Below, in pieces: positions 1 through 64,000 of a stretch of 64,000 nt of DNA (positions are counted from its first letter, which is position 1; each line of letters opens with the position of its first letter). A model generated the notes under the pieces. It had not been told where the DNA came from, did no database searches, and worked only from the letters and a program-made list of their open reading frames with translations. Made by a program: the position numbers and the translations under genes. Source of the stretch: a virus; the IMG/VR virus record IMGVR_UViG_3300047994_000054, positions 1 to 64,000 of that record. The stretch is one strand, 5' to 3'.

Positions 1-12
1 GACACACCGGAC

Positions 13-28
13 GACAACGATCGTTCGC
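13..28. promoter_or_regulatory. GAAC-N4-GTTC box, copy at left edge
   Basis: The sequence GACAACGATCGTTCGC, read on the other strand, is GCGAAC-GATC-GTTGTC. It is one of about sixteen 16-bp boxes in the window with the form GCGAAC-GNNC-GTTCKC. It ends 4 bases before the GTG of the first HNH gene, so a bound protein would cover that gene's ribosome-binding region. The role is inferred from the repeated family. Confidence 0.45.
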
Positions 29-32
29 AGCA

Positions 33-368
33 GTGAGTAATCAGCTCGAGATCCCGCCGGCTGTACGTGAACAAGTTGAGGACAGGGATCAGGGCACCTG
101 CCGGATGTGTGGCTCCTGGACTGGCGAGCAGGGCGCGCTGCACCACGTGAAGTATCGCTCGGAGGGTGGTCTCCACGTGGTCGAGAACCTCGTCACTGTC
201 CACTGGATGTACTGGCCCAGATGTCACGAGCGCGCGCATTCCAACAAGGGTCTATGGCAGCCGATCCTGCTCGAAGTGGTGAAGCACCCAGGGATCTCGG
301 CGTTCCAGCTGCGTCGTTGGGCTAGCGGCTCACGTGCGGTGGGACGTTGTCGCCCAGGCGCCGAATGA
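33..368 (+). CDS. HNH endonuclease-like protein
   Basis: This 111-residue protein has an HNH core: CRMC near residues 23-26, LHH near 37-39, an Asn-Leu pair in the middle of the finger and CHERAH near 64-69, which supply zinc ligands and the metal-binding His. HNH proteins cleave DNA; in phages they serve in packaging or as homing nucleases, and here the role is unknown. It starts at GTG just downstream of a palindromic box. It is the only plus-strand gene at the left end and converges on the end of the leftward operon, overlapping it by 47 bases. The C-terminal residues look low in information, so the 3' end may be degenerate. Confidence 0.7.
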   Translation: MSNQLEIPPAVREQVEDRDQGTCRMCGSWTGEQGALHHVKYRSEGGLHVVENLVTVHWMYWPRCHERAHSNKGLWQPILLEVVKHPGISAFQLRRWASGSRAVGRCRPGAE

Positions 369-678
369 TGATCTGTGGCGCGCCTGGAACCCAGATGCGC
401 GACACGTAGATGGCCGAGTCCTGACCGTGCGCCTCGGGCCGGATGCTCTTGGTCATCACCTTTGTGGTGCCGCATGACGGGCAGTTCTTGAACTTGATGA
501 TGCCCGCGCTCACTGCACGGCGTACGGCTCCAGCCATGGCCCTGTGCTCGGCGGTGTCGATGCTGGGATAGAACTTCTTGACCGATAGCCAGACCTCGTC
601 GGTCGAGAACTCCGGGTAGGTCACCGCGCAGTACCGGAACGCGGCGTCCATGACGTCCTTCCAAGCTAGATCGGTCAC
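322..678 (-). CDS. Small protein with one CPSC zinc-ribbon half
   Basis: This protein of about 118 residues is the last gene of the leftward operon. GTG at 678 is chosen because it forms a GTGA overlap with the upstream HNH gene and sits 6 bases after AGGGAG; an ATG two codons earlier is possible. The N-terminal half is helical (WKDVMDAAFRYC...), followed by CPSCG near residue 70 and a basic, beta-rich end. It may be a small DNA- or RNA-binding protein; I do not recognise the family. Its 3' end overlaps the convergent HNH gene at 33-368. Confidence 0.7.
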   Translation of the reverse strand: MTDLAWKDVMDAAFRYCAVTYPEFSTDEVWLSVKKFYPSIDTAEHRAMAGAVRRAVSAGIIKFKNCPSCGTTKVMTKSIRPEAHGQDSAIYVSRIWVPGAPQIIIRRLGDNVPPHVSR

Positions 679-1139
679 GTGCATCTCCCTGGGGTGATGC
701 GCAGATGGGCTTCCAGCCACGAGATGTCGAGATCCCAGTCGTAGCGCGAGCGTTCGGCCCAGATCTGGAAGGACAGGGCCACGTACTGGTAGGCGTCCCC
801 CTCGTCCCACTCGTTGACTTTCATCAGGTGCATGAGGGCTTCTGGCATCAGCCCGCGGACCTCGGCCATGCCGATGTGCTTGACCATGTGGCAGTCAGGA
901 CACAGCGCGATCAGACCATCGAGCCGCTGGACCCGCGTCACGTCGACGTAGTTCCAGATTTCGTGGCACTCCACCGGCCAGCGCGGCCCGCGACCACCGC
1001 AGATTTCGCAGCGGTCACCGGAGCGCTTACGGACGAAGTTCTTGCAGGTGGTCCACTGACTCGGTGTGAGCTCGGAGCGGAGGTTCGAGAACCATGCTGT
1101 CTTCGGCACGAGCTCGATGGTGAGAACGGGCGTTGTCAC
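675..1139 (-). CDS. HNH endonuclease
   Basis: This 154-residue HNH protein has CEIC near residues 38-41, VECHE near 51-55 and LCPDCHMVKH near 73-82, giving two CxxC pairs plus the catalytic His region. The family cuts double-stranded DNA using one divalent metal. GTG at 1139 overlaps the stop of the preceding gene as GTGA, so it belongs to the same leftward operon. A GAGAAC-GGGC-GTTGTC box lies inside its first codons (1122-1137). It could be a homing-type or a functional phage nuclease; the sequence alone does not decide. Confidence 0.82.
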   Translation of the reverse strand: MTTPVLTIELVPKTAWFSNLRSELTPSQWTTCKNFVRKRSGDRCEICGGRGPRWPVECHEIWNYVDVTRVQRLDGLIALCPDCHMVKHIGMAEVRGLMPEALMHLMKVNEWDEGDAYQYVALSFQIWAERSRYDWDLDISWLEAHLRITPGRCT

Positions 1140-1363
1140 GGTGCTGGCACCCAGGGACCGGACCAGACTTCGATGCGCTGGACGTACGCAGGAACGAACG
1201 GGACGCCCATCTCGCCTGACATCAGACGCTCCTTGGAGCACTCGGCCCCGATGTCGCCGAACCACGAACTGACACTCAATGACGGGAACCGCCTCCACTG
1301 GATGAAACGGCCGTCCGCGTCCGTCACGATCACGTCGTCGTCTGGTGCTGGTTCATTGGTCAC
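1136..1363 (-). CDS. Hypothetical small acidic protein
   Basis: A 75-residue protein starting at GTG, preceded by GAGGTG at good spacing, with GTGA overlaps at both ends. The N-terminus is Asp-rich (PAPDDDVIVTDADGRF), the middle carries Trp and Phe residues, and there is one Cys. No family is recognised. The tight coupling to its neighbours supports it as a real operon member. Confidence 0.7.
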   Translation of the reverse strand: MTNEPAPDDDVIVTDADGRFIQWRRFPSLSVSSWFGDIGAECSKERLMSGEMGVPFVPAYVQRIEVWSGPWVPAP

Positions 1364-1479
1364 GACGACACCTCACCCCGTGCGAAACAGGCGCCGTCAT
1401 GCCCACGATGACGCTGGCACGACCACACTCCCGTTGGACCTGTGTGCAGGATCTCGCCGCACCGCTCGTCGTCAGTCAT
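1360..1479 (-). CDS. Short Cys/His protein of the C..GH.G.C type
   Basis: A 39-residue reading frame begins at ATG 1479 behind GGGGAG and ends in a GTGA overlap with the next gene. It holds a Cys at 7, WSCQRHRGHDGAC at about 19-31 and ends EVSS. The C-x-n-C..H.GHDG.C pattern is very common in small actinophage proteins and probably binds zinc. Function unknown. Confidence 0.7.
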   Translation of the reverse strand: MTDDERCGEILHTGPTGVWSCQRHRGHDGACFARGEVSS

Positions 1480-1522
1480 GACACTCCCCGCAGACCTTGC
1501 ACGCTCCGGCGATGTCGCTCAT
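1472..1522 (-). CDS. 16-residue micro-ORF with two Cys pairs
   Basis: ATG 1522 follows GGGAGGACGC (strong ribosome site) and overlaps the previous stop as ATGA. The frame encodes MSDIAGACKVCGECHD and stops 8 bases into the next gene. CKVCGEC could bind a metal, or the frame could be a leader that couples translation from 1519-1746 to 1360-1479. The translation signals are good, but the length makes the peptide itself uncertain. Confidence 0.4.
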   Translation of the reverse strand: MSDIAGACKVCGECHD

Positions 1523-1746
1523 GCGTCCTCCCGGTGTGGAGTCGTTTCCTCCATGATCACGTGCCAGTGCTTCTCGCAGACCTGGACCATGCCTTCGGCG
1601 GCGCCACCCTCGTCGTGCAGGACCACGCGCTGGATGGCCTGTTGCTTGCACGGAGCACTGTCAGTGGGCGAAGCGATCCTCCTGCCCCAGTCGCACCCGA
1701 TGAGCATGTGAACCGCGTCGAGCATGTCCGAGACGTCGTCCATCAC
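1519..1746 (-). CDS. Small Cys/His protein
   Basis: A 75-residue protein. GTG 1746 overlaps the stop of the 25-residue gene upstream as GTGA; ATG 1743 is the alternative. It is acidic at the N-terminus (DDVSDMLDAV), then has GCDWG, APCKQQA and VCEKHW, an arrangement of Cys and His that fits one small zinc site. It is part of a chain of small overlapping genes. Function not recognised. Confidence 0.7.
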   Translation of the reverse strand: MMDDVSDMLDAVHMLIGCDWGRRIASPTDSAPCKQQAIQRVVLHDEGGAAEGMVQVCEKHWHVIMEETTPHREDA

Positions 1747-1820
1747 GAGAACGACCGTTGTCGCGTGTCGGGAGTGTCGGGAGTGCGAGCTGGGTCCTGG
1801 ATTGCATCCTCAGGCTTCAT
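1743..1820 (-). CDS. 25-residue peptide at head of small-gene cluster
   Basis: ATG 1820 sits 3 bases after a near-perfect GAAGGAGG ribosome site, and the frame (MKPEDAIQDPARTPDTPDT...) stops in a GTGA overlap with the next gene. It is the first gene after a terminator-like hairpin, so it probably opens a separate transcript. Pro/Asp/Thr-rich; function unknown. Confidence 0.6.
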   Translation of the reverse strand: MKPEDAIQDPARTPDTPDTRQRSFS

Positions 1821-1951
1821 GGTCCTCCTTCGCGGATTGCGCAAAAAACGAAAACGGGTATGCCCGAAAACGGGAACCTCGAAAAAAAATGAAACTCATT
1901 TCGACATTTCTGTGATCATCACTTGATGGGCTTGGTCTTGCTGATGGGCCA
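1821..1951 (-). terminator. Intergenic gap with AT-rich terminator hairpin and CCCGTTTTCG repeats
   Basis: On the minus strand the arms AAATGA and TCATTT (plus-strand 1887-1901) form a 6-bp stem followed by eight T residues, which has the shape of a Rho-independent terminator for the gene ending at 1952. Next come two copies of CCCGTTTTCG about 17 bases apart and a CGTTTTTTGCG, giving alternating CCCG/CGGG dyads. A promoter for the downstream micro-gene cluster would have to lie here, but no clear -35/-10 pair is seen. This is among the most AT-rich spots in the window. Confidence 0.5.
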
Positions 1952-2122
1952 TCAAGCCTCCTGGAGCAGGCGCTTGATCTCCTCCAGCTGGAGACGAATG
2001 TCCTTGTGCACGAGCTTCTTCGCCATCGGCACGGTGCGCAGGTCCACCGCCTTCATGCTGTCGGACGCGATCCGTACGGCCTTGTCCGCCGAGATCACGG
2101 CGGGGTGTCTGTCATCCTTCAT
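1952..2122 (-). CDS. Hypothetical small basic protein
   Basis: A 56-residue protein from ATG 2122, which overlaps the preceding TGA by one base (TGATG) and follows GGAGG at 7 bases. It is mostly helical, with a Lys/Arg- and Leu-rich C-terminus (KLVHKDIRLQLEEIKRLLQEA in part). It is the last gene before the terminator-like gap. No family recognised. Confidence 0.7.
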   Translation of the reverse strand: MKDDRHPAVISADKAVRIASDSMKAVDLRTVPMAKKLVHKDIRLQLEEIKRLLQEA

Positions 2123-2664
2123 CAGCTTGCCTCCTGGCATGTGAAGCACAACGCTCGACCGTCATCCATCAGGTCGGCGTCGCCCATTGTTGGGTCCAGG
2201 TTGACGGACTTGCCGCAGCCTGAGCATGTGGTGGCGGAAGGTACACCAGGTACCGGAACGCCTGTGTCGGAGATGGGGCCGGTGCTGGGCTCGATCACGG
2301 GATCGCGGCCGAGAACGGGCGTTCTCGTCACTCCGAGCTGCGCAGGAATCCTGCCCTCGGTGCGGAACTTGGTGATGTACTTCGGCTCGCTCGGCCCGGT
2401 CGGGCACTGGCAGATCGAGACGTGGTGGATGCACACGCCGCAGGTGTCCCAGCCGACGACCATCTCCTTGCCGTCCTCGGACAGGTCGACGACCGACACC
2501 ATCCGGGTCGGTAGCTTGAACCCGCCGAGGAAGCGGTCGCGGTCCGCACTGATGGCGGCGATCTCCTCCTTGAGCGCGCGCAGTTCCTTCTTGGTGGCCT
2601 CATGCTCGGCCACCTCGTTCTCGAGCTCGCTACGCCAGAGTGCTTCGTCGGTGTGCGTTCCCAT
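2122..2664 (-). CDS. Coiled-coil protein with two Cys-pair fingers
   Basis: A 180-residue protein. ATG 2664 follows AAAGGAG at 6 bases, two bases after the previous stop. Residues 5-45 form a charged heptad-like helix (ELENEVAEHEATKKELRALK), the middle holds CGVCIHH..CQC, and the end holds CSGC...CFTC, giving two likely zinc knuckles. A GAGAAC-GGGC-GTTCTC palindrome is embedded in the coding sequence at 2311-2326. Probably a nucleic-acid- or protein-binding adaptor; not recognised. Confidence 0.75.
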   Translation of the reverse strand: MGTHTDEALWRSELENEVAEHEATKKELRALKEEIAAISADRDRFLGGFKLPTRMVSVVDLSEDGKEMVVGWDTCGVCIHHVSICQCPTGPSEPKYITKFRTEGRIPAQLGVTRTPVLGRDPVIEPSTGPISDTGVPVPGVPSATTCSGCGKSVNLDPTMGDADLMDDGRALCFTCQEAS

Positions 2665-2665
2665 G

Positions 2666-3478
2666 TCAGGCTCCTTTCGATCGGTCAACGATGTCGGTGG
2701 GCGCGGATGGACCCGGTGCGCCGTAGGTGTATCGCAGCAGTTGGACGATGAGACCCGTCAGCCCGTCGGGTGCGTCCCTGTTGGTGATGAGTTTCGGGTC
2801 GATCAGGTCCGGCGAGCCGGCCATCATCTCGCAGAGCCCGGACTGACCGATGGTCGTCAGTGCCGCTGTCAGCGCTGACGTTCGAGCGATCTCGCGCTCC
2901 TGTGGCGGCACGATCGCGAGCATCTGCGTTAACGGACCGCCGTCCCGCATGGCCTCGCGCAGAGCGCGCACCTTCTCGCCTTGAAGCCGCGAGCCGTCAG
3001 CGTCGTAGACCGACTGCGTCTTCTTCCAGACGATGGTTTCGTCGTCCCCTTCGCCCACCCACTCATAGGGAGTGAGGTGCAGTTCGGCCGCTCCGTCGCG
3101 ATGCACGACCGTCGTGGTGATCGCTTCGGTGAGCAGTCCGCCGACGTTACCTGCCTCCCAGTACGCTTGGAACGGTGCGATCTCGTCGTACTGCGCGCGG
3201 GTCATCGGAGCGTTGTCCGGGTTGCCCATGTAGGTGTCGGACGAGTAACTGATGGCGTCAGCCTCGGTCGCGTCGGCCAGCAGCGCCGCCACGCCCTCGG
3301 ATGCCTTGGGCATGTTGCCGTTGAGCACCAACGAGATGAGGAACTCGTCGTCCTTGAAGAACGTGATCTGCTGCTCGAAGTGACCGTGGGTCTCGATCAA
3401 CTCCTTGGCCATGCCGTGCTCGAACTCCGCGATCGGCACAACCTTGCCGTTGTCGAACTTGATCTTCGTGCTGGCCAT
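2666..3478 (-). CDS. Hypothetical 270-residue phage protein
   Basis: ATG 3478 overlaps the RuvB-like gene's stop by one base. The N-terminus is beta-rich (STKIKFDNGKVVPIAEF), the centre is acidic with aromatic residues, and the C-terminal third is helical (SALTAALTTIGQSGLC). No catalytic motif or membrane segment is seen. Its fixed place directly downstream of the RuvB-like ATPase suggests a partner in the same process, but that is inference. Confidence 0.75.
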   Translation of the reverse strand: MASTKIKFDNGKVVPIAEFEHGMAKELIETHGHFEQQITFFKDDEFLISLVLNGNMPKASEGVAALLADATEADAISYSSDTYMGNPDNAPMTRAQYDEIAPFQAYWEAGNVGGLLTEAITTTVVHRDGAAELHLTPYEWVGEGDDETIVWKKTQSVYDADGSRLQGEKVRALREAMRDGGPLTQMLAIVPPQEREIARTSALTAALTTIGQSGLCEMMAGSPDLIDPKLITNRDAPDGLTGLIVQLLRYTYGAPGPSAPTDIVDRSKGA

Positions 3479-4494
3479 CAGTCCTCCTTCTCGTCCATGA
3501 GCTTCGCCGCGCGCTCGCGACCCAGCCCGGTCAGCTCACGGCCACGATTGGTGACGGTGATGAAGCCGCGCTGCACAAGGTCGCGCTCGGTGTGCTTGAG
3601 TACGCTCTCGCCCAGGACGGCGAGCATCGTGGGCAGCGACGCGACGCCGCCGTAGCCGTAGAGCAGCATCAGGTAGTCCTGGGCCAGTCTGGTCAGGCCG
3701 TCGTCGGAGAATCCGGTCCAGTGCTGCGCTCGAGCGACCGGATCGGCGCAGGTGGGATCGGCGTCCTGGATGTCGCGAACGGTCGCCAGCAGCCGTCCCA
3801 TCACGCGCGGGTTGTAGTCGGCAGCGGCCGCGATCCGGTGGTACTGCGGCTCGGCCAGGGTCATCCGCAGCCGGCTGGCGGTGACATGAGCGATCTGCAC
3901 GGCTTCCTCGACCGTGTAGGGCTCCAGGATTGGCTGGATCGGGAACCTGTCGACGATGGTCTCGGGCAGCAGCTGCGCATCCGTGGTCGCACCGATGACG
4001 GTGATCTTCGGAATCTCGACGGTGCCACCGGGCAGCACGAGCACGCCGTCCTGGAGCAGCTGCAACAGCCACTCGGCGTTCTTCTTGCCGGACGCCACCA
4101 TGCGGTGGATCTCGTCCAGGAACAGCACGTCGCGGTCCTGCATGGCCTCAAGCACCGGACGTGCCTTCTCGGCCGTGACGACCCCACCGAGCTCGGCGTA
4201 GCCCACCTTGAGCGTGTGCGCCGTGAGCTTGCCCAGCGACGTCTTGCCGATGCCGGGCTGGCCGCTGGCGAGCAGCATGTGCGGCAACGCCTCGCCGCGC
4301 TTCGCTGCTGCCGTGATGGCGGTCAGGATCTGCATGCGTGCGGTGTTCTGACCGACGAACTGAGTGAAGTCGTGCGGGTAGGGGCCGTCGCCGATGATGT
4401 CGTCGCCGCGCTTGATCTGGCCAGGAAGCACGTTGGCGTTCTGGCGGTTGCCCTGGCTCATCATGCGGCGAGCGAGCGTGTGTGCGTGGCTCAT
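3478..4494 (-). CDS. RuvB-like AAA+ ATPase with C-terminal winged helix
   Basis: A 338-residue protein, close to the usual RuvB length. ATG 4494 makes an ATGA overlap. Motifs by residue: DFTQFVGQ at 42-49, Walker A GQPGIGKT at 78-85, Walker B VLFLDEIHRM at 123-132, sensor 1 GATTD at 168-172 and the DRF arginine finger at 182-184. The last 80 residues resemble the RuvB winged-helix domain (LGESVLKHTERDLVQRGFI). RuvB drives branch migration of Holliday junctions as a hexameric ring, normally loaded by RuvA; no RuvA is seen here. A RusA resolvase is encoded at 25494. It could alternatively act as another AAA+ remodeller. Confidence 0.85.
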   Translation of the reverse strand: MSHAHTLARRMMSQGNRQNANVLPGQIKRGDDIIGDGPYPHDFTQFVGQNTARMQILTAITAAAKRGEALPHMLLASGQPGIGKTSLGKLTAHTLKVGYAELGGVVTAEKARPVLEAMQDRDVLFLDEIHRMVASGKKNAEWLLQLLQDGVLVLPGGTVEIPKITVIGATTDAQLLPETIVDRFPIQPILEPYTVEEAVQIAHVTASRLRMTLAEPQYHRIAAAADYNPRVMGRLLATVRDIQDADPTCADPVARAQHWTGFSDDGLTRLAQDYLMLLYGYGGVASLPTMLAVLGESVLKHTERDLVQRGFITVTNRGRELTGLGRERAAKLMDEKED

Positions 4495-4784
4495 GAGCCG
4501 TTCCAGAGGTCTTCGAGATCGCCCAGGTCGTCCGGCGTGTCGGTGGACTCGCCAGCCATCACCTCGACGACGTTGCGCGGCAGCGGGTCGCGGACGGTCA
4601 CGCACAGGTCGTCGGGCAGCTCGAGGTGGAGTGCCTCGACCAACGACTCAGCGAGCTTCCGCCACTCGCTGCGCAGGACCTCCATCGGGAAGCCCTGCTG
4701 GATGAACAGGGTGTTGGCAGCGAGTCCCATCGCCAGTCGCTCGATGGGCGACAGGTCGAACTCGCTCGGGTCTGGTCGGGTCAT
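4491..4784 (-). CDS. Small protein upstream of RuvB-like ATPase
   Basis: A 97-residue protein with ATGA overlaps at both ends (ATG 4784). It has a helical middle (LSPIERLAMGLAANTLFIQQGF) and a strongly acidic tail (ESTDTPDDLGDLEDLW). Co-translation with the ATPase suggests a cofactor or loader, which is unproven. No family recognised. Confidence 0.75.
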   Translation of the reverse strand: MTRPDPSEFDLSPIERLAMGLAANTLFIQQGFPMEVLRSEWRKLAESLVEALHLELPDDLCVTVRDPLPRNVVEVMAGESTDTPDDLGDLEDLWNGS

Positions 4785-5005
4785 TCGGTCACACCTCCTC
4801 CTGACGGCCTTACGCCGTACAGGACCAGCGAGTCGCGCAGCCGGTCCATCGTCTGGGTTGTAGCCGATCGGACGCGGTGCGCGCCGACCTGCTTGAGCAC
4901 GCGATTGCACGGCTCATGGCGCAGCCACCCGTTCTCGCTGCGGTAGGTGCTCGGATCGTGGCTGGTCTCGCAGTAGTTCGGGTCGTTCTCGGTAGGTCTG
5001 GGCAT
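4781..5005 (-). CDS. Hypothetical 74-residue protein
   Basis: ATG 5005 follows GAGGAGG at 5 bases; a GTG one codon upstream is possible. It contains two Cys and two His (NYCETSH, RHEPCNR) and a basic C-terminal half (HRVRSATTQTMDRLRDSL). It is part of the WGR / RuvB-like operon. Function unknown. Confidence 0.7.
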   Translation of the reverse strand: MPRPTENDPNYCETSHDPSTYRSENGWLRHEPCNRVLKQVGAHRVRSATTQTMDRLRDSLVLYGVRPSGGGVTE

Positions 5006-5016
5006 CACGCCTCCTC

Positions 5017-5577
5017 TCAGGCGTTGATCTTGAAGCGAAGCAGCATGTCGACAACCTCGGCCGCGCCTTCGGCCCGCATCACCTGTGAACGGAGGTGGTC
5101 CAACTGCTCGATCAGGCTCTTGCGCATGACGACGGCCTGGGTCACCTCGCTGGGAGCGCCCATCGCCAGGCGCCGGCAGGTGTCGATGTCGCTGAACAGG
5201 ACGGCGACCAGGTCGACGGGACCGTCGGAGTCATCCAGCTGCGAACGGTCGTTCTCGGGATCGAACTGTCGCTGCTCGAGCGCTGCCATCACGTCCATCG
5301 GGCAGTAGCCGAATGAGTTGCCGTCGTTGAACGACGGGGCGTAGCCCTTGGCCTGCTTGGACGCGATCTTGGCGTCGACCACCTGCGTCGCGAGGTCCTT
5401 CGAAGTGCCGAAGCGCTCCGGCTTGCTCCACTGACCCTTCGATCCGACGCGGCCCCAGTGGAACATGACCGTGTACGTGTCGGTCGGCAGATCGTGGATC
5501 GTCCACGCCTGGTAGTACTTGTTGGAGTTGACAGTCGGGTCGACGAGTACGAGTTCCCGTAGCGTCGCTGACTTCAT
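5017..5577 (-). CDS. WGR-domain protein
   Basis: A 186-residue protein. Residues 10-75 fit the WGR fold: NKYYQAWTI, then FHWGRVGSKGQW with the signature WGR at 41-43, and a helix ending KQAKGY. WGR domains bind nucleic acid, for example in PARP-type proteins and in bacterial MolR/MoxR-VWA neighbourhoods. The rest is helical with no catalytic motif. It overlaps the coiled-coil gene upstream as ATGA. A GCGAAC-GGTC-GTTCTC box lies in the coding region at 5241-5256. Its presence just downstream of the RavA/VWA trio fits the known association of WGR with AAA+-VWA systems, though a joint role is inference. Confidence 0.85.
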   Translation of the reverse strand: MKSATLRELVLVDPTVNSNKYYQAWTIHDLPTDTYTVMFHWGRVGSKGQWSKPERFGTSKDLATQVVDAKIASKQAKGYAPSFNDGNSFGYCPMDVMAALEQRQFDPENDRSQLDDSDGPVDLVAVLFSDIDTCRRLAMGAPSEVTQAVVMRKSLIEQLDHLRSQVMRAEGAAEVVDMLLRFKINA

Positions 5578-5882
5578 GTCGCCTCCTTTCCGATGGCATT
5601 GGAGAGCGGGTGCACGTCGCGCAACTCCCAGTACCCCTGACGCAGTGATGCGGCGATGTACGTCAGGTCGTCGGTCAGGCGGCTGATGTCCTGTCCGAGT
5701 GCGCTCTTGTAGCCACGCAGCTCAGCCTTGGAGAGGACGTCTTCCTTGACCTCCTGCGCCAGCGTGTCGGCGTCGTTGGCAATGCGGCGCATGGTGACGA
5801 GCGCCTCCTCAGCGAGATGCTCGACCTTCCGCACGAGTGCGTGTACTTCGTCGACGACGTCGGCCATGGTGTCGGTAGTCAC
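5574..5882 (-). CDS. Coiled-coil protein
   Basis: A 102-residue, almost wholly helical protein (VDEVHALVRKVEHLAEEALV) with ATGA overlaps on both sides. No Cys, membrane segment or enzyme motif. The small helical shape suggests an oligomerising partner of a neighbouring protein. Function not recognised. Confidence 0.75.
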   Translation of the reverse strand: MTTDTMADVVDEVHALVRKVEHLAEEALVTMRRIANDADTLAQEVKEDVLSKAELRGYKSALGQDISRLTDDLTYIAASLRQGYWELRDVHPLSNAIGKEAT

Positions 5883-6901
5883 TTCTCCTCCTGTCGGATG
5901 AAGTCCGCTTGCAGCGTGTTGAGAGCGGCGAGCGCGTACTCTGCGGCGCCGGCCGACATCTCCTGGTTCACGTGCAGCGCACGCCCGTACTCCATCGCCT
6001 TGCGCATGGTGCGCTGGTACTGGTCGGTGACCTTGGCCAGAGCGGCTGAGGTGATGGTGTCGCGCGTCGAGCGCAGGTGAGTGATCTGCTGGACGACGTT
6101 CTGGAAGTCCTCGACCGCCTCGCGTTCCCAGGCAGCGATCACGCTCTCGCGCAGCCGAGCCATCTCCGGGATCGGCATGACCTCGAGGTTGCAGCCGGTC
6201 AGCGTGCGCACGAACTCCTGGAGTGCGAACAGCTCGGACTCACGCGAGCGGTGCACGAAGTACACGCCGTCTTTCATCTTGATGGCGTTGAGGAACAGCA
6301 GGTACTCGCGCACGCACTTGCGCACCCGGTCGCCATCGACGAAGTCGTGCAGCCGGTCGAACTCGGCGTACCAGAGCTTGATGAGCTCCTCGATGTGCTT
6401 CTGCTCGCCGGGCTGGATCTTCGTGGTGTCGACGGACGCGCGTAGCCGGTGACTGTTGCGCTCGATCTTGCGCGTCACCTTGTCGGGCTTGCCCTTGGAG
6501 AAGTCCAGGTTGACGATCGGCTGGTAGGACAGCCGGCGCTGCTGCGAGTCGCGCACCTCGCGGACCATCTGCCGGTAGACGGTGTCACCGTTGCGGGACA
6601 CCTCCCGCACGGCCATGACCTCGCCGACCGTGGGACCGATGCCGAGCACGGGATTGCCGGCGTGGATGGTGTAGGGCTTGGCGATGCCGACGATCCGGCT
6701 ACACGCCTTCTCGTACGCCGAGAATGCCGTCGTCTCCTGCGGCAGCACCGCACTGTCGAGCATCAGCCGGTCGAACGTCTTGGTCATGTCGTCGAGGTTG
6801 TGCGGCTGGTCGGAGATGGTGAACCACACGATGTGGCCCAGGACCGCGTCGTCGGGCAGGGTGCCCTGACTGTCGAGGATCTTCCGAACGTCAGACTTCA
6901 T
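5879..6901 (-). CDS. Conserved-looking 340-residue phage protein
   Basis: ATG 6901 is chosen over upstream frame extension because it follows GAGAGGAGG at 5 bases. The N-terminal region (LGHIVWFTISDQPHNLDDMTKTFDRL) resembles a winged-helix-like start, the middle is rich in Arg/Lys helices, and a long helical C-terminus follows. I believe related proteins of unknown function occur in other phages, but cannot name the family with certainty. It is the first gene of a transcript that begins downstream of the 6949 operator. Confidence 0.75.
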   Translation of the reverse strand: MKSDVRKILDSQGTLPDDAVLGHIVWFTISDQPHNLDDMTKTFDRLMLDSAVLPQETTAFSAYEKACSRIVGIAKPYTIHAGNPVLGIGPTVGEVMAVREVSRNGDTVYRQMVREVRDSQQRRLSYQPIVNLDFSKGKPDKVTRKIERNSHRLRASVDTTKIQPGEQKHIEELIKLWYAEFDRLHDFVDGDRVRKCVREYLLFLNAIKMKDGVYFVHRSRESELFALQEFVRTLTGCNLEVMPIPEMARLRESVIAAWEREAVEDFQNVVQQITHLRSTRDTITSAALAKVTDQYQRTMRKAMEYGRALHVNQEMSAGAAEYALAALNTLQADFIRQEEK

Positions 6902-6929
6902 GTCGCCTCCTCTCGTTGAGGGACTGTGT

Positions 6930-6964
6930 TTCGCGGGTGTTGTGAACTGTGTACGATCGTACAC
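6930..6964 (-). promoter_or_regulatory. Perfect 16-bp palindromic operator plus leader motif
   Basis: GTGTACGATCGTACAC at 6949-6964 is a perfect palindrome 47 bases upstream of ATG 6901. Related 16-mers occur at 12103, 15803, 20551 and 23963, always between genes. The leader also contains CACCCGCGAA on the minus strand (6939-6930), repeated in the leaders of the Ku gene and the RavA gene. It is probably a repressor site at an early promoter; no standard -35 box is evident, so the exact promoter is not placed. Confidence 0.65.
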
Positions 6965-6967
6965 GAT

Positions 6968-7117
6968 CTAGGGTGCGTGCGCCTCTAGCCAGGTATCCGC
7001 CTCCTCAAGGCTGGCGAACTTCGGCGGACGCGGGCGGCCCAGCGCAGCTCGATAGGCATCGAGCTCCTCCTGGGTTAGCCAGTGCAGGTCAATCGCGGGA
7101 ATCAGGGTGTCGGCCAT
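6968..7117 (-). CDS. Small 49-residue protein after the VWA gene
   Basis: ATG 7117 follows the VWA stop immediately. The frame encodes MADTLIPAIDLHWLTQEELD and ends LEEADTWLEAHAP just before the operator. It is Trp- and Glu-rich with no Cys. Likely the last gene of the RavA / VWA operon; function unknown. Confidence 0.65.
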   Translation of the reverse strand: MADTLIPAIDLHWLTQEELDAYRAALGRPRPPKFASLEEADTWLEAHAP

Positions 7118-8731
7118 TCACACGGTGCGGAACAGGTCCGCCATCGACTGGGGGTCGGACTCCAGCATGTCGGTGATCGAACGGACGTTGTCGCTCACGG
7201 ACTCAAGCGCGCCGCCGTACGAGCAGCCGATCGCGATGCCGAAGCAGCGGATGCTGGTCTTGTCCTTCACGCGGTTCCACTCGTGCATGAAGTCCTCGTC
7301 CATCGACCCGTACTCGTCATCGGTCATGAACACGACGTCTGCCTTGCCCTTGCTGGAGTTGTCGTAGGACTCCTCGATCAGCTTGAGTGCAGCGCGCAGC
7401 GGCTCCTCATAGGAGGTGCCACCACCGTAGAAGTGCTCGGTCATGGTGAGCACGCCGTCGAGCGTCGTCTCGCCCTTGAGGAACGACTGCGTCCATACCT
7501 GCCGGCTGGACGAGAAGCCGATGTAGTGGAAGTCGCGACCGCGCTGGCGAGCCTGGTCGCACATGGCCAGCGCCAGAGCCTTGGACCACGCCTCGCGTGA
7601 ACCGCCCATGACGTCCTCGCAGCCCATCGAGCCGGACTCATCGACGACGCAGACAACCGGACCCTGGCCGAGGTTCTCCTTGCCACGCAGGTCGTAGCAG
7701 AGGATCTCGCGGTTGGCGTAGCGCATCCAGAAGTCAGCCTCGAGCTCGGGACTGGCCAGGTTGATCATCTCGGCCGGGATCATGCGCGTCAGGTCGTCGT
7801 CGAGCTTCACGCCCACCACCTCGTCGGTGGCGTGCATGATGCGCTTGCGGGACTCAGCCTGCTGGATCATCTTGAACTGGCCCAGCAGCTTGTAGAACTT
7901 CGAGAGCCGGTTGTTGCGCAGCCGCTCGGCCAGCTGGCGACGCTCCTCGAAGTCCATCCGCTGGAGCGCGCCGTCCTCCATGCCGAACGCCTGACACAGA
8001 GCCTGCTCCTGCTCCAGCTCCTCGCCGGCCTGCTTGGCAGCAGTCTTGACGGACTGCTTGACGCCCTGTGCTGCGAGCTCGGCCGCAGCTTGCGCCGCGT
8101 TCTGGGCAGCCTGAGCGGCGCCCTGTGCCTGCTGCGCCTTGTCGAGCGCCTGCTGGAGTGCGCCACCTGCGTTGCCCTGACCGGGATCGCCAGGCTGGCC
8201 GTTCGGGTCCGGTGACGGACCGATCCCGAATCCCTCGATGATCTGCTTGACGTCGTCGTCGGCCTCCTTCGCCTTGTCCTGGGCCTGCTGAGCCTCCTCG
8301 GCGCGCTTCTTGGCCTCGACCATCGCGTCCTGTGCCTGACGCAGCGCCGACTCCATGCCGAGCAGCGCCATCGCGGAGCCGTACTCGTCACCACGGGTGT
8401 TGGCACGCAGCTGGCGGAACTGCGTCGTCTCCGTGAGTTCCTTGATCATCGTGCGGTTGGGCACGTGCGTCGGCTTCATCTCGCGCTCGTCGTGCAGTTG
8501 CGGGTCGGCCTTGAGCAGCGACATGAAGAAGTCCTGCATGAACGGCTCGACGTAGTCGTGCTTGCGCGACAGGTCGGTGATCAGGGTGTTCATGCCCGGC
8601 ACCTTGTGCACGACGTCGTCGTAGTACGCCTTGTCGAAGCGGTCGTGGTCGACGACGTACTCCTGTGTCGGCTTGGGGATGTCACCGAGCAGCGACTTGC
8701 CGCGCTCGATCAGATTGTCGAGGAAACTCAT
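7118..8731 (-). CDS. VWA-domain protein (ViaA/CoxE-like partner of AAA+ ATPase)
   Basis: A 537-residue protein. Residues 1-130 are helical, 130-245 are a Gln/Ala-rich coiled coil with a Gly/Pro linker, and from about 355 there is a von Willebrand A domain: VVCVVDESGSMG gives the MIDAS DxSxS at 364-368, followed by GGGTSYEEPL and VFMTDDEYG with the further MIDAS Thr and Asp. In RavA-ViaA and MoxR-VWA systems the VWA protein binds metal and adapts or activates the AAA+ ring on clients. It overlaps the membrane protein gene as ATGA and lies two genes after the RavA-like ATPase. Function in the phage is unknown. Confidence 0.88.
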   Translation of the reverse strand: MSFLDNLIERGKSLLGDIPKPTQEYVVDHDRFDKAYYDDVVHKVPGMNTLITDLSRKHDYVEPFMQDFFMSLLKADPQLHDEREMKPTHVPNRTMIKELTETTQFRQLRANTRGDEYGSAMALLGMESALRQAQDAMVEAKKRAEEAQQAQDKAKEADDDVKQIIEGFGIGPSPDPNGQPGDPGQGNAGGALQQALDKAQQAQGAAQAAQNAAQAAAELAAQGVKQSVKTAAKQAGEELEQEQALCQAFGMEDGALQRMDFEERRQLAERLRNNRLSKFYKLLGQFKMIQQAESRKRIMHATDEVVGVKLDDDLTRMIPAEMINLASPELEADFWMRYANREILCYDLRGKENLGQGPVVCVVDESGSMGCEDVMGGSREAWSKALALAMCDQARQRGRDFHYIGFSSSRQVWTQSFLKGETTLDGVLTMTEHFYGGGTSYEEPLRAALKLIEESYDNSSKGKADVVFMTDDEYGSMDEDFMHEWNRVKDKTSIRCFGIAIGCSYGGALESVSDNVRSITDMLESDPQSMADLFRTV

Positions 8732-8946
8732 GCGTCCCTACCTCTCTCGATGCCTTCACGGACAAGTGCGACGAGCTTCTGCGACTCGGTCACCAGTCGA
8801 ATCATCCTGTCGATCTCCAGCGCCTGCTGTGCGCAGATCTTGGTCAACTGCTTGTTCTGCTTGAGCACGTGACGTGTTATCGCGGCGGAGATCAGCATCA
8901 GACCGCCGAGGATGCCGATCTCGAGATAGGCCAGTGCGGTGCTCAT
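8728..8946 (-). CDS. Single-pass membrane protein between RavA-like and VWA genes
   Basis: A 72-residue protein with one hydrophobic helix (YLEIGILGGLMLISAAI, residues 7-23) followed by a charged coiled coil (QQALEIDRMIRLVTESQKLV). It has ATGA overlaps on both sides, so it is translated with the ATPase and VWA genes. It may tether the complex to the membrane. E. coli RavA-ViaA has no such third gene, which makes this arrangement notable. Confidence 0.8.
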   Translation of the reverse strand: MSTALAYLEIGILGGLMLISAAITRHVLKQNKQLTKICAQQALEIDRMIRLVTESQKLVALVREGIERGRDA

Positions 8947-10172
8947 CGGAGTATCACGTCCTCAGCCGGCATGTCGAGGCAGTCGGTGTAGACGGACGTC
9001 CGCACCACCATGAGCCGACTGGCGACCTCGTCGAGCCGAGCGGTCGAACGACCTGCGGCCTTGCACTCCTGCATCGCCTGGGCGAGCTCGGAGACCAGCA
9101 CCTTGAGCTTCTGGTTAGCCTCGGATCCGTACGAGGCCCGAACCTCGAGCGACTGACCCTTACGGTCCCGGATGTTACGTGCGATGTCATCGGCCGTATC
9201 CAGGATCGCCATCGCCTTCTCGGCGACCGGGTTGGACAGCGACAGTGTGATGCGCTCGACCGCCGTGATCTGGGTCGGAACCTCCCAGAGGCAGTAGCGC
9301 AGCACGTGCAGGTCGTCCTCCTTGACCTCGGTGCGGCCGGCGAAGAACGCGCTCGCCTGGAGCATCCGCACGCAGGTGCGCCAGCGTCGGTCGGACACTG
9401 TGATCTCGGCGTCGGAGCGGAGCGTGTCGCGCAGCTTCATCATGGCCTCGATCGCGTCCACCGGGACGTCGATGGCGGGCACGACGTTGTCGATGACGTC
9501 CTGGAGGTCCAGGAACGGGATCGTGGTCTTGTGCGCGGTCAGCCGCAGGTCGTTGGTGCTGATGGCGGACTGGAGCAGCGCCGCGAAGTTGCCGGACTCC
9601 TGGATGTACTCGACGAGCACACGCACGAGCAGCCGGTCCCACAGCGCCGCAGCGTCCTCGGACTCCTCGACGATGAGCTCGTTGCTGGCAGCGAACGCGG
9701 TGTAGAGCGGCACGTGCTTGGCGGTGCGACCACCGTTGACCTCGTGGTAGAGCCGCTCATTCAGGATCGCGAGCATGTCGTGACCGAGCGTGGGCGACAT
9801 CTTGCCGATCTCGTCCAGGAACGCGAAGTTGGCGGTCGGCAGGAAGCCGTTGATCTTGCGGTGAAAGTCACCCTTGTCCCGCAGCTCGGGCAGGTTGTAG
9901 GGACCGAGGATCGCGGCGTCGGGCCGCGTCTTGGACATGATGGTCTCGAAGTACGTGGCACCGTCGAAGCGACCGACGATCTCGCGGATCATGTCCGACT
10001 TGCCGGTGCCGGGCTGGCCCAGACCGAACCAGTGCTGCTTGGCGAGCACGGCGATCAGCGCGGACTCGATGGCGGACCTGCGCTCCAAGAAGATGCTGGA
10101 GACTTCGTCGAGCACCGAGTTGAGTGCGATGGAGACCGGGTGAGCGGTCGGCGGGAGAGCAGTAACGGTCAT
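8943..10172 (-). CDS. RavA-like MoxR-family AAA+ ATPase
   Basis: A 409-residue protein. ATG 10172 is chosen because conserved sequence begins there and a GAGAGGGG site precedes it. Motifs: LERRSAIESALIAVLA at 29-44, Walker A GQPGTGKS at 52-59, Walker B FAFLDEI at 117-122 region, sensor 1 AASNEL at 161-166, arginine finger region LWDRLLVR at 178-185. The segment VSDRRWRTCVRMLQASAFFA at 259-278 is very like the lid of RavA. MoxR/RavA proteins are hexameric ATPases that remodel clients together with VWA proteins. The gene is first in a three-gene unit with a membrane protein and a VWA protein, and has a GAAC-N4-GTTC box 29 bases upstream. Confidence 0.9.
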   Translation of the reverse strand: MTVTALPPTAHPVSIALNSVLDEVSSIFLERRSAIESALIAVLAKQHWFGLGQPGTGKSDMIREIVGRFDGATYFETIMSKTRPDAAILGPYNLPELRDKGDFHRKINGFLPTANFAFLDEIGKMSPTLGHDMLAILNERLYHEVNGGRTAKHVPLYTAFAASNELIVEESEDAAALWDRLLVRVLVEYIQESGNFAALLQSAISTNDLRLTAHKTTIPFLDLQDVIDNVVPAIDVPVDAIEAMMKLRDTLRSDAEITVSDRRWRTCVRMLQASAFFAGRTEVKEDDLHVLRYCLWEVPTQITAVERITLSLSNPVAEKAMAILDTADDIARNIRDRKGQSLEVRASYGSEANQKLKVLVSELAQAMQECKAAGRSTARLDEVASRLMVVRTSVYTDCLDMPAEDVILR

Positions 10173-10200
10173 GGGCGGCAGCCCCTCTCGTTGAGGTGGT

Positions 10201-10221
10201 GCGAACGAACGTTCGCGGGTG
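10201..10221 (-). promoter_or_regulatory. SOS-type box in the RavA-operon leader
   Basis: GCGAAC-GAAC-GTTCGC at 10201-10216 has perfect outer arms and matches the actinobacterial LexA-box pattern CGAAC-N4-GTTCG. It fills most of the 50-base gap between the ligase stop and the RavA-like gene. The minus-strand motif CACCCGCGAA overlaps it (10221-10212). Predicted to control the RavA/VWA operon; binding protein not known. Confidence 0.65.
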
Positions 10222-10222
10222 G

Positions 10223-11128
10223 TCAGGATCTCGGGACGCTGTCGAGCTGGCTCAGTCTGGCATCCAGCACCGACACGTCTGTACGCAGGCCCTTGTAGCT
10301 CGGGTGCCTGAGCGCGCCTTCCTTCGTGACGTTGAGGATCTCGATCTCGCACACGACGGGTCGGCCGGCGTCGAGCTCGGCCTTGAGCTCGAGACGGGTC
10401 TTGTCGGTGAATCCGGTGCCGACGACGCCGACCCGGACGGGCCTGTTCTGGTCGTCGAGCATGGTGAGGTGCATCCGGCCGAAGTGCGCGGCCTTTCCGC
10501 TACCGAGGTCGTAGCCGGTGCCGATGCACGTGATGCTGGTCTTGCCCTTGTACTTCTGCCAGTCGTGCTGGCGTCCTGCGCGGTACGGGCTCGATTTGCG
10601 CTTGGCGATCACTCCTTCCATGCCCAGGTCAACGACCTGCTGGTAGAACGTGGGGTCGTCTGACCACACGCTGGTGTCGAGGTGCTGGAACGGCTTGAGC
10701 GCGCCGACGGAACTGTCCAGAAACTGCCGGCGCTCCGCCCACGGGTAGCGCTGAATGTCCTGGCCTGCGATCGACAGGACGTCGAACGCGACGTAGGCGA
10801 CCGGGTAGTCCTTGAGGTGACGCGCGACGTCGTGCGGCTTGTTCTGCTTGTCGCGTCGTGCGGTGTCCTGGAACGAACCGCTCTTGGCCACGACCTCGCC
10901 ATCGAGCACGCACGGCGTCGGCAGCGTCTCGAGATCGCGGACGACCTCAGGGAAGCGGTGCGTGACGTTCACGCCGTTGCGGTTGATGAGGGTCACGTTG
11001 CCGCCGGTCTCGACGTAGGCGAGCACGCGCACGCCATCCAGCTTGGTGTCGTAGATCCAGGTGGGACCGAGATCGTTGATCGGTTGCGCGGGCGGCTTGG
11101 CGAGCATCGGCTTGATCAGGTCCACCAT
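10223..11128 (-). CDS. ATP-dependent DNA ligase, LigD-ligase type
   Basis: A 301-residue ligase. The nucleotidyl-transfer motif is DTKLDGVR with Lys29 as the AMP acceptor. Further motifs: INRNG, LDGEVV, FDVLSI, EGVIAKRKSSPYRAGR and a WQKYK basic patch; the C-terminal 100 residues look like an OB fold. It would seal nicks or joined ends in the cytoplasm. The size fits a stand-alone catalytic core plus OB domain, with no polymerase or nuclease domain as in full LigD. ATG 11128 follows GGAGGTG. It lies in one operon with the Ku-like gene, suggesting an end-joining pair. Confidence 0.9.
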   Translation of the reverse strand: MVDLIKPMLAKPPAQPINDLGPTWIYDTKLDGVRVLAYVETGGNVTLINRNGVNVTHRFPEVVRDLETLPTPCVLDGEVVAKSGSFQDTARRDKQNKPHDVARHLKDYPVAYVAFDVLSIAGQDIQRYPWAERRQFLDSSVGALKPFQHLDTSVWSDDPTFYQQVVDLGMEGVIAKRKSSPYRAGRQHDWQKYKGKTSITCIGTGYDLGSGKAAHFGRMHLTMLDDQNRPVRVGVVGTGFTDKTRLELKAELDAGRPVVCEIEILNVTKEGALRHPSYKGLRTDVSVLDARLSQLDSVPRS

Positions 11129-11226
11129 TCATCACCTCCTTCGTCCTTGTCGTCGTCGAACGGCTCACTGGCGAGCGCCTCGTCCAGCCGCCACTGTGCG
11201 TACTCCTCCGCGAGTTCGTCGGTCAT
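11116..11226 (-). CDS. 36-residue acidic peptide between Ku and ligase
   Basis: ATG 11226, preceded by CGGAG, encodes MTDELAEEYAQWRLDEALAS followed by an Asp/Glu-rich end and EWWT. The stop lies 13 bases inside the ligase gene, so translation is coupled. Small acidic proteins with a terminal Trp pair are common in actinophages; function unknown. Confidence 0.65.
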   Translation of the reverse strand: MTDELAEEYAQWRLDEALASEPFDDDKDEGGDEWWT

Positions 11227-11263
11227 ACTCCGAGAGGCTCCTGGTAGCCGGTCACGGTCACGT

Positions 11264-12067
11264 TCACGCGAGCAGCTCGTCGAGCAGATTGCCCAGGTCG
11301 ACAGCGGTTCCGACCTTCGCAGCGGGCGTCGACTTGGTGCGCTCGATCTCGACGCCCTCGACCGACTCCTTGCTGGCCAGCAGGTTCACCAGCGCCTCGC
11401 GGTAGGTGTTGCGGTAGGCATCGGCGTCGAATGGTTCGGTGGTCTTGGCGGCGAGCGCGTCGACCTTCGCCTGATACTCGGGCGCCGGCTCGATGACGTT
11501 GACGTTCGGCGTGGCCTTGACGTCCTCCGGCCACGCCAGCGGCTCCAGCGTGAGCACGCCGTCGAACGTCGACAGCCGGTAGAGACCGGGCTTCGTACGT
11601 GGTGAGTAGACGACGAGCGCAGCGAGCTCGGGATGACGCGTGAGCATGTCCACGATCAGCCCGTACTTGCCCAGCTGCGCTGCACTCGCAGGCTCCAGGT
11701 AGTACGTCGAGCGGTCCTTGCCCGGCAGCGTCGCGCTCTCGACCTCGGCAGCGACGTGCACGGTGGCAGCGAGCATCTGGCCGGTGACCTCCAGCGTCGC
11801 ATCCTGCGCCGACCTCACCTCGTCAGTGGTGACGATCGTGTATGACGTGCCCTGCTTGCTGGCCTTCTGGAGGTACGAGTACTCAACGTCGGATGCGCAC
11901 GACTCGCAGTAGCGCTTCATGCGGATGGGCGTCGGTGCGTGGATGTTGCTGTGCTCGTCGCCGCAGCAGACAGTGACGAGATCCTCGTCGGTCTTGCCCT
12001 GGGCGGTCGTCAGGTTCACGGTGCACGCAAGTCCTGAGACTTGGAGCACGAGATTCTTGGTAGCCAT
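11264..12067 (-). CDS. ku: Ku-like DNA end-binding protein
   Basis: A 267-residue protein of about the usual bacterial Ku length. The C-terminal two thirds carry Ku-like segments: TYYLEPASAAQLGKYGLIVD, LTRHPELAALVVYSPRTKPG, LYRLSTFDGVLTLEPLAWPE. The N-terminal part holds CCGDEHS and RYCESC, reminiscent of the region where Ku reads C..CG.EV. Bacterial Ku forms a ring on broken DNA ends and recruits LigD; mycobacteriophages Omega and Corndog are known to carry Ku. The adjacent ligase strengthens the call. N-terminal similarity is weak, so a distant Ku homologue is meant. It follows the 12103 operator and the CACCCGCGAA leader motif. Confidence 0.75.
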   Translation of the reverse strand: MATKNLVLQVSGLACTVNLTTAQGKTDEDLVTVCCGDEHSNIHAPTPIRMKRYCESCASDVEYSYLQKASKQGTSYTIVTTDEVRSAQDATLEVTGQMLAATVHVAAEVESATLPGKDRSTYYLEPASAAQLGKYGLIVDMLTRHPELAALVVYSPRTKPGLYRLSTFDGVLTLEPLAWPEDVKATPNVNVIEPAPEYQAKVDALAAKTTEPFDADAYRNTYREALVNLLASKESVEGVEIERTKSTPAAKVGTAVDLGNLLDELLA

Positions 12068-12080
12068 GCTTGATCACTCC

Positions 12081-12118
12081 TTCGCGGGTGAGTGTGTTGC
12101 TCGTGGACAATCGTACAC
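12081..12118 (-). promoter_or_regulatory. Operator and leader motif upstream of Ku-like gene
   Basis: GTGGACAATCGTACAC at 12103-12118 is the exact reverse complement of the site at 23963-23978 and close to the perfect palindrome at 6949. Nearer the gene, CACCCGCGAA (minus strand 12090-12081) runs into the GGAG ribosome site. Inferred repressor-controlled early promoter of the Ku / ligase transcript. Confidence 0.65.
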
Positions 12119-12125
12119 GAGAGAA

Positions 12126-12488
12126 CTAGCGGGCGGCGTCGATCAGCGACCGGATGATGCCGAAGCGATCCGGGTCGTCGTTCCGCAACCTGGAGGTGTC
12201 CTCTTGCGTCAGGAGCTTGGTCCAGTCCGTGACGACGCAGAGCATCTCTGCCAGGTTGATGGCAGCCTCACGGTCGCGACACCACAGCGTGATGGCGGCA
12301 TGTCCGGCCGGGTCCATCGTCGGATCGGGTGCAGCCGAACTGACGGTCCACAGGTGGTCGTCGAATCCGTCACCGATCACGCGCCTGTGCACGTACAGGT
12401 CTTCGACCTTCTCGGCACGGATGCGACGTAGGTGCTTGGTGTCGTCGCGCGTGTTGGAGTACGACTGTCGTACCGGGATGATCGGCAT
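12126..12488 (-). CDS. Hypothetical 120-residue protein
   Basis: ATG 12488 follows GGAGGTGAGCC. The N-terminus is basic (SNTRDDTKHLRRIRAEKVEDLY), the centre is beta-rich with HLWTV and AITLWCRDREAAINLAEML, and the C-terminus is helical. It is the last gene of the small-gene operon that starts at 15342. It shares 112 bases with the preceding frame, which is unusual here. Family not recognised. Confidence 0.72.
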   Translation of the reverse strand: MPIIPVRQSYSNTRDDTKHLRRIRAEKVEDLYVHRRVIGDGFDDHLWTVSSAAPDPTMDPAGHAAITLWCRDREAAINLAEMLCVVTDWTKLLTQEDTSRLRNDDPDRFGIIRSLIDAAR

Positions 12489-12796
12489 GGCTCACCTCCC
12501 CAGGCGTGTCGTGCGTTGCTCCGTGGGAGTTGGCAGCGGTAGCAGTACGGCGCGTCGTCCGCACCCTCGAACGCGTGACCACGGTTCTCGCCGTAGCGAG
12601 CCCAGTGCAGCGCAGCAGCGTTCAGTGCGGTGATGACCTCGTATGCGGTCGCGGTGTCGAGCACGCGCTCGGAGCCGACAACCTCGAGCACCCAGATGAG
12701 CCCGCGACCGTTGCTGTGGCAGTAGTACAGCGACACCGGCGCACCTATCTCCTTCGCACGCTCCAGCGCGCGGTGGACGTCAACCCTCGTCGTCAA
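12377..12796 (-). CDS. Small protein with CYRC finger, long 3' overlap
   Basis: About 139 residues from TTG 12796, 8 bases after GGAGG; a GTG three codons earlier is too close to that site. The first 105 residues look like a normal protein (VDVHRALERAKEIGAPVSLYY, then YCYRCQLPRSNARHAWGG). The last 35 residues overlap the next gene and are Arg/Ser/Thr-rich, so the true end may be upstream with a base lost. Function unknown. Confidence 0.6.
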   Translation of the reverse strand: MTTRVDVHRALERAKEIGAPVSLYYCHSNGRGLIWVLEVVGSERVLDTATAYEVITALNAAALHWARYGENRGHAFEGADDAPYCYRCQLPRSNARHAWGGEPCRSSRYDSRTPTRATTPSTYVASVPRRSKTCTCTGA

Positions 12797-12962
12797 ACAG
12801 ACCACCTCCTTCGTTCTCCTCGTCCGCGATGTCGCGCGCGAATGCGTCGAGGCTGGCTTCGCGGCCCTCAGACGCGATGAAGTGCCGCAGGATGGTGGCG
12901 ATCGAGTGGTCGTCCCATCCCTGCGCCTCTGCGATCTCGTCGAAGCGTGCAGCGGCGCTCAC
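12780..12962 (-). CDS. Small helical acidic protein
   Basis: A 60-residue protein. GTG 12962 overlaps the preceding TGA as GTGA. MSAAARFDEIAEAQGWDDHS is followed by a helix and an acidic tail. The tail region also carries the AAGGAGG ribosome site for the next gene. No family recognised. Confidence 0.7.
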   Translation of the reverse strand: MSAAARFDEIAEAQGWDDHSIATILRHFIASEGREASLDAFARDIADEENEGGGLFDDEG

Positions 12963-13144
12963 CACGTCACCTCGATTCCCTGCGCGCGTCGCACGAACTT
13001 CCGCCAGTCCTTGTCGAAGATGACGTAGCTCGCGGACCCGTTTACGCCGGTCTCGTCGTGGGTGAAGTCACGCAACTGCATCAGTGCGTCGAGGACGTTG
13101 CTCGTGCGGCAGAGTCCGAGCTTCCTCAGGATCTTGTCGATCAT
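12959..13144 (-). CDS. Small hypothetical protein
   Basis: A 61-residue protein from ATG 13144 (ATGA overlap). MIDKILRKLGLCRTSNVLDA gives a basic start, followed by a beta-rich half (SASYVIFDKDWRKFVRRAQG). A similar layout is seen in small actinophage proteins of unknown role. Confidence 0.7.
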   Translation of the reverse strand: MIDKILRKLGLCRTSNVLDALMQLRDFTHDETGVNGSASYVIFDKDWRKFVRRAQGIEVTW

Positions 13145-13332
13145 GAGCACTGCACCTGGCCGGCGACGAAGTAGCACGTGCCCGGCGTCACGGGCGCGTA
13201 GGTCGGCGTCGTGTTGTCCGGCCCGTCGACCTGATTGGCCGCACGGCTCGCGTGCAGTGCGATCTGGGCGATCAGGAACACGCCACCGATCACGAGCAGC
13301 ACCGCGACCACGACTCGCATCTCTCTCGTCAT
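13141..13332 (-). CDS. Single-pass membrane or secreted small protein
   Basis: A 63-residue protein with a basic start (MTREMR), a hydrophobic helix (VVVAVLLVIGGVFLIAQIAL, residues 7-26) and a short outer part with two Cys (GTCYFVAGQVQCS), which could form a disulfide. Overlaps on both sides. It could be an anchored periplasmic or superinfection-type protein; no evidence beyond topology. Confidence 0.75.
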   Translation of the reverse strand: MTREMRVVVAVLLVIGGVFLIAQIALHASRAANQVDGPDNTTPTYAPVTPGTCYFVAGQVQCS

Positions 13333-13589
13333 GCTGGTACCTCCTTCACGAACTCGGCCGCGTGAGTCCTGAAACCCTCGGGCATCGGAGCGTCGAGCAA
13401 CGCCTGCTCGATCGCGCGTGCCGCAGCGATCACGGCCTCGTCGTAGCTGTCGGTCGTCGTCGGACCCTTGATCTCGACGCGGTAGATGTGAACGGACGAC
13501 ATCTGTGCCTCCTGTCGTGGTCGTTGCAGCGCGAGTGCGGCGTTTATGCGCGCGTCGTACTGCGCGTACTTCGCGCGCGTGCTCGTCAT
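13329..13589 (-). CDS. Hypothetical protein with internal start
   Basis: The frame from ATG 13589 (ATGA overlap) gives 86 residues. An internal ATG at 13502 follows GGAGG at 5 bases and would give 57 residues (MSSVHIYRVEIKGPTTTDSY). Both may be used. The C-terminal part predicts a beta strand then a helix rich in Ala/Glu. Family not recognised. Confidence 0.65.
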   Translation of the reverse strand: MTSTRAKYAQYDARINAALALQRPRQEAQMSSVHIYRVEIKGPTTTDSYDEAVIAAARAIEQALLDAPMPEGFRTHAAEFVKEVPA

Positions 13590-13735
13590 GCGCACTGTCC
13601 GCACGCGGTGAAACCAGGCCGTGGCGCCCGCACGCCGCACATGCCGCAGACGGTCGGCGCTGGGTCGTCGAGGCTGTCCTCGAGGCTGTCTTCGTCGTCG
13701 TTGCGTTCGTCGTCGTTGCGACCGCGCGTGCTCAC
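13586..13735 (-). CDS. Small acidic protein with two-Cys-pair finger
   Basis: A 49-residue protein from GTG 13735 (GTGA overlap). The first half is a repetitive acidic stretch (RNDDERNDDEDSLEDSLDD), and the second half has CGMCG and CGQC, a probable zinc ribbon. The DNA shows short GTCGTCGTT and GAGGCTGTC repeats. Function unknown. Confidence 0.7.
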   Translation of the reverse strand: MSTRGRNDDERNDDEDSLEDSLDDPAPTVCGMCGVRAPRPGFTACGQCA

Positions 13736-14118
13736 TGGCCGTCGCCCTGCTCGTCGTCGTTGCGGTCGAGCATCTGGTCGATCGCGTGCTCCATGCCGCT
13801 CGTGATCATGTAGTCCACCAGGTGCTGCTCGCACGCTGGCCACCCGTGCACATACTCGGAGCCCGTGAGCAGCGCGTGCAGGAAAGCCGACTCGACCGGG
13901 TCGCCCTGCTCGTCGCACTTCACCGTCACGTAGTGGAACGTGCCGTCGAGCATCACAACGATGAAGTCGTGCGGTCGCGTGTGGTTCGCGGCGATCGCCA
14001 CGTCGGTCGACATTCCGGGCGACGCCAGCACGCTCGTGAGCGCGTCGATCGTCTCCTGGGCAAGACCCTGCACTCGTGCTCTCTCGAGGATCTCCTCGAC
14101 ATACGCGCTGTCGTTCAT
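13732..14118 (-). CDS. Hypothetical 128-residue protein
   Basis: ATG 14118 forms an ATGA overlap. It has a helical start (YVEEILERARVQGLAQETID), a beta-rich centre (DFIVVMLDGTFHYVTVKC) and an acidic tail. GWPACEQHL may contribute a metal ligand. No family recognised. Confidence 0.75.
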   Translation of the reverse strand: MNDSAYVEEILERARVQGLAQETIDALTSVLASPGMSTDVAIAANHTRPHDFIVVMLDGTFHYVTVKCDEQGDPVESAFLHALLTGSEYVHGWPACEQHLVDYMITSGMEHAIDQMLDRNDDEQGDGQ

Positions 14119-14276
14119 GCCATCACCGCCTGTCCGTAGTAGGGCCGTACGTGCGCGCCGCGCTCGTAGGCCGGGAAGTAGTAGTTGACGATCACCTGGA
14201 CGGTCATCTCAACCCTGATCGGTGGGACTCGCAGGGACTTGAGGCTCGTCATGACGCGCTCATACGCGCGCCTCAC
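14115..14276 (-). CDS. 53-residue basic protein
   Basis: GTG 14276 overlaps the previous TGA as GTGA, and the stop overlaps the next ATG. It encodes MRRAYERVMTSLKSLRVPPI and then a Tyr-rich, beta-type end (VIVNYYFPAYERGAHVRPYY). Net basic with many aromatics; possibly nucleic-acid binding. Function unknown. Confidence 0.65.
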   Translation of the reverse strand: MRRAYERVMTSLKSLRVPPIRVEMTVQVIVNYYFPAYERGAHVRPYYGQAVMA

Positions 14277-14629
14277 GACTTCACCTGTACGGCGTGGATC
14301 TCGATCGGCTCGAGCATGTCGTCGCTCGTCCAGTACCAGTCGTACTCAGCCTCGGCCGGCGCGGGTCGTACCTGCCGGTGCTTGATGCGCGATGCGCCGT
14401 CGTCGTTCACCGCGATGCGCACGAGCACGCCGCTCGTGGTCTGCACGCGACCTTCCCAGCAGAGCCCGAACGCGCTCGTCACGGCGCGCTTGATGCCGAG
14501 GACGCTCGCTGTCGTCCACGTGCCGGTCGTCGGGTCCTGGACCTCGACCAGGTCGCCGTCGATGTACGGCGCGGTGATCGCTCCGGTGCTCGTCATGTTG
14601 GGCATCTGGGGTCCGCGTGTGGTGGTCAT
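14273..14629 (-). CDS. Small beta-rich protein
   Basis: A 118-residue protein from ATG 14629, overlapping the previous gene by 4 bases. YIDGDLVEVQDPTTGTWTTA followed by repeated strands suggests an SH3- or Tudor-like barrel; the end contains YDWYW. No catalytic motif seen. Function unknown. Confidence 0.72.
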   Translation of the reverse strand: MTTTRGPQMPNMTSTGAITAPYIDGDLVEVQDPTTGTWTTASVLGIKRAVTSAFGLCWEGRVQTTSGVLVRIAVNDDGASRIKHRQVRPAPAEAEYDWYWTSDDMLEPIEIHAVQVKS

Positions 14630-14781
14630 CGCTGGCCCTCCTTGGGCTCGTTCTTCGCGGGTGTGGTGGGGATGACGCGCACGTGACTCGCCTGCGCTCG
14701 TTCACGTGCCAATCGCGCGTTACGCGCGGCGGTCTGCTTGCTCGCGCGCTTCCAGGCGCGGCGCAGCTGGCCGGGGCTCAT
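14626..14781 (-). CDS. 51-residue strongly basic protein
   Basis: ATG 14781 (ATGA overlap). MSPGQLRRAWKRASKQTAAR and further Arg/Lys, ending PKEGQR. The composition suits a small DNA- or RNA-binding protein. The sequence AAGGAGGG inside it is the ribosome site for the next gene. Confidence 0.65.
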   Translation of the reverse strand: MSPGQLRRAWKRASKQTAARNARLARERAQASHVRVIPTTPAKNEPKEGQR

Positions 14782-14933
14782 GCGCTCGTCCGAACGGACT
14801 TGCGCGCGTTGCGACGCGACTCGTGTCGTGCCTTGTCCAGCTCACGCGTGACGCGCTGCTCGTACGTGAGGCTCGCCTGGCGCTTGATGCGGACGAACGT
14901 CTCGGGCTCGTCCTGCTCGCGGGTCTTGTGCAT
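14778..14933 (-). CDS. 51-residue basic helical protein
   Basis: ATG 14933 follows CAGGAGA. MHKTREQDEPETFVRIKRQA is followed by a charged Arg/Lys helix ending RNARKSVRTSA. It overlaps the next gene by 4 bases. Like its neighbour it is rich in Arg, but longer acidic stretches are absent. Function unknown. Confidence 0.65.
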   Translation of the reverse strand: MHKTREQDEPETFVRIKRQASLTYEQRVTRELDKARHESRRNARKSVRTSA

Positions 14934-15030
14934 GGTTGTCTCCTGGGACTGGCGAACGCTCGTTGCGCTCGCTCGCGGACGCCTGGGACTCGCACCCAGG
15001 TGTGTGCTGCTCGTCCGTCTCGTGCTGGTG
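14934..15030 (-). promoter_or_regulatory. Gap with GAAC-N4-GTTG box and small hairpin
   Basis: GCGAAC-GCTC-GTTGCG at 14952-14967 is a variant of the dispersed box. CCTGGG..CCCAGG at 14982-15000 forms a 6-bp hairpin and shares CCTGGGACT with 14942-14950. The gap lies between two minus-strand genes and may hold an internal promoter or attenuator; no -10/-35 pair is clear. Confidence 0.4.
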
Positions 15031-15342
15031 CTACTCGGTCTTCGCGGGGATCGTGGCGATCTCGCGCACGAGGATCGACACGCGGTAGCCGTCGCTCGTG
15101 TCGGCCGACACGCTCCAGCCGGTCGCGCCGCTCGTGAACACGCGCGGGTCGCCGAACTGCTCGCGGATGACCTTGACGAGGTTCGTGCAGAACGCGCTCG
15201 TCTTCGCGCGCAGCGCCTTGTTGGCCTCGCGCTGGGCCTTGTTCGCCTCGCGCTCGGCCTTCTTGCGCTCGGCCACCTGCGCGAGCAGGGCCTCGAGCAC
15301 CTGCGGGTCGATGGTGTCGAGCGTGATAGTCGTGTCGGACAT
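15031..15342 (-). CDS. First gene of the leftward operon, coiled-coil protein
   Basis: A 103-residue protein. ATG 15342 follows AAGGGAG at 5 bases. The N-terminal half is a Lys/Ala/Glu helix with a repeated REANKA unit (residues 30-45), and the C-terminal half is a small alpha-beta unit with one Cys. It is the most upstream gene of the leftward block, next to the divergent control region. Function unknown. Confidence 0.75.
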   Translation of the reverse strand: MSDTTITLDTIDPQVLEALLAQVAERKKAEREANKAQREANKALRAKTSAFCTNLVKVIREQFGDPRVFTSGATGWSVSADTSDGYRVSILVREIATIPAKTE

Positions 15343-15570
15343 GGATTCTCCCTTGTGTGTGAGGCGGTCGCCCGTTGCGATCGCTCGTGAGCGCGCTCTG
15401 ATCGCTCGTGCGATCGCTCGTGGGATCGCTCGTGAACGCGCTCTGTTGCCTTCACCGATAGAGCGGAGACCGTCGCCGGATTCTGCTCAGTCACCCGATC
15501 GGCCGTCACCCGATCGGCCCAACGGCAAACGATCACCCGATTGGCCTATCAAGTCCGACTAGGTGACATC
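15343..15570. repeat. Divergent non-coding region, short-repeat part
   Basis: No gene is seen. It holds GATCGCTCGTG-type repeats (about four imperfect copies, 15378-15435), a partial copy of the hairpin arm AGAGCGGAG..CCGGATTCTG near 15460-15490, and repeated CACCCGATYGGCC units (15493-15546). The leftward operon must start here, so at least one minus-strand promoter is expected. An origin of replication is a further possibility. Confidence 0.55.
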
Positions 15571-15720
15571 GGACCGAAACCGACGGCCCGACGGCCCGGA
15601 CGGCCCGACCCGATCGGTCGGCGTCGCTCCCGTCCGGACCGTTGCGGACCGAAACCGACGGCCCGACGGCCCGGACGGCCCGACCCGATCGGTCGGCGTC
15701 GCTCCCGTCCGGACCGTTGC
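15571..15720. repeat. Two tandem 75-bp repeats
   Basis: Copy 1 (15571-15645) and copy 2 (15646-15720) are identical by eye, starting GGACCGAAACCGACGG and ending CGTCCGGACCGTTGC. Each contains CCGATCGG and several GGCCCGACG units. They lie in the divergent control region between the leftward block and the orphan plus-strand gene. They might serve as iterons, enhancer-type sites or recombination products; they do not encode a plausible protein. Confidence 0.8.
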
Positions 15721-15734
15721 GGTCCGACACCTCT

Positions 15735-15793
15735 AGAGCGGAGGGCGTGACCGGATTCTGTTCGGCTCAGAATCCGGTCACTGTCTCCGCTCT
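15735..15793. other. Large hairpin in control region
   Basis: Arms AGAGCGGAG + GTGACCGGATTCTG (15735-15743, 15747-15760) pair with CAGAATCCGGTCAC + CTCCGCTCT (15768-15781, 15785-15793), with symmetric 3-base bulges and a 7-base loop TTCGGCT, giving 23 paired bases. It stands 10 bases before the operator at 15803. It may act as a terminator for readthrough, as an RNA leader element, or as a single-strand origin structure. Confidence 0.75.
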
Positions 15794-15802
15794 GCGTGCG
15801 GA

Positions 15803-15818
15803 GTGTACGAACGTGCAC
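15803..15818 (+). promoter_or_regulatory. Operator upstream of orphan plus-strand gene
   Basis: GTGTACGAACGTGCAC matches the GTGTACGA-TCGTACAC family in 13 of 16 positions. It lies between the large hairpin and AAGGGG, 15 bases before ATG 15833. Inferred operator that controls the gene at 15881. Confidence 0.55.
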
Positions 15819-15880
15819 AAGGGGATGATACGATGCCCGAGCACGCGCTCAACGGGAGCGCGACATCGAAAGGGCACGAC

Positions 15881-17092
15881 ATGACTACGAACGTCAAGGG
15901 TTACGCGAGCGACACGCTCCGCCCGAGCACGGTCACGCGGGCGTACGCCGCGTACGGAAACGCGTCCGATCTACTGATGTCGGCCGCGATGATCATCTTG
16001 CGGAGCAAGGCAGAGCACACGAGCGAAGCTCTGCTAATCCTCCCGACTCTCATCACTGACGACACGAGCGAGGATCGGACCGATCTCGGGGCCGACTACG
16101 CGGCGCGAGCCCTCGCAATCGGTCGCAACATGTACGCCGACACGCTCCGCACTCCGCTCACTGAGATTCCGGCGGGCGATTGGGTAGACGTGACTACGGT
16201 CGGCAAGACTGACGCGTGCGTCCCGATGCGTCCGGGGGCGTGCGCCACGTTCCGCGACTCCGACGCCCTGGACGCCGTCACGCTCTCCACCCTCGACTAC
16301 ACGTCTCGCGCGATCCTTGACGCGTTGCGGACTGACAAGGCATGGCACGCTGAGAGCGGCGCGCCGAACGGGTCGGCCATCGCGCGTTACCTGGTGGACG
16401 TCGGCACGGCGCCCTCGCTGGCAACGGCGCGCCGCATCGTCGCGGCGCGCCTGGCGGACACGCTGGCCGACGCCCGGGCGAACGGCGCTCACGTGGCGTC
16501 ATGGGCACACGTGGCCAGCACGGGCGACGCTGGCAGCATCGCCACCGATCGGGACACGCGCGAGAGTGGCACGGCGTCCGTTGTGGTCCTGACTCGACCG
16601 AACGGCGAGCGTTGGTCATGTCTCCCGGATGTCTGGCACAGACTGGACGCCGACGGCGTTCGCGTCGCTCTCGCACGTACGGACGCCGTGCCCGCGTACG
16701 TTCCAGCGCCGCGCGGCGCGGATCTCGCTGGCATGCGCGAGGGTACGGCGGACGCGCCGCGCACGCTGGCCGATCACATCCCGACGGCGCACCTCACGAC
16801 CACAGCGCCGCGACCCGCTGGCGTCCCCGCTGGCGCGCGCTACGGCATGGCTTCGATCGCTGGCGAGGGAGCGCCGCAGACCAAGCGCACGCCCTCCTCC
16901 CGCAAGTCCGGGCCGAAGGGTGGCATCGGCGGCCCCATGGTGACGGGAGCGACATCTCTCGGCAACGGCGCGCCTGGCCAGGTGAACGGCACGCTTCGCA
17001 AGCGTACGGAGTGCAACGGGGACGCTGATGTAACGCTGGCCGGACCGTGGTGCGAGCTGCACCGCGTCTACAGGTGCACGGGCGTCGCCTGA
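15881..17092 (+). CDS. Orphan 403-residue protein of unknown function
   Basis: ATG 15881 follows AAAGGG at 6 bases; an in-frame ATG at 15833 after AAGGGG would add 16 residues. It is the only rightward gene near the control region. The N-terminal part is helical (VTRAYAAYGNASDLLMSAAM), residues 150-215 look like a helix-turn-helix (AIARYLVDVGTAPSLATARR), and the C-terminal 100 residues are Gly/Pro/Ala-rich and end in a Cys/His cluster (CNGD..WCELHRVYRC). Own promoter region, own strong terminator and flanking repeats suggest a regulatory or replication-initiation role, which is inference only. Confidence 0.75.
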   Translation: MTTNVKGYASDTLRPSTVTRAYAAYGNASDLLMSAAMIILRSKAEHTSEALLILPTLITDDTSEDRTDLGADYAARALAIGRNMYADTLRTPLTEIPAGDWVDVTTVGKTDACVPMRPGACATFRDSDALDAVTLSTLDYTSRAILDALRTDKAWHAESGAPNGSAIARYLVDVGTAPSLATARRIVAARLADTLADARANGAHVASWAHVASTGDAGSIATDRDTRESGTASVVVLTRPNGERWSCLPDVWHRLDADGVRVALARTDAVPAYVPAPRGADLAGMREGTADAPRTLADHIPTAHLTTTAPRPAGVPAGARYGMASIAGEGAPQTKRTPSSRKSGPKGGIGGPMVTGATSLGNGAPGQVNGTLRKRTECNGDADVTLAGPWCELHRVYRCTGVA

Positions 17093-17212
17093 CGACACGC
17101 GCCGGATGGGTGGCGCTCCGCACGGCGCGCGAGCGAGTCGCGGCCTAGCCTGCCCTCCCGATGGGTGCCCGTCGCAGCACCCATCGGGAGGGATGCCGGA
17201 GTGACTCTCCGG
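17093..17212 (+). terminator. Strong tandem terminator hairpins
   Basis: CCCTCCCGATGGGTGC (17153-17168) and its perfect complement (17177-17192) form a 16-bp stem with an 8-base loop. A second hairpin CCGGAG..CTCCGG follows at 17196-17212. There is no long T-run. They end the orphan gene's transcript and insulate the next operon. Confidence 0.8.
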
Positions 17213-17461
17213 CGCGACCCCCGGGTTAGCCCGAATGGCTTAATCGTTGGTGCTGGCCGTAACGGCAGGTGTTCCAACACGATGAGCCCGAAATCCGAGT
17301 TTCCTGTGCAGCTGCGAACGAGCGTTCTAACCCTCATTTTCGCTGTTTTGGGCCAGATCCCACGCTCAGCTACAGGTGCGAACGCTCGTTTCAGAATCGA
17401 AGGTTGCCGGTCGGCAAGCATCCCGATTCCGGCCCGATTCCGGCCCGATTCGGAGGCGCGA
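17213..17461 (+). promoter_or_regulatory. Non-coding region with paired SOS-type boxes and CCCGATTCCGG repeats
   Basis: Boxes GCGAAC-GAGC-GTTCTA (17314-17329) and GCGAAC-GCTC-GTTTCA (17378-17393) flank AT-richer sequence containing CATTTTCGC and TTTTGGGCC. The same layout recurs at 23128-23185, with shared words CATTTTCGC and CAGGTGCGAACG. Three CCCGATTCCGG-like units follow at 17428-17456. GTTGG..CCAAC and GCCG..CGGC near 17246-17278 allow a compound hairpin. No gene or tRNA is seen. Probably the promoter region of the rightward small-gene operon. Confidence 0.6.
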
Positions 17462-17498
17462 CCGTGACGTGAATCGCGTTACGCGAATCGCGTCACGG
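17462..17498. other. Nested palindrome (cruciform-like)
   Basis: CCGTGACG (17462-17469) pairs with CGTCACGG (17491-17498), and inside it TCGCG-TTA-CGCGA (17474-17486) pairs again. It could be an RNA hairpin in the leader of the next gene or a protein-binding site. It is 48 bases before ATG 17547. Confidence 0.55.
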
Positions 17499-17546
17499 GC
17501 CATCCTGGAACTGGATCGGTGACCAGTCCGGCGGTACGGTCGCGGC

Positions 17547-17950
17547 ATGACCCGCGAAGCTGAACCTGAACATCCCGGCGCTTCTACTTCGGCCCTCCCG
17601 AGCGCCGCAAGGAGCACGAGCGCCAGATCGAGACTCCGGTCGGCCAGTCGTGTGGCTACTGCGAGGAGCCGATCGCCCCGGAGGAGTACGGCATCCTCAT
17701 GCCGTTCACCACGCAACCGTTCACGGACATCTGGGTCGTCGGGCTCCACCCGGTGCACCACGAGTGCGAGATGCGCATGATGCTGGGCTCGGCGGCTCAC
17801 CACCGTCGGCAGTGCTCGTGCTTCGTCCCAGGAAGCCCGGAGAGTGACTCCCCTGGGCTGAGCCGGCGGGAGGGTGCGCTCGAGGCGTTCGAGGCGTTCG
17901 AGGCGTTGCAGAACGCCAGGCTCATCAAGGAGCTGGACGATGCCTCCTGA
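17547..17950 (+). pseudogene. Zinc-finger protein gene with apparent frameshift
   Basis: ATG 17547 opens one frame (MTREAEPEHPG), but the clearly protein-like sequence FYFGPPERRKEHERQ...CGYCEEPI...HHECEMRMM...CSCF lies in another frame that has no start codon before ATG 17699. Joining them needs a -1 shift near 17580. The body has CGYC, HxxHHEC and CSC ligands for one or two zinc ions, and ends with EAFEAFEAL from a 9-bp triplication. Either a base is missing or extra, or a frameshift is used. The frame from 17699 alone gives 83 residues. Confidence 0.55.
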
Positions 17951-18104
17951 CTGGTACGACGACTGGGAGGATGAGGAAGACGACGAGCCAGCGGGCTTCC
18001 TGGGCCAGTTCGTGTCCTGCCCAGAGTGCGGCCATACGGTTCTGACGACCTCCCCGGCCAGCGAGCACCCAGTCCTCGACTGCTCACAGCACAGCCAGCA
18101 CTAG
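17940..18104 (+). CDS. 54-residue acidic zinc-ribbon protein
   Basis: ATG 17940 lies within the end of the previous gene. MPPDWYDDWEDEEDDEPAGF is followed by SCPECGH and a later Cys/His pair (LDCSQHSQH). A likely zinc knuckle; function unknown. Confidence 0.65.
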   Translation: MPPDWYDDWEDEEDDEPAGFLGQFVSCPECGHTVLTTSPASEHPVLDCSQHSQH

Positions 18105-18111
18105 ACAGCCG

Positions 18112-18216
18112 ATGACCGTCGCCCATCTCGAGTTCGTCTTCGGGCTCATCGCCGGCACCATCTTCGGGCTGGGCCTGGCGGTCTGCTACGCGGCGTTCAG
18201 GATGCGAGACAAGTGA
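18112..18216 (+). CDS. 34-residue single-pass membrane peptide
   Basis: ATG 18112 encodes MTVAHLEFVFGLIAGTIFGL, continuing GLAVCYAAF and a basic end RMRDK. One transmembrane helix with Gly-x3-Gly type packing. The stop overlaps the next gene as GTGA. Small phage membrane peptides may act in lysis or exclusion; no direct evidence here. Confidence 0.65.
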   Translation: MTVAHLEFVFGLIAGTIFGLGLAVCYAAFRMRDK

Positions 18217-18440
18217 GGACGCGCCACGGCCGGCTGATCCGCGAGATCACCCGCCGACACCGCTTCGAGGAGGCCGTGCAGCGGTTGACGAAGCTGGCGG
18301 ACATCGACGATCCGATGCCGTGGCAGAGCCCGCTATCGCACGACAGATGGCCAGCGAATGTCCGTGTGAGGATCTGGCGCTTGTTTGGCGCCGCAGACTC
18401 AGATTCCCGCTACCCTGCCGGCCATGAGAACCGTCACTGA
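18213..18440 (+). CDS. Basic 75-residue protein
   Basis: GTG 18213 gives a GTGA overlap. MRTRHGRLIREITRRHRFEE starts a basic helix, followed by a Trp-containing half (PMPWQSPLSHDRWPANVRVR). Possibly nucleic-acid binding; family not recognised. Its end overlaps the next, damaged gene. Confidence 0.6.
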   Translation: MRTRHGRLIREITRRHRFEEAVQRLTKLADIDDPMPWQSPLSHDRWPANVRVRIWRLFGAADSDSRYPAGHENRH

Positions 18441-18610
18441 CGTCCAGGCCCAGTTCGCGTACCACCCGGCGACCAAGGACTCTGGGCGCTGATCCCCGAG
18501 GGCGCCGAGAAGACGATCTGCATGCGCAAGCTCCAGGAGAGCCTGATGTACGCCAACCTCGCGGTGGCCCTCGCGTGCTGCCCGAGGGCTACCAGAAGGC
18601 CGCTGAGTGA
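18424..18610 (+). pseudogene. Broken small protein gene (two frame changes)
   Basis: ATG 18424 encodes MRTVTDVQAQFAYHPATKDS and hits TGA at 18490. The expected continuation (ALIPEGAEKTICMRKLQESL, then MYANLAVAL) is in a second frame, and the expected end (VLPEGYQKAAE, stop 18608) in a third. The HPAT...L.E.mMyAN.AvA pattern matches a very common actinophage small protein, and the final stop overlaps the next ATG correctly, so the gene was intact recently or the sequence contains base errors. Confidence 0.55.
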
Positions 18611-18837
18611 TGGCCGAGAACCTCGAGCAGTCGATGAAGGACATCGAGCAGTTCATGGAGGCCGAGAGCGTCGAGCAGTTCATGGACTGCCTAGCCGACT
18701 ACCTCGACGAGATCACCGCCATCGGCAACAACTACCAGGACGACGACGGCAAGATCGTGCTGTCGGCGCACCTCTGGCAGAACAGGATCATCAACCCGAT
18801 CGCCGCGCTGCTGGGCGTCTCCGAGGAGCAGACCTGA
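18610..18837 (+). CDS. Acidic helical 75-residue protein
   Basis: ATG 18610 shares one base with the upstream TGA. MAENLEQSMKDIEQFMEAES and VEQFMDCLADYLDEITAIGN form acidic helices with an internal EQFM repeat; the end is ALLGVSEEQT. No Cys pair. Function unknown; it lies just before the RyR-domain gene with a TGATG overlap. Confidence 0.7.
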   Translation: MAENLEQSMKDIEQFMEAESVEQFMDCLADYLDEITAIGNNYQDDDGKIVLSAHLWQNRIINPIAALLGVSEEQT

Positions 18838-19196
18838 TGGACGTCCATGACGAGAGGCCGAGCCTGTCGGTCGACCAGATCGCTCGGGTCTGCCACGCGG
18901 CCAACCAGGAGCTCTGCCGGATCTTCGGTGACCCGGTGGCGCGCGACTGGGACGAGTTCTCCGAGGGGGAGCGCCACGGCGTCATGCGAGGCGTCCAGGC
19001 CGCTCTCGAGGGTGAGTCGGCCGAGGACTTGCACGACCTCTGGATGATGACCCGACTCCAGGATGGCTGGAAGTACGGCGACGTGCTGGACCGGGAGGCG
19101 AAGATCCACCCGAACCTCGCGCCCTACGACAAGCTGCCGCCGGCCCAGAAGCTCAAGGACTACCTGTTCACCGGCATCGTCAAGGCGCTCGAGTGA
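18837..19196 (+). CDS. RyR-domain protein
   Basis: A 119-residue protein. Residues 1-75 are helical. The last 45 contain LQDGWKYGDVLDREAKIHPN and LAPYDKLPPAQKLKDY, the hallmark of the RyR repeat: GW.yG, then HP.L.PYdkLp..eK..D. The domain was named from ryanodine receptors and occurs widely in phage and bacterial proteins near nucleotide-signalling or conflict systems; its ligand in phages is not settled. ATG 18837 overlaps the previous stop. Confidence 0.85.
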   Translation: MDVHDERPSLSVDQIARVCHAANQELCRIFGDPVARDWDEFSEGERHGVMRGVQAALEGESAEDLHDLWMMTRLQDGWKYGDVLDREAKIHPNLAPYDKLPPAQKLKDYLFTGIVKALE

Positions 19197-19209
19197 TGGG
19201 CAGCGTCTG

Positions 19210-19431
19210 ATGGGCGAGGTCGTCCCGATCTTCTGGTACTGCCCGAACTGCGGCGAGCGCTCCGTGGCGCAGCCCTACGACATCGGCTCCGGGCCTGAGC
19301 TGGCGTGCGCGTCCTGCGACAGCGCAACTGGCCAGAAGCTCGACCCGGACGACGCCAGGCGGGTGCCCGCCGAGCGCTACGACCAGCTACCCGAATGGGT
19401 CCAGCGGTCGCTCATCCGCATGGAGGTCTGA
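19210..19431 (+). CDS. Zinc-ribbon protein
   Basis: A 73-residue protein with WYCPNCG (residues 9-15) and LACASC (31-36) forming a classical four-Cys ribbon, then an acidic helix (LDPDDARRVPAERYDQLPEW). It overlaps the next start by one base. May be an RNA-polymerase- or DNA-binding accessory; unproven. Confidence 0.72.
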   Translation: MGEVVPIFWYCPNCGERSVAQPYDIGSGPELACASCDSATGQKLDPDDARRVPAERYDQLPEWVQRSLIRMEV

Positions 19432-19763
19432 TGAACACGCAGGTCACGCCCAATCTGGGCATCACGCCGTGGACTGATCTGGCCACCAAGAAGCTGGGTC
19501 CGCAGGGCATCATCACGCGGATCGGGATGCTCCCAGGAGGCATGGTCACCGGGAAGCCGTCCATCGCCGTGATGATCAAGCACGAGGACGGCACCGAGAC
19601 CATCGCGGAGCTCAGTTACGAGCACTTCGAGATCGCGTCCCGCGTCTTCGCTATCGCCGTGCAGCAGGTCGAGCACCAGACTGCCGAGTCGGATGCGGTG
19701 GCGGCGGAGGAAGCGGCGATCCGGCGCGCGGGTGAGAATCAGCCGCCGGAAGGGTCGTCGTGA
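19431..19763 (+). CDS. Hypothetical 110-residue protein
   Basis: ATG 19431 shares a base with the previous TGA. A beta-rich front (GIITRIGMLPGGMVTGKPSI, AVMIKHEDGTETIAELSYEH) leads to a helix and an Ala/Glu-rich tail. Looks like a small globular protein; function not recognised. Confidence 0.7.
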   Translation: MNTQVTPNLGITPWTDLATKKLGPQGIITRIGMLPGGMVTGKPSIAVMIKHEDGTETIAELSYEHFEIASRVFAIAVQQVEHQTAESDAVAAEEAAIRRAGENQPPEGSS

Positions 19764-20098
19764 TGTCGTCGTCTGACCGTGTAGTCGAACCGCCGCCCGA
19801 GACCGTCACCCCCGATCCGCTGACCGAGTCGCTGTACCAGCGTGCGATCGAGCAGCGGGAACACGCGACCCGCCTCTACTGGCAGATGCGCCAGGAATGC
19901 GACGACGCCAAGGCCGAACTCCAAGCCGTCATCGAGCTGCTGACGTGGCGCCAACGGCTCGCGTACTGGCTGCGGCCCTACGACTGGCAGCGCGACGCCC
20001 GCTGTTGGCACTGGCAGGTCACCCCGTGCCGGTACGTCGTGGCATCGGAGGCTCCTCGTGCTCACACGGCCGGTCGGGTAGGCGGTGAGCACTCGTGA
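19763..20098 (+). CDS. Helical protein with Trp/Arg-rich end
   Basis: A 111-residue protein from ATG 19763 (GTG one codon earlier is possible). Residues 20-60 form a helix (YQRAIEQREHATRLYWQMRQ), followed by RQRLAYWLRPYDWQRDARCW. The hydrophobic Trp/Leu patch could contact membrane but is short. Function unknown. Confidence 0.68.
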   Translation: MSSSDRVVEPPPETVTPDPLTESLYQRAIEQREHATRLYWQMRQECDDAKAELQAVIELLTWRQRLAYWLRPYDWQRDARCWHWQVTPCRYVVASEAPRAHTAGRVGGEHS

Positions 20099-20253
20099 AG
20101 CCTGGCTGCGGAGACTTGACTCCTCACGACTCGCACTACTTCGACGGACCTGTCATTGCCGGGCGTCAGCGGACCTTCGGCTGTCCCGGGGTCGCCCGCG
20201 GCGATGATCGCCACCGACGTCCTGCTCGCCGAGATGTACGAGCGGCACGCTAA
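20095..20253 (+). CDS. 52-residue Cys/His protein
   Basis: GTG 20095 overlaps the previous TGA as GTGA. MKPGCGDLTPHDSHYFDGPV and IAGRQRTFGCPGV form the recognisable part; two Cys and two His fit a small metal site, a pattern seen often in actinophage proteins. The last 18 residues overlap the next gene and are Arg-rich. Confidence 0.6.
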   Translation: MKPGCGDLTPHDSHYFDGPVIAGRQRTFGCPGVARGDDRHRRPARRDVRAAR

Positions 20254-20437
20254 TCAGGCCGAAGCGTGGTCTTCCGACTACCGCGACCAGCAGGCGCGCT
20301 GCCTTCGGCGCGCCCGTGACCGCTGCCATCACTGCGGCGCGCTCCCCGACCCGGACGGCGACCACACGTGCCCGTGCCCGCACCGTGACGACGAGTGCGC
20401 CGAACACACCGACCCGCGTAAGGACGGTGAGCGATGA
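20204..20437 (+). CDS. 77-residue protein with CHHC/CPC fingers
   Basis: ATG 20204. A helical start (MIATDVLLAEMYERHANQAE) is followed by RCHHCGALPDPDGDHTCPCP and HRDDEC, giving enough Cys and His for one zinc site. It overlaps both neighbours. Function unknown. Confidence 0.65.
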   Translation: MIATDVLLAEMYERHANQAEAWSSDYRDQQARCLRRARDRCHHCGALPDPDGDHTCPCPHRDDECAEHTDPRKDGER

Positions 20438-20534
20438 CCCTGACGTCACCGCGAACGAGGACTACAAGCCGATGTTCACCATCCAGACGGCGAGCGGCAA
20501 GCGCTTCAAGGTGATCGTTGTCGAGGACTTCTGA
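20427..20534 (+). CDS. 35-residue peptide
   Basis: GTG 20427, just after AAGGACG, encodes MSDDPDVTANEDYKPMFTIQ and TASGKRFKVIVVEDF. A second start in another frame (ATG 20434) gives nonsense, so this frame is preferred. The beta-strand-rich end looks protein-like. Last gene before an operator. Confidence 0.6.
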   Translation: MSDDPDVTANEDYKPMFTIQTASGKRFKVIVVEDF

Positions 20535-20550
20535 CTCTCAGGTTCGGGTG

Positions 20551-20566
20551 GTGGACAATCGGCCAC
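20551..20566 (+). promoter_or_regulatory. Operator-like site upstream of 20615
   Basis: GTGGACAATCGGCCAC differs from the operator at 12103 in 2 of 16 positions and lies between genes, 49 bases before ATG 20615. The flanking GGTGG..CCACC makes a dyad. Inferred operator of the same family. Confidence 0.55.
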
Positions 20567-20614
20567 CTCGGGGCCAGGGTCGACCTGCATCCCACCCATC
20601 ACCGAAGGAGTGCC

Positions 20615-21115
20615 ATGACGTTCCCAACCGGCGACGCCGCCGCCGATCAGGCGACAGCGGACGCTGATCTCGCGAAGGCCAACGACGAGGAAGCCATCGC
20701 TGCCGACGAGCAGGCTGAGGCTGCCGACGCCGCCCAGCTGTCCACCGACGAGGCTCAGCTCGCCACCGACGAGGCGCCTGTCGTGGCTCCCGTGTCGGCT
20801 CCCGACCCGGCTACCGACCCGGCTCCCGACCCGGTGACGACGCCCGACTCGACGCCCGATCCCGCTCCGGTCGAGACGACGACCGAGCCGGTTGCGACCG
20901 AGCCGACGACAACGACCGCTGTCGCCAGTGACGCCCCCACTGCTGGTGACGCCACTGCTGGTGACGCCACTGCGACGGCCGGCGCACCCGAGGTCGTGAA
21001 CCCGGCGTACACCACGGCGCCCGATCCCGGCGTCACCTACAACGACGCCAGCACTGACACCACTGACACCACGGACACCACGGACACCACGGACACCACG
21101 GAGGCAACGTCATGA
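20615..21115 (+). CDS. Low-complexity Ala/Thr/Asp/Pro-rich protein
   Basis: A 166-residue protein. ATG 20615 follows GAAGGAG at 4 bases. The first 55 residues are an acidic Ala-rich helix (ADADLAKANDEEAIAADEQA), the rest is Pro/Thr/Asp repeats and the end is a run of TDT units from 9-bp DNA repeats (21047-21105). No signal peptide is seen. Could be a spacer or virion-associated protein; the low complexity gives no family. Confidence 0.65.
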   Translation: MTFPTGDAAADQATADADLAKANDEEAIAADEQAEAADAAQLSTDEAQLATDEAPVVAPVSAPDPATDPAPDPVTTPDSTPDPAPVETTTEPVATEPTTTTAVASDAPTAGDATAGDATATAGAPEVVNPAYTTAPDPGVTYNDASTDTTDTTDTTDTTDTTEATS

Positions 21116-21405
21116 CCCAGCCCACCCCACCCGGAGTCGTCTCGCCGCCCGCGCCGAGCGAGCCCAGCGTTCCGGCGACCGTCGAGAAGGACCTGACGTC
21201 CGTTCTCTCAGCTGCGCCGCAGATCGAGTCGGTCATTGCCGGCCTGCCGCAGCCGCAGCAGATCAAGGCGGCTGCGCTCAAGCTGGCCGGCGAGCTCCAC
21301 TCGACGATCGGCCATCTGTTCCAGCACCACTCGATCGACGACCTGATCGCGGACGCCAAGAAGATCGAGGCGTACCTGTCCGAGGGACTCGCCAAGATCG
21401 GGTGA
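21112..21405 (+). CDS. Hypothetical 97-residue helical protein
   Basis: ATG 21112 overlaps the previous stop as ATGA. A Pro-rich front (QPTPPGVVSPPAPSEPSVPA) is followed by amphipathic helices (IKAAALKLAGELHSTIGHLF). It stands directly before a terminator, so it ends the transcript. Function unknown. Confidence 0.7.
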   Translation: MTQPTPPGVVSPPAPSEPSVPATVEKDLTSVLSAAPQIESVIAGLPQPQQIKAAALKLAGELHSTIGHLFQHHSIDDLIADAKKIEAYLSEGLAKIG

Positions 21406-21427
21406 TCTCGGTACAACATCTCTAACA

Positions 21428-21461
21428 CGAAGCCCCGATGCCGGAGATCATCGGGGCTTCG
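21428..21461 (+). terminator. Terminator hairpin
   Basis: CGAAGCCCCGATG (21428-21440) pairs perfectly with CATCGGGGCTTCG (21449-21461) across an 8-base loop, 23 bases after the stop at 21405. Followed by GTGCTGTCTC, with no T-run. A clear end-of-operon signal. Confidence 0.85.
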
Positions 21462-21572
21462 TGCTGTCTCGGCACGTTAGTTGGACGCCTGTGCGTACGC
21501 ACTCCGTACGCACAGTTCACGCGCGCAAGATGCCGATGAAGCGACCAGAGCCGACCAGATGGGAGCTAGTTC
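21462..21572 (+). promoter_or_regulatory. Gap with 9-bp inverted repeat
   Basis: GTGCGTACG (21492-21500) and CGTACGCAC (21506-21514) form a 9-bp inverted repeat around CACTC. Its half-sites GCGTAC resemble, but do not match, the GTGTACGA operators. It probably marks the promoter or operator of the gene at 21573; no -10 is evident. Confidence 0.45.
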
Positions 21573-21851
21573 ATGTCGATCGAGACCACAGGCGAGCACA
21601 CGCCTGAAAGCCATTCAGAGGTCGATGCGGGCCTTCACGCCGACGAGCACCTCGAGGTCGAGCTCGCAGGGGCTGACATCCGGGCCACGGGGTCTGAGCG
21701 GAGCGCCGACAGCGTCTCGTGCCCTCGCTGCGGCACACCGCTGACCAAGACGGTCTCGGCCTACGGCAGCACCTCGCTGTCGCTGTGCCCGAGCTGTCAT
21801 CCGACCACCACCGCCGGCGAGGGTGACCTGCCGCGCACGACAGGGAGTTGA
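21573..21851 (+). CDS. Acidic zinc-ribbon protein
   Basis: A 92-residue protein from ATG 21573. The acidic, His/Glu-rich N-terminal half (EHTPESHSEVDAGLHADEHL) is followed by SCPRCGTPL and LCPSCH at about 49-75, a four-Cys ribbon. Function unknown. Confidence 0.7.
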   Translation: MSIETTGEHTPESHSEVDAGLHADEHLEVELAGADIRATGSERSADSVSCPRCGTPLTKTVSAYGSTSLSLCPSCHPTTTAGEGDLPRTTGS

Positions 21852-21853
21852 CC

Positions 21854-22252
21854 ATGAGCGCAGGCAACCCGAACGCCAACGCCTTCGGCGTCCAGACGAA
21901 CGGCACCGACTACCCGTACTACAACCCGCTGCCCGGCACCACGTCAGGCGCCTCCGTGTGTGGCTACACCGACGAGGTCGTGGTCGTGACGAGCGGCCCG
22001 TACGTGGCTGCCAGCAACCCGTTCCGGGCCGACAACGGCATCTCGCCGATGGAGTCCGGGATGTTCGACGAGAACCCCGCCTGGAACCCGGCGACGCAGA
22101 CCTACCTCCAGGGCGAGCAGGAGGAAGGCCAGCCGACCGTGCTCCAGGACGGCCTGCTCGCGCCGAACGACGGCCCCGTGGCCGACGACCCCGGTCACAT
22201 CGAGGACCTGGGCGACACCGGACCGGACGTGCTGCCGACGCCGCAGGGCTAG
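21854..22252 (+). CDS. Hypothetical 132-residue protein
   Basis: ATG 21854 follows AGGGAG at 6 bases. Asn/Gly/Pro/Tyr-rich front (NANAFGVQTNGTDYPYYNPL), some strands, then an acidic Gln/Glu/Asp-rich tail. It has neither Cys pairs nor a membrane helix. Followed by a terminator, so it is probably transcribed with 21573. Function unknown. Confidence 0.7.
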   Translation: MSAGNPNANAFGVQTNGTDYPYYNPLPGTTSGASVCGYTDEVVVVTSGPYVAASNPFRADNGISPMESGMFDENPAWNPATQTYLQGEQEEGQPTVLQDGLLAPNDGPVADDPGHIEDLGDTGPDVLPTPQG

Positions 22253-22319
22253 CTCGAGCTTCACTCAGACCCTCGGCGCATGGAGACGGCCGCCGACCGC
22301 TGGAGAGCGGATGGGTCCA

Positions 22320-22354
22320 CGAAGGCCCGCAGGAGGCTCGCCTGCGGGCCTTCG
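22320..22354 (+). terminator. Terminator hairpin
   Basis: CGAAGGCCCGCAGG (22320-22333) pairs with CCTGCGGGCCTTCG (22341-22354), a perfect 14-bp stem with a 7-base loop. It lies 68 bases after the stop at 22252. No T-run, as with the other terminators here. Confidence 0.82.
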
Positions 22355-22386
22355 TCGTGCTTGGGTGCAGCCATGAGCGTGATGTC

Positions 22387-22542
22387 GTGAAGTGGACCGA
22401 CAAGCTGGCAGAGCGTGAGCGCAAGACCATCTACGCCGGCCAGGTCGACATCTTCGGCAATGTCCAGCCAGAGACGGTTCACCTGGACGAGCGAGTGGAC
22501 GCGCAACTGGACGAAGAAGTGGACGAGGAAGCAGGTCGATAG
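22387..22542 (+). CDS. 51-residue acidic protein
   Basis: GTG 22387 encodes MKWTDKLAERERKTIYAGQV and ends with an acidic DERVDAQLDEEVDEEAGR. A 6-codon frame (ATG 22373) overlaps it as GTGA and could be a leader. Function unknown; it precedes the membrane protein gene. Confidence 0.6.
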   Translation: MKWTDKLAERERKTIYAGQVDIFGNVQPETVHLDERVDAQLDEEVDEEAGR

Positions 22543-22544
22543 CG

Positions 22545-22898
22545 ATGCACATGGACCTCTGGCACCAGATCCTCGAGTTCTTCGGCGTGATCGGTGAGTC
22601 CGGCAAGGGCTACGGCTTCTGGTCAGGCGTCGGCTCCGACATCGGAGAGCTCGGCATCATCGGTGGCCTCGCGGTGCTCGTACGCCACCACGTGTGCCAC
22701 GTACACCGCTGCTGGCGCGTGGGTCGTCACCAGACCCCTGGCGAGGGCAACACCGTCCACACCGTCTGCAAGAGGCATCATCCAGACCCTCAGGTCCACA
22801 ACGGCCTCACGCACGCGCACCTGCTGCACCTGCACAAGGTCCATCTGGAGAAGGTCGCCGGCTCACAGGGCACGACGATCGTCACTCAGGACAACTGA
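22545..22898 (+). CDS. Membrane protein with Cys/His-rich tail
   Basis: A 117-residue protein (ATG 22551 also possible). DLWHQILEFFGVIGESGKGY, then a hydrophobic helix (GELGIIGGLAVLV, about 32-45), followed by CHVHRCWRVGRHQ and VCKRHHP, which give Cys and His ligands next to the membrane. Proteins with this FWSG...CHV..CWR..HHP pattern are frequent in actinophages near lysis genes; the role is not settled. A possible holin partner is an inference from location only. Confidence 0.7.
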   Translation: MHMDLWHQILEFFGVIGESGKGYGFWSGVGSDIGELGIIGGLAVLVRHHVCHVHRCWRVGRHQTPGEGNTVHTVCKRHHPDPQVHNGLTHAHLLHLHKVHLEKVAGSQGTTIVTQDN

Positions 22899-23219
22899 TT
22901 CGCGAGAACCCTCAACCCTTGAGGATCTTCTGGAAGAAGACATGGGAGAGGCAGAGCCCAAGCAGCCCGCTCGGTCGGGCGCAAGCTATCTCGCAGTGCT
23001 GGAGCCTAGCATACCGTTCCAAGCTTTTGGCAAATGCGCAGGTCAAACGGCGGTACCTTCCAGAATGCCTGTCTGATACCTTGCCGGCCGTGTTGAGAGA
23101 AATATTTTCGAGCCGGCGTCTACATCTGCGAACGGACGTTCTAAGGCCCATTTTCGCGATTTCGCAGGTGCGAACGACCGTTTTTCGTCTGACCAGCAGT
23201 CAACACTCGCGGAGGTCCC
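22899..23219 (+). promoter_or_regulatory. Non-coding region with paired SOS-type boxes
   Basis: CCTCAA-CCC-TTGAGG just after the stop is a weak hairpin. GCGAAC-GGAC-GTTCTA (23128-23143) and GCGAAC-GACC-GTTTTT (23170-23185) flank CATTTTCGCGATTTCGCAGG. This repeats the arrangement at 17314-17393. AATATTTTCG upstream is unusually AT-rich for this phage, and GGAGG at 23211 is the ribosome site for the next gene. No gene is seen in the gap. Confidence 0.6.
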
Positions 23220-23771
23220 TTGTTGTCGCGGCTCTTGCCCTCGCTTGTTGCGCCAGTTCTGGTGTGGCCGCTGATCGTCTGTCCACTGCTGGCCTGGAAC
23301 ATGGAGATGCTGCTCAAGCTGCCGCACGATCAGCTGAGCCGATGGCATCCTGCCCGGCTATTCATCTGGACTATCGGCCACGTCTGGCCATATTCGATGG
23401 TGCGGCGACTCGGTACGTCGGTGCGGGCCTACCACCGACAGGTGGACGCGGAGGTAGCTGCGCAGAGGGTCCGACAGGCTCGCGCAGCTTCGTACGTCAG
23501 CAACTGCATCTGCGGTGGGGTTCATGGCCCGTGCCCACCGCTGCCGGCAGTGTTCAGCCCAGTGACGGCTCAGTGGTGGATGGAGACGGGAGCAGCTCGC
23601 CGGGCGCGGTGGATCGAGCGCTACGGAGAGAGCGGGCATGGGCTGATTCCGCGCCGGCCGTTGCGGTCGCGGCGTGCGAGTCGTCGGGAAATGATCATGT
23701 CGTGGCACGACACGGCTCGACCACCTACTACGGGAAGTGGCAGTTCGACCTGCCCACCTGGCGCTCGGTAG
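23220..23771 (+). CDS. Membrane-anchored protein, overlapped by Rpf-domain frame
   Basis: TTG 23220 or 23223 after GGAGG starts MLSRLLPSLVAPVLVWPLIV, a strong hydrophobic segment, then a second Trp/Phe-rich region (FIWTIGHVWPYSMV) and a basic helix (YHRQVDAEVAAQRVRQARAA) with CICGGVHGPC. Third-position GC is high up to about 23640 and falls off after, while the other frame takes over and encodes an Rpf domain. The last 45 residues as given are probably not native. It may be fused to the Rpf domain by a -1 shift. Confidence 0.6.
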   Translation: MLSRLLPSLVAPVLVWPLIVCPLLAWNMEMLLKLPHDQLSRWHPARLFIWTIGHVWPYSMVRRLGTSVRAYHRQVDAEVAAQRVRQARAASYVSNCICGGVHGPCPPLPAVFSPVTAQWWMETGAARRARWIERYGESGHGLIPRRPLRSRRASRREMIMSWHDTARPPTTGSGSSTCPPGAR

Positions 23772-23893
23772 GCGGACCGGGTCTTCCCAGCGATCAGCCG
23801 GTCGGCGTGCAGGACCACTTCGCCTACCTGCTGTACGAACGTCGTGGCTGGGGACCGTGGGCCTGTGCTCGGATCGTGGGCCTGATCAGCTAG
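23609..23893 (+). CDS. Rpf / transglycosylase-like muralytic domain
   Basis: The frame from GTG 23609 (GTG 23573 also in frame) gives 94 residues with the resuscitation-promoting-factor signature: VAACESSGN with the catalytic Glu, YYGKWQFDLPTWRSVGG, and LYERRGWGPWACA. The fold is lysozyme-like and cleaves peptidoglycan glycan strands. No good ribosome site precedes it, and about 160 bases overlap the membrane-protein frame, so the domain may be expressed by frameshift from 23220. A likely lysis or wall-entry enzyme; no other endolysin is seen in the window. Confidence 0.75.
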   Translation: MDRALRRERAWADSAPAVAVAACESSGNDHVVARHGSTTYYGKWQFDLPTWRSVGGPGLPSDQPVGVQDHFAYLLYERRGWGPWACARIVGLIS

Positions 23894-23898
23894 TTCAT

Positions 23899-23978
23899 CT
23901 GGCCATTCGTACACGCTATGCGATCATAAGGGCTGGACGACCCGCGAAGTCCACCCTATGATGTGTACGATTGTCCAC
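23899..23978 (+). promoter_or_regulatory. Promoter and operator of the LexA-like gene
   Basis: A sigma-70-type promoter fits: -35 TGGACG (23934-23939), 17-base spacer, -10 TATGAT (23957-23962). Directly downstream lies GTGTACGATTGTCCAC (23963-23978), the reverse complement of the Ku-gene operator. A further half-site TTCGTACAC is at 23906-23914. A protein bound here would block transcription start, which suggests autoregulation by the encoded DNA-binding protein. Confidence 0.7.
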
Positions 23979-24002
23979 TGATTGGACAGATGGAGGACTA
24001 GC

Positions 24003-24284
24003 ATGAGTGTCGCTGAGATCGAGAGCACGCCGCATGAGGCTGCACTTGCCCAGCACAAGCAGTGGCTGCACAAGACGATCCTGCGGTTCATCCACAGGTA
24101 CCTCGAGAAGAACCACTGCGCTCCGTCGTGGGACGAGATCGCGGAGGCTGCTGGGTTCGCCAGCAAGTCCGGCGTCACCCGCCATGTCCAGGAGATGGCT
24201 GAACTCGGACTCATCTACTACCACCCCGGCCGCTACCGCTCGCTCGCGGTGACACCCGCCGGGCTCCAGCTGATCGGCAAGTAG
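24003..24284 (+). CDS. LexA-type DNA-binding domain protein without protease domain
   Basis: A 93-residue protein; ATG 24003 follows TGGAGG. Residues 20-85 match the LexA N-terminal winged helix: HKTILRFIHRYLEKNHCAPS, then WDEIAEAAGFASKSGVTRHV as helix-turn-helix, and LGLIYYHPGRYRSLAV as wing. LexA represses SOS genes by binding GAAC-N4-GTTC boxes in actinobacteria and self-cleaves through a C-terminal Ser-Lys domain; that domain is absent here, so induction by self-cleavage is impossible. It sits behind its own operator. Probable phage repressor. Confidence 0.85.
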   Translation: MSVAEIESTPHEAALAQHKQWLHKTILRFIHRYLEKNHCAPSWDEIAEAAGFASKSGVTRHVQEMAELGLIYYHPGRYRSLAVTPAGLQLIGK

Positions 24285-24308
24285 ACGCACGTGGCGGGGA
24301 GGAAGGCG

Positions 24309-24857
24309 ATGTCGATCGTGATGCAGCGGACCCTTGAGGGCGTTGCGGTCGACACTGCCTCGGGCGTGAAGGCCGGCGTGGTGCTGATCCAGCGCCTCGG
24401 CAACCCGGATCAGTGTCTGTGCATACACGAGTCCACCGTGCGGTCGCTGGACCGGGAGGAGGTCCAGTACCTAGGCGGCCTCACCGTCGGGCCGATGCGG
24501 CTCGCCCTGCGCAAGGAACTCATCAAGATGCGTGCGAACGGTGTCGAGAACGGTCGGGTCGACTTCCAGGCCAAGCAACCCATCCCGCCCAGGCGTACGC
24601 CGATCCCGGCGTCGTCACGGGCGCGCGCGCCGAAGTACGCCGGCCGGGTGGAGCTCGCGCAGGAGAACATGACTCAGCTGATCTCGGACATGGCCACGGC
24701 GATCGAGGACGGTGACGTTAGCGACGTCACGAGCGCGCGCTTCGCCCAGCGCTACTCGCAGATGCGCGAGGAGATCACGGCCATGCGCGCCGCTGTCGAT
24801 GCCTTGGAAGGGTCTTGGGAGTTGGTCCAGTCCCAGATGATCAGGTTGATGGGATGA
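24309..24857 (+). CDS. Hypothetical 182-residue protein
   Basis: ATG 24309 follows GGGAGGAAGG; an upstream in-frame GTG lacks a site. Beta-rich start (MSIVMQRTLEGVAVDTASGV), a basic Pro-rich linker (PIPPRRTPIPASSRARAPKY), then a long helix (ELAQENMTQLISDMATAIED). Could be a coiled-coil adaptor. Ends in an ATGA overlap. Confidence 0.72.
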   Translation: MSIVMQRTLEGVAVDTASGVKAGVVLIQRLGNPDQCLCIHESTVRSLDREEVQYLGGLTVGPMRLALRKELIKMRANGVENGRVDFQAKQPIPPRRTPIPASSRARAPKYAGRVELAQENMTQLISDMATAIEDGDVSDVTSARFAQRYSQMREEITAMRAAVDALEGSWELVQSQMIRLMG

Positions 24858-25198
24858 ACGATCCGCTGGAGGTCGAGATGTTCCGACGCAAGAAGAAGCC
24901 GTCACCGGCCTCGTGGCTGCTCGAGCGCGACGCTCGCCATGCGCACTTCTACGAGTGCTGGCCGACCGGCTTCTTCCACGGCTGCGCACTGCTGGCCAAG
25001 GACACCACGCCGGAAACCTTGGTGGAGCAGGACGGCCGCTCCTGGGGACCCGTCTGGAAGTACGCCGAGCCGGACCACAACACCCTCACGCTGGTGCGCG
25101 ACGAGGAGGACGCGATCGTCTTCATCCCGATCCCCGATGACGACACCGCCCATCGCCTGACCGCCGAGGTCGGGCTCCTCCAGGAGCAGCCCGCATGA
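24854..25198 (+). CDS. Hypothetical 114-residue protein
   Basis: ATG 24854 (ATGA overlap). A basic patch FRRKKKPSPASWLLERDARH is followed by an aromatic alpha-beta core (FYECWPTGFFHGCALLAKDT). No enzyme motif recognised. Co-transcribed with the RusA gene. Confidence 0.72.
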   Translation: MNDPLEVEMFRRKKKPSPASWLLERDARHAHFYECWPTGFFHGCALLAKDTTPETLVEQDGRSWGPVWKYAEPDHNTLTLVRDEEDAIVFIPIPDDDTAHRLTAEVGLLQEQPA

Positions 25199-25497
25199 GC
25201 TGGGGCGACAACATCATGGTCAGCGGGGTCAACACGAGTCCGAACACGAATCCGAACCTCGCGACAGCGACAGGGATAACGTCGGTCACCCTTGACGAGC
25301 TGATCCCCAAGCCCGTGAAGATGCAGGTCATCCTGCACCCGAAGGAGGAGGGCGACGACCCGCCGATCATCGACATCGAGGCGCCGCCCGGCTCCTTCGT
25401 GCGGGTCAACTTCATCACCGGCACCGTCACGCTCCAGACGCCTGATGGCAGCAAGCCGAGGATGTTCGACCGCGACACCGGCGAGGAGATCGAGTGA
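25195..25497 (+). CDS. Hypothetical 100-residue beta-rich protein
   Basis: ATG 25195 (ATGA overlap). Asn/Thr-rich start, then strands (VKMQVILHPKEEGDDPPIID, SFVRVNFITGTVTLQTPDGS) and an acidic end. Its stop overlaps the RusA start as GTGA. Function unknown. Confidence 0.72.
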   Translation: MSWGDNIMVSGVNTSPNTNPNLATATGITSVTLDELIPKPVKMQVILHPKEEGDDPPIIDIEAPPGSFVRVNFITGTVTLQTPDGSKPRMFDRDTGEEIE

Positions 25498-25925
25498 GGC
25501 GCGATGTCCCGGTCGCTGCCCAGCAGCCGGCTGGAGCCATCTCCACCGTCGCCCACGACGAATGGACCTTGCGCCTGCCGTTCGAGCGCCCGCTGTCACT
25601 GAACGCCCGTCAGCACCACTACGCCAAAGCGCGCGAGGTGGCCGAGTGGGTCGACGCGGTGCTGTGGCTGGCGAAGGGCGCGCGCATCCCGTCGTGCCAG
25701 CGCATCCTGGTCGAGCTGCACTGGATTCCCGGCACGAACCGACGTCGTGACCCTGACAATCCAGTGGCTGCCTACAAACCTTGTGTCGACGCCTTGGTGC
25801 GAGCTCACGTCGTGGTCGACGACACGCTGGAGTACGTCGAGCGGGTCTTCCCAGTGATCCACCCGTCCGACCCGAAGCGCCGGCCGAACGACCGGGTCTT
25901 CCTGCGCATCGTGAAGCTCGCCTGA
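25494..25925 (+). CDS. rusA: RusA-family Holliday-junction resolvase
   Basis: A 143-residue protein from GTG 25494. Family marks: LRLPFERPLSLNARQHHYAK, WIPGTNRRRDPDN with the acidic cluster Asp86/Asp88, KP..DALV near 95-102, and VVDDTLEYVERV with Asp109/Asp110. RusA dimers cut four-way junctions; in phages they resolve recombination intermediates and trim DNA before packaging. It lies in the rightward operon a few genes before the terminase. Together with the RuvB-like ATPase it suggests active branched-DNA handling. Confidence 0.9.
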   Translation: MRRDVPVAAQQPAGAISTVAHDEWTLRLPFERPLSLNARQHHYAKAREVAEWVDAVLWLAKGARIPSCQRILVELHWIPGTNRRRDPDNPVAAYKPCVDALVRAHVVVDDTLEYVERVFPVIHPSDPKRRPNDRVFLRIVKLA

Positions 25926-26017
25926 TGTGTCGCAGCAACGTCAGCGAGGAGGCCGAACCGGCGCTGGCGGCACTGCTCGTTGACCTCGCTCAAGCTGGCT
26001 CAGCAAGAAGGCTGTGA
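25925..26017 (+). CDS. 30-residue peptide after RusA
   Basis: ATG 25925 shares one base with the RusA stop. It encodes MCRSNVSEEAEPALAALLVD and LAQAGSARRL. Helical and short; kept because of the tight overlap, but it may be fortuitous. Confidence 0.35.
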   Translation: MCRSNVSEEAEPALAALLVDLAQAGSARRL

Positions 26018-26134
26018 TCCGTCCCAGGTCCTGATAGGTCCGGTGGACTTCGGTCCAGAGAGCTAGAAGATCCCGGCGCTGATTCAGCGCCAACGACCGT
26101 TCTCGGCTGTATGGTCGCTTGCTGTGAGCCGCAC
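26018..26134 (+). promoter_or_regulatory. Gap with hairpins and GAAC-N4-GTTC-type box
   Basis: GGCGCTGA-T-TCAGCGCC (26075-26091) is an 8-bp palindrome that runs into GCCAAC-GACC-GTTCTC (26089-26104), a member of the dispersed box family. TGGAC-TTCG-GTCCA lies at 26043-26056. TATGGT near 26110 could be a -10, without a good -35. Possible promoter of the packaging genes under box control. Confidence 0.5.
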
Positions 26135-26797
26135 ATGACCGCTACAGCGACCCCGCCGGTGATCGGCATGGCTGCTCCGCCCGCTCTTGTCCGGGTTCGC
26201 ACCAGTTCCGGCCAGGACATGCACGTGCAGTCCAGGGACGAGGCGAAGTTCTACTCGGGCCAGCAGCAGAAGTACCTGGCAGAGCACAAGTTCACGGCCA
26301 TCACGGACCTGCTGGATCTCGACCGGCTGCTGTTCTTCGAGCTGCTGAACCACCGCGCGACGGTGCAGCTGTCGTCAGGGCGCAACGCACTGGGTCACAC
26401 CCTGACGCTCAGCGAGGAAGCCGACTGCCGGCGTGCCATCAAGGAGGCCGCGCCGCAGATCAGCTCCCTCAAGAACGACCTCGGCATGACCAAGAGCCAG
26501 CGCGACAAGGAGCAGTACGAGTCGGTGGGCTCGTATCTGGTCCAACTGCGAGCTCGAGCTGCCGAGTTCGGCGTTCATCGCCAGAACCAGGTCACCAAGG
26601 CCCTCGCGCTCATCAACGAGCTCTACTCGCTCGTCGGCGCCTACGACCGCAGTGACGAGTCCGAACGTCAGAAGCTCGGCCTGGAGAGCGCCGACGACAT
26701 CCTGGAGTGGATCAGGACCGTGATGCGGCCCGAGTTCGATGCGATCGACCAGCACTTCCGCCAGAACCAGCAACGGACCTGGATACGTGAGTTATGA
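26135..26797 (+). CDS. Helical protein, candidate small terminase or packaging factor
   Basis: A 220-residue protein from ATG 26135. A Pro/Ala N-terminus leads to a helical body: LAEHKFTAITDLLDLDRLLF, then EADCRRAIKEAAPQISSLKN and LQELYSLV-type helices, ending LEWIRTVMRPEFDAIDQHFR. The place upstream of the large terminase and the all-helical make-up would fit a small terminase subunit or a DNA-associated protein, but no HTH motif is clear. Role uncertain. Confidence 0.7.
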   Translation: MTATATPPVIGMAAPPALVRVRTSSGQDMHVQSRDEAKFYSGQQQKYLAEHKFTAITDLLDLDRLLFFELLNHRATVQLSSGRNALGHTLTLSEEADCRRAIKEAAPQISSLKNDLGMTKSQRDKEQYESVGSYLVQLRARAAEFGVHRQNQVTKALALINELYSLVGAYDRSDESERQKLGLESADDILEWIRTVMRPEFDAIDQHFRQNQQRTWIREL

Positions 26798-26813
26798 CCT
26801 ATAAGATGCACGG

Positions 26814-27311
26814 ATGCCCCGAGCGGCCAACTACAACTTCTTGGATAGATTCTGGGCGCGCGTCGATGTCCGAGGGCCGGAAGACTGTTGGGAGTGGACT
26901 GGGTTCCGCTTCCACGACAACTACGGTGGCGTCGGCTACAAGGTCAACGGTCGCACCCTCACCCCTCGAGCTCATGTCATCTCGCTCTTCATCGCCAGTG
27001 GCCAAGATGCTGGTGGTCGATACGCCTTGCATCACTGCGACAACCCGCCGTGCTGCAATCCGGCACACCTCTACTGGGGCAGTCAGCGACAGAACATCGC
27101 TGACATGGATTCCCGTGGTCGTGCGAACCGCCCTGTCCTGCAAGGCGTTCAGCAGGCTAAGGCCAAGCTCACTGATGCAGACGTCGTCGCTATTCGGGCG
27201 GCGTATGCAGCTAGTGGCGTCACACAGCAGGTGCTCGCTGCGCAGTCCGGCGTCTCGCAGTTCGCGATCTCGTCTGTTATCCGTCGTGCAGCTTGGTCAC
27301 ACGTCCCCTGA
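26814..27311 (+). CDS. Free-standing HNH endonuclease, homing type
   Basis: A 165-residue protein: CWEWTGF at about 25-31, YGGVGYKV, RAHVISL, ALHHCDNPPCCNPAHLYWGS with the catalytic His pair and zinc Cys, NIADMDSRGR, then a C-terminal DNA-binding part (AKLTDADVVAIRAAYAASGV) with a resolvase-like HTH (VLAAQSGVSQFAISSVIRRA). This layout is that of intron-like or intergenic homing nucleases. It sits between packaging-region genes and near an intein, so it is probably a selfish insertion. Confidence 0.9.
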   Translation: MPRAANYNFLDRFWARVDVRGPEDCWEWTGFRFHDNYGGVGYKVNGRTLTPRAHVISLFIASGQDAGGRYALHHCDNPPCCNPAHLYWGSQRQNIADMDSRGRANRPVLQGVQQAKAKLTDADVVAIRAAYAASGVTQQVLAAQSGVSQFAISSVIRRAAWSHVP

Positions 27312-27327
27312 GATACGGGAGATTTAG

Positions 27328-27948
27328 GTGGTCATGTCAGCGCAGGACGCCGACACCTACGAACGCACCAACCGACGCCGGCCGACGCTCGAGGAGCGCG
27401 GCGTCACGGTCAGCGAGCGGCCGAAGGGCAAGACCAAGGCCGATCTGGCCAACGTCGACCAGTTCCCGAGCATGAAAGCCGGCATCTCGGAGTGGGTGGA
27501 GCGCTTCGACCAGCGCCCGGACATCCTGCACGCCATCCTGGGCGACATCTTCCGCACCGTCCGCTACAAGGACGAGGGCCGTGTCGATGGCCGTCGAGGG
27601 CCGCTCACCAACGCGTCGCTCGACGAACTGAGCGCGATGATCACGCCGCGCTACTCCCAGGAGCCGTTCGCCGTCGCGATCAAGGAGCTCATCGGCGACC
27701 GGTCGCTGCGACAGTTCGCCATGAAGGTGCCGATCGACCACCGCGAGCTGTCTCGGCTGATCCGTGGGGAGCGCGAGCTCACGCGCTATCGGCTCGAGCG
27801 CATCGCCGCAGCCGGCAAGGTGGCACCCGCGTTCTTCTGCGAGTGGCGCACGCTCTACTTCACCGAGACCTTGGCGGCGGTCTTCGCCCAGCGCCCGAAC
27901 CTGTCCATCGGCGTGGTCCGCAGGATGAGCCAGGTGAGTCGCTGGTGA
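27328..27948 (+). CDS. HTH protein, candidate small terminase or regulator
   Basis: A 206-residue protein; GTG 27328 follows GGGAG at 6 bases (ATG 27334 alternative). Residues 5-45 are basic (RTNRRRPTLEERGVTVSERP). An XRE-like helix-turn-helix lies at about 125-170 (LRQFAMKVPIDHRELSRLIR, ERELTRYRLERIAAAG). Two genes before the large terminase, which fits a small terminase subunit that binds pac or cos DNA, but a transcription regulator is equally possible. Confidence 0.75.
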   Translation: MVMSAQDADTYERTNRRRPTLEERGVTVSERPKGKTKADLANVDQFPSMKAGISEWVERFDQRPDILHAILGDIFRTVRYKDEGRVDGRRGPLTNASLDELSAMITPRYSQEPFAVAIKELIGDRSLRQFAMKVPIDHRELSRLIRGERELTRYRLERIAAAGKVAPAFFCEWRTLYFTETLAAVFAQRPNLSIGVVRRMSQVSRW

Positions 27949-28508
27949 AGGACCTCATCGCCAAGGCCATGAAGGAAGCGCATACCGACTCGAAGCTCTC
28001 CACGGCACTGCGCGAGTCCTATCTGGTCGCCCTCGCCAGCAGGCTGGAGAGCCCGGACCGCCTCAGGGCCGTGTGGAACACGAGCTTCCTGGAGCGCTCG
28101 ACCCACGACAAGCTCGGCGCCATCGTCTCGACCGCGTCGATGCTGCTCGGGGCGCCGTACGGCAACGTCACGATGCTCGGCACGGACGGCAACTTCGTCG
28201 TGGTCAGCGTCCCTGACGACGTCCCGACAGCGGGCGCCGGCCACCAGGACCAGGAGGCCAGCTTCTGTCAGCACGTCAGTGACGGTGAGCCGTTCGTGGT
28301 GGACGACGCCACGGTGAACCTGCTGGTCTGCGTGAGCTTCACGACCGTCGTGGGTGGGGTTCGCAGCTACCTCGGTGTTCCGGTGACCTGGGGTGATGAG
28401 GTGGTGGGCAGCCTCTGCGTCTTCGACGTCAAGAGTCGCAGCTGGTCCCAGGCCGACGTGCGGATGTTGGCCGCACTGGCGCTGTCAGTGGAGGAAGTCC
28501 TCGCATGA
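27945..28508 (+). CDS. Stand-alone GAF-domain protein
   Basis: A 187-residue protein from GTG 27945 (GTGA overlap), ending in an ATGA overlap with the terminase. A helical N-terminus (1-55) is followed by a GAF domain: LGAPYGNVTMLGTDGNFVVV, EASFCQHVSDGEPFVVDDAT, VRSYLGVPVTWGDEVVGSLC, VFD..SWSQADVRMLAALAL. GAF domains bind small ligands such as cyclic nucleotides, haem or bilins, usually fused to signalling outputs. Here there is no output domain, and a sensor or ligand sponge in a phage packaging operon is unusual. The ligand cannot be read from the sequence. Confidence 0.87.
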   Translation: MKDLIAKAMKEAHTDSKLSTALRESYLVALASRLESPDRLRAVWNTSFLERSTHDKLGAIVSTASMLLGAPYGNVTMLGTDGNFVVVSVPDDVPTAGAGHQDQEASFCQHVSDGEPFVVDDATVNLLVCVSFTTVVGGVRSYLGVPVTWGDEVVGSLCVFDVKSRSWSQADVRMLAALALSVEEVLA

Positions 28509-31168
28509 GCGTCCTGACGGACCTCACCGACGAGGAGTGCGCACTGCTGGCGATCCTCGACGACCCGTCCGGCATCGAGCTCGCAGAGTTCTGCTTTCTG
28601 GACGAGACGCCCGGCAAGGCGGACCCGTGCTTCCGAGTGCGCGACTACCAGTGGACCTGGTGGACGACGGAGGAGCGCTACCAGATCGACTACTGCTCCC
28701 GTGACGTCGGGAAAGCTCTAGCGACCTCTACGCCACTGCCCACTCCGACCGGCTGGAAGCGCATGGGGGACGTTCGCCCCGGAGACCTGGTGTACGACGA
28801 GCGTGGCGAGCTAACACGCGTGCTCGCTGTGCATCCACAACCCGATGGCCGTCCTACTAATCGCGTGATGTTCGACGATGGTTCCGACCTCTACGCCGAC
28901 GACGACCATCTCTGGGTCACCAGTACGAAGACTGAGCGACGACGTCGACAGGACGGCGTCGTGCGTACGACCGCCGAGATCGCTGCGACACTGCGCGTCG
29001 GCAAGGAGGCGAACCACTCGATTCAGGCTGGCGCTCGGCTGCAAGGCGTGACCGTCGACACCGAGATCGACCCTTACATCCTCGGCTACTGGCTCGGCGA
29101 CGGTGCAAGCCAGAGCGGGCACCTGACGGTGGGGCCGCAAGACGTCACCGAGGTGAGCGAGCTGGTAGCCGAGGCCGGCTGGTCTCTCGCGCCGCTGCGT
29201 CCCATGTACTACCGGATTGCGGTGCCCGGAGTCGACAAGTACACCTGGAAGATGCAGAGCTGCTCAGCGCGACTGCGACGGCTCGGCGTACTGAACGACA
29301 AGAACGTTCCTGCGCACTTCCAGCGTGCTGACGTGCGGCAGCGCATCGCGCTGCTTCAAGGTCTGATGGACAGCGACGGGCATGTGACGCCGACCGGACG
29401 CTGTGAGATCACGCTGTCGAACCATCGACTCGCTCGAGACGTCGCTGAGCTTCTGCGCGGCCTGGGGCAGAAGGTCTACTGGTCCGAGTGCCGGTCGACG
29501 CTCAACGGGAGGGACTGCGGGCCGTGCTGGCGGATCGGGTTCCTGCCGCTGGACATCCAGCCGTTTCGCCTGCGTCGCAAGGCTGATCGGATCAGGCCGA
29601 CGGTTCAGAACTCCCGCCTGTCACGGCGCTACATCGTCGGCGTGGAGCGGGTTCCCTCGATGCCGATGGTTTGCATCGAAGTCGGGGCGAAGTCGCACCA
29701 GTTCCTCGCTGGTGAGGGGATGATCCCCACCCATAACAGTCAGGGGATTCAACTGCGTGCATTTGCCTTTCCGTTCAACTTCCCCGGCCAGGAAATGCTC
29801 ATCACTGCGCCGCAGCTCAATCACCTTGGCCCGATCGTGGACAAAATCGAGAAACTGTTCATGCGCGTGCGCCTTGGTCGGGAAATGCTCCCGAAGATCA
29901 AGGGTGGGGGAATCAAACATCAACCGCAGTTCCAAGCGAGTTTCATCAACGGCGCGGTTATCATGGGTCGACTTCCGGGTCCGACTGGTGCCGGGGCCAA
30001 GGGACAGCACTCCCACCGTCTCGAGATGGATGAGGCGCAAGACTACCCCCAGCAGGGCTGGATGGAGCTCGTCGAGACCATGAAGGACACGCCCGGCGCG
30101 CAATGGCGAGCGCACGGCGTTTCACGTGGCGTCCGGGACATGTACTACCGGCTGACCAACCGGCTCGACCCGGATCTGCCGTTCTACGTCCACCGCTACA
30201 TGGCCATGCATCGGCCCGGCTGGACCGCCGAGGAGCGGAAGTCCAAGATCGCCATCTACGGCGGCTCCCGCGACAACCCTGATTACAAGCGCAATGTTTA
30301 CGGCGAGCACGGCGACGTCACTAACCCGGTCTTTGTGCTCGCACGGCTGATGGCCTGCGTCCGCAATCTGGAGTCGACCTGGGCCGTCGAGTACAACGAG
30401 AACGTCTACGCGAAGCGCAAGCTCGAATGGGAGTACGTCGAGCACTCCGGAATGCCGATCACGGCGCACCTCAAGCTCCCGCAGACCCACCTGCTTGAGG
30501 GCTACAAGTCGTTCTGGGGCGGCATGGACGTCGGCTTCACCAACGACCCGAGCGAGCTGCTGATCTTCGGCCAGATCAGAGTGAAGGACAAGGACGTCAT
30601 GCGGCTGCTCACCCGCATCCACATGATGCGTATCCCGGCACCTGACCAGGCTGCGGTCATCAACGAGGTCATCCAGTTCTACGGGCCGCGCCTGCGCGCG
30701 ATCAGCCTAGACAAGACCGGCAACGGCCTGCCGATCTGGCAGGAGACCATCCGTGGCGGCCGGCTGCACCAGCACGAGGCCAAGATCAAGGGCTACGGCT
30801 TCTCCGAGAAGAAGGCTGTGGCGTATGACGATCGTCCGCTCGAGGGTCGGGAGAAGCCCGAGGACGCGATGATCCAGAAGAACGTCATCGAGTTCGCCAC
30901 CGACGAGCTGCGCGGCCTGGTCGACGCCGGCATGATCGAGCTCCCGTTCGACCAGGAGCTGCTCACGGAGTTCCAGGGCCAGGTCGTCGTCTACGCCCGT
31001 GACGAGTCCGACCGCACGAAGCGCTCGAGCAGGTACGGCGGTGGGTCGTTCCACACGCTCGACAGCGCGAAGCTGGCGATCCTGGGCAAGAGCCTGGAGA
31101 CGATCGAGGCCAACATGGCGCCCCGGCGGCGGCGCGGACCCGTGCTGGATCAGTTCCTCGGCGCGTGA
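28505..31168 (+). CDS. terL: Large terminase subunit with in-frame intein
   Basis: 887 residues before splicing; 546 after removal of a 341-residue intein, the usual TerL size. The Walker A motif CSRDVGK|S is interrupted after Lys70 and restored as SRDVGKSQG. Walker B is RLEMDEAQDYP. The nuclease half shows GMDVGFTNDPSELLI, ISLDKTGNG and FHTLDSAKLAI with the metal-binding Asp residues. TerL translocates DNA into the prohead by ATP hydrolysis and cuts concatemers. ATG 28505 overlaps the GAF gene. Without splicing the ATPase would be dead, so splicing gates packaging. Confidence 0.93.
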   Translation: MSVLTDLTDEECALLAILDDPSGIELAEFCFLDETPGKADPCFRVRDYQWTWWTTEERYQIDYCSRDVGKALATSTPLPTPTGWKRMGDVRPGDLVYDERGELTRVLAVHPQPDGRPTNRVMFDDGSDLYADDDHLWVTSTKTERRRRQDGVVRTTAEIAATLRVGKEANHSIQAGARLQGVTVDTEIDPYILGYWLGDGASQSGHLTVGPQDVTEVSELVAEAGWSLAPLRPMYYRIAVPGVDKYTWKMQSCSARLRRLGVLNDKNVPAHFQRADVRQRIALLQGLMDSDGHVTPTGRCEITLSNHRLARDVAELLRGLGQKVYWSECRSTLNGRDCGPCWRIGFLPLDIQPFRLRRKADRIRPTVQNSRLSRRYIVGVERVPSMPMVCIEVGAKSHQFLAGEGMIPTHNSQGIQLRAFAFPFNFPGQEMLITAPQLNHLGPIVDKIEKLFMRVRLGREMLPKIKGGGIKHQPQFQASFINGAVIMGRLPGPTGAGAKGQHSHRLEMDEAQDYPQQGWMELVETMKDTPGAQWRAHGVSRGVRDMYYRLTNRLDPDLPFYVHRYMAMHRPGWTAEERKSKIAIYGGSRDNPDYKRNVYGEHGDVTNPVFVLARLMACVRNLESTWAVEYNENVYAKRKLEWEYVEHSGMPITAHLKLPQTHLLEGYKSFWGGMDVGFTNDPSELLIFGQIRVKDKDVMRLLTRIHMMRIPAPDQAAVINEVIQFYGPRLRAISLDKTGNGLPIWQETIRGGRLHQHEAKIKGYGFSEKKAVAYDDRPLEGREKPEDAMIQKNVIEFATDELRGLVDAGMIELPFDQELLTEFQGQVVVYARDESDRTKRSSRYGGGSFHTLDSAKLAILGKSLETIEANMAPRRRRGPVLDQFLGA
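28715..29737 (+). mobile_element. Class 3 intein with LAGLIDADG endonuclease in TerL P-loop
   Basis: Residues 71-411 of the precursor (341 aa). It starts with Ala (ALATSTPLPTPTGW), not Cys or Ser. The class 3 marks are present: Trp137 in DDDHLWVTS (block B), Cys390 in MVCIEVG (block F) and Thr409 in MIPTHN (block G), with His410-Asn411 before Ser412. The endonuclease blocks are LGYWLGDG (193-200) and LLQGLMDSDG (283-292). In class 3 inteins the block F Cys is the first nucleophile. The insertion point is between Lys and Ser of Walker A, a site of maximal conservation. Confidence 0.9.
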
Positions 31169-31362
31169 ACCGGCTTGTGGTAGCCGGGGCACGCCTGGGC
31201 GTGACCGTCTTGGCTTGAGGCGCACAGCCGGGCGGCGTTCGGCTGCATCGGCAGGTAGGTCTGGATGCGCTTGCAGTGCGCGCAGACCACCACAAGCCCG
31301 TCCGTCTCGCTGAGGTCCCAGACGAGGTGACAGACGGGCCGAGGGCGCTGGAATCCGGCCAT
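31150..31362 (-). CDS. Minus-strand Cys/His protein inside the late region
   Basis: A 70-residue protein from ATG 31362: VCHLVWDLSETDGLVVVCAH and CKRIQTYLPM, then LCASSQDGHAQACPGYHK, with Cys and His in zinc-like pairs. It is antisense to the end of the terminase gene (19-base overlap) in an otherwise all-plus region. No strong ribosome site is seen. Protein-like composition supports it; expression is uncertain. Confidence 0.5.
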   Translation of the reverse strand: MAGFQRPRPVCHLVWDLSETDGLVVVCAHCKRIQTYLPMQPNAARLCASSQDGHAQACPGYHKPVHAPRN

Positions 31363-31492
31363 GGAAGCGCACTCTAGGCGCTTACTTCGCGCTTACATAG
31401 ACCCCCGTCTGACCTGCGTGTTCATACCAAAATCGAGCAGAATCGAGCAGAATCGAGCAGTTCCCATCCGCGATGTGTCGAAGGAGATCCAC
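31363..31492 (+). promoter_or_regulatory. Gap with triple 10-bp direct repeat
   Basis: AATCGAGCAG occurs three times head to tail at 31431-31460. Upstream, CGCTTAC occurs twice (31379-31395) in an AT-richer patch TTCATACCAAA. A ribosome site AAGGAG lies at 31478-31483. The repeat could bind a late activator or be a packaging recognition site near the terminase gene; no consensus promoter is clear. Confidence 0.5.
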
Positions 31493-31927
31493 ATGGTCCA
31501 GTCAGTCGCGAAGGGCAACGAGAGCGATGGCTTCGTTGACCTCAGCACCCCCGCGGACCCCGCCCTGCTCGCCGCGCTCGCCGACGACATGGCACCGCTC
31601 ACGCCAAGCCAGCCGCTCGACCAGACCACGCTGACGCCAGCCGGCATGACGCGAGCCTCCGTGCTCAATGAGCTCGGCGTCATCAAGGCCGCGATGCGCA
31701 CCTGGTTCGACAAGATGCCCGACCAGGTCATGCGCGAGGCCAGCGCCTACTCGGCGCGCTGCACCGAGCTGTGGACCGAGTTGCGTCTCGTCGAGCAGGA
31801 CGACCGCCGATTCACCCAGCTCCGCACCATGCAGGTGACGCCCGTCCTCGAGGAGATCGACCGCCAGGTCAGCATGGCCAAGAGCCGCATCGCGATCATG
31901 CGGCAAGACCTCGACATGATCCGTTAG
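31493..31927 (+). CDS. Hypothetical protein upstream of portal
   Basis: A 144-residue protein; ATG 31493 follows AAGGAG at 6 bases. The acidic Asp/Leu-rich front leads to helices (TRASVLNELGVIKAAMRTWF, LRLVEQDDRRFTQLRTMQVT) suggestive of a coiled coil. Located between terminase and portal, it may be a head-assembly or packaging accessory. Family not recognised. Confidence 0.75.
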   Translation: MVQSVAKGNESDGFVDLSTPADPALLAALADDMAPLTPSQPLDQTTLTPAGMTRASVLNELGVIKAAMRTWFDKMPDQVMREASAYSARCTELWTELRLVEQDDRRFTQLRTMQVTPVLEEIDRQVSMAKSRIAIMRQDLDMIR

Positions 31928-31940
31928 CGATGGAGAGCCC

Positions 31941-33680
31941 GTGAGCGTCGAGGTCTACGAGAACGCCGTCGAGGTCTATGCCGACACGGTGCGCGGTGAA
32001 CTCACCGACGTCGAGAACGACCAGCTCACGCGCTCCGTGCGCACCGTCGCGGCCGAGCTCTCGAAGTGGCAGAACAACCTGCGGGCCACCACCAACCGGG
32101 GCACGCTGTTCGACCGCTCCGCCTATGCCGCGCCGGACAACGTCTACGCCCAGATGCGTACCGCGCGCTCGGCGGTGATGAACGACGACATCGTGGGTGG
32201 CATTGCCGAGGTCACCGAAGGCATGGCCTTCGACGGCATCAAGTGGGAGTCGTCGGACGCGGACGAGACCGACGTCTTCAACCAGATGGCCACCGAGCAG
32301 GATCTCGACTCGGTGGTGCGCAAGATGCACCGCGAGCTCTACACCGGAAGCACTGTGGTGCTTGGGTTCTGGTGGGGACCCGGCACGTTCAAGGTGCGCG
32401 GCAAGAGCGACAAGGGCAACCAGCGCAAGAAGGAGATGACCGTCTTCTACCCGAAGGCGATCACCACCCTCGACGCCATCAAGGTCGTGCCGGTCGGAAT
32501 GACGACCTTCGGACAGGAACGCCTTGCGTGGCAGGCGACGCAGGAGGAGATCGGGCAGTACGCCCACGTCCTGGACGGCACTCTCCAGGACGAGCTCATG
32601 AACCGCTTCTACGCCGGTCAGTACACGCCGACGGACGTCGTCGAGCTCCAGGAGCTCACCAGCCTGCACGTCGACCCGAGCCGGCTGATCCTGCTGAACC
32701 CCGACATCGTGAAGCGGCACAACCTCACGAAGCCGGACCACCTGCGCTTCGCCGATGTCCGACTGCGGCGCGTGTTCGCGTTGCTCGATCTCAAGCAGCA
32801 GCTGATGGAGGCTGACCGGGTCAACCTGGTTGGCGCCGCGAACTACATTCTCCTGGTACGCAAGGGAGATGACAAGGACCCGGCCTACCCGGCTGAGCTC
32901 CAGAACCTCAAGGAGAACTTCTCCTACGTGGCGAAGCTGCCGGTGATCGTCTCCGACCACCGGCTCCAGATCGACATCATCACGCCGAAGACGGACTTCA
33001 CCTTGGACGCCGGCAAGTACGACGTCCTGGACAACCGCATCGCCGCCACCTGCCTCGGCCTGTTCGGTGCGATCGGTTCGACGTCGGGCAACCGCTCCGA
33101 CACGTCGCTCGACCAGGGCCGCGTGGTCGCACGGGTTCTCGAGAACCGCCGACACATGATCCGCCGCTTCCTGGAGCGCGAGATCGCCCGCGCGGTGGTC
33201 AACCACCCGCAGAACCGTGGCAAGTTCACCGACGAGCCGAACCTGACCTTCGTGCCGAACCACGTCGCGCTGGACGACGACGCCGGCTGGGCGCAGGCGA
33301 TCCTCAACCTCCGCACGACCAACGACCTGTCGCGCGAGAGCACGCTCGAGTACTTCGGCTTCGACCAGGCCGTGGAGGCGATGCGTCGCCAGCTCGAGGA
33401 GCAGTCCGGCATGGACGACATCTTCAAGACCCAGGTGCCGTTCTCGGCCGCGAATCCTGCCGGCGGTGGTGCAGCTGGTGGTGGAACGCCGGGTGGCGCT
33501 GCCCCTGCCGGTAAGCCTGCCGCCGGCAAGCAGGGACCCGGCAACAAGGCTGCTCCCGCTGCACAGGCGCCCGCTGGCGCCCAGGGCGGCAGGCCAGTTG
33601 GTGGAGGCACGCCGCCGAAGAACGCAACGAAGGCACCGGGAACGACCAAGACCGGCGCGACCAAGCCGAGCGGGAGCTGA
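31941..33680 (+). CDS. Portal protein
   Basis: A 579-residue protein from GTG 31941. Identified by size, order (terminase, portal, protease, scaffold, capsid) and features: helical N-terminus, mixed clip and wing region with FYPKAITTLDAIKVVPVG, DPSRLILLNPDIVKRHN and GSTSGNRSDTSLDQGRVVAR, and a crown helix EMRRFLEREIA-like near 405. Twelve copies form the DNA entry ring. The last 95 residues are a Gly/Ala/Pro/Lys low-complexity tail (NPAGGGAAGGGTPGGAAPAG), longer than usual. Confidence 0.8.
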   Translation: MSVEVYENAVEVYADTVRGELTDVENDQLTRSVRTVAAELSKWQNNLRATTNRGTLFDRSAYAAPDNVYAQMRTARSAVMNDDIVGGIAEVTEGMAFDGIKWESSDADETDVFNQMATEQDLDSVVRKMHRELYTGSTVVLGFWWGPGTFKVRGKSDKGNQRKKEMTVFYPKAITTLDAIKVVPVGMTTFGQERLAWQATQEEIGQYAHVLDGTLQDELMNRFYAGQYTPTDVVELQELTSLHVDPSRLILLNPDIVKRHNLTKPDHLRFADVRLRRVFALLDLKQQLMEADRVNLVGAANYILLVRKGDDKDPAYPAELQNLKENFSYVAKLPVIVSDHRLQIDIITPKTDFTLDAGKYDVLDNRIAATCLGLFGAIGSTSGNRSDTSLDQGRVVARVLENRRHMIRRFLEREIARAVVNHPQNRGKFTDEPNLTFVPNHVALDDDAGWAQAILNLRTTNDLSRESTLEYFGFDQAVEAMRRQLEEQSGMDDIFKTQVPFSAANPAGGGAAGGGTPGGAAPAGKPAAGKQGPGNKAAPAAQAPAGAQGGRPVGGGTPPKNATKAPGTTKTGATKPSGS

Positions 33681-33682
33681 CG

Positions 33683-35431
33683 ATGTCCAGTCCGATCACC
33701 ATGGGGAACGGGACCTACCCGATCTCCGACCAGCACTCGGCGGACTCCGCCTGGAAGCTGCGCGGCCGGTCCAAGGACTACACCGAGGCTCAGGTCGTCG
33801 GTCACATCCGCGTGGCCGTGAAGAAGCTCGGCCTGACGATGCCCGGCGAGGCACCGGCGACGACGGCTGCCGGTGGCATCCCCGGTAAGCAGATGATCTC
33901 GGGCGCCAGCCGGCCGCACGGCTTCGTGTTCCCCAGCAACCTGCCGCCGTGCGCGCAGTGCGGCCATGCAGCCAACGACTCGGTGCACGTCAACCCGCCG
34001 CGCGCCGGGATGTCGAACATGGCTGCTGGTACCTGGGGTCGCATGGTCATCGCCAGCGAGACGCACGGCGCGCCCGAGCGCGTGAAGGCCGAGCGCGTGA
34101 AGGCCGAGCGCGTGAAGGCCGAGCGCGTGAAGGCCAAGGCCGGCACTGGCAGCGACAGCCCCATGAAGATGCCGCGCCGTTCGCACGCCTACACCAGCGG
34201 ATACACGAGCTTCAACCAGTCGCTGCCCTGCCTGGCGTGTGGTCAGCCGCTCGGCTCGTCGATTCACCCGGCCGGCATGCAGTCCGGCACGCTGCCGATG
34301 GGCTCGAACGACGGCGCCTACGGCGGTCTCGCCGGTGGTCAGACGGCCATCGCTTCGGACGCCGGCAACACTCAGCAGGGCACGCAGCAGGGCGACAAGG
34401 TCCCGGCGTCGGACCCTGGAACTGGCGCCGGGCCGGAGGAGGGCTACGGCCAGATGGTCCTGGTCCGTCATCCGTTCCGCGAGCTCCAGGGTGAGAACAC
34501 GATCGCCAAGCCCTACCAGCTGTGTGCGCTGTGCGGCTTCGGTGCCGACGACGAGGTTCACCAGAACGTCGACAACGACGCCGACCAGAACCTGGTCAAG
34601 GTGACGAAGATGATCGGCAACCGTGGCGTCGGCTCACCTCAGGGTGGCGGCGTCGTGGGTACCGGCGAGGCCACTCGAGCGTTCGTGACGAGCCTCAACG
34701 GCCGCACGATCGTCAGTGCCCCGGCCAGCCTGCTCACCGACCCTGACGGTCTGCCGCGCGCGGTTGCTGCCGCCTGGGAGGAAGCCAGCAAGGCGAACCC
34801 GAACTTCATGTGGATCGAGGGTTGCTTCGTCGAGGCCGACCAGGCGAACCGCAACCGGGACTTCTGGTCGACCAACGACCTCCAGATCGGCGAGCCCACC
34901 GTGGCGCACGGACCGCTGAACTGGCTGCACGAGGAGCGCCACATCATCGGCACGCTCGCGGCTGCCCAGCTGGTCATGCCCGACGAGACCAGTGGCGAGC
35001 GGGCGCACATCCGCTCCCTTGCCGCCGTCTGGCGCTACCTGTGGCCGATGGAGGCTCGCGTCATTGCCGCTGCCAGCGACGACAAGAAGCTCTGGTACTC
35101 GATGGAGTGCATCTCGAAGACGGTGGCCTGCCAGTCGCCCGGCTGCACGCACGAGCAGCCCTACGGCGAGTTCATGATCGAGCCCGCGACTCGCTGTCCG
35201 CACGTGAAGGCCGGCGCCCCACGGCGCTACGTCGAGCCTCGCTTTCTTGGCGGAGCGATCATCGTCCCGCCGAAGAACCCCGGCTGGGGCAACGCCAACG
35301 CCACCGTCATGCGTCAGGCCGCGATGATGGCCGAGGGGCAGCAGGAAGCGTTCACAGGTATGACGACCACCGACGCCGAGCTGATGGTCGCCTCCATCAT
35401 CCGGTACGCGACCGAAGGGAATGCAGCATGA
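33683..35431 (+). CDS. Putative capsid maturation protease with three zinc knuckles
   Basis: A 582-residue protein. The first 310 residues contain three similar fingers: PPCAQCGHAANDSVHVNP, LPCLACGQPLGSSIHP and QLCALCGFGADDEVHQN, separated by Gly/Ala linkers and four ERVKA repeats. From about 330 the sequence resembles a prohead protease: FWSTNDLQIGEPTVAHGPLN, WLHEERHIIG and LWYSMECISK, which could supply catalytic His and Ser. The position between portal and scaffold supports the role. The knuckles are an odd addition and may bind scaffold, DNA or the portal. Confidence 0.7.
   Translation: MSSPITMGNGTYPISDQHSADSAWKLRGRSKDYTEAQVVGHIRVAVKKLGLTMPGEAPATTAAGGIPGKQMISGASRPHGFVFPSNLPPCAQCGHAANDSVHVNPPRAGMSNMAAGTWGRMVIASETHGAPERVKAERVKAERVKAERVKAKAGTGSDSPMKMPRRSHAYTSGYTSFNQSLPCLACGQPLGSSIHPAGMQSGTLPMGSNDGAYGGLAGGQTAIASDAGNTQQGTQQGDKVPASDPGTGAGPEEGYGQMVLVRHPFRELQGENTIAKPYQLCALCGFGADDEVHQNVDNDADQNLVKVTKMIGNRGVGSPQGGGVVGTGEATRAFVTSLNGRTIVSAPASLLTDPDGLPRAVAAAWEEASKANPNFMWIEGCFVEADQANRNRDFWSTNDLQIGEPTVAHGPLNWLHEERHIIGTLAAAQLVMPDETSGERAHIRSLAAVWRYLWPMEARVIAAASDDKKLWYSMECISKTVACQSPGCTHEQPYGEFMIEPATRCPHVKAGAPRRYVEPRFLGGAIIVPPKNPGWGNANATVMRQAAMMAEGQQEAFTGMTTTDAELMVASIIRYATEGNAA
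34076..34135 (+). repeat. Four perfect 15-bp tandem repeats
   Basis: GAGCGCGTGAAGGCC occurs four times in a row within the protease gene, encoding ERVKA units between the first and second zinc knuckle. Perfect identity implies recent slippage expansion; the copy number may vary between isolates. Confidence 0.9.
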
Positions 35432-35643
35432 CCACGCCCACACCGGCTCCCGTGCCGGACCCGAACAACACCAACCTCGCCGACGAGAACGAGGAGAACC
35501 CGGCGTTCAACGAGAACGCCAACTTCGAGGCCGAGCAGGGCATCGACCCCGAGAACGTCTCCCCGACCCAGGACGCCACCAAGGACGAGGAGCCGGTGAC
35601 CGAGGAGCCGTTCAACACCGACACCGGCCAGAGCGGCGTCTAG
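35428..35643 (+). CDS. Small acidic protein
   Basis: A 71-residue protein from ATG 35428 (ATGA overlap). Asn/Glu/Asp/Pro-rich throughout (NNTNLADENEENPAFNENAN), with no hydrophobic core, so probably disordered. Location in the head operon suggests a virion or assembly accessory; function unknown. Confidence 0.7.
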   Translation: MTTPTPAPVPDPNNTNLADENEENPAFNENANFEAEQGIDPENVSPTQDATKDEEPVTEEPFNTDTGQSGV

Positions 35644-35652
35644 GACTACCTG

Positions 35653-35850
35653 ATGGCCATCGGTGACGACGACGCGACGGGGTTTCCGCCTGGGACGATC
35701 CTCACGCCGTTCCAGGCTGACCCGCCGCAGCGCGTGGCACCCCTGACGCCCTTCCAGACCGAAGCCAACAGCGAGGACATCTGGAAGCCACCGGTGTGCC
35801 CGAATCAGGCACTGCCGGCCACCTCGATCGTGTACGGCTCCGCGCCGTAA
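35653..35850 (+). CDS. Small Pro-rich protein with TPFQ repeats
   Basis: A 65-residue protein from ATG 35653. It contains LTPFQADPPQRVAPLTPFQ, a duplicated TPFQ motif, and later a single Cys (PPVCPNQALP). Probably flexible. A head-region accessory of unknown role. Confidence 0.65.
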   Translation: MAIGDDDATGFPPGTILTPFQADPPQRVAPLTPFQTEANSEDIWKPPVCPNQALPATSIVYGSAP

Positions 35851-35860
35851 GGAGACAGCA

Positions 35861-36085
35861 ATGAGAGCAGACCCCATGCACTCGCAGGAGGAGCTCACGG
35901 CGTTCACGCCCGAGCCCGACTACAAGGAGCTGGAGCCCGTCGTCGGCGACCATCGCGGCGAGACCTACACCGACGTCGAGACGGGCCAGCCCCGTTACAT
36001 CCACCCAGCCGATCGGCCGGTGACCTACCTCCAGAAGGTCATCGACGACGAGAAGGCTGCTGAGCAGAAGGAGACGACCCCGTGA
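35861..36085 (+). CDS. Small acidic hypothetical protein
   Basis: A 74-residue protein; ATG 35861 follows AAGGAGACAGCA. Glu/Asp-rich with ETYTDVETGQPRYIHPADRP in the middle and a charged helical end. Stop overlaps the next start as GTGA. Function unknown. Confidence 0.7.
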   Translation: MRADPMHSQEELTAFTPEPDYKELEPVVGDHRGETYTDVETGQPRYIHPADRPVTYLQKVIDDEKAAEQKETTP

Positions 36086-36270
36086 GCAACGTGATCGGTC
36101 CGCCCTACGCGCTGGGTCCGGACGCACCGCCGAACCCGGCCTACACCAGTGGCAAGCCCCACACGCAGTACCCGTTCGCCGAGCTCACCAAGAGGCTGAA
36201 CGGCCAGACGACGTCCGGTGGCGCCGAAGGTGCCAACCCCGATGACGTTCCCCAGGACACCGATACCTGA
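36082..36270 (+). CDS. Small hypothetical protein
   Basis: A 62-residue protein from GTG 36082. MSNVIGPPYALGPDAPPNPA opens a Pro/Gly-rich chain ending PDDVPQDTDT. No clear fold. It may be a short virion peptide; function unknown. Confidence 0.65.
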   Translation: MSNVIGPPYALGPDAPPNPAYTSGKPHTQYPFAELTKRLNGQTTSGGAEGANPDDVPQDTDT

Positions 36271-36447
36271 GGCTCCTGAGGAACCGGCCCTCCGCCCGAG
36301 GGTCTCCAGACACGGCCGCTCGTGGCTTTCGGACAGCCGCGGGCGGCCGTTGTCGTCTGCGAGAACTGTCAGTTCTCGAGAACCTCCTGCCGATGTCCGG
36401 GCTGTAGGCCGGGACTTCCCCTGGCCATTCAGGCCAGAGGAGGAAAG
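36271..36447 (+). other. Gap with palindromes before scaffold gene
   Basis: GAGAACTG-T-CAGTTCTC (36361-36377) is a 17-base palindrome. CTGGCC-ATTCA-GGCCAG (36421-36437) is a hairpin whose right arm runs into the AGAGGAGGAAAG ribosome site of the scaffold gene, so it may tune scaffold translation. An in-frame upstream stretch (from 36322) could encode CENCQFSRTSCRCPGC before the scaffold start, but is not called. Confidence 0.5.
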
Positions 36448-36984
36448 ATGGCCGATCGCACCTTTACCGAGGGCGAGGCGTACGCCCTTGTGGCGCAGGC
36501 CGAGGAGCGGGCTACGGCCGCAGCGCAGGAGCAGCTCACTGCACTGACGACCGAGAACACCGACCTCAAGACCAAGCTGGACGCGCTCGAGGTCCGGGCC
36601 GTTGCCGCCGAGGAGAAGGCCACCACCGCCGAGCAGGCGCTGGAGACCTTCAAGACCGAGGTCGAGACCACGAAGGCAGCCGAGGCCAAGCGCGCAGAGC
36701 GCACCGCCAAGGTCGCCGAGGTGGCCCCGAAGCTCGAGCTCACCCAGGAGCGGTCCGACCGCATCGTGGCGATGACCGACGAGGGCTTTACCGCCTATGT
36801 CGAGGACATCCGCACCGCTGCCGGTCTCACCACCGCCGCTGCGGTGGACGACAAGGGCGTGCCGCGCACGTCCGCTGCGCTGACCGCCGCACCTGCGGTC
36901 ACCGGCGGTGGCCAGCCGGCCCCTGCCACGGCTCAGGGTCTGTTCGCCGCCAAGCAGGCAGCGCGCGTCCCGGCGAAGGTCTGA
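36448..36984 (+). CDS. Capsid scaffold protein
   Basis: A 178-residue protein; ATG 36448 after a very strong AGAGGAGGAAAG. It is nearly all coiled coil (AEERATAAAQEQLTALTTEN, LEVRAVAAEEKATTAEQALE), with an Ala/Pro-rich end and a basic C-terminus (AAKQAARVPAKV), which is the usual scaffold layout of helices plus capsid-binding tail. Located directly before the decoration and capsid genes. Confidence 0.8.
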   Translation: MADRTFTEGEAYALVAQAEERATAAAQEQLTALTTENTDLKTKLDALEVRAVAAEEKATTAEQALETFKTEVETTKAAEAKRAERTAKVAEVAPKLELTQERSDRIVAMTDEGFTAYVEDIRTAAGLTTAAAVDDKGVPRTSAALTAAPAVTGGGQPAPATAQGLFAAKQAARVPAKV

Positions 36985-36999
36985 GGAGGGTGATCTGAC

Positions 37000-37530
37000 A
37001 TGGCTTCCGACTACGGCCTGAACTTCGGCTTCCGCCGAAGCGACGAGTCGGTCCGTCTCTCCGAGGGCCGCGAGAAGGTCCCCGCTTCGGGCACCTTCCT
37101 GCTCGGCTCTCTGGTGAGCATGGACCCGGCCAACCTGGGCTTCCTCAAGGCGGCTGCGTCCGCCGAGGTGGGCGAGGGTGGCACCGTCGGCCTGCTCGTG
37201 CAGGAGGAAATCTGGGACCGGAGCATCTACGCCCCGGACCGGATCGACTCGTTCTACTACGGAGTGGCGCGCAACAACCGCCTCGCCGTCATCAGCTCGG
37301 GCGCGGGCACCAAGGTGTGGTTCAAGAACACGCCGGCCCAGACCCGCGCAGACGGCCGCACGATCGCGGCCGTGACCATGGTGGACTTCACGACGCCTCC
37401 GGCGCAGAAGGACTACCTCACCTGGAACGGGACCAACTTCCTCAAGAGCACGAACGGCGAGTCCGACTCGATGCTCCGAGTGACCCTGTCCAACGGCGTC
37501 GACTACGTCGAAGCCGTCCTGACCCGCTGA
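37000..37530 (+). CDS. Head decoration-like protein
   Basis: A 176-residue beta-rich protein between scaffold and capsid. SEGREKVPASGTFLLGSLVS and GGTVGLLVQEEIWDRSIY fit capsid-stabilising proteins that hold a small beta-tulip fold, and their N-terminal arms. The position and size match decoration proteins of actinophages; a minor capsid role is possible. Confidence 0.7.
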   Translation: MASDYGLNFGFRRSDESVRLSEGREKVPASGTFLLGSLVSMDPANLGFLKAAASAEVGEGGTVGLLVQEEIWDRSIYAPDRIDSFYYGVARNNRLAVISSGAGTKVWFKNTPAQTRADGRTIAAVTMVDFTTPPAQKDYLTWNGTNFLKSTNGESDSMLRVTLSNGVDYVEAVLTR

Positions 37531-37549
37531 TCCGAAGGGAGACACGCAG

Positions 37550-38524
37550 ATGAGCCAGCTCGCGCAGTTCAACCGCAGTCGTGCGGCCGTGGACCCCTTC
37601 GGGAAGAACCCCGAGGCGGCCCAGGAGTACGAGCGTCAGAAGGCAGCTCTCAACGAGCGCGCCAAGAAGGAGTGGGACGACCCGGCATTCCACCGCAGCA
37701 TCGCCGCCGACGTCGCCTCGATCCTCGACTACCAGTTCACCTTCGAGAACCTGTTCGGCTCGTACTTCCAGGTGGAGAACGTGGGTCAGTTCGACCGCGT
37801 CATCCTCCGGGAGCGTCGGGGCCTCAAGGTCTTCTACACCTCTCGCGGTGGCTACATCGAGGAGTCGCAGCTCAAGCGTGAGGACTGGGAACTCCCTCGG
37901 GACACCCTGGGCTTCCACGTCTCCGAGCACACCGACAAGCTCCAGGCGAACTTCGCCGAGACGATCGAGGACATGGTCTCGCTCGGCTCGGCTCGCATGG
38001 AGGCCGAGATCAACCGGCGCATGTTCAACCTCCTCCAGGAGGCTGTGCCGTCGAGCTCGCCGTACTACGTCGCGGCCGCTGGCCTGACGAAGACGGCTCT
38101 CGACACCGCGATCCGCGAGGTCAAGGACGCCATCAAGCCCAACGGTGTGGGTCCGCTGCCGGTCACGATCATCGGCCGCGCGTCGATGGTCGACCAGATC
38201 AGCGATTTCAACTTGGGTTTCGACCCGGAAGCTACCGAGGAGATCCGCGCCAAGGGTCGTCTCGGTGTCTACCGTGCGGCCAACATCGTGCAGGTGATCA
38301 ACTACACCGACGAGAACGGCCTGCCCTACATCCCGGCCAACGAGCTGTGGGTCTTCGGCGGCACGGTCGGCAAGTTCGCGATGTACGGCGGCACCACCGC
38401 CAAGTCGTGGGAGGAGAACACCGTCGATTACCGGCACTACCGGACCCGTCGTGACATCGGTGGTCTCGTGCACCACCCGGAGCAGGCGCGCCGGATCGTC
38501 GACTCCACGGTGACCGAGGTCTAG
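37550..38524 (+). CDS. Major capsid protein
   Basis: A 324-residue protein; ATG 37550 after GAAGGGAGAC. Order after scaffold and the make-up point to an HK97-fold capsid: N-terminal helical arm (PEAAQEYERQKAALNERAKK), an extended loop region, the central alpha-beta P-domain (VTIIGRASMVDQISDFNLGF), and C-terminal strands with KSWEENTVDYRHYRTRRDIG. A strong terminator follows. Confidence 0.85.
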   Translation: MSQLAQFNRSRAAVDPFGKNPEAAQEYERQKAALNERAKKEWDDPAFHRSIAADVASILDYQFTFENLFGSYFQVENVGQFDRVILRERRGLKVFYTSRGGYIEESQLKREDWELPRDTLGFHVSEHTDKLQANFAETIEDMVSLGSARMEAEINRRMFNLLQEAVPSSSPYYVAAAGLTKTALDTAIREVKDAIKPNGVGPLPVTIIGRASMVDQISDFNLGFDPEATEEIRAKGRLGVYRAANIVQVINYTDENGLPYIPANELWVFGGTVGKFAMYGGTTAKSWEENTVDYRHYRTRRDIGGLVHHPEQARRIVDSTVTEV

Positions 38525-38556
38525 TCCTCTAGGCTGACCTCACCTTCGCGGGTGTG

Positions 38557-38599
38557 CGCCCCGCCTGTTCTCAGCTCCCACGCTTGAACAGGCGGGGCG
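38557..38599 (+). terminator. Terminator after capsid gene
   Basis: CGCCCCGCCTGTTC (38557-38570) pairs with GAACAGGCGGGGCG (38586-38599), a perfect 14-bp stem with a 15-base loop, 32 bases after the capsid stop. TTCGCGGGTG (38545-38554), the complement of the early leader motif, precedes it. It probably trims readthrough so that capsid mRNA exceeds downstream fiber mRNA. Confidence 0.85.
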
Positions 38600-38653
38600 T
38601 TCGCGTGCCGGGGTTAGATCAGATGCTCGAGCGGGCCGGCCGATGATCCAGAC

Positions 38654-38896
38654 ATGCCGCTGACACCAACGCTTACGACGTACACCCAGCCTGAGGGTGT
38701 CGAGGGCCTGTCCTACTTCCAGGACTGCCCCGTCGACGTGCAGCACATCAACTCGGGTGAGCTCTACCTGCGCTTCGACCCGGTCAACTTCCCGCAGCGA
38801 GGCATCAAGAGCGCCTCTGTCGCCGCGCCGAGCTCGGGTAGCACCGACACCGAGTACGGGACCGGCTCGTATGGCACCGGGGTGTACGGCGAATGA
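38654..38896 (+). CDS. Small virion-associated protein, copy A
   Basis: An 80-residue protein: YTQPEGVEGLSYFQDCPVDV, QHINSGELYLRFDPVNFP, then a Gly/Tyr/Ser tail (YGTGSYGTGVYGE). It is a paralogue of 42295-42582, sharing QPEG, YFQDCP, SGEL.LRF and FP. Each copy opens a block of fiber-like genes. Function unknown; possibly an anchor for head fibers. Confidence 0.7.
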   Translation: MPLTPTLTTYTQPEGVEGLSYFQDCPVDVQHINSGELYLRFDPVNFPQRGIKSASVAAPSSGSTDTEYGTGSYGTGVYGE

Positions 38897-39315
38897 CGAG
38901 CCCCACCCCGATCTCGCCGGTTCTGCCCACGATCGCGAACCCTTCGCTGGACGTGTGGGGAGAGTCGCTCAACGGCGACTTGACCACGATCGTGAACGCG
39001 CTGAACCTGGTGATCTCCTCCTACGCGCCGGTCGCATGGGTGGCAGCTACGGTCGTCGCCTCCGGCCCCGTGACCGGCGGTCAAGCGGTCCGGGTGTCCA
39101 CGGCCAGCGGCGCCGTCACGGTGACCTTGACGCCCTCCGGGTCCAGTCCAGCCAGGACGCGGATCAAGTGGGTAGCGGGATCGACCGGCCCTGTGGTCGT
39201 CGCGGCCGGCGGCACGGTGCTGGACCCCACCTGGAGCGGATTCGGTCAGCTAGGCGACTCCGCTGATTTCTCGCTCGACACCACGCAATCACCCGCCGTC
39301 TGGCAGCTCGTCTAA
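38893..39315 (+). CDS. Fiber-like beta-strand protein, copy A
   Basis: A 140-residue protein (ATGA overlap). The first 50 residues (VLPTIANPSLDVWGESLNGD) look like an attachment helix; the rest is beta-rich and ends RIKWVAGSTGPVV...SGFGQLGDSADFSLD...WQLV, which matches the end of the next gene. Probably a virion decoration or fiber segment. Confidence 0.65.
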   Translation: MTSPTPISPVLPTIANPSLDVWGESLNGDLTTIVNALNLVISSYAPVAWVAATVVASGPVTGGQAVRVSTASGAVTVTLTPSGSSPARTRIKWVAGSTGPVVVAAGGTVLDPTWSGFGQLGDSADFSLDTTQSPAVWQLV

Positions 39316-39331
39316 CTCAGAAAGAGATCCC

Positions 39332-39625
39332 ATGACCGTTCTGCGCCCAGTGGCCACCTACCCCTACATCTACGCGTGGACGGCTGCCAAGACGGCTGCC
39401 TACACCGCCGTCGCCAACGACGCCGTCCCCTGCAACACCACTGGTGGGACCTTCGCGGTGGCCGCTCCCACGTCCCCGACCATCAACCAGCGCTTCCGGG
39501 TCAAGTGGATCTCGGGAAGCGTCGCGCCGACTGTCACCGGCGTCGACTCCACCTTCACCGGCTTCGGGATCGTCGGTGACTCTGCCGACTTCGCGTACGA
39601 CGGCACCACCTGGCAGCTGGTCTAG
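39332..39625 (+). CDS. Fiber-like beta-strand protein, copy B
   Basis: A 97-residue protein; ATG 39332 after AAAGAGA. It repeats the C-terminal domain of its upstream neighbour: RVKWISGSVAPTV, FTGFGIVGDSADFAYDGTTW and final QLV. Such short beta domains occur as knob units in phage fibers. Function inferred. Confidence 0.65.
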   Translation: MTVLRPVATYPYIYAWTAAKTAAYTAVANDAVPCNTTGGTFAVAAPTSPTINQRFRVKWISGSVAPTVTGVDSTFTGFGIVGDSADFAYDGTTWQLV

Positions 39626-39627
39626 TA

Positions 39628-41373
39628 GTGACCGAGCTTCGTCCTCGGGTCTACCCAGTCCAGTCTCCCCTTCGGGGTACGCCCGTCACGGACAACACCT
39701 TCACCTCGGCCCAGTCCGGGGCGGCTTCGACGACGGCTACCTCGAGGCACCCGTTCACCGTTGCCGTCGACTGCACTGACCTGCGGCTCGTCTACGCGAA
39801 CTGGTACAACAACGTCGCCACCGCCTCGCCGAACGAGATCGACGTCGACAACCCGAACCCGATCACGGTCTCGGCATCCATCGAGATCGCTGGGGTGAAG
39901 TACCGGGCCAGCTTCAACGGACAGACGTCAGTGACCATCGGCTCAGGCGGAATGGTCCAGTCCGACCCGTTGCCCGTGGATGTCACGGCCGGCACGGTGA
40001 TCTACGTCTGGACCTACGTTCTGCCCACCGTGAGCTGGTACGCCAACGCGGTCAGCTCAACCCCCACGGGCTCCGGTGGCAGTTCGTCCCTGCGTACGGA
40101 CACCGCGACGGTCACGTCCGGGTCCTCGACGGTGACCGACACCTCCATCGTGTCGACCGACTACGGGAAGCCCGTGAGCGGCACCGGCATCCCTGCCAAC
40201 ACCTACGTCGGCACCGTGACCGCTGGTGCGAGCTTCCTGCTGTCATCGACGTCCGGTTCGCAGACCAGCGTCAACGCCACCGGCAACGGCAGCTCGGTGT
40301 CGGTCGGCGGCGACCTGACCGGCACGAACATCTCGTCGGCGACGATCCCGGACGCGACAGGCAAGTTCCAGTACGTGCCCTCGCAGATCTGCGGCACGCC
40401 GCTTGCTCCCATCGGGGCCGCAGGTTCCACCCCGGTCGCGCTGCTGGTGGGCGACTCGCTGATGGGTGGCTCCAACGACTTCTCGGCGGCGACCTACAGC
40501 GGTCGCTCGACGACGACTCCCGCACTGGCGGGAGGCGGATTCACCGCGCGCGCCCTCTACGGGAAGATCCCCTACATCCAGACCGCCGTCTCGGGTGACC
40601 AGGCGGCGCTGTTCCTCGGCACCTCCGGGCACTTCCGCCGGTGGACCTGGGCGTCCGCAGGCACGACCATGCTCTGCAACTACGGCCGCAACGACCTGTC
40701 GAACGGTCAGACGCTGGCGCAGATCCAGGCGAACCTGCTGACGATCTGGACGATGGGCGCCCGTCGTGGGCAGCGGGTGATCCAGTACACGGTCACGCCC
40801 TACACCACCTCCACCGACGGCTGGACGACCACCGGCAATCAGGCCAACGCCACCGGCAACCAGGAGTCCGTGCGGGTCTCGCTGAACACCTGGATTCGCG
40901 CGGGAGCGCCCGTCGCCTCGGCGTTGAGCCTCACTCCCGTGGCCGTCGGAACGGCCGGCGCACTGGTCGCCGGCCAGCCCGGTCACCCTCTGTACACGTA
41001 CTTCGAGGTCGCTGACCTGGTCGAGTCCGCTCGCAACTCCGGCGTGTGGGCGACGATGCCAGGTCGGACGATCACCGACGGTGTGATGTCGATGGGCAGC
41101 ATCACTCTGACGTCCAGCACGGCAGCCTTCACGTCCGCCGACCTTGGTTCCATCGTCACCGTCGCGGGTGCTGGCACGTCGGGCGCTCTGCTCGTGACAA
41201 CGGTCGCTGGCGTCTCGTCGGGAACGTCCGCTCAGCTTGCGACGAGCGCGAGCACAGCGGTCAGCGGTGCGACCGTGAAGATCAACGTCGCAGGAACGAA
41301 GGATGGGCTGCACCCGTCCTCACCGCTCGCCATCGTCACCTCGGCGGCCATCGTCACTTCTCAGATTGTCTAG
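39628..41373 (+). CDS. SGNH/GDSL-hydrolase-like virion protein
   Basis: A 581-residue protein from GTG 39628. Residues 1-265 are beta-rich with Thr/Ser/Gly repeats. An SGNH hydrolase follows: block I VALLVGDSLMGG with Ser at about 275, block III YGRND near 352, and block V DGLHPSS with Asp/His near 558. Such enzymes deacetylate or de-esterify surface polysaccharide. A beta-rich insert of about 85 residues separates blocks III and V. Being encoded directly after the capsid rather than with tail fibers suggests a head-attached or otherwise special adhesin. Confidence 0.75.
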   Translation: MTELRPRVYPVQSPLRGTPVTDNTFTSAQSGAASTTATSRHPFTVAVDCTDLRLVYANWYNNVATASPNEIDVDNPNPITVSASIEIAGVKYRASFNGQTSVTIGSGGMVQSDPLPVDVTAGTVIYVWTYVLPTVSWYANAVSSTPTGSGGSSSLRTDTATVTSGSSTVTDTSIVSTDYGKPVSGTGIPANTYVGTVTAGASFLLSSTSGSQTSVNATGNGSSVSVGGDLTGTNISSATIPDATGKFQYVPSQICGTPLAPIGAAGSTPVALLVGDSLMGGSNDFSAATYSGRSTTTPALAGGGFTARALYGKIPYIQTAVSGDQAALFLGTSGHFRRWTWASAGTTMLCNYGRNDLSNGQTLAQIQANLLTIWTMGARRGQRVIQYTVTPYTTSTDGWTTTGNQANATGNQESVRVSLNTWIRAGAPVASALSLTPVAVGTAGALVAGQPGHPLYTYFEVADLVESARNSGVWATMPGRTITDGVMSMGSITLTSSTAAFTSADLGSIVTVAGAGTSGALLVTTVAGVSSGTSAQLATSASTAVSGATVKINVAGTKDGLHPSSPLAIVTSAAIVTSQIV

Positions 41374-41475
41374 ACACGCTCGGACATGGCCGAGGACGAT
41401 CGTTCGCGGCTACTGTGAGATGCGCAGCTGTTCATCTCAGCCGGCCTCGTAACGGGGCGATTGGAAGAAGGAACC
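41374..41475 (+). promoter_or_regulatory. Gap with box variant and hairpin
   Basis: GAGGAC-GATC-GTTCGC (41392-41407) is a one-mismatch member of the dispersed box family, one of few in a non-coding late position. TGAGATG..CATCTCA (41416-41439) forms a 7-bp hairpin. GAAGGAA precedes ATG 41476. May be an internal promoter or attenuator. Confidence 0.45.
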
Positions 41476-42042
41476 ATGCCAGTCACGCAGGAGCTAGACC
41501 GCACCAAGACGATGGAGACCTGGGAGATCACCGTCCCAGGGCGCGTCTGGGTCACCACGACGGTCTACAACCGCTACGGCCAGCCGGTCGACAAGCCGGT
41601 GTCGCTCGGCCCCAACAAGGTCGGCCAGCGACTCAAGATCAGCGTGGCGGACCGCGAGGCCAACCAGGAGCTCTGCGAGCGCCCCGAGCTCGATCCGTTC
41701 CTCAACGGCCTGCTGGTGCGGGTGGCAGGCGGCGACCCGGCAGACGAGTCCGTGGCCAGTACGGACGCGCTGACCAGCGCGGAACTGTCGCTGATCTTCG
41801 ACAAGAACGGCAACGCCTTCCACGCGGCCGTGGACGCGCTGGGTGAGATCCCAGTGCGCCGGCTGCTGGCGCTCTGCGACGCTGTGGACGCCACGGCCAA
41901 GCAGAAGGCGTACATCGAGCAGGTCATCAACGAGCGCTTCCGCAATCCTGGCTCCAGTCAGGGCACCGGCTCGGCTGTGTTCAACCTCGCAGGTGAGCGG
42001 GTTGGTTCCGATGGCACGCCGTACGAAGGTGACGAGGACTAA
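41476..42042 (+). CDS. Hypothetical head-region protein
   Basis: A 188-residue protein; ATG 41476 after GAAGGAACC. Front half beta-rich (TWEITVPGRVWVTTTVYNRY), middle KISVADREANQELCERPELD, then helices (VDALGEIPVRRLLALCDAVD) and an acidic tail. It separates the two fiber blocks. A structural role is likely from context only. Confidence 0.7.
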   Translation: MPVTQELDRTKTMETWEITVPGRVWVTTTVYNRYGQPVDKPVSLGPNKVGQRLKISVADREANQELCERPELDPFLNGLLVRVAGGDPADESVASTDALTSAELSLIFDKNGNAFHAAVDALGEIPVRRLLALCDAVDATAKQKAYIEQVINERFRNPGSSQGTGSAVFNLAGERVGSDGTPYEGDED

Positions 42043-42115
42043 CTCACAGTCAGTTGCGAGCGAATCCCCACGTAGAGCGGGTAGGCGTGCTCATGGTGAT
42101 GCTGCTGTGATCGTG

Positions 42116-42298
42116 ATGGAGGACTGGGTGGACAAGGACCGCGTGCTCGATCTCGAGGTGGCGGAACTCGTCGCCCGCACGGTCGACACCGTGCATGCCA
42201 TAAACTCGGCCATCGACGACCTCAACGAGATCATGAATAAGGTCCGCAACTCACCTCGTTCATCTCTGGCGTCCCATCTGTCGATACGTTCTGCATGA
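42116..42298 (+). CDS. Small helical protein
   Basis: A 60-residue protein: MEDWVDKDRVLDLEVAELVA, then VDTVHAINSAIDDLNEIMNK, a clear coiled coil. ATG 42116 is preferred by sequence character; an upstream in-frame ATG at 42011 would add 35 basic residues and overlap the previous gene. The stop overlaps the next ATG. Function unknown. Confidence 0.6.
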   Translation: MEDWVDKDRVLDLEVAELVARTVDTVHAINSAIDDLNEIMNKVRNSPRSSLASHLSIRSA

Positions 42299-42582
42299 CT
42301 CTCGAGGCGTACGACCAGCCCGAAGGCTCGGGCACCAACTACGGCCAGTCGGCGTCGAGCCTCAAGGGCGGCGTCTACTACTTCCAGGACTGCCCGCTCG
42401 ACGCCGACCACCTCGCGTCCGGTGAGCTCAGGCTCCGGTTCAGCACGCTGGACTTCCCCGGCGTCAATGGGCCGTTCTACGAGAGCTTCTCGATCGGCCA
42501 GCGGACGGTCCTCGACCAGTTGCCTACGCCGGTTCCGGTGGGCTCACAGGCGCCACTGGCGGACATGGCTCCCTCGGACTAG
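42295..42582 (+). CDS. Small virion-associated protein, copy B
   Basis: A 95-residue paralogue of 38654-38896: QPEG, YYFQDCPLDADHLASGEL, LRFSTLDFPG. An 8-residue insert and a different tail (SIGQRTVLDQLPTPVPVG) distinguish it. It begins the second fiber block. An anchoring role is inferred from the repeated position. Confidence 0.7.
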   Translation: MTLEAYDQPEGSGTNYGQSASSLKGGVYYFQDCPLDADHLASGELRLRFSTLDFPGVNGPFYESFSIGQRTVLDQLPTPVPVGSQAPLADMAPSD

Positions 42583-42632
42583 CTGGCCGCTGGCTGGTCA
42601 GTTCTTCCCAAGGGTGGGTCGATCCCACCTGA

Positions 42633-43055
42633 GTGACGGTCACCAGCATCGGGACGATCCCCGATGAGACGACCCTCAACGTGGTCCAGGGGCAGAGTTT
42701 CACCTTCGACGCGATCCTCACCGAGGACGACGACGTCACGCCGCGTGACCTCACCGGCTGGATCGCCCACATGCAGATCCGCACCAAGCAGGCGTACACC
42801 GGCACGCTGCTCATCGACCTCTCGAGTCCCGGCGACTCCGGTGACGTCGGCTCCGACATGGAGAGCCTGATCATCCAGGCCGGCGGTCAGACCGGCCGCG
42901 TGGACGTCGTGATCCTGCCGACGGTCACCGCGCTGCTGACCAAGACGGTCTACTACTACGACCTGTTCCTCACGTCGCCCGACGGGCGGACGTCCATCCG
43001 CATGCTCTGGGGCACGGTCAACGTCTCGAATAGCGTGACGCAGGCAGGGACCTGA
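42633..43055 (+). CDS. BppU-like N-terminal domain protein
   Basis: A 140-residue protein from GTG 42633. LNVVQGQSFTFDAILTEDDD, RDLTGWIAHMQIRTKQAYTG and VYYYDLFLTSPDGRTSIRML follow the Ig-like pattern of BppU-type baseplate upper proteins, which attach receptor-binding proteins to the virion. It is followed by collagen-like and fiber genes. Confidence 0.75.
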   Translation: MTVTSIGTIPDETTLNVVQGQSFTFDAILTEDDDVTPRDLTGWIAHMQIRTKQAYTGTLLIDLSSPGDSGDVGSDMESLIIQAGGQTGRVDVVILPTVTALLTKTVYYYDLFLTSPDGRTSIRMLWGTVNVSNSVTQAGT

Positions 43056-43056
43056 G

Positions 43057-43503
43057 ATGGGCGTGATCATCAACCCGCCTGCCACGCAGACGGTCACCGT
43101 GACACCGCCTGAGTCTCCCTCTGTCGTGATCACACCTGCAATGACGCAGGAGATCGAGGTCGCGACCGAGGTAGCGGGCGACACCGTCGTCACCCCGCCT
43201 GCGTCTCAGAGCGTGAACGTCGTCGCCGGGATCGGCGTGCCGGGCCTCGATGGGACCAACGGCATGGACGGCGCGCCAGGCGCGCCAGGTCGTGACGGCT
43301 CCGATGTCGCCAGTTTCACCTACTACCAGGACGCCCCGGCTTACGAGTGGCTGATCATGCACAACCTCGGCCGCCGGGTGGACATCTCGCTCTACGACAC
43401 CGCTGGCACCCGCTACCCCGCCTTCGTCGCTGAGTACGTCGACGAGAACACCATCCGGCTCACGTTCAGCCTGCCGCTGAACGGCTACGCGTACCTCATC
43501 TAG
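43057..43503 (+). CDS. Collagen-like fiber protein
   Basis: A 148-residue protein. A Thr/Val/Pro-rich shaft (TQTVTVTPPESPSVVITPAM), a short Gly-X-Y stretch (GLDGTNGMDGAPGAPGRDGS, residues 66-85) and a C-terminal knob (WLIMHNLGRRVDISLYDTAG, FVAEYVDENTIRLTFSLPLN). This knob type is common in phage tail and head fibers. Trimeric fiber inferred. Confidence 0.8.
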   Translation: MGVIINPPATQTVTVTPPESPSVVITPAMTQEIEVATEVAGDTVVTPPASQSVNVVAGIGVPGLDGTNGMDGAPGAPGRDGSDVASFTYYQDAPAYEWLIMHNLGRRVDISLYDTAGTRYPAFVAEYVDENTIRLTFSLPLNGYAYLI

Positions 43504-43535
43504 CTAGACCACTCAAGACCAGGAGAGAGAGCACC

Positions 43536-44708
43536 ATGGCCGCCATTCCGTTCGTCGACCCGATCGACCTCCAGCAACTCGAGCTGCGCAACGCGGTCAT
43601 CCACCTGCTGGCCACCGATCCGGGTAGCCCGGTCGCCGGTCAGCTCTGGTACAACACGACCTCGAAGCTCCTCAAGTACTACGACGGCACCGCCGTCCAG
43701 ATCATCACGCCCGAGTCGGCGGCGGTGCTCATCGGCTCGACTGCCGGTGGTGACCTCACCGGCACGTACCCGAACCCGACTCTCGCCGGCACCGCCAACG
43801 TCGAGTCGATCATCCGGGCCAACCGGCTGGACCAGTTCGCGGCACCGACGTCCACGGTGAGCTTCAACTCCCAGACGATCAGCAATGTCGCCAACGCGGT
43901 CAACCCCGGTGACGCGGTCAACCTCACCACGCTCCAGTCGGCCATTTCGGGCCTGACCAGCAAGTCCGAGGTCGCCCTGGCCACCAGTGCCGCACTGCCG
44001 GCCAACACGTACGCCAACGGAAGCTCGGGCGTCGGTGCGACGCTGACCGCCACGGCGAACGGCGCGCTGTCGATCGACGGTGTGGCCGTCGTGGTGGGTC
44101 AGCGTGTCCTGATCAAGAACGAGGCCACCGCCGCCAACAACGGCATCTACGTGGTCACCACGGCCGGCTCCGCCGGTGCGGCGTACGTGCTGACCCGGTC
44201 GACCGACGCCAACTCGGCCACCCTGCTCGGCCCCGGCCTGCTGGTTCCGGTGGAGGGTCCGGCCGGCTCGACCGGCACGAGCAACAACGGCGTCGTGTTC
44301 ATCTCGATGGCCCCGAGTCCGTTCGTGGTCGGCAGCAGCGCCATCACCTTCACCAGCATCGGTTCGACCTACACCGCCGGAACCGGTCTGACCCTGACCG
44401 GTACGACGTTCGCGCTTTCGACGCCGGTCTCGATCGCCAACGGTGGTACGGGCTCGAACTCGGCCGTCACTGCGCGTACGGCACTCGGCGCCGTGGGCAA
44501 GTACGCCACCACCATCGGTGACGGCACGACGACCAGTTTCACGATCACTCACAACCTGAACACGACCGACGTGAACGTCCGTGTGCAACTCGTTTCGACC
44601 GGCCAGGAGGTCCGGGCTGACAACTACGCCGCGACGGTCAACACGGTGACGGTCGCGTTCTCGGTGGCCCCGGCTTCCAATGCGATCCGCGTCATCATCA
44701 ACGGCTAG
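43536..44708 (+). CDS. Fiber / adhesin protein
   Basis: A 390-residue protein; ATG 43536 after AGGAGAGAGAG. N-terminus: DPGSPVAGQLWYNTTSKLLK-YYDG, a common phage-fiber attachment motif; then GGDLTGTYPNPTLAGTANV, a Ser/Thr/Gly shaft with VNLTTLQSAISGL, and the same knob as 43057 (FTITHNLNTTDVNVRVQLVS). Structural, outer surface of the virion. Confidence 0.8.
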   Translation: MAAIPFVDPIDLQQLELRNAVIHLLATDPGSPVAGQLWYNTTSKLLKYYDGTAVQIITPESAAVLIGSTAGGDLTGTYPNPTLAGTANVESIIRANRLDQFAAPTSTVSFNSQTISNVANAVNPGDAVNLTTLQSAISGLTSKSEVALATSAALPANTYANGSSGVGATLTATANGALSIDGVAVVVGQRVLIKNEATAANNGIYVVTTAGSAGAAYVLTRSTDANSATLLGPGLLVPVEGPAGSTGTSNNGVVFISMAPSPFVVGSSAITFTSIGSTYTAGTGLTLTGTTFALSTPVSIANGGTGSNSAVTARTALGAVGKYATTIGDGTTTSFTITHNLNTTDVNVRVQLVSTGQEVRADNYAATVNTVTVAFSVAPASNAIRVIING

Positions 44709-44711
44709 CCG

Positions 44712-45029
44712 ATGGCAGCACCCGCAACACCGGGCTTCACGATCGAGGAGCCGCCCCAGCTGTCGGCAGATCCCACCGGGACCTACCAGGCTGGTGCGGC
44801 GTACTGGAATACGACCCTCGGTCGGCTCCGGTACTACGACGGCTCGGCGTGGCAGTCGGTCGCTGACCTGTCCGACGTGACAGGTTCGGCTGCGACGCCG
44901 ACGCAGGTGGGAACGAGCGTGACCTACACGCTGGCCGCGAACACCCAGGTCGTGTTCCGACGCAAGATCAAGCTGCTGGCGGGCGCACGCCTGCTGGGAG
45001 GCACGAACTCCGTGCTGGAAGGAGTCTGA
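44712..45029 (+). CDS. Small fiber-like protein
   Basis: A 105-residue protein: GTYQAGAAYWNTTLGRLRYY-DG repeats the WNT...YYDG attachment motif of the genes before and after; the C-terminal half is beta-rich. Possibly a short adaptor or chaperone for the neighbouring spike. Confidence 0.7.
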   Translation: MAAPATPGFTIEEPPQLSADPTGTYQAGAAYWNTTLGRLRYYDGSAWQSVADLSDVTGSAATPTQVGTSVTYTLAANTQVVFRRKIKLLAGARLLGGTNSVLEGV

Positions 45030-45030
45030 G

Positions 45031-47751
45031 GTGGCTACGACGCCGGCCCAGCTGGAGTTCGTCCAGGAGGTCTTCGCCAGCTCGGTCGGTGACCAGGTTC
45101 CGAACGCGGGCGTCGGCAACCTCATCCTGTTTGCCGACGGGGGCGTCTGGTACTCGAAGAACTCGAGCGGCGCGGTCGCAGCCCTGTCGGGCGTCACCAG
45201 TGTCGCCGCTGCTGACGCCACCATCACCATCGGCGGCACCACTGCCGCGCCGACGGTTGCGCGCTCGGCCATCATCGGGGACGTCTCCATCGCGGCCGGC
45301 ACCAACACGGCCACGCTCGCCAGCGTTATCACCGCAGCTGGTCCCATCGGCTCGGGTTCCACGGTGCCGGTCATCAGCTACGACGCCAAGGGCAGGCTGA
45401 CGGCGGTCACCACCGCGACCATCACCCCGGCTGCCATCGGCGCACCGTCCGGGTCGGGCACGAGCTCGGGTTCGAACACGGGCGACCAGACGATCACGCT
45501 GACCGGAGATGTCACCGGGTCGGGCACCGGATCGTTCGTCACCACACTGGCGACAACGGGCGTTGGCGCCGGCGGTCCTACAGGCTCCGCCAGCACCGTG
45601 CCGGTGATCACCTATGACGCCAAGGGTCGTCTGACAGCCGTTAGTACGGCCACGATCACGCCCGCTGCGATCGGTGCTCCCAGTGGCTCCGGTACGAGCA
45701 GCGGCTCGAACTCGGGTGACGTGACGCTGGGTGCGGTCGGCTCGACGCCCAACGCGAATGGTGCCAGCCTCGTTGGCCAGGTGCTGACGCTCCAACCCGC
45801 GAGCGCCACGCTTGCAGGTTTGATGCCTGCCTCCAACTTCGCTTTCATCGCGGCGATCGACGGCGGCCAGTTCCTCAATGTCCAGTCCAACCCGTACTCG
45901 AACCTCAAGTGCGACGGCGCCACTGACGACACGGCAGCGCTGAACACCCTGCTGAGCAACGCGCCGGACGGCTCGACGCTCATGTGGCCGACCACCGACG
46001 CCGTCATGATCCTGACCGGCGCCGTTTCGATTCCGGCTGGCAAGCACTTCAACTTCATCGGCGGCGCGAAGGGCAAGACGACCTTTGTTCAGACCAGTCC
46101 GACCGCTGACCACATCACCTGCGGCGACTGGTACTCGACGTTCACGGGGATCTCCTTCGTCACGGTCAACACGACGACCACCGGCACCCAGTCGCTGACG
46201 TCCGGCACCGTTCTGATCGTCGCGGCGATCCCGTACCTGACTTACGTCGCCGCTTCGGGGACCATCACAGTCAACTCAAGTTCCGGCTGGCAGACGCTGA
46301 CCTATTCGGCACGCACGTCCACCTCGGTGACCCTGTCGCAGACGGGCACCGGTACAACAGTGGCGGGCGCTCCGCTGGTCTTCAAGACCGCTGGTGCGGC
46401 GATCAACGCGGGCAACAACGTCGGCATCGACACCACCCACTGTGATCTGACCTGTTGCTACAACGGCTACGTCGCTTCGGGCTCGACCGCCAACGCCTCG
46501 GACATCTACGACCTCGGCGGCCTGAACACGATCAACTCAGACATCATCATCAACGGCGCCAACTGGAACGGCACGATCAACCGGATCACTGTCGACTGCA
46601 CGGTCAACAGTCGCACCGCGGCTCACGTCGACCTCCAGCAGTGCGGCGCGGTGACCGGCTCCGACAACGAGATCATCCGAGGCAACTACAACCTGCGGAT
46701 GGGCTACGGCGGCGCGGCCTACCCGGCAGGTGTGTTCAGCGTCTACTTCACCGACTCGTTCTTCGACAACGCGGGCGTCGATGCTGTCCTGATCACGGGC
46801 ACTGCTGCGGTGCAGCGCATCAAGTTCAGCAACTCGTGGCTGTCGTCGGCTCAGTTGGGCATGGGTCTGAACCTCGCCTCCACGGCGACCACACTGCCTA
46901 CCGACATCGAACTGCTGAACTGCAACATCTACGCCAACGCCACCAACGGTGTCGGCGGCGCCGGGGCGCAGGACATCCGCATCCTCGGATGCCAGATCGC
47001 GGGCAACGCCACGGCGGGCGTGAACACTTCGGCCGCGCGCATTGACGTCGCCAACAGCCGCATCGGCCCCGTCGGTGGCATTGGCGCCAATGGCACCGGC
47101 ATCATCGTCCCAGCGGGCGCGTACCAGTACATCCAGATTCACGACAACGACATCTCGGGCAACACCACCGCGCCGATCACTGATAACAGCACCTCTAGTG
47201 TCGCCAAGTTGATCTACGGCAACGCTGGGATGCCACTGCCGCCGACGCCCTCCATCGCTGCGTCGGCAGCGATCAGCACGACCGAGACGTACATCACCAC
47301 GGCGATTCCGCTGCCTCCCGGCACGCCGCTCGTGGGCACTACCTATCGCCTCACGGGCTACGGCACCTGCACGTCGACCGCCGCGAACGTCTCCACATTC
47401 ACGGTGCGCATCGGTACCACGGGCACGACGCCCGCGTCCGATACGACGGCGACGGCCGCACTCGCTCCTGCCACTGCCGCTGCGACGTCGGGCACGGCGA
47501 ACGGCTTCCGCTTCGAGATTCTGGTGACCTGTCGTGTGCTCGGCGCGACGACGAGCTGGGAGTGCTCGCTGGCTATTGTGAACACCGGCGTCATTGGCAT
47601 CTTGTCGATCGCCTCTGCGGCCGTCGTCGGCGTCTCAACCGGCGCCTACAGCAACGCCACCCAGCAGTACCTCAACGTCTCCTACAAGACGGCCGCCACG
47701 ACGACCACGAGCACGTTCCAGATGGCTGCCTGGGAGACCATCAAGCAGTAG
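45031..47751 (+). CDS. Pectate-lyase-fold spike (right-handed beta-helix)
   Basis: A 906-residue protein from GTG 45031. The N-terminal attachment region (ILFADGGVWYSKNSSGAVAA), two copies of a 41-residue unit with YDAKGRLTAV and ITPAAIGAPSGSGTSSGSN, then from about 285 the Pectate_lyase_3 start NLKCDGATDDTAALNTLLS. Long Asn/Gly/Asp-rich rungs follow (INSDIIINGANWNGTINRIT), and a beta-sandwich end. Such spikes bind and often depolymerise surface polysaccharide as trimers. It is the largest gene of the adhesin block. Confidence 0.85.
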   Translation: MATTPAQLEFVQEVFASSVGDQVPNAGVGNLILFADGGVWYSKNSSGAVAALSGVTSVAAADATITIGGTTAAPTVARSAIIGDVSIAAGTNTATLASVITAAGPIGSGSTVPVISYDAKGRLTAVTTATITPAAIGAPSGSGTSSGSNTGDQTITLTGDVTGSGTGSFVTTLATTGVGAGGPTGSASTVPVITYDAKGRLTAVSTATITPAAIGAPSGSGTSSGSNSGDVTLGAVGSTPNANGASLVGQVLTLQPASATLAGLMPASNFAFIAAIDGGQFLNVQSNPYSNLKCDGATDDTAALNTLLSNAPDGSTLMWPTTDAVMILTGAVSIPAGKHFNFIGGAKGKTTFVQTSPTADHITCGDWYSTFTGISFVTVNTTTTGTQSLTSGTVLIVAAIPYLTYVAASGTITVNSSSGWQTLTYSARTSTSVTLSQTGTGTTVAGAPLVFKTAGAAINAGNNVGIDTTHCDLTCCYNGYVASGSTANASDIYDLGGLNTINSDIIINGANWNGTINRITVDCTVNSRTAAHVDLQQCGAVTGSDNEIIRGNYNLRMGYGGAAYPAGVFSVYFTDSFFDNAGVDAVLITGTAAVQRIKFSNSWLSSAQLGMGLNLASTATTLPTDIELLNCNIYANATNGVGGAGAQDIRILGCQIAGNATAGVNTSAARIDVANSRIGPVGGIGANGTGIIVPAGAYQYIQIHDNDISGNTTAPITDNSTSSVAKLIYGNAGMPLPPTPSIAASAAISTTETYITTAIPLPPGTPLVGTTYRLTGYGTCTSTAANVSTFTVRIGTTGTTPASDTTATAALAPATAAATSGTANGFRFEILVTCRVLGATTSWECSLAIVNTGVIGILSIASAAVVGVSTGAYSNATQQYLNVSYKTAATTTTSTFQMAAWETIKQ

Positions 47752-47763
47752 TAGGGTCCGCGC

Positions 47764-48063
47764 ATGGCGAAGAAGCAGTTGATGCTCCAGGGCTTCATGG
47801 TGCGCCCAGTCGTACACCTGGCCGACTTCGAGGACAGCACCATCGAGCCTGTGAGCGTGGGTGAGCAGATGGTCACGCTCAAGCAGTGGGACAAGTTCCT
47901 CGCCAACCAGTGGCCGGACATCTGGGCCAGCCTGAACCAGATCGTCGAGGAGCAGCTGGCCGCACAAGCGGAGGAAGCCGCTGCCATGGCCAAGGCTCGT
48001 GAGTTCCAGGACCGAACGGCGAGCAAAGCTCATGAGCCGACCGTCGAGCCGACCGTCGAGTAA
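47764..48063 (+). CDS. Hypothetical protein after spike gene
   Basis: A 99-residue protein from ATG 47764: MAKKQLMLQGFMVRPVVHLA, LKQWDKFLANQWPDIWASLN, then a Glu/Ala coiled coil and a TVEPTVE repeat tail. The terminator hairpin after it marks the end of the block. Function unknown. Confidence 0.68.
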   Translation: MAKKQLMLQGFMVRPVVHLADFEDSTIEPVSVGEQMVTLKQWDKFLANQWPDIWASLNQIVEEQLAAQAEEAAAMAKAREFQDRTASKAHEPTVEPTVE

Positions 48064-48065
48064 CC

Positions 48066-48086
48066 CTGGCGCCAATGTCGCGCCAG
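48066..48086 (+). terminator. Small terminator hairpin
   Basis: CTGGCGC (48066-48072) pairs with GCGCCAG (48080-48086) across 7 bases, 3 bases after the stop at 48063, followed by CCCTTCTG. Short but GC-only. It closes the adhesin block. Confidence 0.6.
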
Positions 48087-48157
48087 CCCTTCTGCGCTAG
48101 TCAAGCCGTCAAGGCCAGCTGCTCAGTAGGTCCCCGCGCCAGTCCGATGCTCTGACC

Positions 48158-48763
48158 ATGAGCATGCAGCCGAGTGATGCCCTTGACCCGGTCTTCACGC
48201 CGCAGCCGCTCAACACGACCGTTCCTGGCACCGACCTCGATGACCTCGTCGGCGCGCTCCAGCGCGAGCTCGCGGTGCCCGGTGAGTTCGCCACCGTCTT
48301 CCCGAACACGCAGAACTCGGATCTCGCCGCGTCACTGGGTGACGCCTTCGCCCAGGCGCAGCTGGACGGCTTCTTCTCCCAGCAGACCCTCGATCTGAAC
48401 ACACTCATCGTCACGCCCGGCCTGTCGTCCGGCGGCATGGCACTCGTCGTCATCTACGCAGCGATCCGCACCATCAAGGCGCAGCTGCGCAACCTCCAGA
48501 GTTCGGTCACCTACAAGGCCGGTCCGGCTGAGTACCAGGCGACCTACTCGAGCAACGTGCTCACCACTGAGCTCAAGGACTTCCAGGAGCGGCGACAGGA
48601 ACTCCTGGCGCTGGTTCTGCGCCAGGGTCGCAGCGTCAACGCCGCCTACGTGGCAGATGGCTACCTGATCCGGGCGTTCAGCTACTTCCCGTACTACTAC
48701 GGCGAGGTCGGCAGCTTCTACCCGTTCGAGCTCGCGGGCACGGGTCTCGGCCTCGGGATCTGA
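48158..48763 (+). CDS. Head-tail connector (adaptor-like) protein
   Basis: A 201-residue protein (ATG 48158 or 48164). Helical front (TDLDDLVGALQRELAVPGEF), middle MALVVIYAAIRTIKAQLRNL and ELKDFQERRQELLALVLRQG, then a Tyr/Phe-rich end. First gene of the connector set; an adaptor role is inferred from order and helical content. Confidence 0.65.
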   Translation: MSMQPSDALDPVFTPQPLNTTVPGTDLDDLVGALQRELAVPGEFATVFPNTQNSDLAASLGDAFAQAQLDGFFSQQTLDLNTLIVTPGLSSGGMALVVIYAAIRTIKAQLRNLQSSVTYKAGPAEYQATYSSNVLTTELKDFQERRQELLALVLRQGRSVNAAYVADGYLIRAFSYFPYYYGEVGSFYPFELAGTGLGLGI

Positions 48764-48772
48764 GGCTGACAG

Positions 48773-49228
48773 ATGGCCAGCTCTCCACAGATCCCCTTCA
48801 ACGCGGCGACGGTCCGCGCTGGGCTTAGGCTCGCTATGACCGTGGGCTTGCCGCCCGTTGAGGCTGACCAGCCGACGTTCTACTTCCCACCGACCAGCGT
48901 GACGCCCGGCGTCACGGGTGAGGCGCTCGACGAGGAGGGTGTGCCCTTCGCACCGTCGACAACGGTCGTTCGCAGCACCCCGGCCCCCGTACAGGTCCCG
49001 TGTGCCGTGGAGTACCACGACGGCTCGGGCAAGCTCGAGAACTTCGGCGTCATCGCCGCCAGCAAGATCGTGCTCACCCTGCTGGACGAGGACTACGACC
49101 AGGTCGAGGGCTTCCTCTATGTCGTGATCGCCGGTCAGAAGTACTGGTATCGCAGGACCGAGAACGCCACGGGCCTGGTCGCGCTGGGGATCTACACCGT
49201 GCACTGCGAGTCGGACGACCAGGGGTAG
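48773..49228 (+). CDS. Head-tail stopper-like protein
   Basis: A 151-residue beta-rich protein: PVQVPCAVEYHDGSGKLENF, KIVLTLLDEDYDQVEGFLYV, GQKYWYRRTE. Size and place between adaptor and tail terminator match gp16-type stoppers that seal the head channel. A GAAC-N4-GTTC-type box lies in the coding sequence at 48958-48973. Confidence 0.68.
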   Translation: MASSPQIPFNAATVRAGLRLAMTVGLPPVEADQPTFYFPPTSVTPGVTGEALDEEGVPFAPSTTVVRSTPAPVQVPCAVEYHDGSGKLENFGVIAASKIVLTLLDEDYDQVEGFLYVVIAGQKYWYRRTENATGLVALGIYTVHCESDDQG

Positions 49229-49230
49229 AG

Positions 49231-49770
49231 ATGGCCTTCATTCGCGGTCAGGAGCGCCTGGTCTATGAGACGACCAAGACCTACCTGACCACTCAGCTCA
49301 CCGCGCTCGGGTGGTTCAGCAGCACGCTGCCGTTCGCCGCTGTGCAACCCGGACCCGTCACACTGCTGGACTACGTGCCGCCTGACGACCAGGCCAAGAA
49401 GCCGAACACGATCGCTTTCACCTCAGGCACCGACGACATCGACGCGGAGCAGGAGATCGGCGCGGCGCTCGGTGGCTTGTGGGAGACCGACCACGTCTTC
49501 TTCGTTGACATCTGGGGCGAGTCGCAGGGCATCGCCAAGCAGTTGGCGTCGGACATCCGTGCGATCCTTACCGGCCGGCTGCCAGGCTGCTCGCGCTGCC
49601 AGCCGATCATGGACCTGACCCAGAATCCGCCGGTCGTAGCGCCTGGTCACTACATCCAGTACGAGGACGTCGAGACCACCACTCCGGTCAACCAGGACAA
49701 CGAGAAGTCCTGGCGCGTGGTCAAGGTCAGAGCCGAGCACTACTACACGGCAGTCGAGGTCGGCACCTGA
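49231..49770 (+). CDS. Tail terminator-like protein
   Basis: A 179-residue protein from ATG 49231: RLVYETTKTYLTTQLTALGW, then ALGGLWETDHVFFVDIWGES and DIRAILTGRLPGCSRC, and a beta end (WRVVKVRAEHYYTAVEV). The alpha-beta arrangement and position fit the tail terminator that caps the tail tube. Two short Cys are unusual. Confidence 0.7.
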   Translation: MAFIRGQERLVYETTKTYLTTQLTALGWFSSTLPFAAVQPGPVTLLDYVPPDDQAKKPNTIAFTSGTDDIDAEQEIGAALGGLWETDHVFFVDIWGESQGIAKQLASDIRAILTGRLPGCSRCQPIMDLTQNPPVVAPGHYIQYEDVETTTPVNQDNEKSWRVVKVRAEHYYTAVEVGT

Positions 49771-49803
49771 TGAGTCGGCACCTGATGAGTCGGAACCTGA
49801 TGG
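49759..49803 (+). repeat. Three 15-bp tandem repeats over a stop codon
   Basis: GTCGGCACCTGATGA occurs at 49759-49773 and 49774-49788, with a third one-mismatch copy at 49789-49803. The unit carries the stop of the tail terminator gene plus ATG/TGA codons, so the extra copies are untranslated spacers. Recent slippage. Confidence 0.85.
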
Positions 49804-49813
49804 GCTCAAGCTG

Positions 49814-50098
49814 ATGGCGAGTGAGGACTTCATTCGGGCAATGGCGCTCGAGCAGCGCAAGCGTCTCGTGGCGATGGTGATGGATCACTTCGAGAAGCAG
49901 GTGCTTCCGCTCGTGCCGCAGGCTCAGCGTGCCGCCACCAAGGAGGCGTTCCGCGCCAAGGTCATGGACGCCGTGGGCCGGTACCACGACTACACCCTCG
50001 ACGCCCTCAAGGCCGCGACAGCCACGAGCGACAACGTCGTCAACGAGCACTACCTCACGCTCCTCCAGGAGATCCACGGGGCGGTGACCCGTGGCTAG
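49814..50098 (+). CDS. Small helical protein in connector region
   Basis: A 94-residue protein from ATG 49814: MASEDFIRAMALEQRKRLVA, MDHFEKQVLPLVPQAQRAAT, DAVGRYHDYTLDALKAATAT. All-alpha. It overlaps the next gene by 8 bases. A tail-assembly accessory is inferred from location. Confidence 0.7.
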   Translation: MASEDFIRAMALEQRKRLVAMVMDHFEKQVLPLVPQAQRAATKEAFRAKVMDAVGRYHDYTLDALKAATATSDNVVNEHYLTLLQEIHGAVTRG

Positions 50099-50861
50099 TC
50101 GCACTCCCGGCACACCGGGCAACATCGCCGGTTTCTCCGCCATCGGGTTCGGCGTCGGCAACCCGGACTTCCTCAACAGCGCCGCCTCGAAGGTGCAGGC
50201 GTACTACCGAGAGATCGAGTTCGGCACCACGCGCTTCGTCGGCCGTCGCATCTACGGTCTGTTCGGTGACGAGGCAGGTCCGCGTGGCGGCCTGATCAAC
50301 GGCACGCTCACACCGTTTGGCGGCCGTGTCGACCAGAAGTTCGTCCCCTTCGCCGAGCCTGAGACGAATCCAGTCGGTGGCCGTCGCGCAGCCGCGTACT
50401 TGCGTCGGCAGGAGAAGATCAAGGGCGATCAGGCTGCCGGCGCCGTCTCTGGCATCATCAAGCGCGAGATCGTTGCCCAGAAGGCGTACGCCAAAGCTGC
50501 GGCGGCGTTCAATCCGCTCGAGCAGGAACGCACCGCCATTCAGGAGGCGTTCAGCCAGACCTTCACCGATCCGTCGAGTGCGCTGTCTGGTCGTGGCCGT
50601 CAGCGCAAGACGGCCGGCGCCGCGTCATTCAAGAAGCGTTCGGGCCTCCAGGTGACCTTCACGCTGTCTGGCTTCCAGACCTCGCTCCAGAAGGTCGACC
50701 AGGCGTTCATCACCGAGCTCACCAACGCCAACAAGATCCTCGCGCTCCGATTGGCGGACAAGGTCGCCGAGGAGCAGGACCAGCTCATCAAGCGGCGGCT
50801 GGTGAGCTCAGGGCGCCTCGTGTCGGCGACGCTCGATCCCGCGAACAGATTCCCCAGCTGA
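50091..50861 (+). CDS. Minor tail/connector protein
   Basis: A 256-residue protein from GTG 50091. TRFVGRRIYGLFGDEAGPRG, a Gly/Pro loop, helices with AYAKAAAAFNPLEQERTAIQ and a basic region (LSGRGRQRKTAGAASFKKRS). The Arg/Lys-rich nature and the place just before the major tail protein suggest a neck or tail-completion role. Family not recognised. Confidence 0.65.
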   Translation: MASRTPGTPGNIAGFSAIGFGVGNPDFLNSAASKVQAYYREIEFGTTRFVGRRIYGLFGDEAGPRGGLINGTLTPFGGRVDQKFVPFAEPETNPVGGRRAAAYLRRQEKIKGDQAAGAVSGIIKREIVAQKAYAKAAAAFNPLEQERTAIQEAFSQTFTDPSSALSGRGRQRKTAGAASFKKRSGLQVTFTLSGFQTSLQKVDQAFITELTNANKILALRLADKVAEEQDQLIKRRLVSSGRLVSATLDPANRFPS

Positions 50862-50928
50862 GGACACCGTTCTCATCTGGTCAGTTGCTCCGGCCACCAG
50901 GCCGATCCACTCACCGAGGAGGTAGACC

Positions 50929-52161
50929 ATGGCGATCAAGGCCGGAAGCATCATCACCGTCGGGCGCGATCAGGTGCTCATCGACCGCATTCAGACGGGT
51001 GGTCCGGGCACTGTCAACGTGCCGGTCGAGACCGTCTTCGAGCTGGGCAACTACAAGAGCGTCGGCCAGGTGCGGGACATCCCCGACTTGACCTTCTCGC
51101 TCGACAGCTACGACGTGTCCACGGATCTCGAGGCGCTGATCCTGCGCGAGGACCCCACGGCGGTCCACACGTTCGACTTCGGCTCGGCTCAGGCGATCGA
51201 CATGAAGTCGATGTTCAAGGCCGGTCAGCAGGCGACGGACCCGTTCGCCACGGTCAGTTCGGTGGGCATCCCGTTCCTGACGCTGGAGTCGATGGCCTAC
51301 AGCTTCGGCCTCACGAGCGACGCCAAGCAGACGGCCACCTTCCGTGGTGACTCGATCTACTACAACGCCGGTTCGACCTACGTGGAGACCACGGCGGGCA
51401 CGGGCGCGGCTGGTCAGACGGTCGTCACCGCTAACCCCGCGTACGCGATCGTCGAGGCTGGCATCGAGCGCCGCATCCTCAACGTCACGGCCAACGGGCT
51501 GCGCCTGGTCAACGGTGTGGACTACACCGAGTCTTACGGCACGGTCACTGCCGATGCTGCGGTCACCACGATCACGCTCGTCGCTGTGGTGGCGACCGGC
51601 GCCAACATCGACATCATGTACTCGAGCCCGACCGTCGAGGAGTTCCCGCAGTCGGTGAACGAGGTCGCCAGCGCGACGAAGCCGGCCGCCATCCGTGGTC
51701 GCGACATCGCCATCTACCTCGGCGCCTACGACAAGACGCAGCCCTACCTGAACCGGCTGCCGGGCGTGCAGAGCTTCGACGCGACCTGGAAGGTCACGCT
51801 CGACAAGGACCAGGAGTTCGGCAACTACCACCTGGTCGGTCAGGACTACGACGTCCCGACGGTCACCGGCTCGGTGCAGATCAAGCCGGTCGACCCGCAG
51901 GCGCTCCAGAATGCAATCAACCTGATCACCGGCATTGACCCGACGACCTTCCAGTCCTCGGCTGCGACGCAGTCGCCCATCGTGCCGGTCACGGCGGTGC
52001 TGCACAGCCCGATCGACGGTTCAGTGCTCAAGGTCATCACCATCGACGACGCGCGCTGGACGGCCCCGGCCTTCTCGGTGCAGGTGCAGCAGAAGCTCAC
52101 GGTGAAGCTCGACTTCACCTCGGACCAGGGCGACATGACCGTCACCGACGGCACGGTCTAG
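50929..52161 (+). CDS. Major tail protein (tail tube)
   Basis: A 410-residue protein; ATG 50929 after GAGGAGG. IITVGRDQVLIDRIQTGGPG, ELGNYKSVGQVRDIPDLTFS and FDATWKVTLDKDQEFGNYHL match the tube-protein pattern. A central Ig-like insert is likely (LNVTANGLRLVNGVDYTESY), which makes it longer than minimal tube proteins. A terminator follows, consistent with high expression. Confidence 0.82.
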   Translation: MAIKAGSIITVGRDQVLIDRIQTGGPGTVNVPVETVFELGNYKSVGQVRDIPDLTFSLDSYDVSTDLEALILREDPTAVHTFDFGSAQAIDMKSMFKAGQQATDPFATVSSVGIPFLTLESMAYSFGLTSDAKQTATFRGDSIYYNAGSTYVETTAGTGAAGQTVVTANPAYAIVEAGIERRILNVTANGLRLVNGVDYTESYGTVTADAAVTTITLVAVVATGANIDIMYSSPTVEEFPQSVNEVASATKPAAIRGRDIAIYLGAYDKTQPYLNRLPGVQSFDATWKVTLDKDQEFGNYHLVGQDYDVPTVTGSVQIKPVDPQALQNAINLITGIDPTTFQSSAATQSPIVPVTAVLHSPIDGSVLKVITIDDARWTAPAFSVQVQQKLTVKLDFTSDQGDMTVTDGTV

Positions 52162-52177
52162 AGCGGCACGGTCTAGA
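52149..52177 (+). repeat. 14-bp direct duplication at the tail-protein stop
   Basis: CGGCACGGTCTAGA (52149-52162) is repeated at 52164-52177. Each copy contains the TAG stop. It resembles the stop-codon duplication at 49759 and points to slippage at gene ends. Confidence 0.8.
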
Positions 52178-52246
52178 CCGGCCTACTCGCAAGCTGCTAG
52201 AAAGCAAGGCTCGAAACGCACGACTCGAAAGAGCGGAACGGACTGG

Positions 52247-52283
52247 ACGGCCAGCTCTCGACTTGACCTCGGGAGCTGGCCGT
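52247..52283 (+). terminator. Terminator after major tail protein
   Basis: ACGGCCAGCTC (52247-52257) pairs perfectly with GAGCTGGCCGT (52273-52283) across a 15-base loop. It is placed like the hairpin after the capsid gene: a partial terminator downstream of the most abundant structural proteins. Confidence 0.82.
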
Positions 52284-52340
52284 TGCCGTACCCATCAGGG
52301 CACGGCTGGACTGGGATCGACTGGAACAACGGAGGGTGAC

Positions 52341-53210
52341 ATGGCACTGATCGACCTCAAGCGGGTCACTGACCTGTTCGTCGAGGGCGTCGAGATCGTG
52401 TTCGACGACAACCCCGAGGAGCCAATGCTCCTGTGGATGGCGAAGCTCAACAGTTTCGAGCTCGAGGAGTGCCGGCGCGACGGCGCCGCAGCGCGCAGCC
52501 GCTACATCCTCGCCTTGGAGGACCCCGAGACGCCCGAGGGTCTCGTGTTCGAGGCACGCCTACGGGAGATCCCCACCAGTCAGCTGATCGAGGAGCTCGT
52601 GAGCCTGCGTCGGCAGGAGTTCATCAACGAGGCGATCATCGAGGCGCAGGCCGACCCGGAGTGGACCGACAAGATCCAGGTCATCCAGCGCACCCTTGAC
52701 ACCGACACGCTGACTGACGACGAAAAGCGTGTCGTCGACAAGGTCTCGACGGAGTACGCCGAGCATCTCGAGGCGCTTGTCCAGCGGCGCATGAAGCAGG
52801 CGCGCGTGGACTACGGCCAGGACAACGCCGTCGAGGACGAGTACCGCAAGAAGTGGCGCGAGTCGCGAGCCAGCGACAGGTTCGCAGCTGGCTACACCCG
52901 TTCGCAGCTGTACTACAGCTTGCGACTCTGCGACGCCACCAGGGTCGAAGGCGTGACCACCTGGGACCACGCGAAGTGCAAGCACCAGCGAGCTCTCGCG
53001 TCGCCGGCCGAGGTCGAGCAGCTGCCGCCCGGCCTGTTGGAACGAGCCAACATCGCGCTGGGGGAGCTGGCCATGAGCCGTGGTGAAGCGCGTTTCTCGG
53101 GAGGGCAGCCGAGTTCGTCCGTGTCGTCTCAGCTGCCCGACACGGCGGTGGAGTCGCCAGCCTCTACCCAGGAGGCAACGCCGCCAGCGCCGGCTGGGAC
53201 CTCGTCGTAG
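52341..53210 (+). CDS. Tail assembly chaperone, upstream ORF
   Basis: A 289-residue protein; ATG 52341 after GGAGGGTGAC. VEIVFDDNPEEPMLLWMAKL, CRRDGAAARSRYILALEDPE and EFINEAIIEAQADPEWTDKI: a helical, charged protein before the tape measure gene, as tail chaperones are. The C-terminal 35 residues are Ser/Thr/Pro-rich. In siphoviruses it is usually joined by a -1 frameshift to a second ORF (here 53225). Confidence 0.78.
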   Translation: MALIDLKRVTDLFVEGVEIVFDDNPEEPMLLWMAKLNSFELEECRRDGAAARSRYILALEDPETPEGLVFEARLREIPTSQLIEELVSLRRQEFINEAIIEAQADPEWTDKIQVIQRTLDTDTLTDDEKRVVDKVSTEYAEHLEALVQRRMKQARVDYGQDNAVEDEYRKKWRESRASDRFAAGYTRSQLYYSLRLCDATRVEGVTTWDHAKCKHQRALASPAEVEQLPPGLLERANIALGELAMSRGEARFSGGQPSSSVSSQLPDTAVESPASTQEATPPAPAGTSS

Positions 53211-53224
53211 CCGTCAACGAAGCC

Positions 53225-53407
53225 ATGTCCATCCTCAGCTTCTATGAACTACCCGAGGAGGACCGACCACCGGAGGAGTTCTACGGAGACGACGAAGCCA
53301 TGAGCCAGTGGTTCGAGAGCGTCCGCGCCCGGCGTCGCAACGGCTCCGGTGGCAGTGACGACGTCGAAGTGCCGATGACCAGGAACGAGATCATTCCCCG
53401 CCGCTAG
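53225..53407 (+). CDS. Tail assembly chaperone, downstream ORF
   Basis: A 60-residue frame from ATG 53225, -1 relative to the upstream ORF: MSILSFYELPEEDRPPEEFY, then DDEAMSQWFESVRARRR. LPEE.RPPE..w.DDEa...hFe.vra+R is the standard signature of the second chaperone part in actinophages. The frame is open back to about 53087, so a shift there or late in the upstream ORF could fuse them. No classical slippery heptamer is seen; ribosome site at the ATG is weak. Confidence 0.75.
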   Translation: MSILSFYELPEEDRPPEEFYGDDEAMSQWFESVRARRRNGSGGSDDVEVPMTRNEIIPRR

Positions 53408-53421
53408 AGGAGGTGAGCGAG

Positions 53422-56400
53422 ATGGCTGACGAGACCAGCAACTTTCTGATCAACGTCGAGACGACCGGCAACACGTCGGGCATCTCGGAGGTCAGCGAAG
53501 CTCTTGCCGCCATTCCCGATGTCGCGGAGGAGTCGGCCAGCAAGACCAATGAGGCCCTCGCTGGCATCGGCGACATCGACGCGGGCGGCATCTCGAAGTT
53601 CACCGCGCAGGTCGACGCCGCCCTCACATCAGCGGCCGACGGCGCCAAGGCTCGCGTGGCCGAGATCAAGGGCGCGCTCGCTGAGGCCACCACGATCGTT
53701 CCGACCAACGCCGACATCGCCCGGCAGAACGAGAGGGCGCGCGCGGCGGTCAGCGAGCAGGCCAGGGTCCCCAGGCCGGCCGCGAGTTTCATCAACGCCG
53801 GACTCACGAACGCGGAGATCACTGAGTTCGCCGGCATTCCCACTGCGGATCTTGAGTCCTATCGCACGCTGCTGGGGCTTGAGACGGAGGCCGAGCAGGG
53901 GGCTCGCGGGCTCCAGTCTGCGATCCAGGGACTCCAGGCTCCACTGGATGAGTTCACCGCTGAGGGCGTGGTCGGTCTCCGCGCAATCAACTCTGAGATC
54001 ACCTTCCTGGAGAAGCAGAGCGCCCTTCTTCGACAGTCGCTCGTCACGGGCAGGACCTCAGCAGGCGATCCGCTCTCTGATTTCGAGAAAAACAACATCA
54101 GCGAGCAGATCGACCTCAACAGCGCTCAGTCCAGCGTGCTGCGGACGTCTCGAAAGGACCTTCTCACCGGCTCTCAGGAGACAGCGACCAGCACCACAGA
54201 CGTCACGCTCGAGGAGCGCCTGGCCCAGGTCACGGCCCTCACCGCCGAGGGAAAGAACAAGGAGGCCGTCGCTACTGCTGGCCTGGGCTTGGCTGAGCAG
54301 AAGCTCGAGACGATCCGACAGGCGGGCATCACTGGCACCACTGAGGAACTCGCTGCAATCAAGGCCCTGACAGCGGCGCAGGAACGACTCGCTGCCGTTC
54401 AGGACTCGCAGGCAGCAGCAGCCGCGAAGGCGGCGGAAGCCGGCGGCGGCGGCATCGGTGGTTTCTTCCGAGGTTTCCAAGGCGGCCTGGGCGGCGGTGA
54501 CGAGGGCCAGGACGCAGAGTCGCTGGGCAACACGACCGCACAGGTCGCCAAGTATCTGCTGCTCTACCAGGCGTTCCGCCTCGTCGAGGACGGACTCAAG
54601 CAGGCCATCACCCAGTCGGTCGACTTCGACCGGGCGATCACCGACCTGGGCAACCGGCTCGACCTGCCACGCGACAAGGCCACCGCGCTGGCCAACTCTC
54701 TCGGCTCGATCGGCGCACCGGCCGGCCTCGCTCCCAGTCAGTCCGTCGAGCTCGGCGCGCAGTTCGCCGGTGCTTTCCAGGGCCAGGGTTCGTCCACGCA
54801 GCTCGCCCAGCAGGGCAGCCAGCTCGGCGCTGAACTCACCGTGCTGGGCGGATCGGCTGAGGCCGCGCAGGCTGACCTCGAGGATCTGGTGGCCGCAACG
54901 AGGGCCTTCAACCTCACGGCTGCCGACACGCCGCGCGTGCTGGATGCAGCGACCAGCGCGGCGCAGAACTTCGGTCTGGCCAACGCACAGGCGGTGCTGC
55001 CGGGTCTCGCCCAGATCGGTGACCTCGCCACGAGTGCCGGCTTCTCCGTCGAGCAGACCGCCAACACGCTGGCTGACCTCCAGGCGCGCACGGGTGAGTC
55101 CAGCGCAGCCACGGCCGGCGAGCTCCAGCGCTTCTTCGGTCGCGAGGGCAACGCTGCGTTCCAGGAGGTCTTCGCCAACCTCGGCATCAACACCCTCCAG
55201 CCGTTCAACGACGAGCTGTCGGACCTCTCGGCGAAGTTCGACACGCTCACGCAGAAGCAGAAGGACTTCATCACCGCCCAGTTCGGTGGTGGTCGTGCCG
55301 GCGTCGCCGCGCTCGCTCTGATCGAGGACTACGGCAACGTCCAGGAGGCGACGAACAAGAGCGTCTCCGAAGGCGGTATCGCGCAGGAGCAGTACTTCAA
55401 GCGTCTGGACGACGTACGCGGTCTGCTCGAGCAGCTCAAGGGTGACCTTCTCGAGATCGCCAAGGACGTCGGCACCTCAGGCATCGGTGCCGGTGCGGGC
55501 GTTCTGCTTGAAGCCTTCAAGCCGGTTCTCGACACGGTGCAGCAGTTGCTTGCCGTGTTCGACTCCATCCCCGCGCCGCTGCGTGAAGCTGCCTTCCTGG
55601 TCGGCGAGATCGCTCTCGCAGCCAACCTGATCGGCAAGCTCGACCTGGGCACCCGCGTCGGCAACATTGCCGGGAACGCTCGTTCTCGCGTCGGTGGCAT
55701 CGGCGCCACCGGACCGGCCGGCACGATCGGTGACGCGGAAGCCGAAAGCGCCGCCAAGATCGAGGCCGCTTCCACTGAGGTAGTCGCGGCCGAGACGAAG
55801 TTCGCGGACGACGTCTTCGGTGTCGGAGGAGCGAAGCTCACTGCCGGCATCGACGCGCTCACCTCCGCGCTGACCCGTGGCGCTGAGCAGCTCGACGCGG
55901 AGGGACTGACTGGCTCCAGCGGGGTCGGACGCGCCGCGCTGAATCTTGGCGCCGTTGACGTCGTTGACGCCGCCAAGACGTCCGGCCTGCTTATCACCGA
56001 CGCCGTGGGGACGCTCGCGACGTCCATCAAGGGCGCTGCGAGTGGGCTGTTGGAAGCCGTCGGGCCGTTGGGCGTGGCTCTCGCTGGCGCCTTCCTGATC
56101 GACCAGACCTTCAATGCCACCAGCAAGGTTCTCTCGGCGCAGGTCTCGGCCGGCGGTGGCGGGACATCGGCTGATGATTTCCTCAATGGCGCCAACGCAG
56201 CCGGCAATCAGGCCGTCTCGGATCGCCGTGATTCCAGTGGTTTCTTCGGCGCGACCATCAACGCGCTGCTCGGGAACCAGGCCGGTCGGGACGCAGCCGC
56301 GAGCGCTCGTTCGCAGCAGCTGGACGCGGCCCTGGCCAAGCAGATCCAGACCGCCGGCGCAGGTCAGACGGCTGCGAACGCCAACGAGGCTCTGGTCGAT

Positions 56401-58473
56401 CTCCAGGACGCCACGGATGGCACGAATGGTCTGACGACGTCGCTCAAGAACCTCGCTGCCGTAGGTCTCACTGCACAGCAGCAGTTCGATGCTGTGAGCG
56501 ACGCGCTCAGCGACGCGAACAAGGCGGCCAACGGGTTCATCGCTCCTGGTCAGTTCGCCAAGATCGCCTCCGTCGTCGGAGCGAACGCGGCGCAGGACCT
56601 GAGTGCCGACTCCACCATCGGGTCCACGTCAGTCCCGCTCACCGGCAACATTGGCGTTCCCGGCACGAGCTTCCGCGTTCCCGGCACGAGCTTCCTCAAG
56701 GACGCTCTCGGAGTCGGGCAGTCGTTCCTGTTCAAGCCGCGAGCTAACAGCGAATCGAACGCCGACACCCTGACGAAGTCTCAGTCGACGGACCTCTCGT
56801 CGGCTGTCTCCGCGTCGATCCAGTCGTTCCTGAACAGCAACGATCCGTTCGGCGATCCGCTGACGGCTCAGCAGCTCCAGCAGGAGCGTGACCAGGCCGT
56901 GCAGGCGGCCGTCACCAAGCTCCAGAACGACGGAAAGAATGCGGCGCAGATCGCGAAGCTGTTGCCCGATCTCAAGACCTCGATCGGTCAGGCGGTCAGT
57001 GCTCAGCTCGCTTCCCTGACGAGCAACAGCAACCTCTCGGTGGCCGATGTTGCCGACGACGTCACCGGCCTGACGCAGACCGCTCAGCAGGCCGGCACGG
57101 ACGAGGTGACCAACGCGTCATTGGGTGGTGCGGCCGTCGGTCCTGCTGGTGTCACTGGCGCCAACACGACCTTGCAGGATCTCTTGCAGACGAGAGCCGA
57201 GCTGCTCAAGCAAGCAGTCGTCAAGACGCCAGGCGGACAGCAGGTGCTGTCGCAGCTCAACCAGAACATCGCCGCTGCGCAGCTCGCGCTCCAGCAGGCC
57301 ACCACAACGCAGATCGGCGTCGATGGCCAGTTGGCACAGTCCTTGATCTCGCCGCTCGACAAGGACGGCACGATCAAGGCGAACATCGCCACCTTGCAGG
57401 CCGAGCTCAAGAACACCTCCGAGGTCAGCGCTCGCGAGGCTCTCCAGGCGCAGATCAACCAGGCCAGTCAGCAGCTGGCCGCTCAGGTCACCTCCGACAT
57501 CAACGCCGCGTATGCCGTAGGTGTGGCCTCCGATGACGCCGTGGGGCAGGCCCAGGTCGCGCTTGAGCAGGCCCTGAACACTCAGCAGCGTGACCTCGCG
57601 CAGGGGGCGACCGGATCTCAGGTCTCGCAGGACACCGTGGCTGTGGCCAACGCCAAGCTGGCGTCCCTGCAAGCGGGCATCGCCCAGACGGTCGCGCAGC
57701 AGACGGCGTCGGCCCGTGCGGGTGATCCGCTGGCACAGGCCACCACGGCGCTCACGACGGCGCAGGAGACGCTGACGGGCATCACCGCTGGCACCACGGC
57801 GTACTACACGCAGCTGGCCACCATCAACCAGGCGCAGTACGCCCTGGCGCAGGCCATCGCCACCGACGCGAGCAACCAGTTCCTGCTGGCCCGCGACACG
57901 ACGAACCCGGTCGACACGGCACGCGCTGCCCTCCAGCAGGCGCTCGTGCAGCAGGCACAGGACCAGAAGCGCGGTACTGGCAACGCGGCGGCCGACAAGG
58001 TCGCCGTCGAGAACGCGCAGGAGGCGGCCATCCAGGCCGTCCTCACGCAGCAGCTCTCGCTCCAGGAGACGGCGTTCAACCTGCATCAGGAGACGGGCCA
58101 GCAGTACCTGGACTTCCTGGAGAACCAGAAGACGTCGCTCACCGCTCAGCTTGCCGCGACCAAGAAGGGCAGCGAGGGCTACCAGCAGCTCATCGACGAC
58201 CTGAACACCGTCAACGGCGACATCCTGTCGGTAAGCCAGCAGTACTCCGGCCAGTTCAACCTGGGCAACATCAAGGTGCCCACGGTCTACGACGCTCGTG
58301 TCCAAGAGGCCAATCCAAGCGCCGGCCTGGGCGCCTCGACCAACGTGCAGAACGTCTACTTCTCCATCAACGGCGCCGACACCAACGCGGTGAAGCAGAT
58401 CATCAGCCAGACGCTGGGCCAGCAGCCGCTGTCGACGCGCGGCGTGACGACCAGGAAGGTCACGGTCTCCTGA
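53422..58473 (+). CDS. Tape measure protein
   Basis: A 1683-residue protein; ATG 53422 follows AGAGGAGG at 8 bases (the GTG at 53413 is too close). Long helical chain rich in Gln, Ala and Thr; hydrophobic segments near 760-790 and 860-890 (LREAAFLVGEIALAANLIGK, GLLEAVGPLGVALAGAFLID) could cross the membrane during DNA entry. Short duplications occur (VPGTSF twice). The C-terminal 200 residues are coiled coil. No peptidase or muramidase domain seen. At about 0.15 nm per residue the tail would be near 250 nm. Confidence 0.93.
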   Translation: MADETSNFLINVETTGNTSGISEVSEALAAIPDVAEESASKTNEALAGIGDIDAGGISKFTAQVDAALTSAADGAKARVAEIKGALAEATTIVPTNADIARQNERARAAVSEQARVPRPAASFINAGLTNAEITEFAGIPTADLESYRTLLGLETEAEQGARGLQSAIQGLQAPLDEFTAEGVVGLRAINSEITFLEKQSALLRQSLVTGRTSAGDPLSDFEKNNISEQIDLNSAQSSVLRTSRKDLLTGSQETATSTTDVTLEERLAQVTALTAEGKNKEAVATAGLGLAEQKLETIRQAGITGTTEELAAIKALTAAQERLAAVQDSQAAAAAKAAEAGGGGIGGFFRGFQGGLGGGDEGQDAESLGNTTAQVAKYLLLYQAFRLVEDGLKQAITQSVDFDRAITDLGNRLDLPRDKATALANSLGSIGAPAGLAPSQSVELGAQFAGAFQGQGSSTQLAQQGSQLGAELTVLGGSAEAAQADLEDLVAATRAFNLTAADTPRVLDAATSAAQNFGLANAQAVLPGLAQIGDLATSAGFSVEQTANTLADLQARTGESSAATAGELQRFFGREGNAAFQEVFANLGINTLQPFNDELSDLSAKFDTLTQKQKDFITAQFGGGRAGVAALALIEDYGNVQEATNKSVSEGGIAQEQYFKRLDDVRGLLEQLKGDLLEIAKDVGTSGIGAGAGVLLEAFKPVLDTVQQLLAVFDSIPAPLREAAFLVGEIALAANLIGKLDLGTRVGNIAGNARSRVGGIGATGPAGTIGDAEAESAAKIEAASTEVVAAETKFADDVFGVGGAKLTAGIDALTSALTRGAEQLDAEGLTGSSGVGRAALNLGAVDVVDAAKTSGLLITDAVGTLATSIKGAASGLLEAVGPLGVALAGAFLIDQTFNATSKVLSAQVSAGGGGTSADDFLNGANAAGNQAVSDRRDSSGFFGATINALLGNQAGRDAAASARSQQLDAALAKQIQTAGAGQTAANANEALVDLQDATDGTNGLTTSLKNLAAVGLTAQQQFDAVSDALSDANKAANGFIAPGQFAKIASVVGANAAQDLSADSTIGSTSVPLTGNIGVPGTSFRVPGTSFLKDALGVGQSFLFKPRANSESNADTLTKSQSTDLSSAVSASIQSFLNSNDPFGDPLTAQQLQQERDQAVQAAVTKLQNDGKNAAQIAKLLPDLKTSIGQAVSAQLASLTSNSNLSVADVADDVTGLTQTAQQAGTDEVTNASLGGAAVGPAGVTGANTTLQDLLQTRAELLKQAVVKTPGGQQVLSQLNQNIAAAQLALQQATTTQIGVDGQLAQSLISPLDKDGTIKANIATLQAELKNTSEVSAREALQAQINQASQQLAAQVTSDINAAYAVGVASDDAVGQAQVALEQALNTQQRDLAQGATGSQVSQDTVAVANAKLASLQAGIAQTVAQQTASARAGDPLAQATTALTTAQETLTGITAGTTAYYTQLATINQAQYALAQAIATDASNQFLLARDTTNPVDTARAALQQALVQQAQDQKRGTGNAAADKVAVENAQEAAIQAVLTQQLSLQETAFNLHQETGQQYLDFLENQKTSLTAQLAATKKGSEGYQQLIDDLNTVNGDILSVSQQYSGQFNLGNIKVPTVYDARVQEANPSAGLGASTNVQNVYFSINGADTNAVKQIISQTLGQQPLSTRGVTTRKVTVS

Positions 58474-58474
58474 C

Positions 58475-58894
58475 ATGCCCTTTCATGTAGGACTTCTGCG
58501 TTGGGTCTTCACCGACCCGACACCCGGTGCCGATCCGGCCACCTACACGGTGCCGATCAACCCGAACCAGATGACGAGTCCCTACTCGGCGCCTCGAGCG
58601 ATCACCACGAAGACGACAACGGCCGTTGGCGGCCAATCGCTGGTTTTCGAGGGCGCGACGCCGCCGCAGGAGATGACCTTCCAGGGAACGATCTTCACCG
58701 AGGATCACCTCAACGCGATGCTCACCTGGCGAGCGAAGACCGCCATCACCACAATCACCGATCACTTCGGCCGCATCTGGACCGTCTACTGGGAGGACTT
58801 CCAGGCCATCGCCGCCGGCTCGAGCCAGTACCCGAACAAGCACACCTACACCGCCAAGGTGCTCATCCTCGGCGGACCGGATGGTGGCGTGTGA
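58475..58894 (+). CDS. Minor tail protein, distal-tail-like
   Basis: A 139-residue protein: YTVPINPNQMTSPYSAPRAI, VFEGATPPQEMTFQGTIFTE, and WTVYWEDFQAIAAGSSQYPN. The small beta protein right after the tape measure is characteristic of a distal tail protein or LysM-like hub adapter. Starts one base after the tape measure stop. Confidence 0.72.
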   Translation: MPFHVGLLRWVFTDPTPGADPATYTVPINPNQMTSPYSAPRAITTKTTTAVGGQSLVFEGATPPQEMTFQGTIFTEDHLNAMLTWRAKTAITTITDHFGRIWTVYWEDFQAIAAGSSQYPNKHTYTAKVLILGGPDGGV

Positions 58895-58904
58895 GGAGCT
58901 CGTC

Positions 58905-61091
58905 ATGAGAAACGTCCCGCCCCGGATGGATGCCATCTGGAACTCGGGTGCCTTTGTCGGCGCCCAGCGTCCGATGGTGCGCATCACCGTCGGTGCCTGG
59001 ACCATGAAGGAGACGGCGGTCCCCGGCAACGTCTACCGCTCAGCGATCTTCGGCCAGACGCAGGAGCCGATCGAGCTCCCCAATGTGCAGCAGTGGACGT
59101 GGACCAAGAGCACCGGCCAGGCAGCCGGCACCTTCCAGCTGAACCTCATCAACGTGAAGGCGTACCCGCCCGGTGTCGCGGCGCAGCTGCTGTCGCTCGG
59201 GCGTCTCGAGACGGGGATGCAGCAGGGCGCCTATACGCCGAACTACACGCCGCTGTCGGCGAGCAAGCCGTCGACCAACGTGGGCTACAACAAGGTGCTG
59301 CCACCTCGAGCTCGTAACACCGCCAGCCCGTGGCAGTCGCTGCTTATCCCAGACACGATCATCAAGTCGTACGAGGGCTTCGGCGTCGACCCGAGCGTAG
59401 CTCCCGAGGCGGACGCGAACCTGGTGCAGACCGGCATCTGGCTGATCGACCAGGTCGTCTACGGCACGGACGGCACCATCGTGGTGACAGGTCGGGACCT
59501 CGGCCGGCTGTTCGTCGACACGATCACGGTGTTCCCGAATGTGCCGGCCAACTGGTACCCGCTGTCGTTCGACGCCTTCCAGAACGTGCCGGCCATCACC
59601 GCGCTCCAGCCGGTCACCCAGTCCGCGTCCGGAACCCTCACGCCCGACCACTCCAGCAACCTCGTGCACAACGGCGACGCACCGGAGTACGGACACCGTC
59701 TGGCCGACGCCTTCGACTCCGATCGCAGCACCTACTGGTTGTCGGTCGGCAACGCCGCACCCAACGCCGACTACTCGTTCGAGTACGTCGAAGGCGACAT
59801 GCCCGCCGGCGAGGTCAGCGCCGTCACCGTGGACGTCGTGAAGGGGCCATACACGGCATACATCTCGGTTTATGCGGATGGTGCATGGCAGGGCGCGAAC
59901 GTCGTGCCCTACAACCCGGACGACCCGATCTCCGGTCCCAACGGCTCGAACATCCCTTACGTCACAGCGGGTTCGACCAACGCCGACGCACCCACCACGT
60001 TCACGTTCTCGCCCATCAAGGGCGCCACGAAGATCCGCTGCTGCCTGACCAACCTCCAGGACTTCGGACTCGGGCCGTACGTGCACCGTGCCGGCATCAG
60101 GACGCTGAGCGCCAAGTACTCGCAGGTGATCGGGGAGAAGAAGATCACCCTGTCGCCTGCCAAGCGGCTCGGCAACTATGCGGACTTCACCGATTTGATC
60201 AAGCTGTTCAGCCTGTGGTCGGGCTTCTACTGGCCGCGCACCGATGCGAGCTTTGTCAACTCCGACGGCACCACGCAGACACAGAACGCACCAAGCAACG
60301 ACTCCGCCCTCAAGGAGGGTCGCGTCTGGGGTGACCTCGCGCAGACGGGAACGGTCGGTCTCGTCAGTCTCACCGCTGACATCTGGGACCACATCACGAT
60401 GGCCGACGCGGTCGCGTACATCCAGGACATGATCGGCTTCGTCTTCTTCATCGGAGACCTCGGCGGCGTCGTCTGGCGGCTGCCGAACTACTACACGACC
60501 GGCAACTACTACGAACTCGACGAGGACCGCGTCGGCGGCGCGGCACCCAGGACGCACGACACCGTCCTCATCGACGAGACCAAGCAGCTCCAGTCGCTGT
60601 TCGTGACGCTGAACTCCCAGAACGTCCGTGAGCGGGTCGCCGTCAGTACGGCAAACGGTTCCTACGGCGCGGTGGTGGCTGGCTTCAACCCGAACCCCGA
60701 CGGTCAGATCCGCATCGGCGTCTACTCGGACTATCGGTTCGCCTCCGCGAAGGAGTGCCGGATCATGGCCGAGCTGGTGGCGCTCCAGCAGATGTTCACG
60801 TTCCGCACCGACCAGGTGATCATCCCCGGCTACCCGCGTCTCCAGATCGACGACCAGGTGCTGATCAAGGAGCAGATCACCGGCGAGTACTACCGGCACT
60901 ACATCTCCGGGATCGTCAGTGCGATCGACCTCGGCACGGGCGTGTACAACTACACGCTCACCACCAACTGGCTCGGCAACCAGCCCATCGACTACTGGGC
61001 CTTCGACTTCACGCTGCTGTCGCAGGACACCCAGGAGTACCTCAAGACGCTCGGCCAGGCACCCGCCTATGCGGAGAACGGAAGCACATGA
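58905..61091 (+). CDS. Minor tail protein (large tail-tip hub)
   Basis: A 728-residue protein; ATG 58905 after GAGGAG at 6 bases. Beta-rich N-terminus (WTWTKSTGQAAGTFQLNLIN), a carbohydrate-binding-like middle (DAFDSDRSTYWLSVGNAAPN, discoidin-type), and a hub end (IIPGYPRLQIDDQVLIKEQI). Probably the central baseplate or tail-tip hub. Ends in an ATGA overlap. Confidence 0.78.
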   Translation: MRNVPPRMDAIWNSGAFVGAQRPMVRITVGAWTMKETAVPGNVYRSAIFGQTQEPIELPNVQQWTWTKSTGQAAGTFQLNLINVKAYPPGVAAQLLSLGRLETGMQQGAYTPNYTPLSASKPSTNVGYNKVLPPRARNTASPWQSLLIPDTIIKSYEGFGVDPSVAPEADANLVQTGIWLIDQVVYGTDGTIVVTGRDLGRLFVDTITVFPNVPANWYPLSFDAFQNVPAITALQPVTQSASGTLTPDHSSNLVHNGDAPEYGHRLADAFDSDRSTYWLSVGNAAPNADYSFEYVEGDMPAGEVSAVTVDVVKGPYTAYISVYADGAWQGANVVPYNPDDPISGPNGSNIPYVTAGSTNADAPTTFTFSPIKGATKIRCCLTNLQDFGLGPYVHRAGIRTLSAKYSQVIGEKKITLSPAKRLGNYADFTDLIKLFSLWSGFYWPRTDASFVNSDGTTQTQNAPSNDSALKEGRVWGDLAQTGTVGLVSLTADIWDHITMADAVAYIQDMIGFVFFIGDLGGVVWRLPNYYTTGNYYELDEDRVGGAAPRTHDTVLIDETKQLQSLFVTLNSQNVRERVAVSTANGSYGAVVAGFNPNPDGQIRIGVYSDYRFASAKECRIMAELVALQQMFTFRTDQVIIPGYPRLQIDDQVLIKEQITGEYYRHYISGIVSAIDLGTGVYNYTLTTNWLGNQPIDYWAFDFTLLSQDTQEYLKTLGQAPAYAENGST

Positions 61092-61696
61092 CCGACACGC
61101 TGACCGCACTCCAGCAGCACGGCGCCTACGTCGCGCGGTCGCTGTTCAACGCGGCGAAGACCACCCGGCAGTCGGCTGTCATCGCGACTCGCGGCTCGGG
61201 CAACATCGTCACGCCGGTCACCTTCGACACGCCGTTCCTCAACGAACGACCCATCGTCAACACCGGCTACGTGCTGCTGTCGGGCTACGACCCCAGCATT
61301 CCCGTCTCGCCCGACGTCGCAGACACTGTCAACTTGACGACGATCCTACTGGCTGGCGAATACGGGGTTACCTACTACAACAGCGGCGAGTCTGACGGCC
61401 CTACCCCGGGTGGGCTCGAGTGGGCGCTTCGTCGCTTCCTGCGCGGCATCATCGTTTCTGTCGGCGTGCGCTCGTGGGTCACGAAGACTGACGGCCAGGG
61501 CAACACTGTCTACACGGGTGCCAACGTCCTGATCTTCGTGAGTTCACTGACTGGCCAGGCAGGCTCCCATGCTGACTTCGGGGTTAACGTACCTTCGCCC
61601 ACCAGTTACATCACGACGATCGAGCATCACATCGTCTTCGAGGGTCTGAGCTACAACCCGGTGCCGCAGGACGTCTCTGGAGGAGGTAACGCATGA
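61088..61696 (+). CDS. Minor tail protein
   Basis: A 202-residue protein from ATG 61088: RSLFNAAKTTRQSAVIATRG, VTFDTPFLNERPIVNTGYVL, and LTGQAGSHADFGVNVPSPTS. Beta-rich, no enzymatic motif. Part of the tail-tip or fiber set. It overlaps both neighbours by 4 bases. Confidence 0.72.
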   Translation: MTDTLTALQQHGAYVARSLFNAAKTTRQSAVIATRGSGNIVTPVTFDTPFLNERPIVNTGYVLLSGYDPSIPVSPDVADTVNLTTILLAGEYGVTYYNSGESDGPTPGGLEWALRRFLRGIIVSVGVRSWVTKTDGQGNTVYTGANVLIFVSSLTGQAGSHADFGVNVPSPTSYITTIEHHIVFEGLSYNPVPQDVSGGGNA

Positions 61697-62976
61697 GCAC
61701 GTTCACGAGCCGCTTCGGCTTCAACAAGTTCGGCGGTTTGGTCGGCGGCAGCATCCAGGACGATGGCTACAAGTTCGCCAACATCGACATCGACGCCGTG
61801 GACAAGCTGTTCACGGCCTTCGAGGCGCACACCCACGAGACGCACGGGCCGCTGGCCAACCCGTCCGGGCCGCCAACGGGCGCTGTCGTCGACACGGGCG
61901 GCAGCTTCGCGCCCGGTCTCCAGCTCTACTACTGCGTCACGTACCTCGACCAGAACGGCTTGGAGACGGGGCGCTCGGCCACGCTGAACCTGTCGACGCC
62001 TGACATCGCGGCAGGTCCCGCGCTGCCGGCGGTGACTGGCGGTACGGGTGGAAACCTGGTCCTGGGCAACTACACCTACTGGCTGACCCAGGTCACCGCC
62101 GGTGTCGAGAGCGACATCTCCGCGAGTGCGAGCATCACCCTCCAAGCGGGTCAGAGCTCCGTCACGGTCACCGCGTCGGAGAGCGGCACCTACAACGTCT
62201 ACCGGCAGGGACCCGCCGACGTCGCTGGCTACAAGGTCCACCAGATCGTGGCCGGCACCGTCTTCAACGACACGGGTGCGGTCTATCCCAGCGACATCAA
62301 CTATGACCCGACGCAGGCGCTGCCGACCTCCGGCGTGAGCCTGCCCGGCACCTACTCCACGACGATCGACATCGCCAGTGCTGACGCCAGCCTGGTCGGC
62401 ACGCTTCCGGGCTGGAAGCTCTACCGCTCCATCGGAGACGACACCTTCACCAGCCCGGCCCTTGTCGCCACGGTCACCCAGACGGTCTCGGGAGGCGGCG
62501 GTGGCATCGTCACCACCTACACCGACGTCGGCGCTGCCACGCTGACCGGCCAGCCGCCGTACGCCAGCCAGACGATCGCCAGCTTCGGTGTCGTCGGTGG
62601 AGGCGGTGGAGGTGGCGGCGGTGCGGCCGGCGGCTACGTCGAGAACCCGATCCTGCTCGCCAGTGACGGCACGCCCTACCGGGTGGACGTGAACTCGGCC
62701 GGCTCGCTCATCGCCATCAGTCCTGGCGACACGACGTACGGCATCTTCGGCACGCCGTACCCCATCGGGTCGGGACCGTGCTTCGACACCAGCACCGACG
62801 TCTGGCGCTTGACCGTCGAGGAAGGTGGCACGTTGGTCACGACCAATGGTGCGACTGTCGATGCCACTCGGGACCAGGTCTACACCGCAGGGACCGGACC
62901 TCGATTGGTGACGCCGACCGGCAGTTACGACCTGACCCTCGATACAAGCGGCGCCCTGCTGCTGACGACCGTCTGA
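61693..62976 (+). CDS. Tail fiber / minor tail protein
   Basis: A 427-residue protein from ATG 61693. N-terminal attachment (FTSRFGFN-KFGGLVGGS), HTHETHGPLANPSGPP, two Fn3/Ig-like beta domains (LYYCVTYLDQNGLETGRSAT, VTVTASESGTYNVYRQGPAD) with LPGWKLYRS, then a Gly run (VVGGGGGGGGGAAGG, about 300-315) and a short beta end. Typical tail fiber with carbohydrate-binding modules. Confidence 0.78.
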   Translation: MSTFTSRFGFNKFGGLVGGSIQDDGYKFANIDIDAVDKLFTAFEAHTHETHGPLANPSGPPTGAVVDTGGSFAPGLQLYYCVTYLDQNGLETGRSATLNLSTPDIAAGPALPAVTGGTGGNLVLGNYTYWLTQVTAGVESDISASASITLQAGQSSVTVTASESGTYNVYRQGPADVAGYKVHQIVAGTVFNDTGAVYPSDINYDPTQALPTSGVSLPGTYSTTIDIASADASLVGTLPGWKLYRSIGDDTFTSPALVATVTQTVSGGGGGIVTTYTDVGAATLTGQPPYASQTIASFGVVGGGGGGGGGAAGGYVENPILLASDGTPYRVDVNSAGSLIAISPGDTTYGIFGTPYPIGSGPCFDTSTDVWRLTVEEGGTLVTTNGATVDATRDQVYTAGTGPRLVTPTGSYDLTLDTSGALLLTTV

Positions 62977-62987
62977 GGAGACGACCC

Positions 62988-64000
62988 ATGACCACTCGCC
63001 AGTTCCTCTATGAGGACGACTCCCTGTCGTCTCCTCCCAGTGTCACGGGCCTGCCTGACGGCTACGCCCTGTTCACCAACGACGGCCATCTGCACGTCGT
63101 GCGCTCGGGCGCTTGGGTAGACATCACACCCGCCGGCGGTGGCGGTGGTGGCGGCGGTACGGGCAACGGCAATCTGATCGTCGGCACGACGGCGCTCAAC
63201 GACATCAGCGCCTACACCGACAACCCGGACGCGCCTGCGGGCCTGAGCTTCGCGGGCGGCTACGCGAACGAGATGCACCAGCCCTTCACCCTCACGGGTG
63301 CCATGACCGTTGACAGCATTTCGTGGTGGAACGCCACGAGCGCGACGGTGGTGGCTGAGATCGGCGCGTTGTTCGGCACCAACTTCTACCCGTCCGGTGC
63401 CGCACCCGCTGTGACCGGCGAAGGCAAGCTCACCGGCACGTTCTCCACGCCCGTCAACCTTCCCGCCGGGACGCCCGACGAGGCTTTCTACGGCGCGTCG
63501 GAGCCCGGCACCTGGGCCGTGCACTTCTATCAGACGGGTGCTGCCACCAGCCCGGTCGAGGTCACCAACGCCATCGAGGGCGTGCATGGGCTGCTCGTGT
63601 CTCCGCTTCCGGAGGCGTTGTTCATCAACAGCGGAGCTGGCAGCCATTCACCTGGCGCCGCAGCAGCGGCCACGGTCCCGTTTGAGCTTCTCGGTCCGGT
63701 CGATACCGGTGCGGCCTACCCGCCCAGTGACATCGGGAACGCCGGTGATTACTTCCTCGACGTCACAACGCCGGGCGCATTCCAGCTCTACGGGCCGAAG
63801 ACCGGGTCGACGTGGCCTACCAGCGGAGAGATCACCAGCGGGACCGGCACTGTTTTCGCCGGAAGCCTGTCTTCGGGTGCCAACCCCGACAACTCCATCG
63901 GACAGAACGGCGACTGGTTCATCGACTTCGGCTCGACGCCGCCTTTCCTGCACGGACCTAAGACGAGCGACGACTGGTCCTCCAGTGGGGACGCGCTGTT
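62988..64000 (+). CDS. Tail fiber protein, partial (runs off the right edge)
   Basis: ATG 62988 after GAGGAGACG opens at least 337 codons with no stop before the window end. N-terminus: VTGLPDGYALFTNDGHLHVV and a Gly run (PAGGGGGGGGTGNGNL), then a beta domain, and repeats of G.nGD.FiD...lyGPKT...W (IGNAGDYFLDVTTPGAFQLY, GQNGDWFIDF), a motif common in phage fibers. Presumably ends in a receptor-binding domain beyond the window. Confidence 0.82.
   Translation, partial: MTTRQFLYEDDSLSSPPSVTGLPDGYALFTNDGHLHVVRSGAWVDITPAGGGGGGGGTGNGNLIVGTTALNDISAYTDNPDAPAGLSFAGGYANEMHQPFTLTGAMTVDSISWWNATSATVVAEIGALFGTNFYPSGAAPAVTGEGKLTGTFSTPVNLPAGTPDEAFYGASEPGTWAVHFYQTGAATSPVEVTNAIEGVHGLLVSPLPEALFINSGAGSHSPGAAAAATVPFELLGPVDTGAAYPPSDIGNAGDYFLDVTTPGAFQLYGPKTGSTWPTSGEITSGTGTVFAGSLSSGANPDNSIGQNGDWFIDFGSTPPFLHGPKTSDDWSSSGDAL

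Follow-up and report, generated by a model that had tools for sequence, protein, structure and literature searches.

Motors built from a MoxR-type AAA+ ATPase and a VWA-domain protein are widespread in phages. The locus described here raises the question of which gene product completes such a motor, and which process the motor serves. The window, that is the whole stretch of DNA analysed (64,000 nucleotides), comprises positions 1 to 64,000 of a 70,108 bp IMG/VR record (IMGVR_UViG_3300047994_000054), whose terminase, head and tape-measure genes mark its source as a virus. A sequence-only reading had described positions 7118–10172 as a cluster of a RavA-type AAA+ ATPase, a 72-residue single-pass membrane protein and a VWA protein, and had proposed a membrane-bound remodelling machine with the membrane protein at its core.

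Gene layout and identity of the AAA+ and VWA proteins

The three-gene cluster is present as described, entirely on the minus strand. The AAA+ gene (8943–10172, 409 aa) begins with an ATG at 10172 and stops at 8943–8945. The proposed 4-base overlaps were found as ATGA at both junctions, between the AAA+ gene and the gene of the 72-aa membrane protein (8728–8946), and between the latter and the VWA gene (7118–8731, 537 aa). The 49-residue gene reported to follow (6968–7117, minus strand) starts directly at the VWA stop codon (TGAATG). Third-position GC is 0.90 in the AAA+ and VWA genes, 0.77 in the membrane protein gene and 0.76 in the 49-aa gene, and these GC values by codon position are consistent with all four being coding. 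While the three genes and the 49-aa gene stood, the continuation of the cluster had been overlooked: it extends to a 340-aa protein of the DUF6744 family (5879–6901, minus strand), whose gene has its own ribosome-binding site, AGGAGG, ahead of the start at 6901. A perfect 16-bp palindrome, GTGTACGATCGTACAC (6949–6964), lies 48 bp upstream of this start. It has four matches when up to three mismatches are allowed, against 0.23 expected, and resembles a putative operator- or promoter-like element.

The set is embedded in a block of DNA-repair genes, all on the minus strand, whereas the structural genes (terminase, head and tape-measure) occupy the plus strand. An ATP-dependent DNA ligase (10223–11128; PF01068, E = 2e-33) lies directly upstream of the AAA+ gene, preceded by a Ku-like DNA-end-binding protein (11264–12067; PF02735, E = 2.4e-07; phrog_4873, E = 1e-16). 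Downstream of DUF6744 come a 102-aa ORF (5574–5882) and a WGR-domain protein (5017–5577; PF05406, E = 2.9e-11), the latter adjacent here but not a conserved companion of the module. Beyond them lies a RuvB homologue (3478–4605; RuvB_N, E = 2e-23), which matches solved RuvB structures over residues 71–359 (E = 1e-27).

The best Pfam match of the AAA+ protein is PF20030 (bpMoxR; E = 1.3e-33), accompanied by AAA_lid_8 (E = 3.5e-21) and AAA_5, and among solved structures it is closest to E. coli RavA (3nbx; E = 3.7e-42, residues 21–306). Against the NCBIfam RavA equivalog it scores 169 bits, below the cut-off of 681. The RavA match stops at about residue 297–330; the C-terminal part is unmatched, and no LARA domain was found in the protein. 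The VWA protein matches only VWA families in Pfam (VWA_2, E = 8e-07). Its C-terminal half is ViaA-like, scoring 61 bits over residues 240–501 against the ViaA equivalog, short of the cut-off of 500.

Across 56 loci carrying the triad of AAA+, VWA and DUF6744 genes, G52, the Walker A lysine K58, the Walker B glutamate E121, the sensor residue N164 and the arginines R180 and R262 are invariant in the AAA+ protein. Of the MIDAS residues of the VWA protein, D364 and S366 never vary, S368 and D471 are kept in 55 of the 56 loci, and T439 in 51. The earlier identification of a RavA-type ATPase with all motifs and a VWA partner with intact MIDAS is thus confirmed as a RavA/MoxR-type core with intact catalytic residues and a near-invariant MIDAS, and the Walker and MIDAS residues are also retained in relatives. 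As far as sequence can tell, the pair works like RavA–ViaA yet is distinct from it.

DUF6744 as the conserved third gene

The DUF6744 protein of the window is a clear family member (PF20529, E = 1.1e-21; 77.6 bits against a curated cut-off of 27). Its linkage to the AAA+–VWA pair was assessed from both sides. Among 80 viral contigs selected by their AAA+ gene, 42 have DUF6744 within 8 kb of it, the window's own virus being included in the sample and one of the positives. Dereplication at 50% AAA+ identity leaves 35 viral clusters, and in 25 of these DUF6744 sits no more than 8 kb from the pair. The gene order is permuted across loci (AAA-VWA-DUF, DUF-AAA-VWA, VWA-AAA-DUF and AAA-DUF-VWA). From the DUF6744 side, AAA+ and VWA genes adjoin it in 12 of 13 informative places in Actinomycetota genomes, a count that leaves out two short hits and a locus situated at the end of its contig (L199), and that takes the AAA+ for the place in genome G001 from locus L156. 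The exception (L196) is a DUF6744 fragment with no AAA+ or VWA gene nearby. The two queries are independent, but their samples overlap, several places being contigs in both. DUF6744 is rare in genomes of Actinomycetota (4 of 297 at class, 8 of 347 at order and 5 of 397 at phylum level).

The same association occurs on plasmids. All 11 plasmid records carrying DUF6744 have an AAA+ gene within a few kilobases, and the VWA gene is also present in the six records checked for it (6/6). On plasmids of Streptomyces, Nocardia and Rubrobacter the AAA+ and VWA genes are followed by one whose annotation is DUF6744 or hypothetical; the order on an Alicyclobacillus plasmid is DUF6744, AAA+, VWA. The set is likewise found in Moorella phage MTATph1. 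Distance matrices of the AAA+, VWA and DUF6744 proteins correlate (r = 0.73, 0.58 and 0.69; Mantel p = 0.0005), in a comparison set among the module's three proteins alone, without a control gene.

DUF6744 is missing from 10 of the 35 viral clusters and from most Streptomyces chromosomal AAA+–VWA pairs, which argues that the pair can work without it. No conserved third gene was found beside the Streptomyces chromosomal pairs. Where contigs lacking DUF6744 beside AAA+ were searched for it elsewhere, 0 of 24 records carried it, and it was not found within the 49 kb examined of Gordonia phage Chidiebere, whose AAA+ is annotated as CobS.

The membrane protein behaves differently. Its best 19-residue hydrophobic segment (residues 5–23; Kyte–Doolittle 1.97) makes one transmembrane helix plausible. 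A homologue of its gene was found in 0 of 172 related loci, save contigs of the same virus (100% identical), and in none of 13 further DUF6744 loci. The small gene is thus missing from homologous loci, which is the outcome that the sequence-only reading had itself named as refuting its model. The same-virus contigs are 100% identical to the window across 16 kb and are therefore uninformative on selection. The 49-aa ORF, the 102-aa ORF and the WGR protein similarly have no convincing homologues among the 172 loci besides the same-virus contigs, and both ORFs occur only in the virus under study. Elsewhere in these loci, the AAA+ and VWA genes mostly overlap by 4 bases or sit less than about 100 bases apart. 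The proposal that the 72-aa protein is a third core subunit finds no support, its gene being absent from some 170 loci in which AAA+ and VWA normally abut directly; at best the protein may be an optional membrane tether found in this phage alone, encoded by an insertion between the two genes. The conserved third gene across viruses and plasmids is well supported to be DUF6744, not the membrane protein.

A sister clade of 26 viral contigs is without DUF6744 and always has a gene for a 402-aa protein before AAA+; most of these contigs have a DNA polymerase A gene nearby. The 402-aa protein was considered as a divergent DUF6744 and rejected, since the profile comparison was not significant and its predicted fold (pLDDT 79.6) instead matches DUF3150 proteins (E = 1e-6); fold searches with it and with DUF6744 gave no top match in common. 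With a DUF3150-like protein in third place in this clade, the third partner of the AAA+–VWA pair seems to vary between DUF6744 and a DUF3150-like protein.

An AlphaFold model of DUF6744 (40 sequences; pLDDT 90.7, pTM 0.84) predicts an alpha/beta region at the N-terminus and a long helical region at the C-terminus. A fold search of the model against the PDB gave nothing at E ≤ 0.001. It matches four viral predicted structures at E = 1e-13 to 1e-16, one of them from halovirus HVTV-1, whose gp25 is also DUF6744 by sequence (Pfam, E = 3e-19; HMM, E = 1.6e-29). DUF6744 is thus found in tailed viruses of both bacteria and archaea.

The process served by the module

The nearest phage by its AAA+ is L016, an 83,979 bp viral contig, with identities of 45% for AAA+, 39% for VWA and 26% for DUF6744. 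It encodes Ku (4616–5422), ligase (6426–7361), AAA+ (7992–9152), VWA (9152–10612), a 169-aa ORF, DUF6744 (11266–12240) and a RuvB homologue (12237–13265) that overlaps DUF6744 by 4 bases; the membrane protein gene is absent. The window has the order Ku, ligase, AAA+, membrane protein, VWA, 49-aa ORF, DUF6744, 102-aa ORF, WGR protein and, further on, RuvB. The matching orders indicate that the block is collinear save for small insertions, the membrane protein gene among them. A second contig (L057) also has RuvB after DUF6744. Ten other triad loci combine a RecA-like AAA_24 ATPase with a PD-(D/E)XK nuclease, seven have an SNF2 helicase nearby, and the sliding clamp gene dnaN accompanies two, on the Alicyclobacillus and Rubrobacter plasmids. 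Some other triad plasmids carry conjugation genes.

The reading we favour, at about even confidence and doubt, is that the phage encodes a three-part, ATP-driven remodeller of a MoxR/RavA-type AAA+, a VWA protein and DUF6744, which serves virus and plasmid DNA replication and repair. The AAA+ would form a hexameric motor with the VWA protein as its co-chaperone. Homology, intact active sites and gene linkage are what the sequences themselves show. Judging from characterised relatives, the VWA protein would dock on the ATPase ring, and the motor may twist or pull it and so remodel a bound partner, in the manner of NorQD, for which PMC13036017 gives a solved working model of a motor that twists and stretches its VWA partner. 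Genome context points to DUF6744 as a dedicated adaptor or client of this motor, and the gene neighbourhood suggests that it may couple the motor to the replication, recombination and end-joining of virus DNA. The machine might load, activate or clear a DNA-processing complex, for instance with the neighbouring RuvB homologue or, elsewhere, the sliding clamp. DNA replication and repair as the process served is the weakest step of this scheme: replication genes are common in the corresponding part of any phage genome, and the neighbourhood is therefore weak evidence of function.

A membrane-bound machine of the AAA+, 72-aa and VWA proteins, with a membrane or respiratory complex of the host as its target, would fit the ATGA overlaps, which imply translational coupling, the plausible transmembrane helix, and the action of E. 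coli RavA–ViaA at the inner membrane (PMC9489729). We consider it very improbable, given a membrane protein gene without homologue in about 170 loci and a collinear relative in which AAA+ and VWA abut directly. The locus holds no evidence for the respiratory target or the disarming of a host complex suggested earlier; its surroundings are DNA repair and replication genes. The motor could instead be a virion assembly chaperone that shapes a structural protein, with DUF6744 as client or virion component. The presence of DUF6744 in tailed viruses of two domains and the assignment of the interacting ATV proteins p618 and p892 to tail development (PMC4124505) speak for this. It is nevertheless unlikely, as plasmids also carry the triad, in some cases next to dnaN and in others along with conjugation genes, and here it sits in the repair arm on the strand opposite to the structural genes.

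A role in counter-defence or in conflict between elements, where the module would inactivate a host defence complex or shield its plasmid or phage from competitors, we regard as distinctly unlikely. MoxR–vWA pairs joined by a third component do lie at the core of conflict systems (PMC7159879), and DUF6744 is mostly on mobile elements and rare in chromosomes (the 4 of 297 genomes above). Against this, the VWA protein has no effector domain, the third component differs from VMAP, iSTAND, FtsH and propeller proteins, and a comparison of every component with PADLOC defence families gave no real match, just weak partial ones (E = 4e-4 or worse). Scarcely credible here is the role of a cobaltochelatase-like CobST pair in raising cobalamin synthesis, as published for the AAA+–VWA pair of the virus family of HVTV-1 (PMC8651126), even though archaeal viruses with CobS/CobT-annotated genes include HVTV-1 relatives that carry DUF6744. 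The AAA+ of the window is RavA-like with AAA_lid_8 and, in sequence comparison, not recognisably related to HVTV-1 gp59. A search for CobN (PF02514) that was positive in 5 of 14 control genomes found none in the record of the window or in 18 triad records; a host may still carry one. The lack of CobN and the different AAA+ subfamily make the cobalamin explanation unlikely for this phage. HVTV-1 itself encodes the VWA protein gp57 and the AAA+ gp59 about 15 kb from DUF6744 gp25, a distance that counts against the favoured reading, and DUF6744 and AAA+ of the HVTV-1 type occur in the identical eight halovirus records, all of one lineage. The cobalamin reading is therefore worth re-testing there, although these findings do not disprove it.

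A wider version of the DNA replication and repair remodeller is tentative and, taken whole, somewhat doubtful. It would make AAA+–VWA–DUF6744 an unrecognised ATP-driven machine with which viruses and plasmids act on complexes of DNA replication or repair, with DUF6744 and DUF3150-like proteins as interchangeable client adaptors, and some viral pairs annotated CobS/CobT, haloviruses included, would be of the same kind and not vitamin B12 enzymes.

Comparison with known systems

AAA+–VWA pairs in phages are already known, phage MoxR pairs having been noted since 2007 (PMC2147016). DUF6744, as a partner or by name, was not found in the literature searched, a scope that left aside subscription papers and preprints. 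The conserved third gene offers a concrete candidate client for phage MoxR–VWA motors, the linkage gives the first functional handle on DUF6744, and it puts in question whether similar viral pairs serve cobalamin synthesis.

With E. coli RavA–ViaA, the phage pair shares the AAA+ core (aligned over residues 21–306), the ViaA-like C-terminal half of the VWA protein and the logic of a two-gene operon. It differs in lacking the LARA domain, which binds LdcI, in scoring far under the RavA and ViaA cut-offs, and in adding DUF6744. NorQ–NorD of denitrifying bacteria, likened here by description and not by sequence, also combines a MoxR AAA+ with a VWA partner, but serves metal insertion into nitric oxide reductase and has no DUF6744.

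Among viral systems, Bacillus phage 0305phi8-36 encodes a MoxR ATPase and a second MoxR-chaperone subunit (orf66/orf63; PMC2147016), and in Acidianus two-tailed virus the MoxR protein p618 interacts with the VWA protein p892 (PMC4124505). Like the phage module, both viruses encode a MoxR ATPase together with a partner protein, which in ATV is a VWA protein. A DUF6744 partner is unreported for either, 0305phi8-36 being compared by its published description only, and the ATV pair is assigned to tail development. Haloviruses and further tailed viruses have CobS/CobT pairs (PMC8651126) that likewise combine AAA+ and VWA, and HVTV-1 and its relatives encode DUF6744 too; these pairs differ in their AAA+ subfamily and in that DUF6744 is unlinked there, and the window's record has no CobN. 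The MoxR–vWA ternary conflict systems (PMC7159879) share the composition of MoxR, vWA and a third component, and PF20030 (bpMoxR) is the best Pfam match of the AAA+ protein. The window has no beta-propeller on its VWA protein and no VMAP, iSTAND, FtsH or effector domains; the third component of the phage module is, instead, DUF6744.

A 16-base near-palindrome and a tandem repeat

The 16-base near-palindrome GTGTACGATTGTCCAC occurs with the same sequence at two sites in the window, and a search allowing up to three mismatches (≤3) returned 7 matches, against 0.41 expected. Sites of this type lie at 6949–6964, 12103–12118 (minus strand), 15803–15818, 20551–20566 (minus strand) and 23963–23978 (plus strand). 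Three genes, Ku, DUF6744 and the plus-strand gene at 24003, have the element 25–48 bp ahead of their starts. It resembles a phage operator or promoter element.

A separate repeat at 15570–15731 consists of two tandem copies of a ~75 bp unit (~98% identity between them) and contains many short palindromes; it lies near the point where the two transcription arms meet.

Neighbouring genes

Genes for a Ku-like protein and an ATP-dependent ligase are adjacent (10223–12067), forming a possible phage end-joining pair, and the same two are present in L016, the nearest relative phage by AAA+. A WGR-domain protein (5017–5577) adjoins the AAA+–VWA–DUF6744 module; no homologue of it was found in the related loci.

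Related loci with and without DUF6744

Halovirus HVTV-1 gp25 (L176 9815–10966), annotated as hypothetical, is a DUF6744 protein, and the range of the family takes in viruses of both archaea and bacteria. In the DUF6744-less sister clade, a 402-aa family, whose predicted fold matches DUF3150, immediately precedes AAA+ in every member (L066 6690–7898 and 25 relatives).

A reverse transcriptase is encoded a little downstream of the AAA+–VWA pair in nine viral contigs, all lacking DUF6744: L033 (11369–12184; RVT_1, E = 4e-20) and its relatives L036, L038, L045, L046, L049, L051, L052 and L053. This proximity recalls the already published retroelement-diversified MoxR–vWA systems (PMC10907252).
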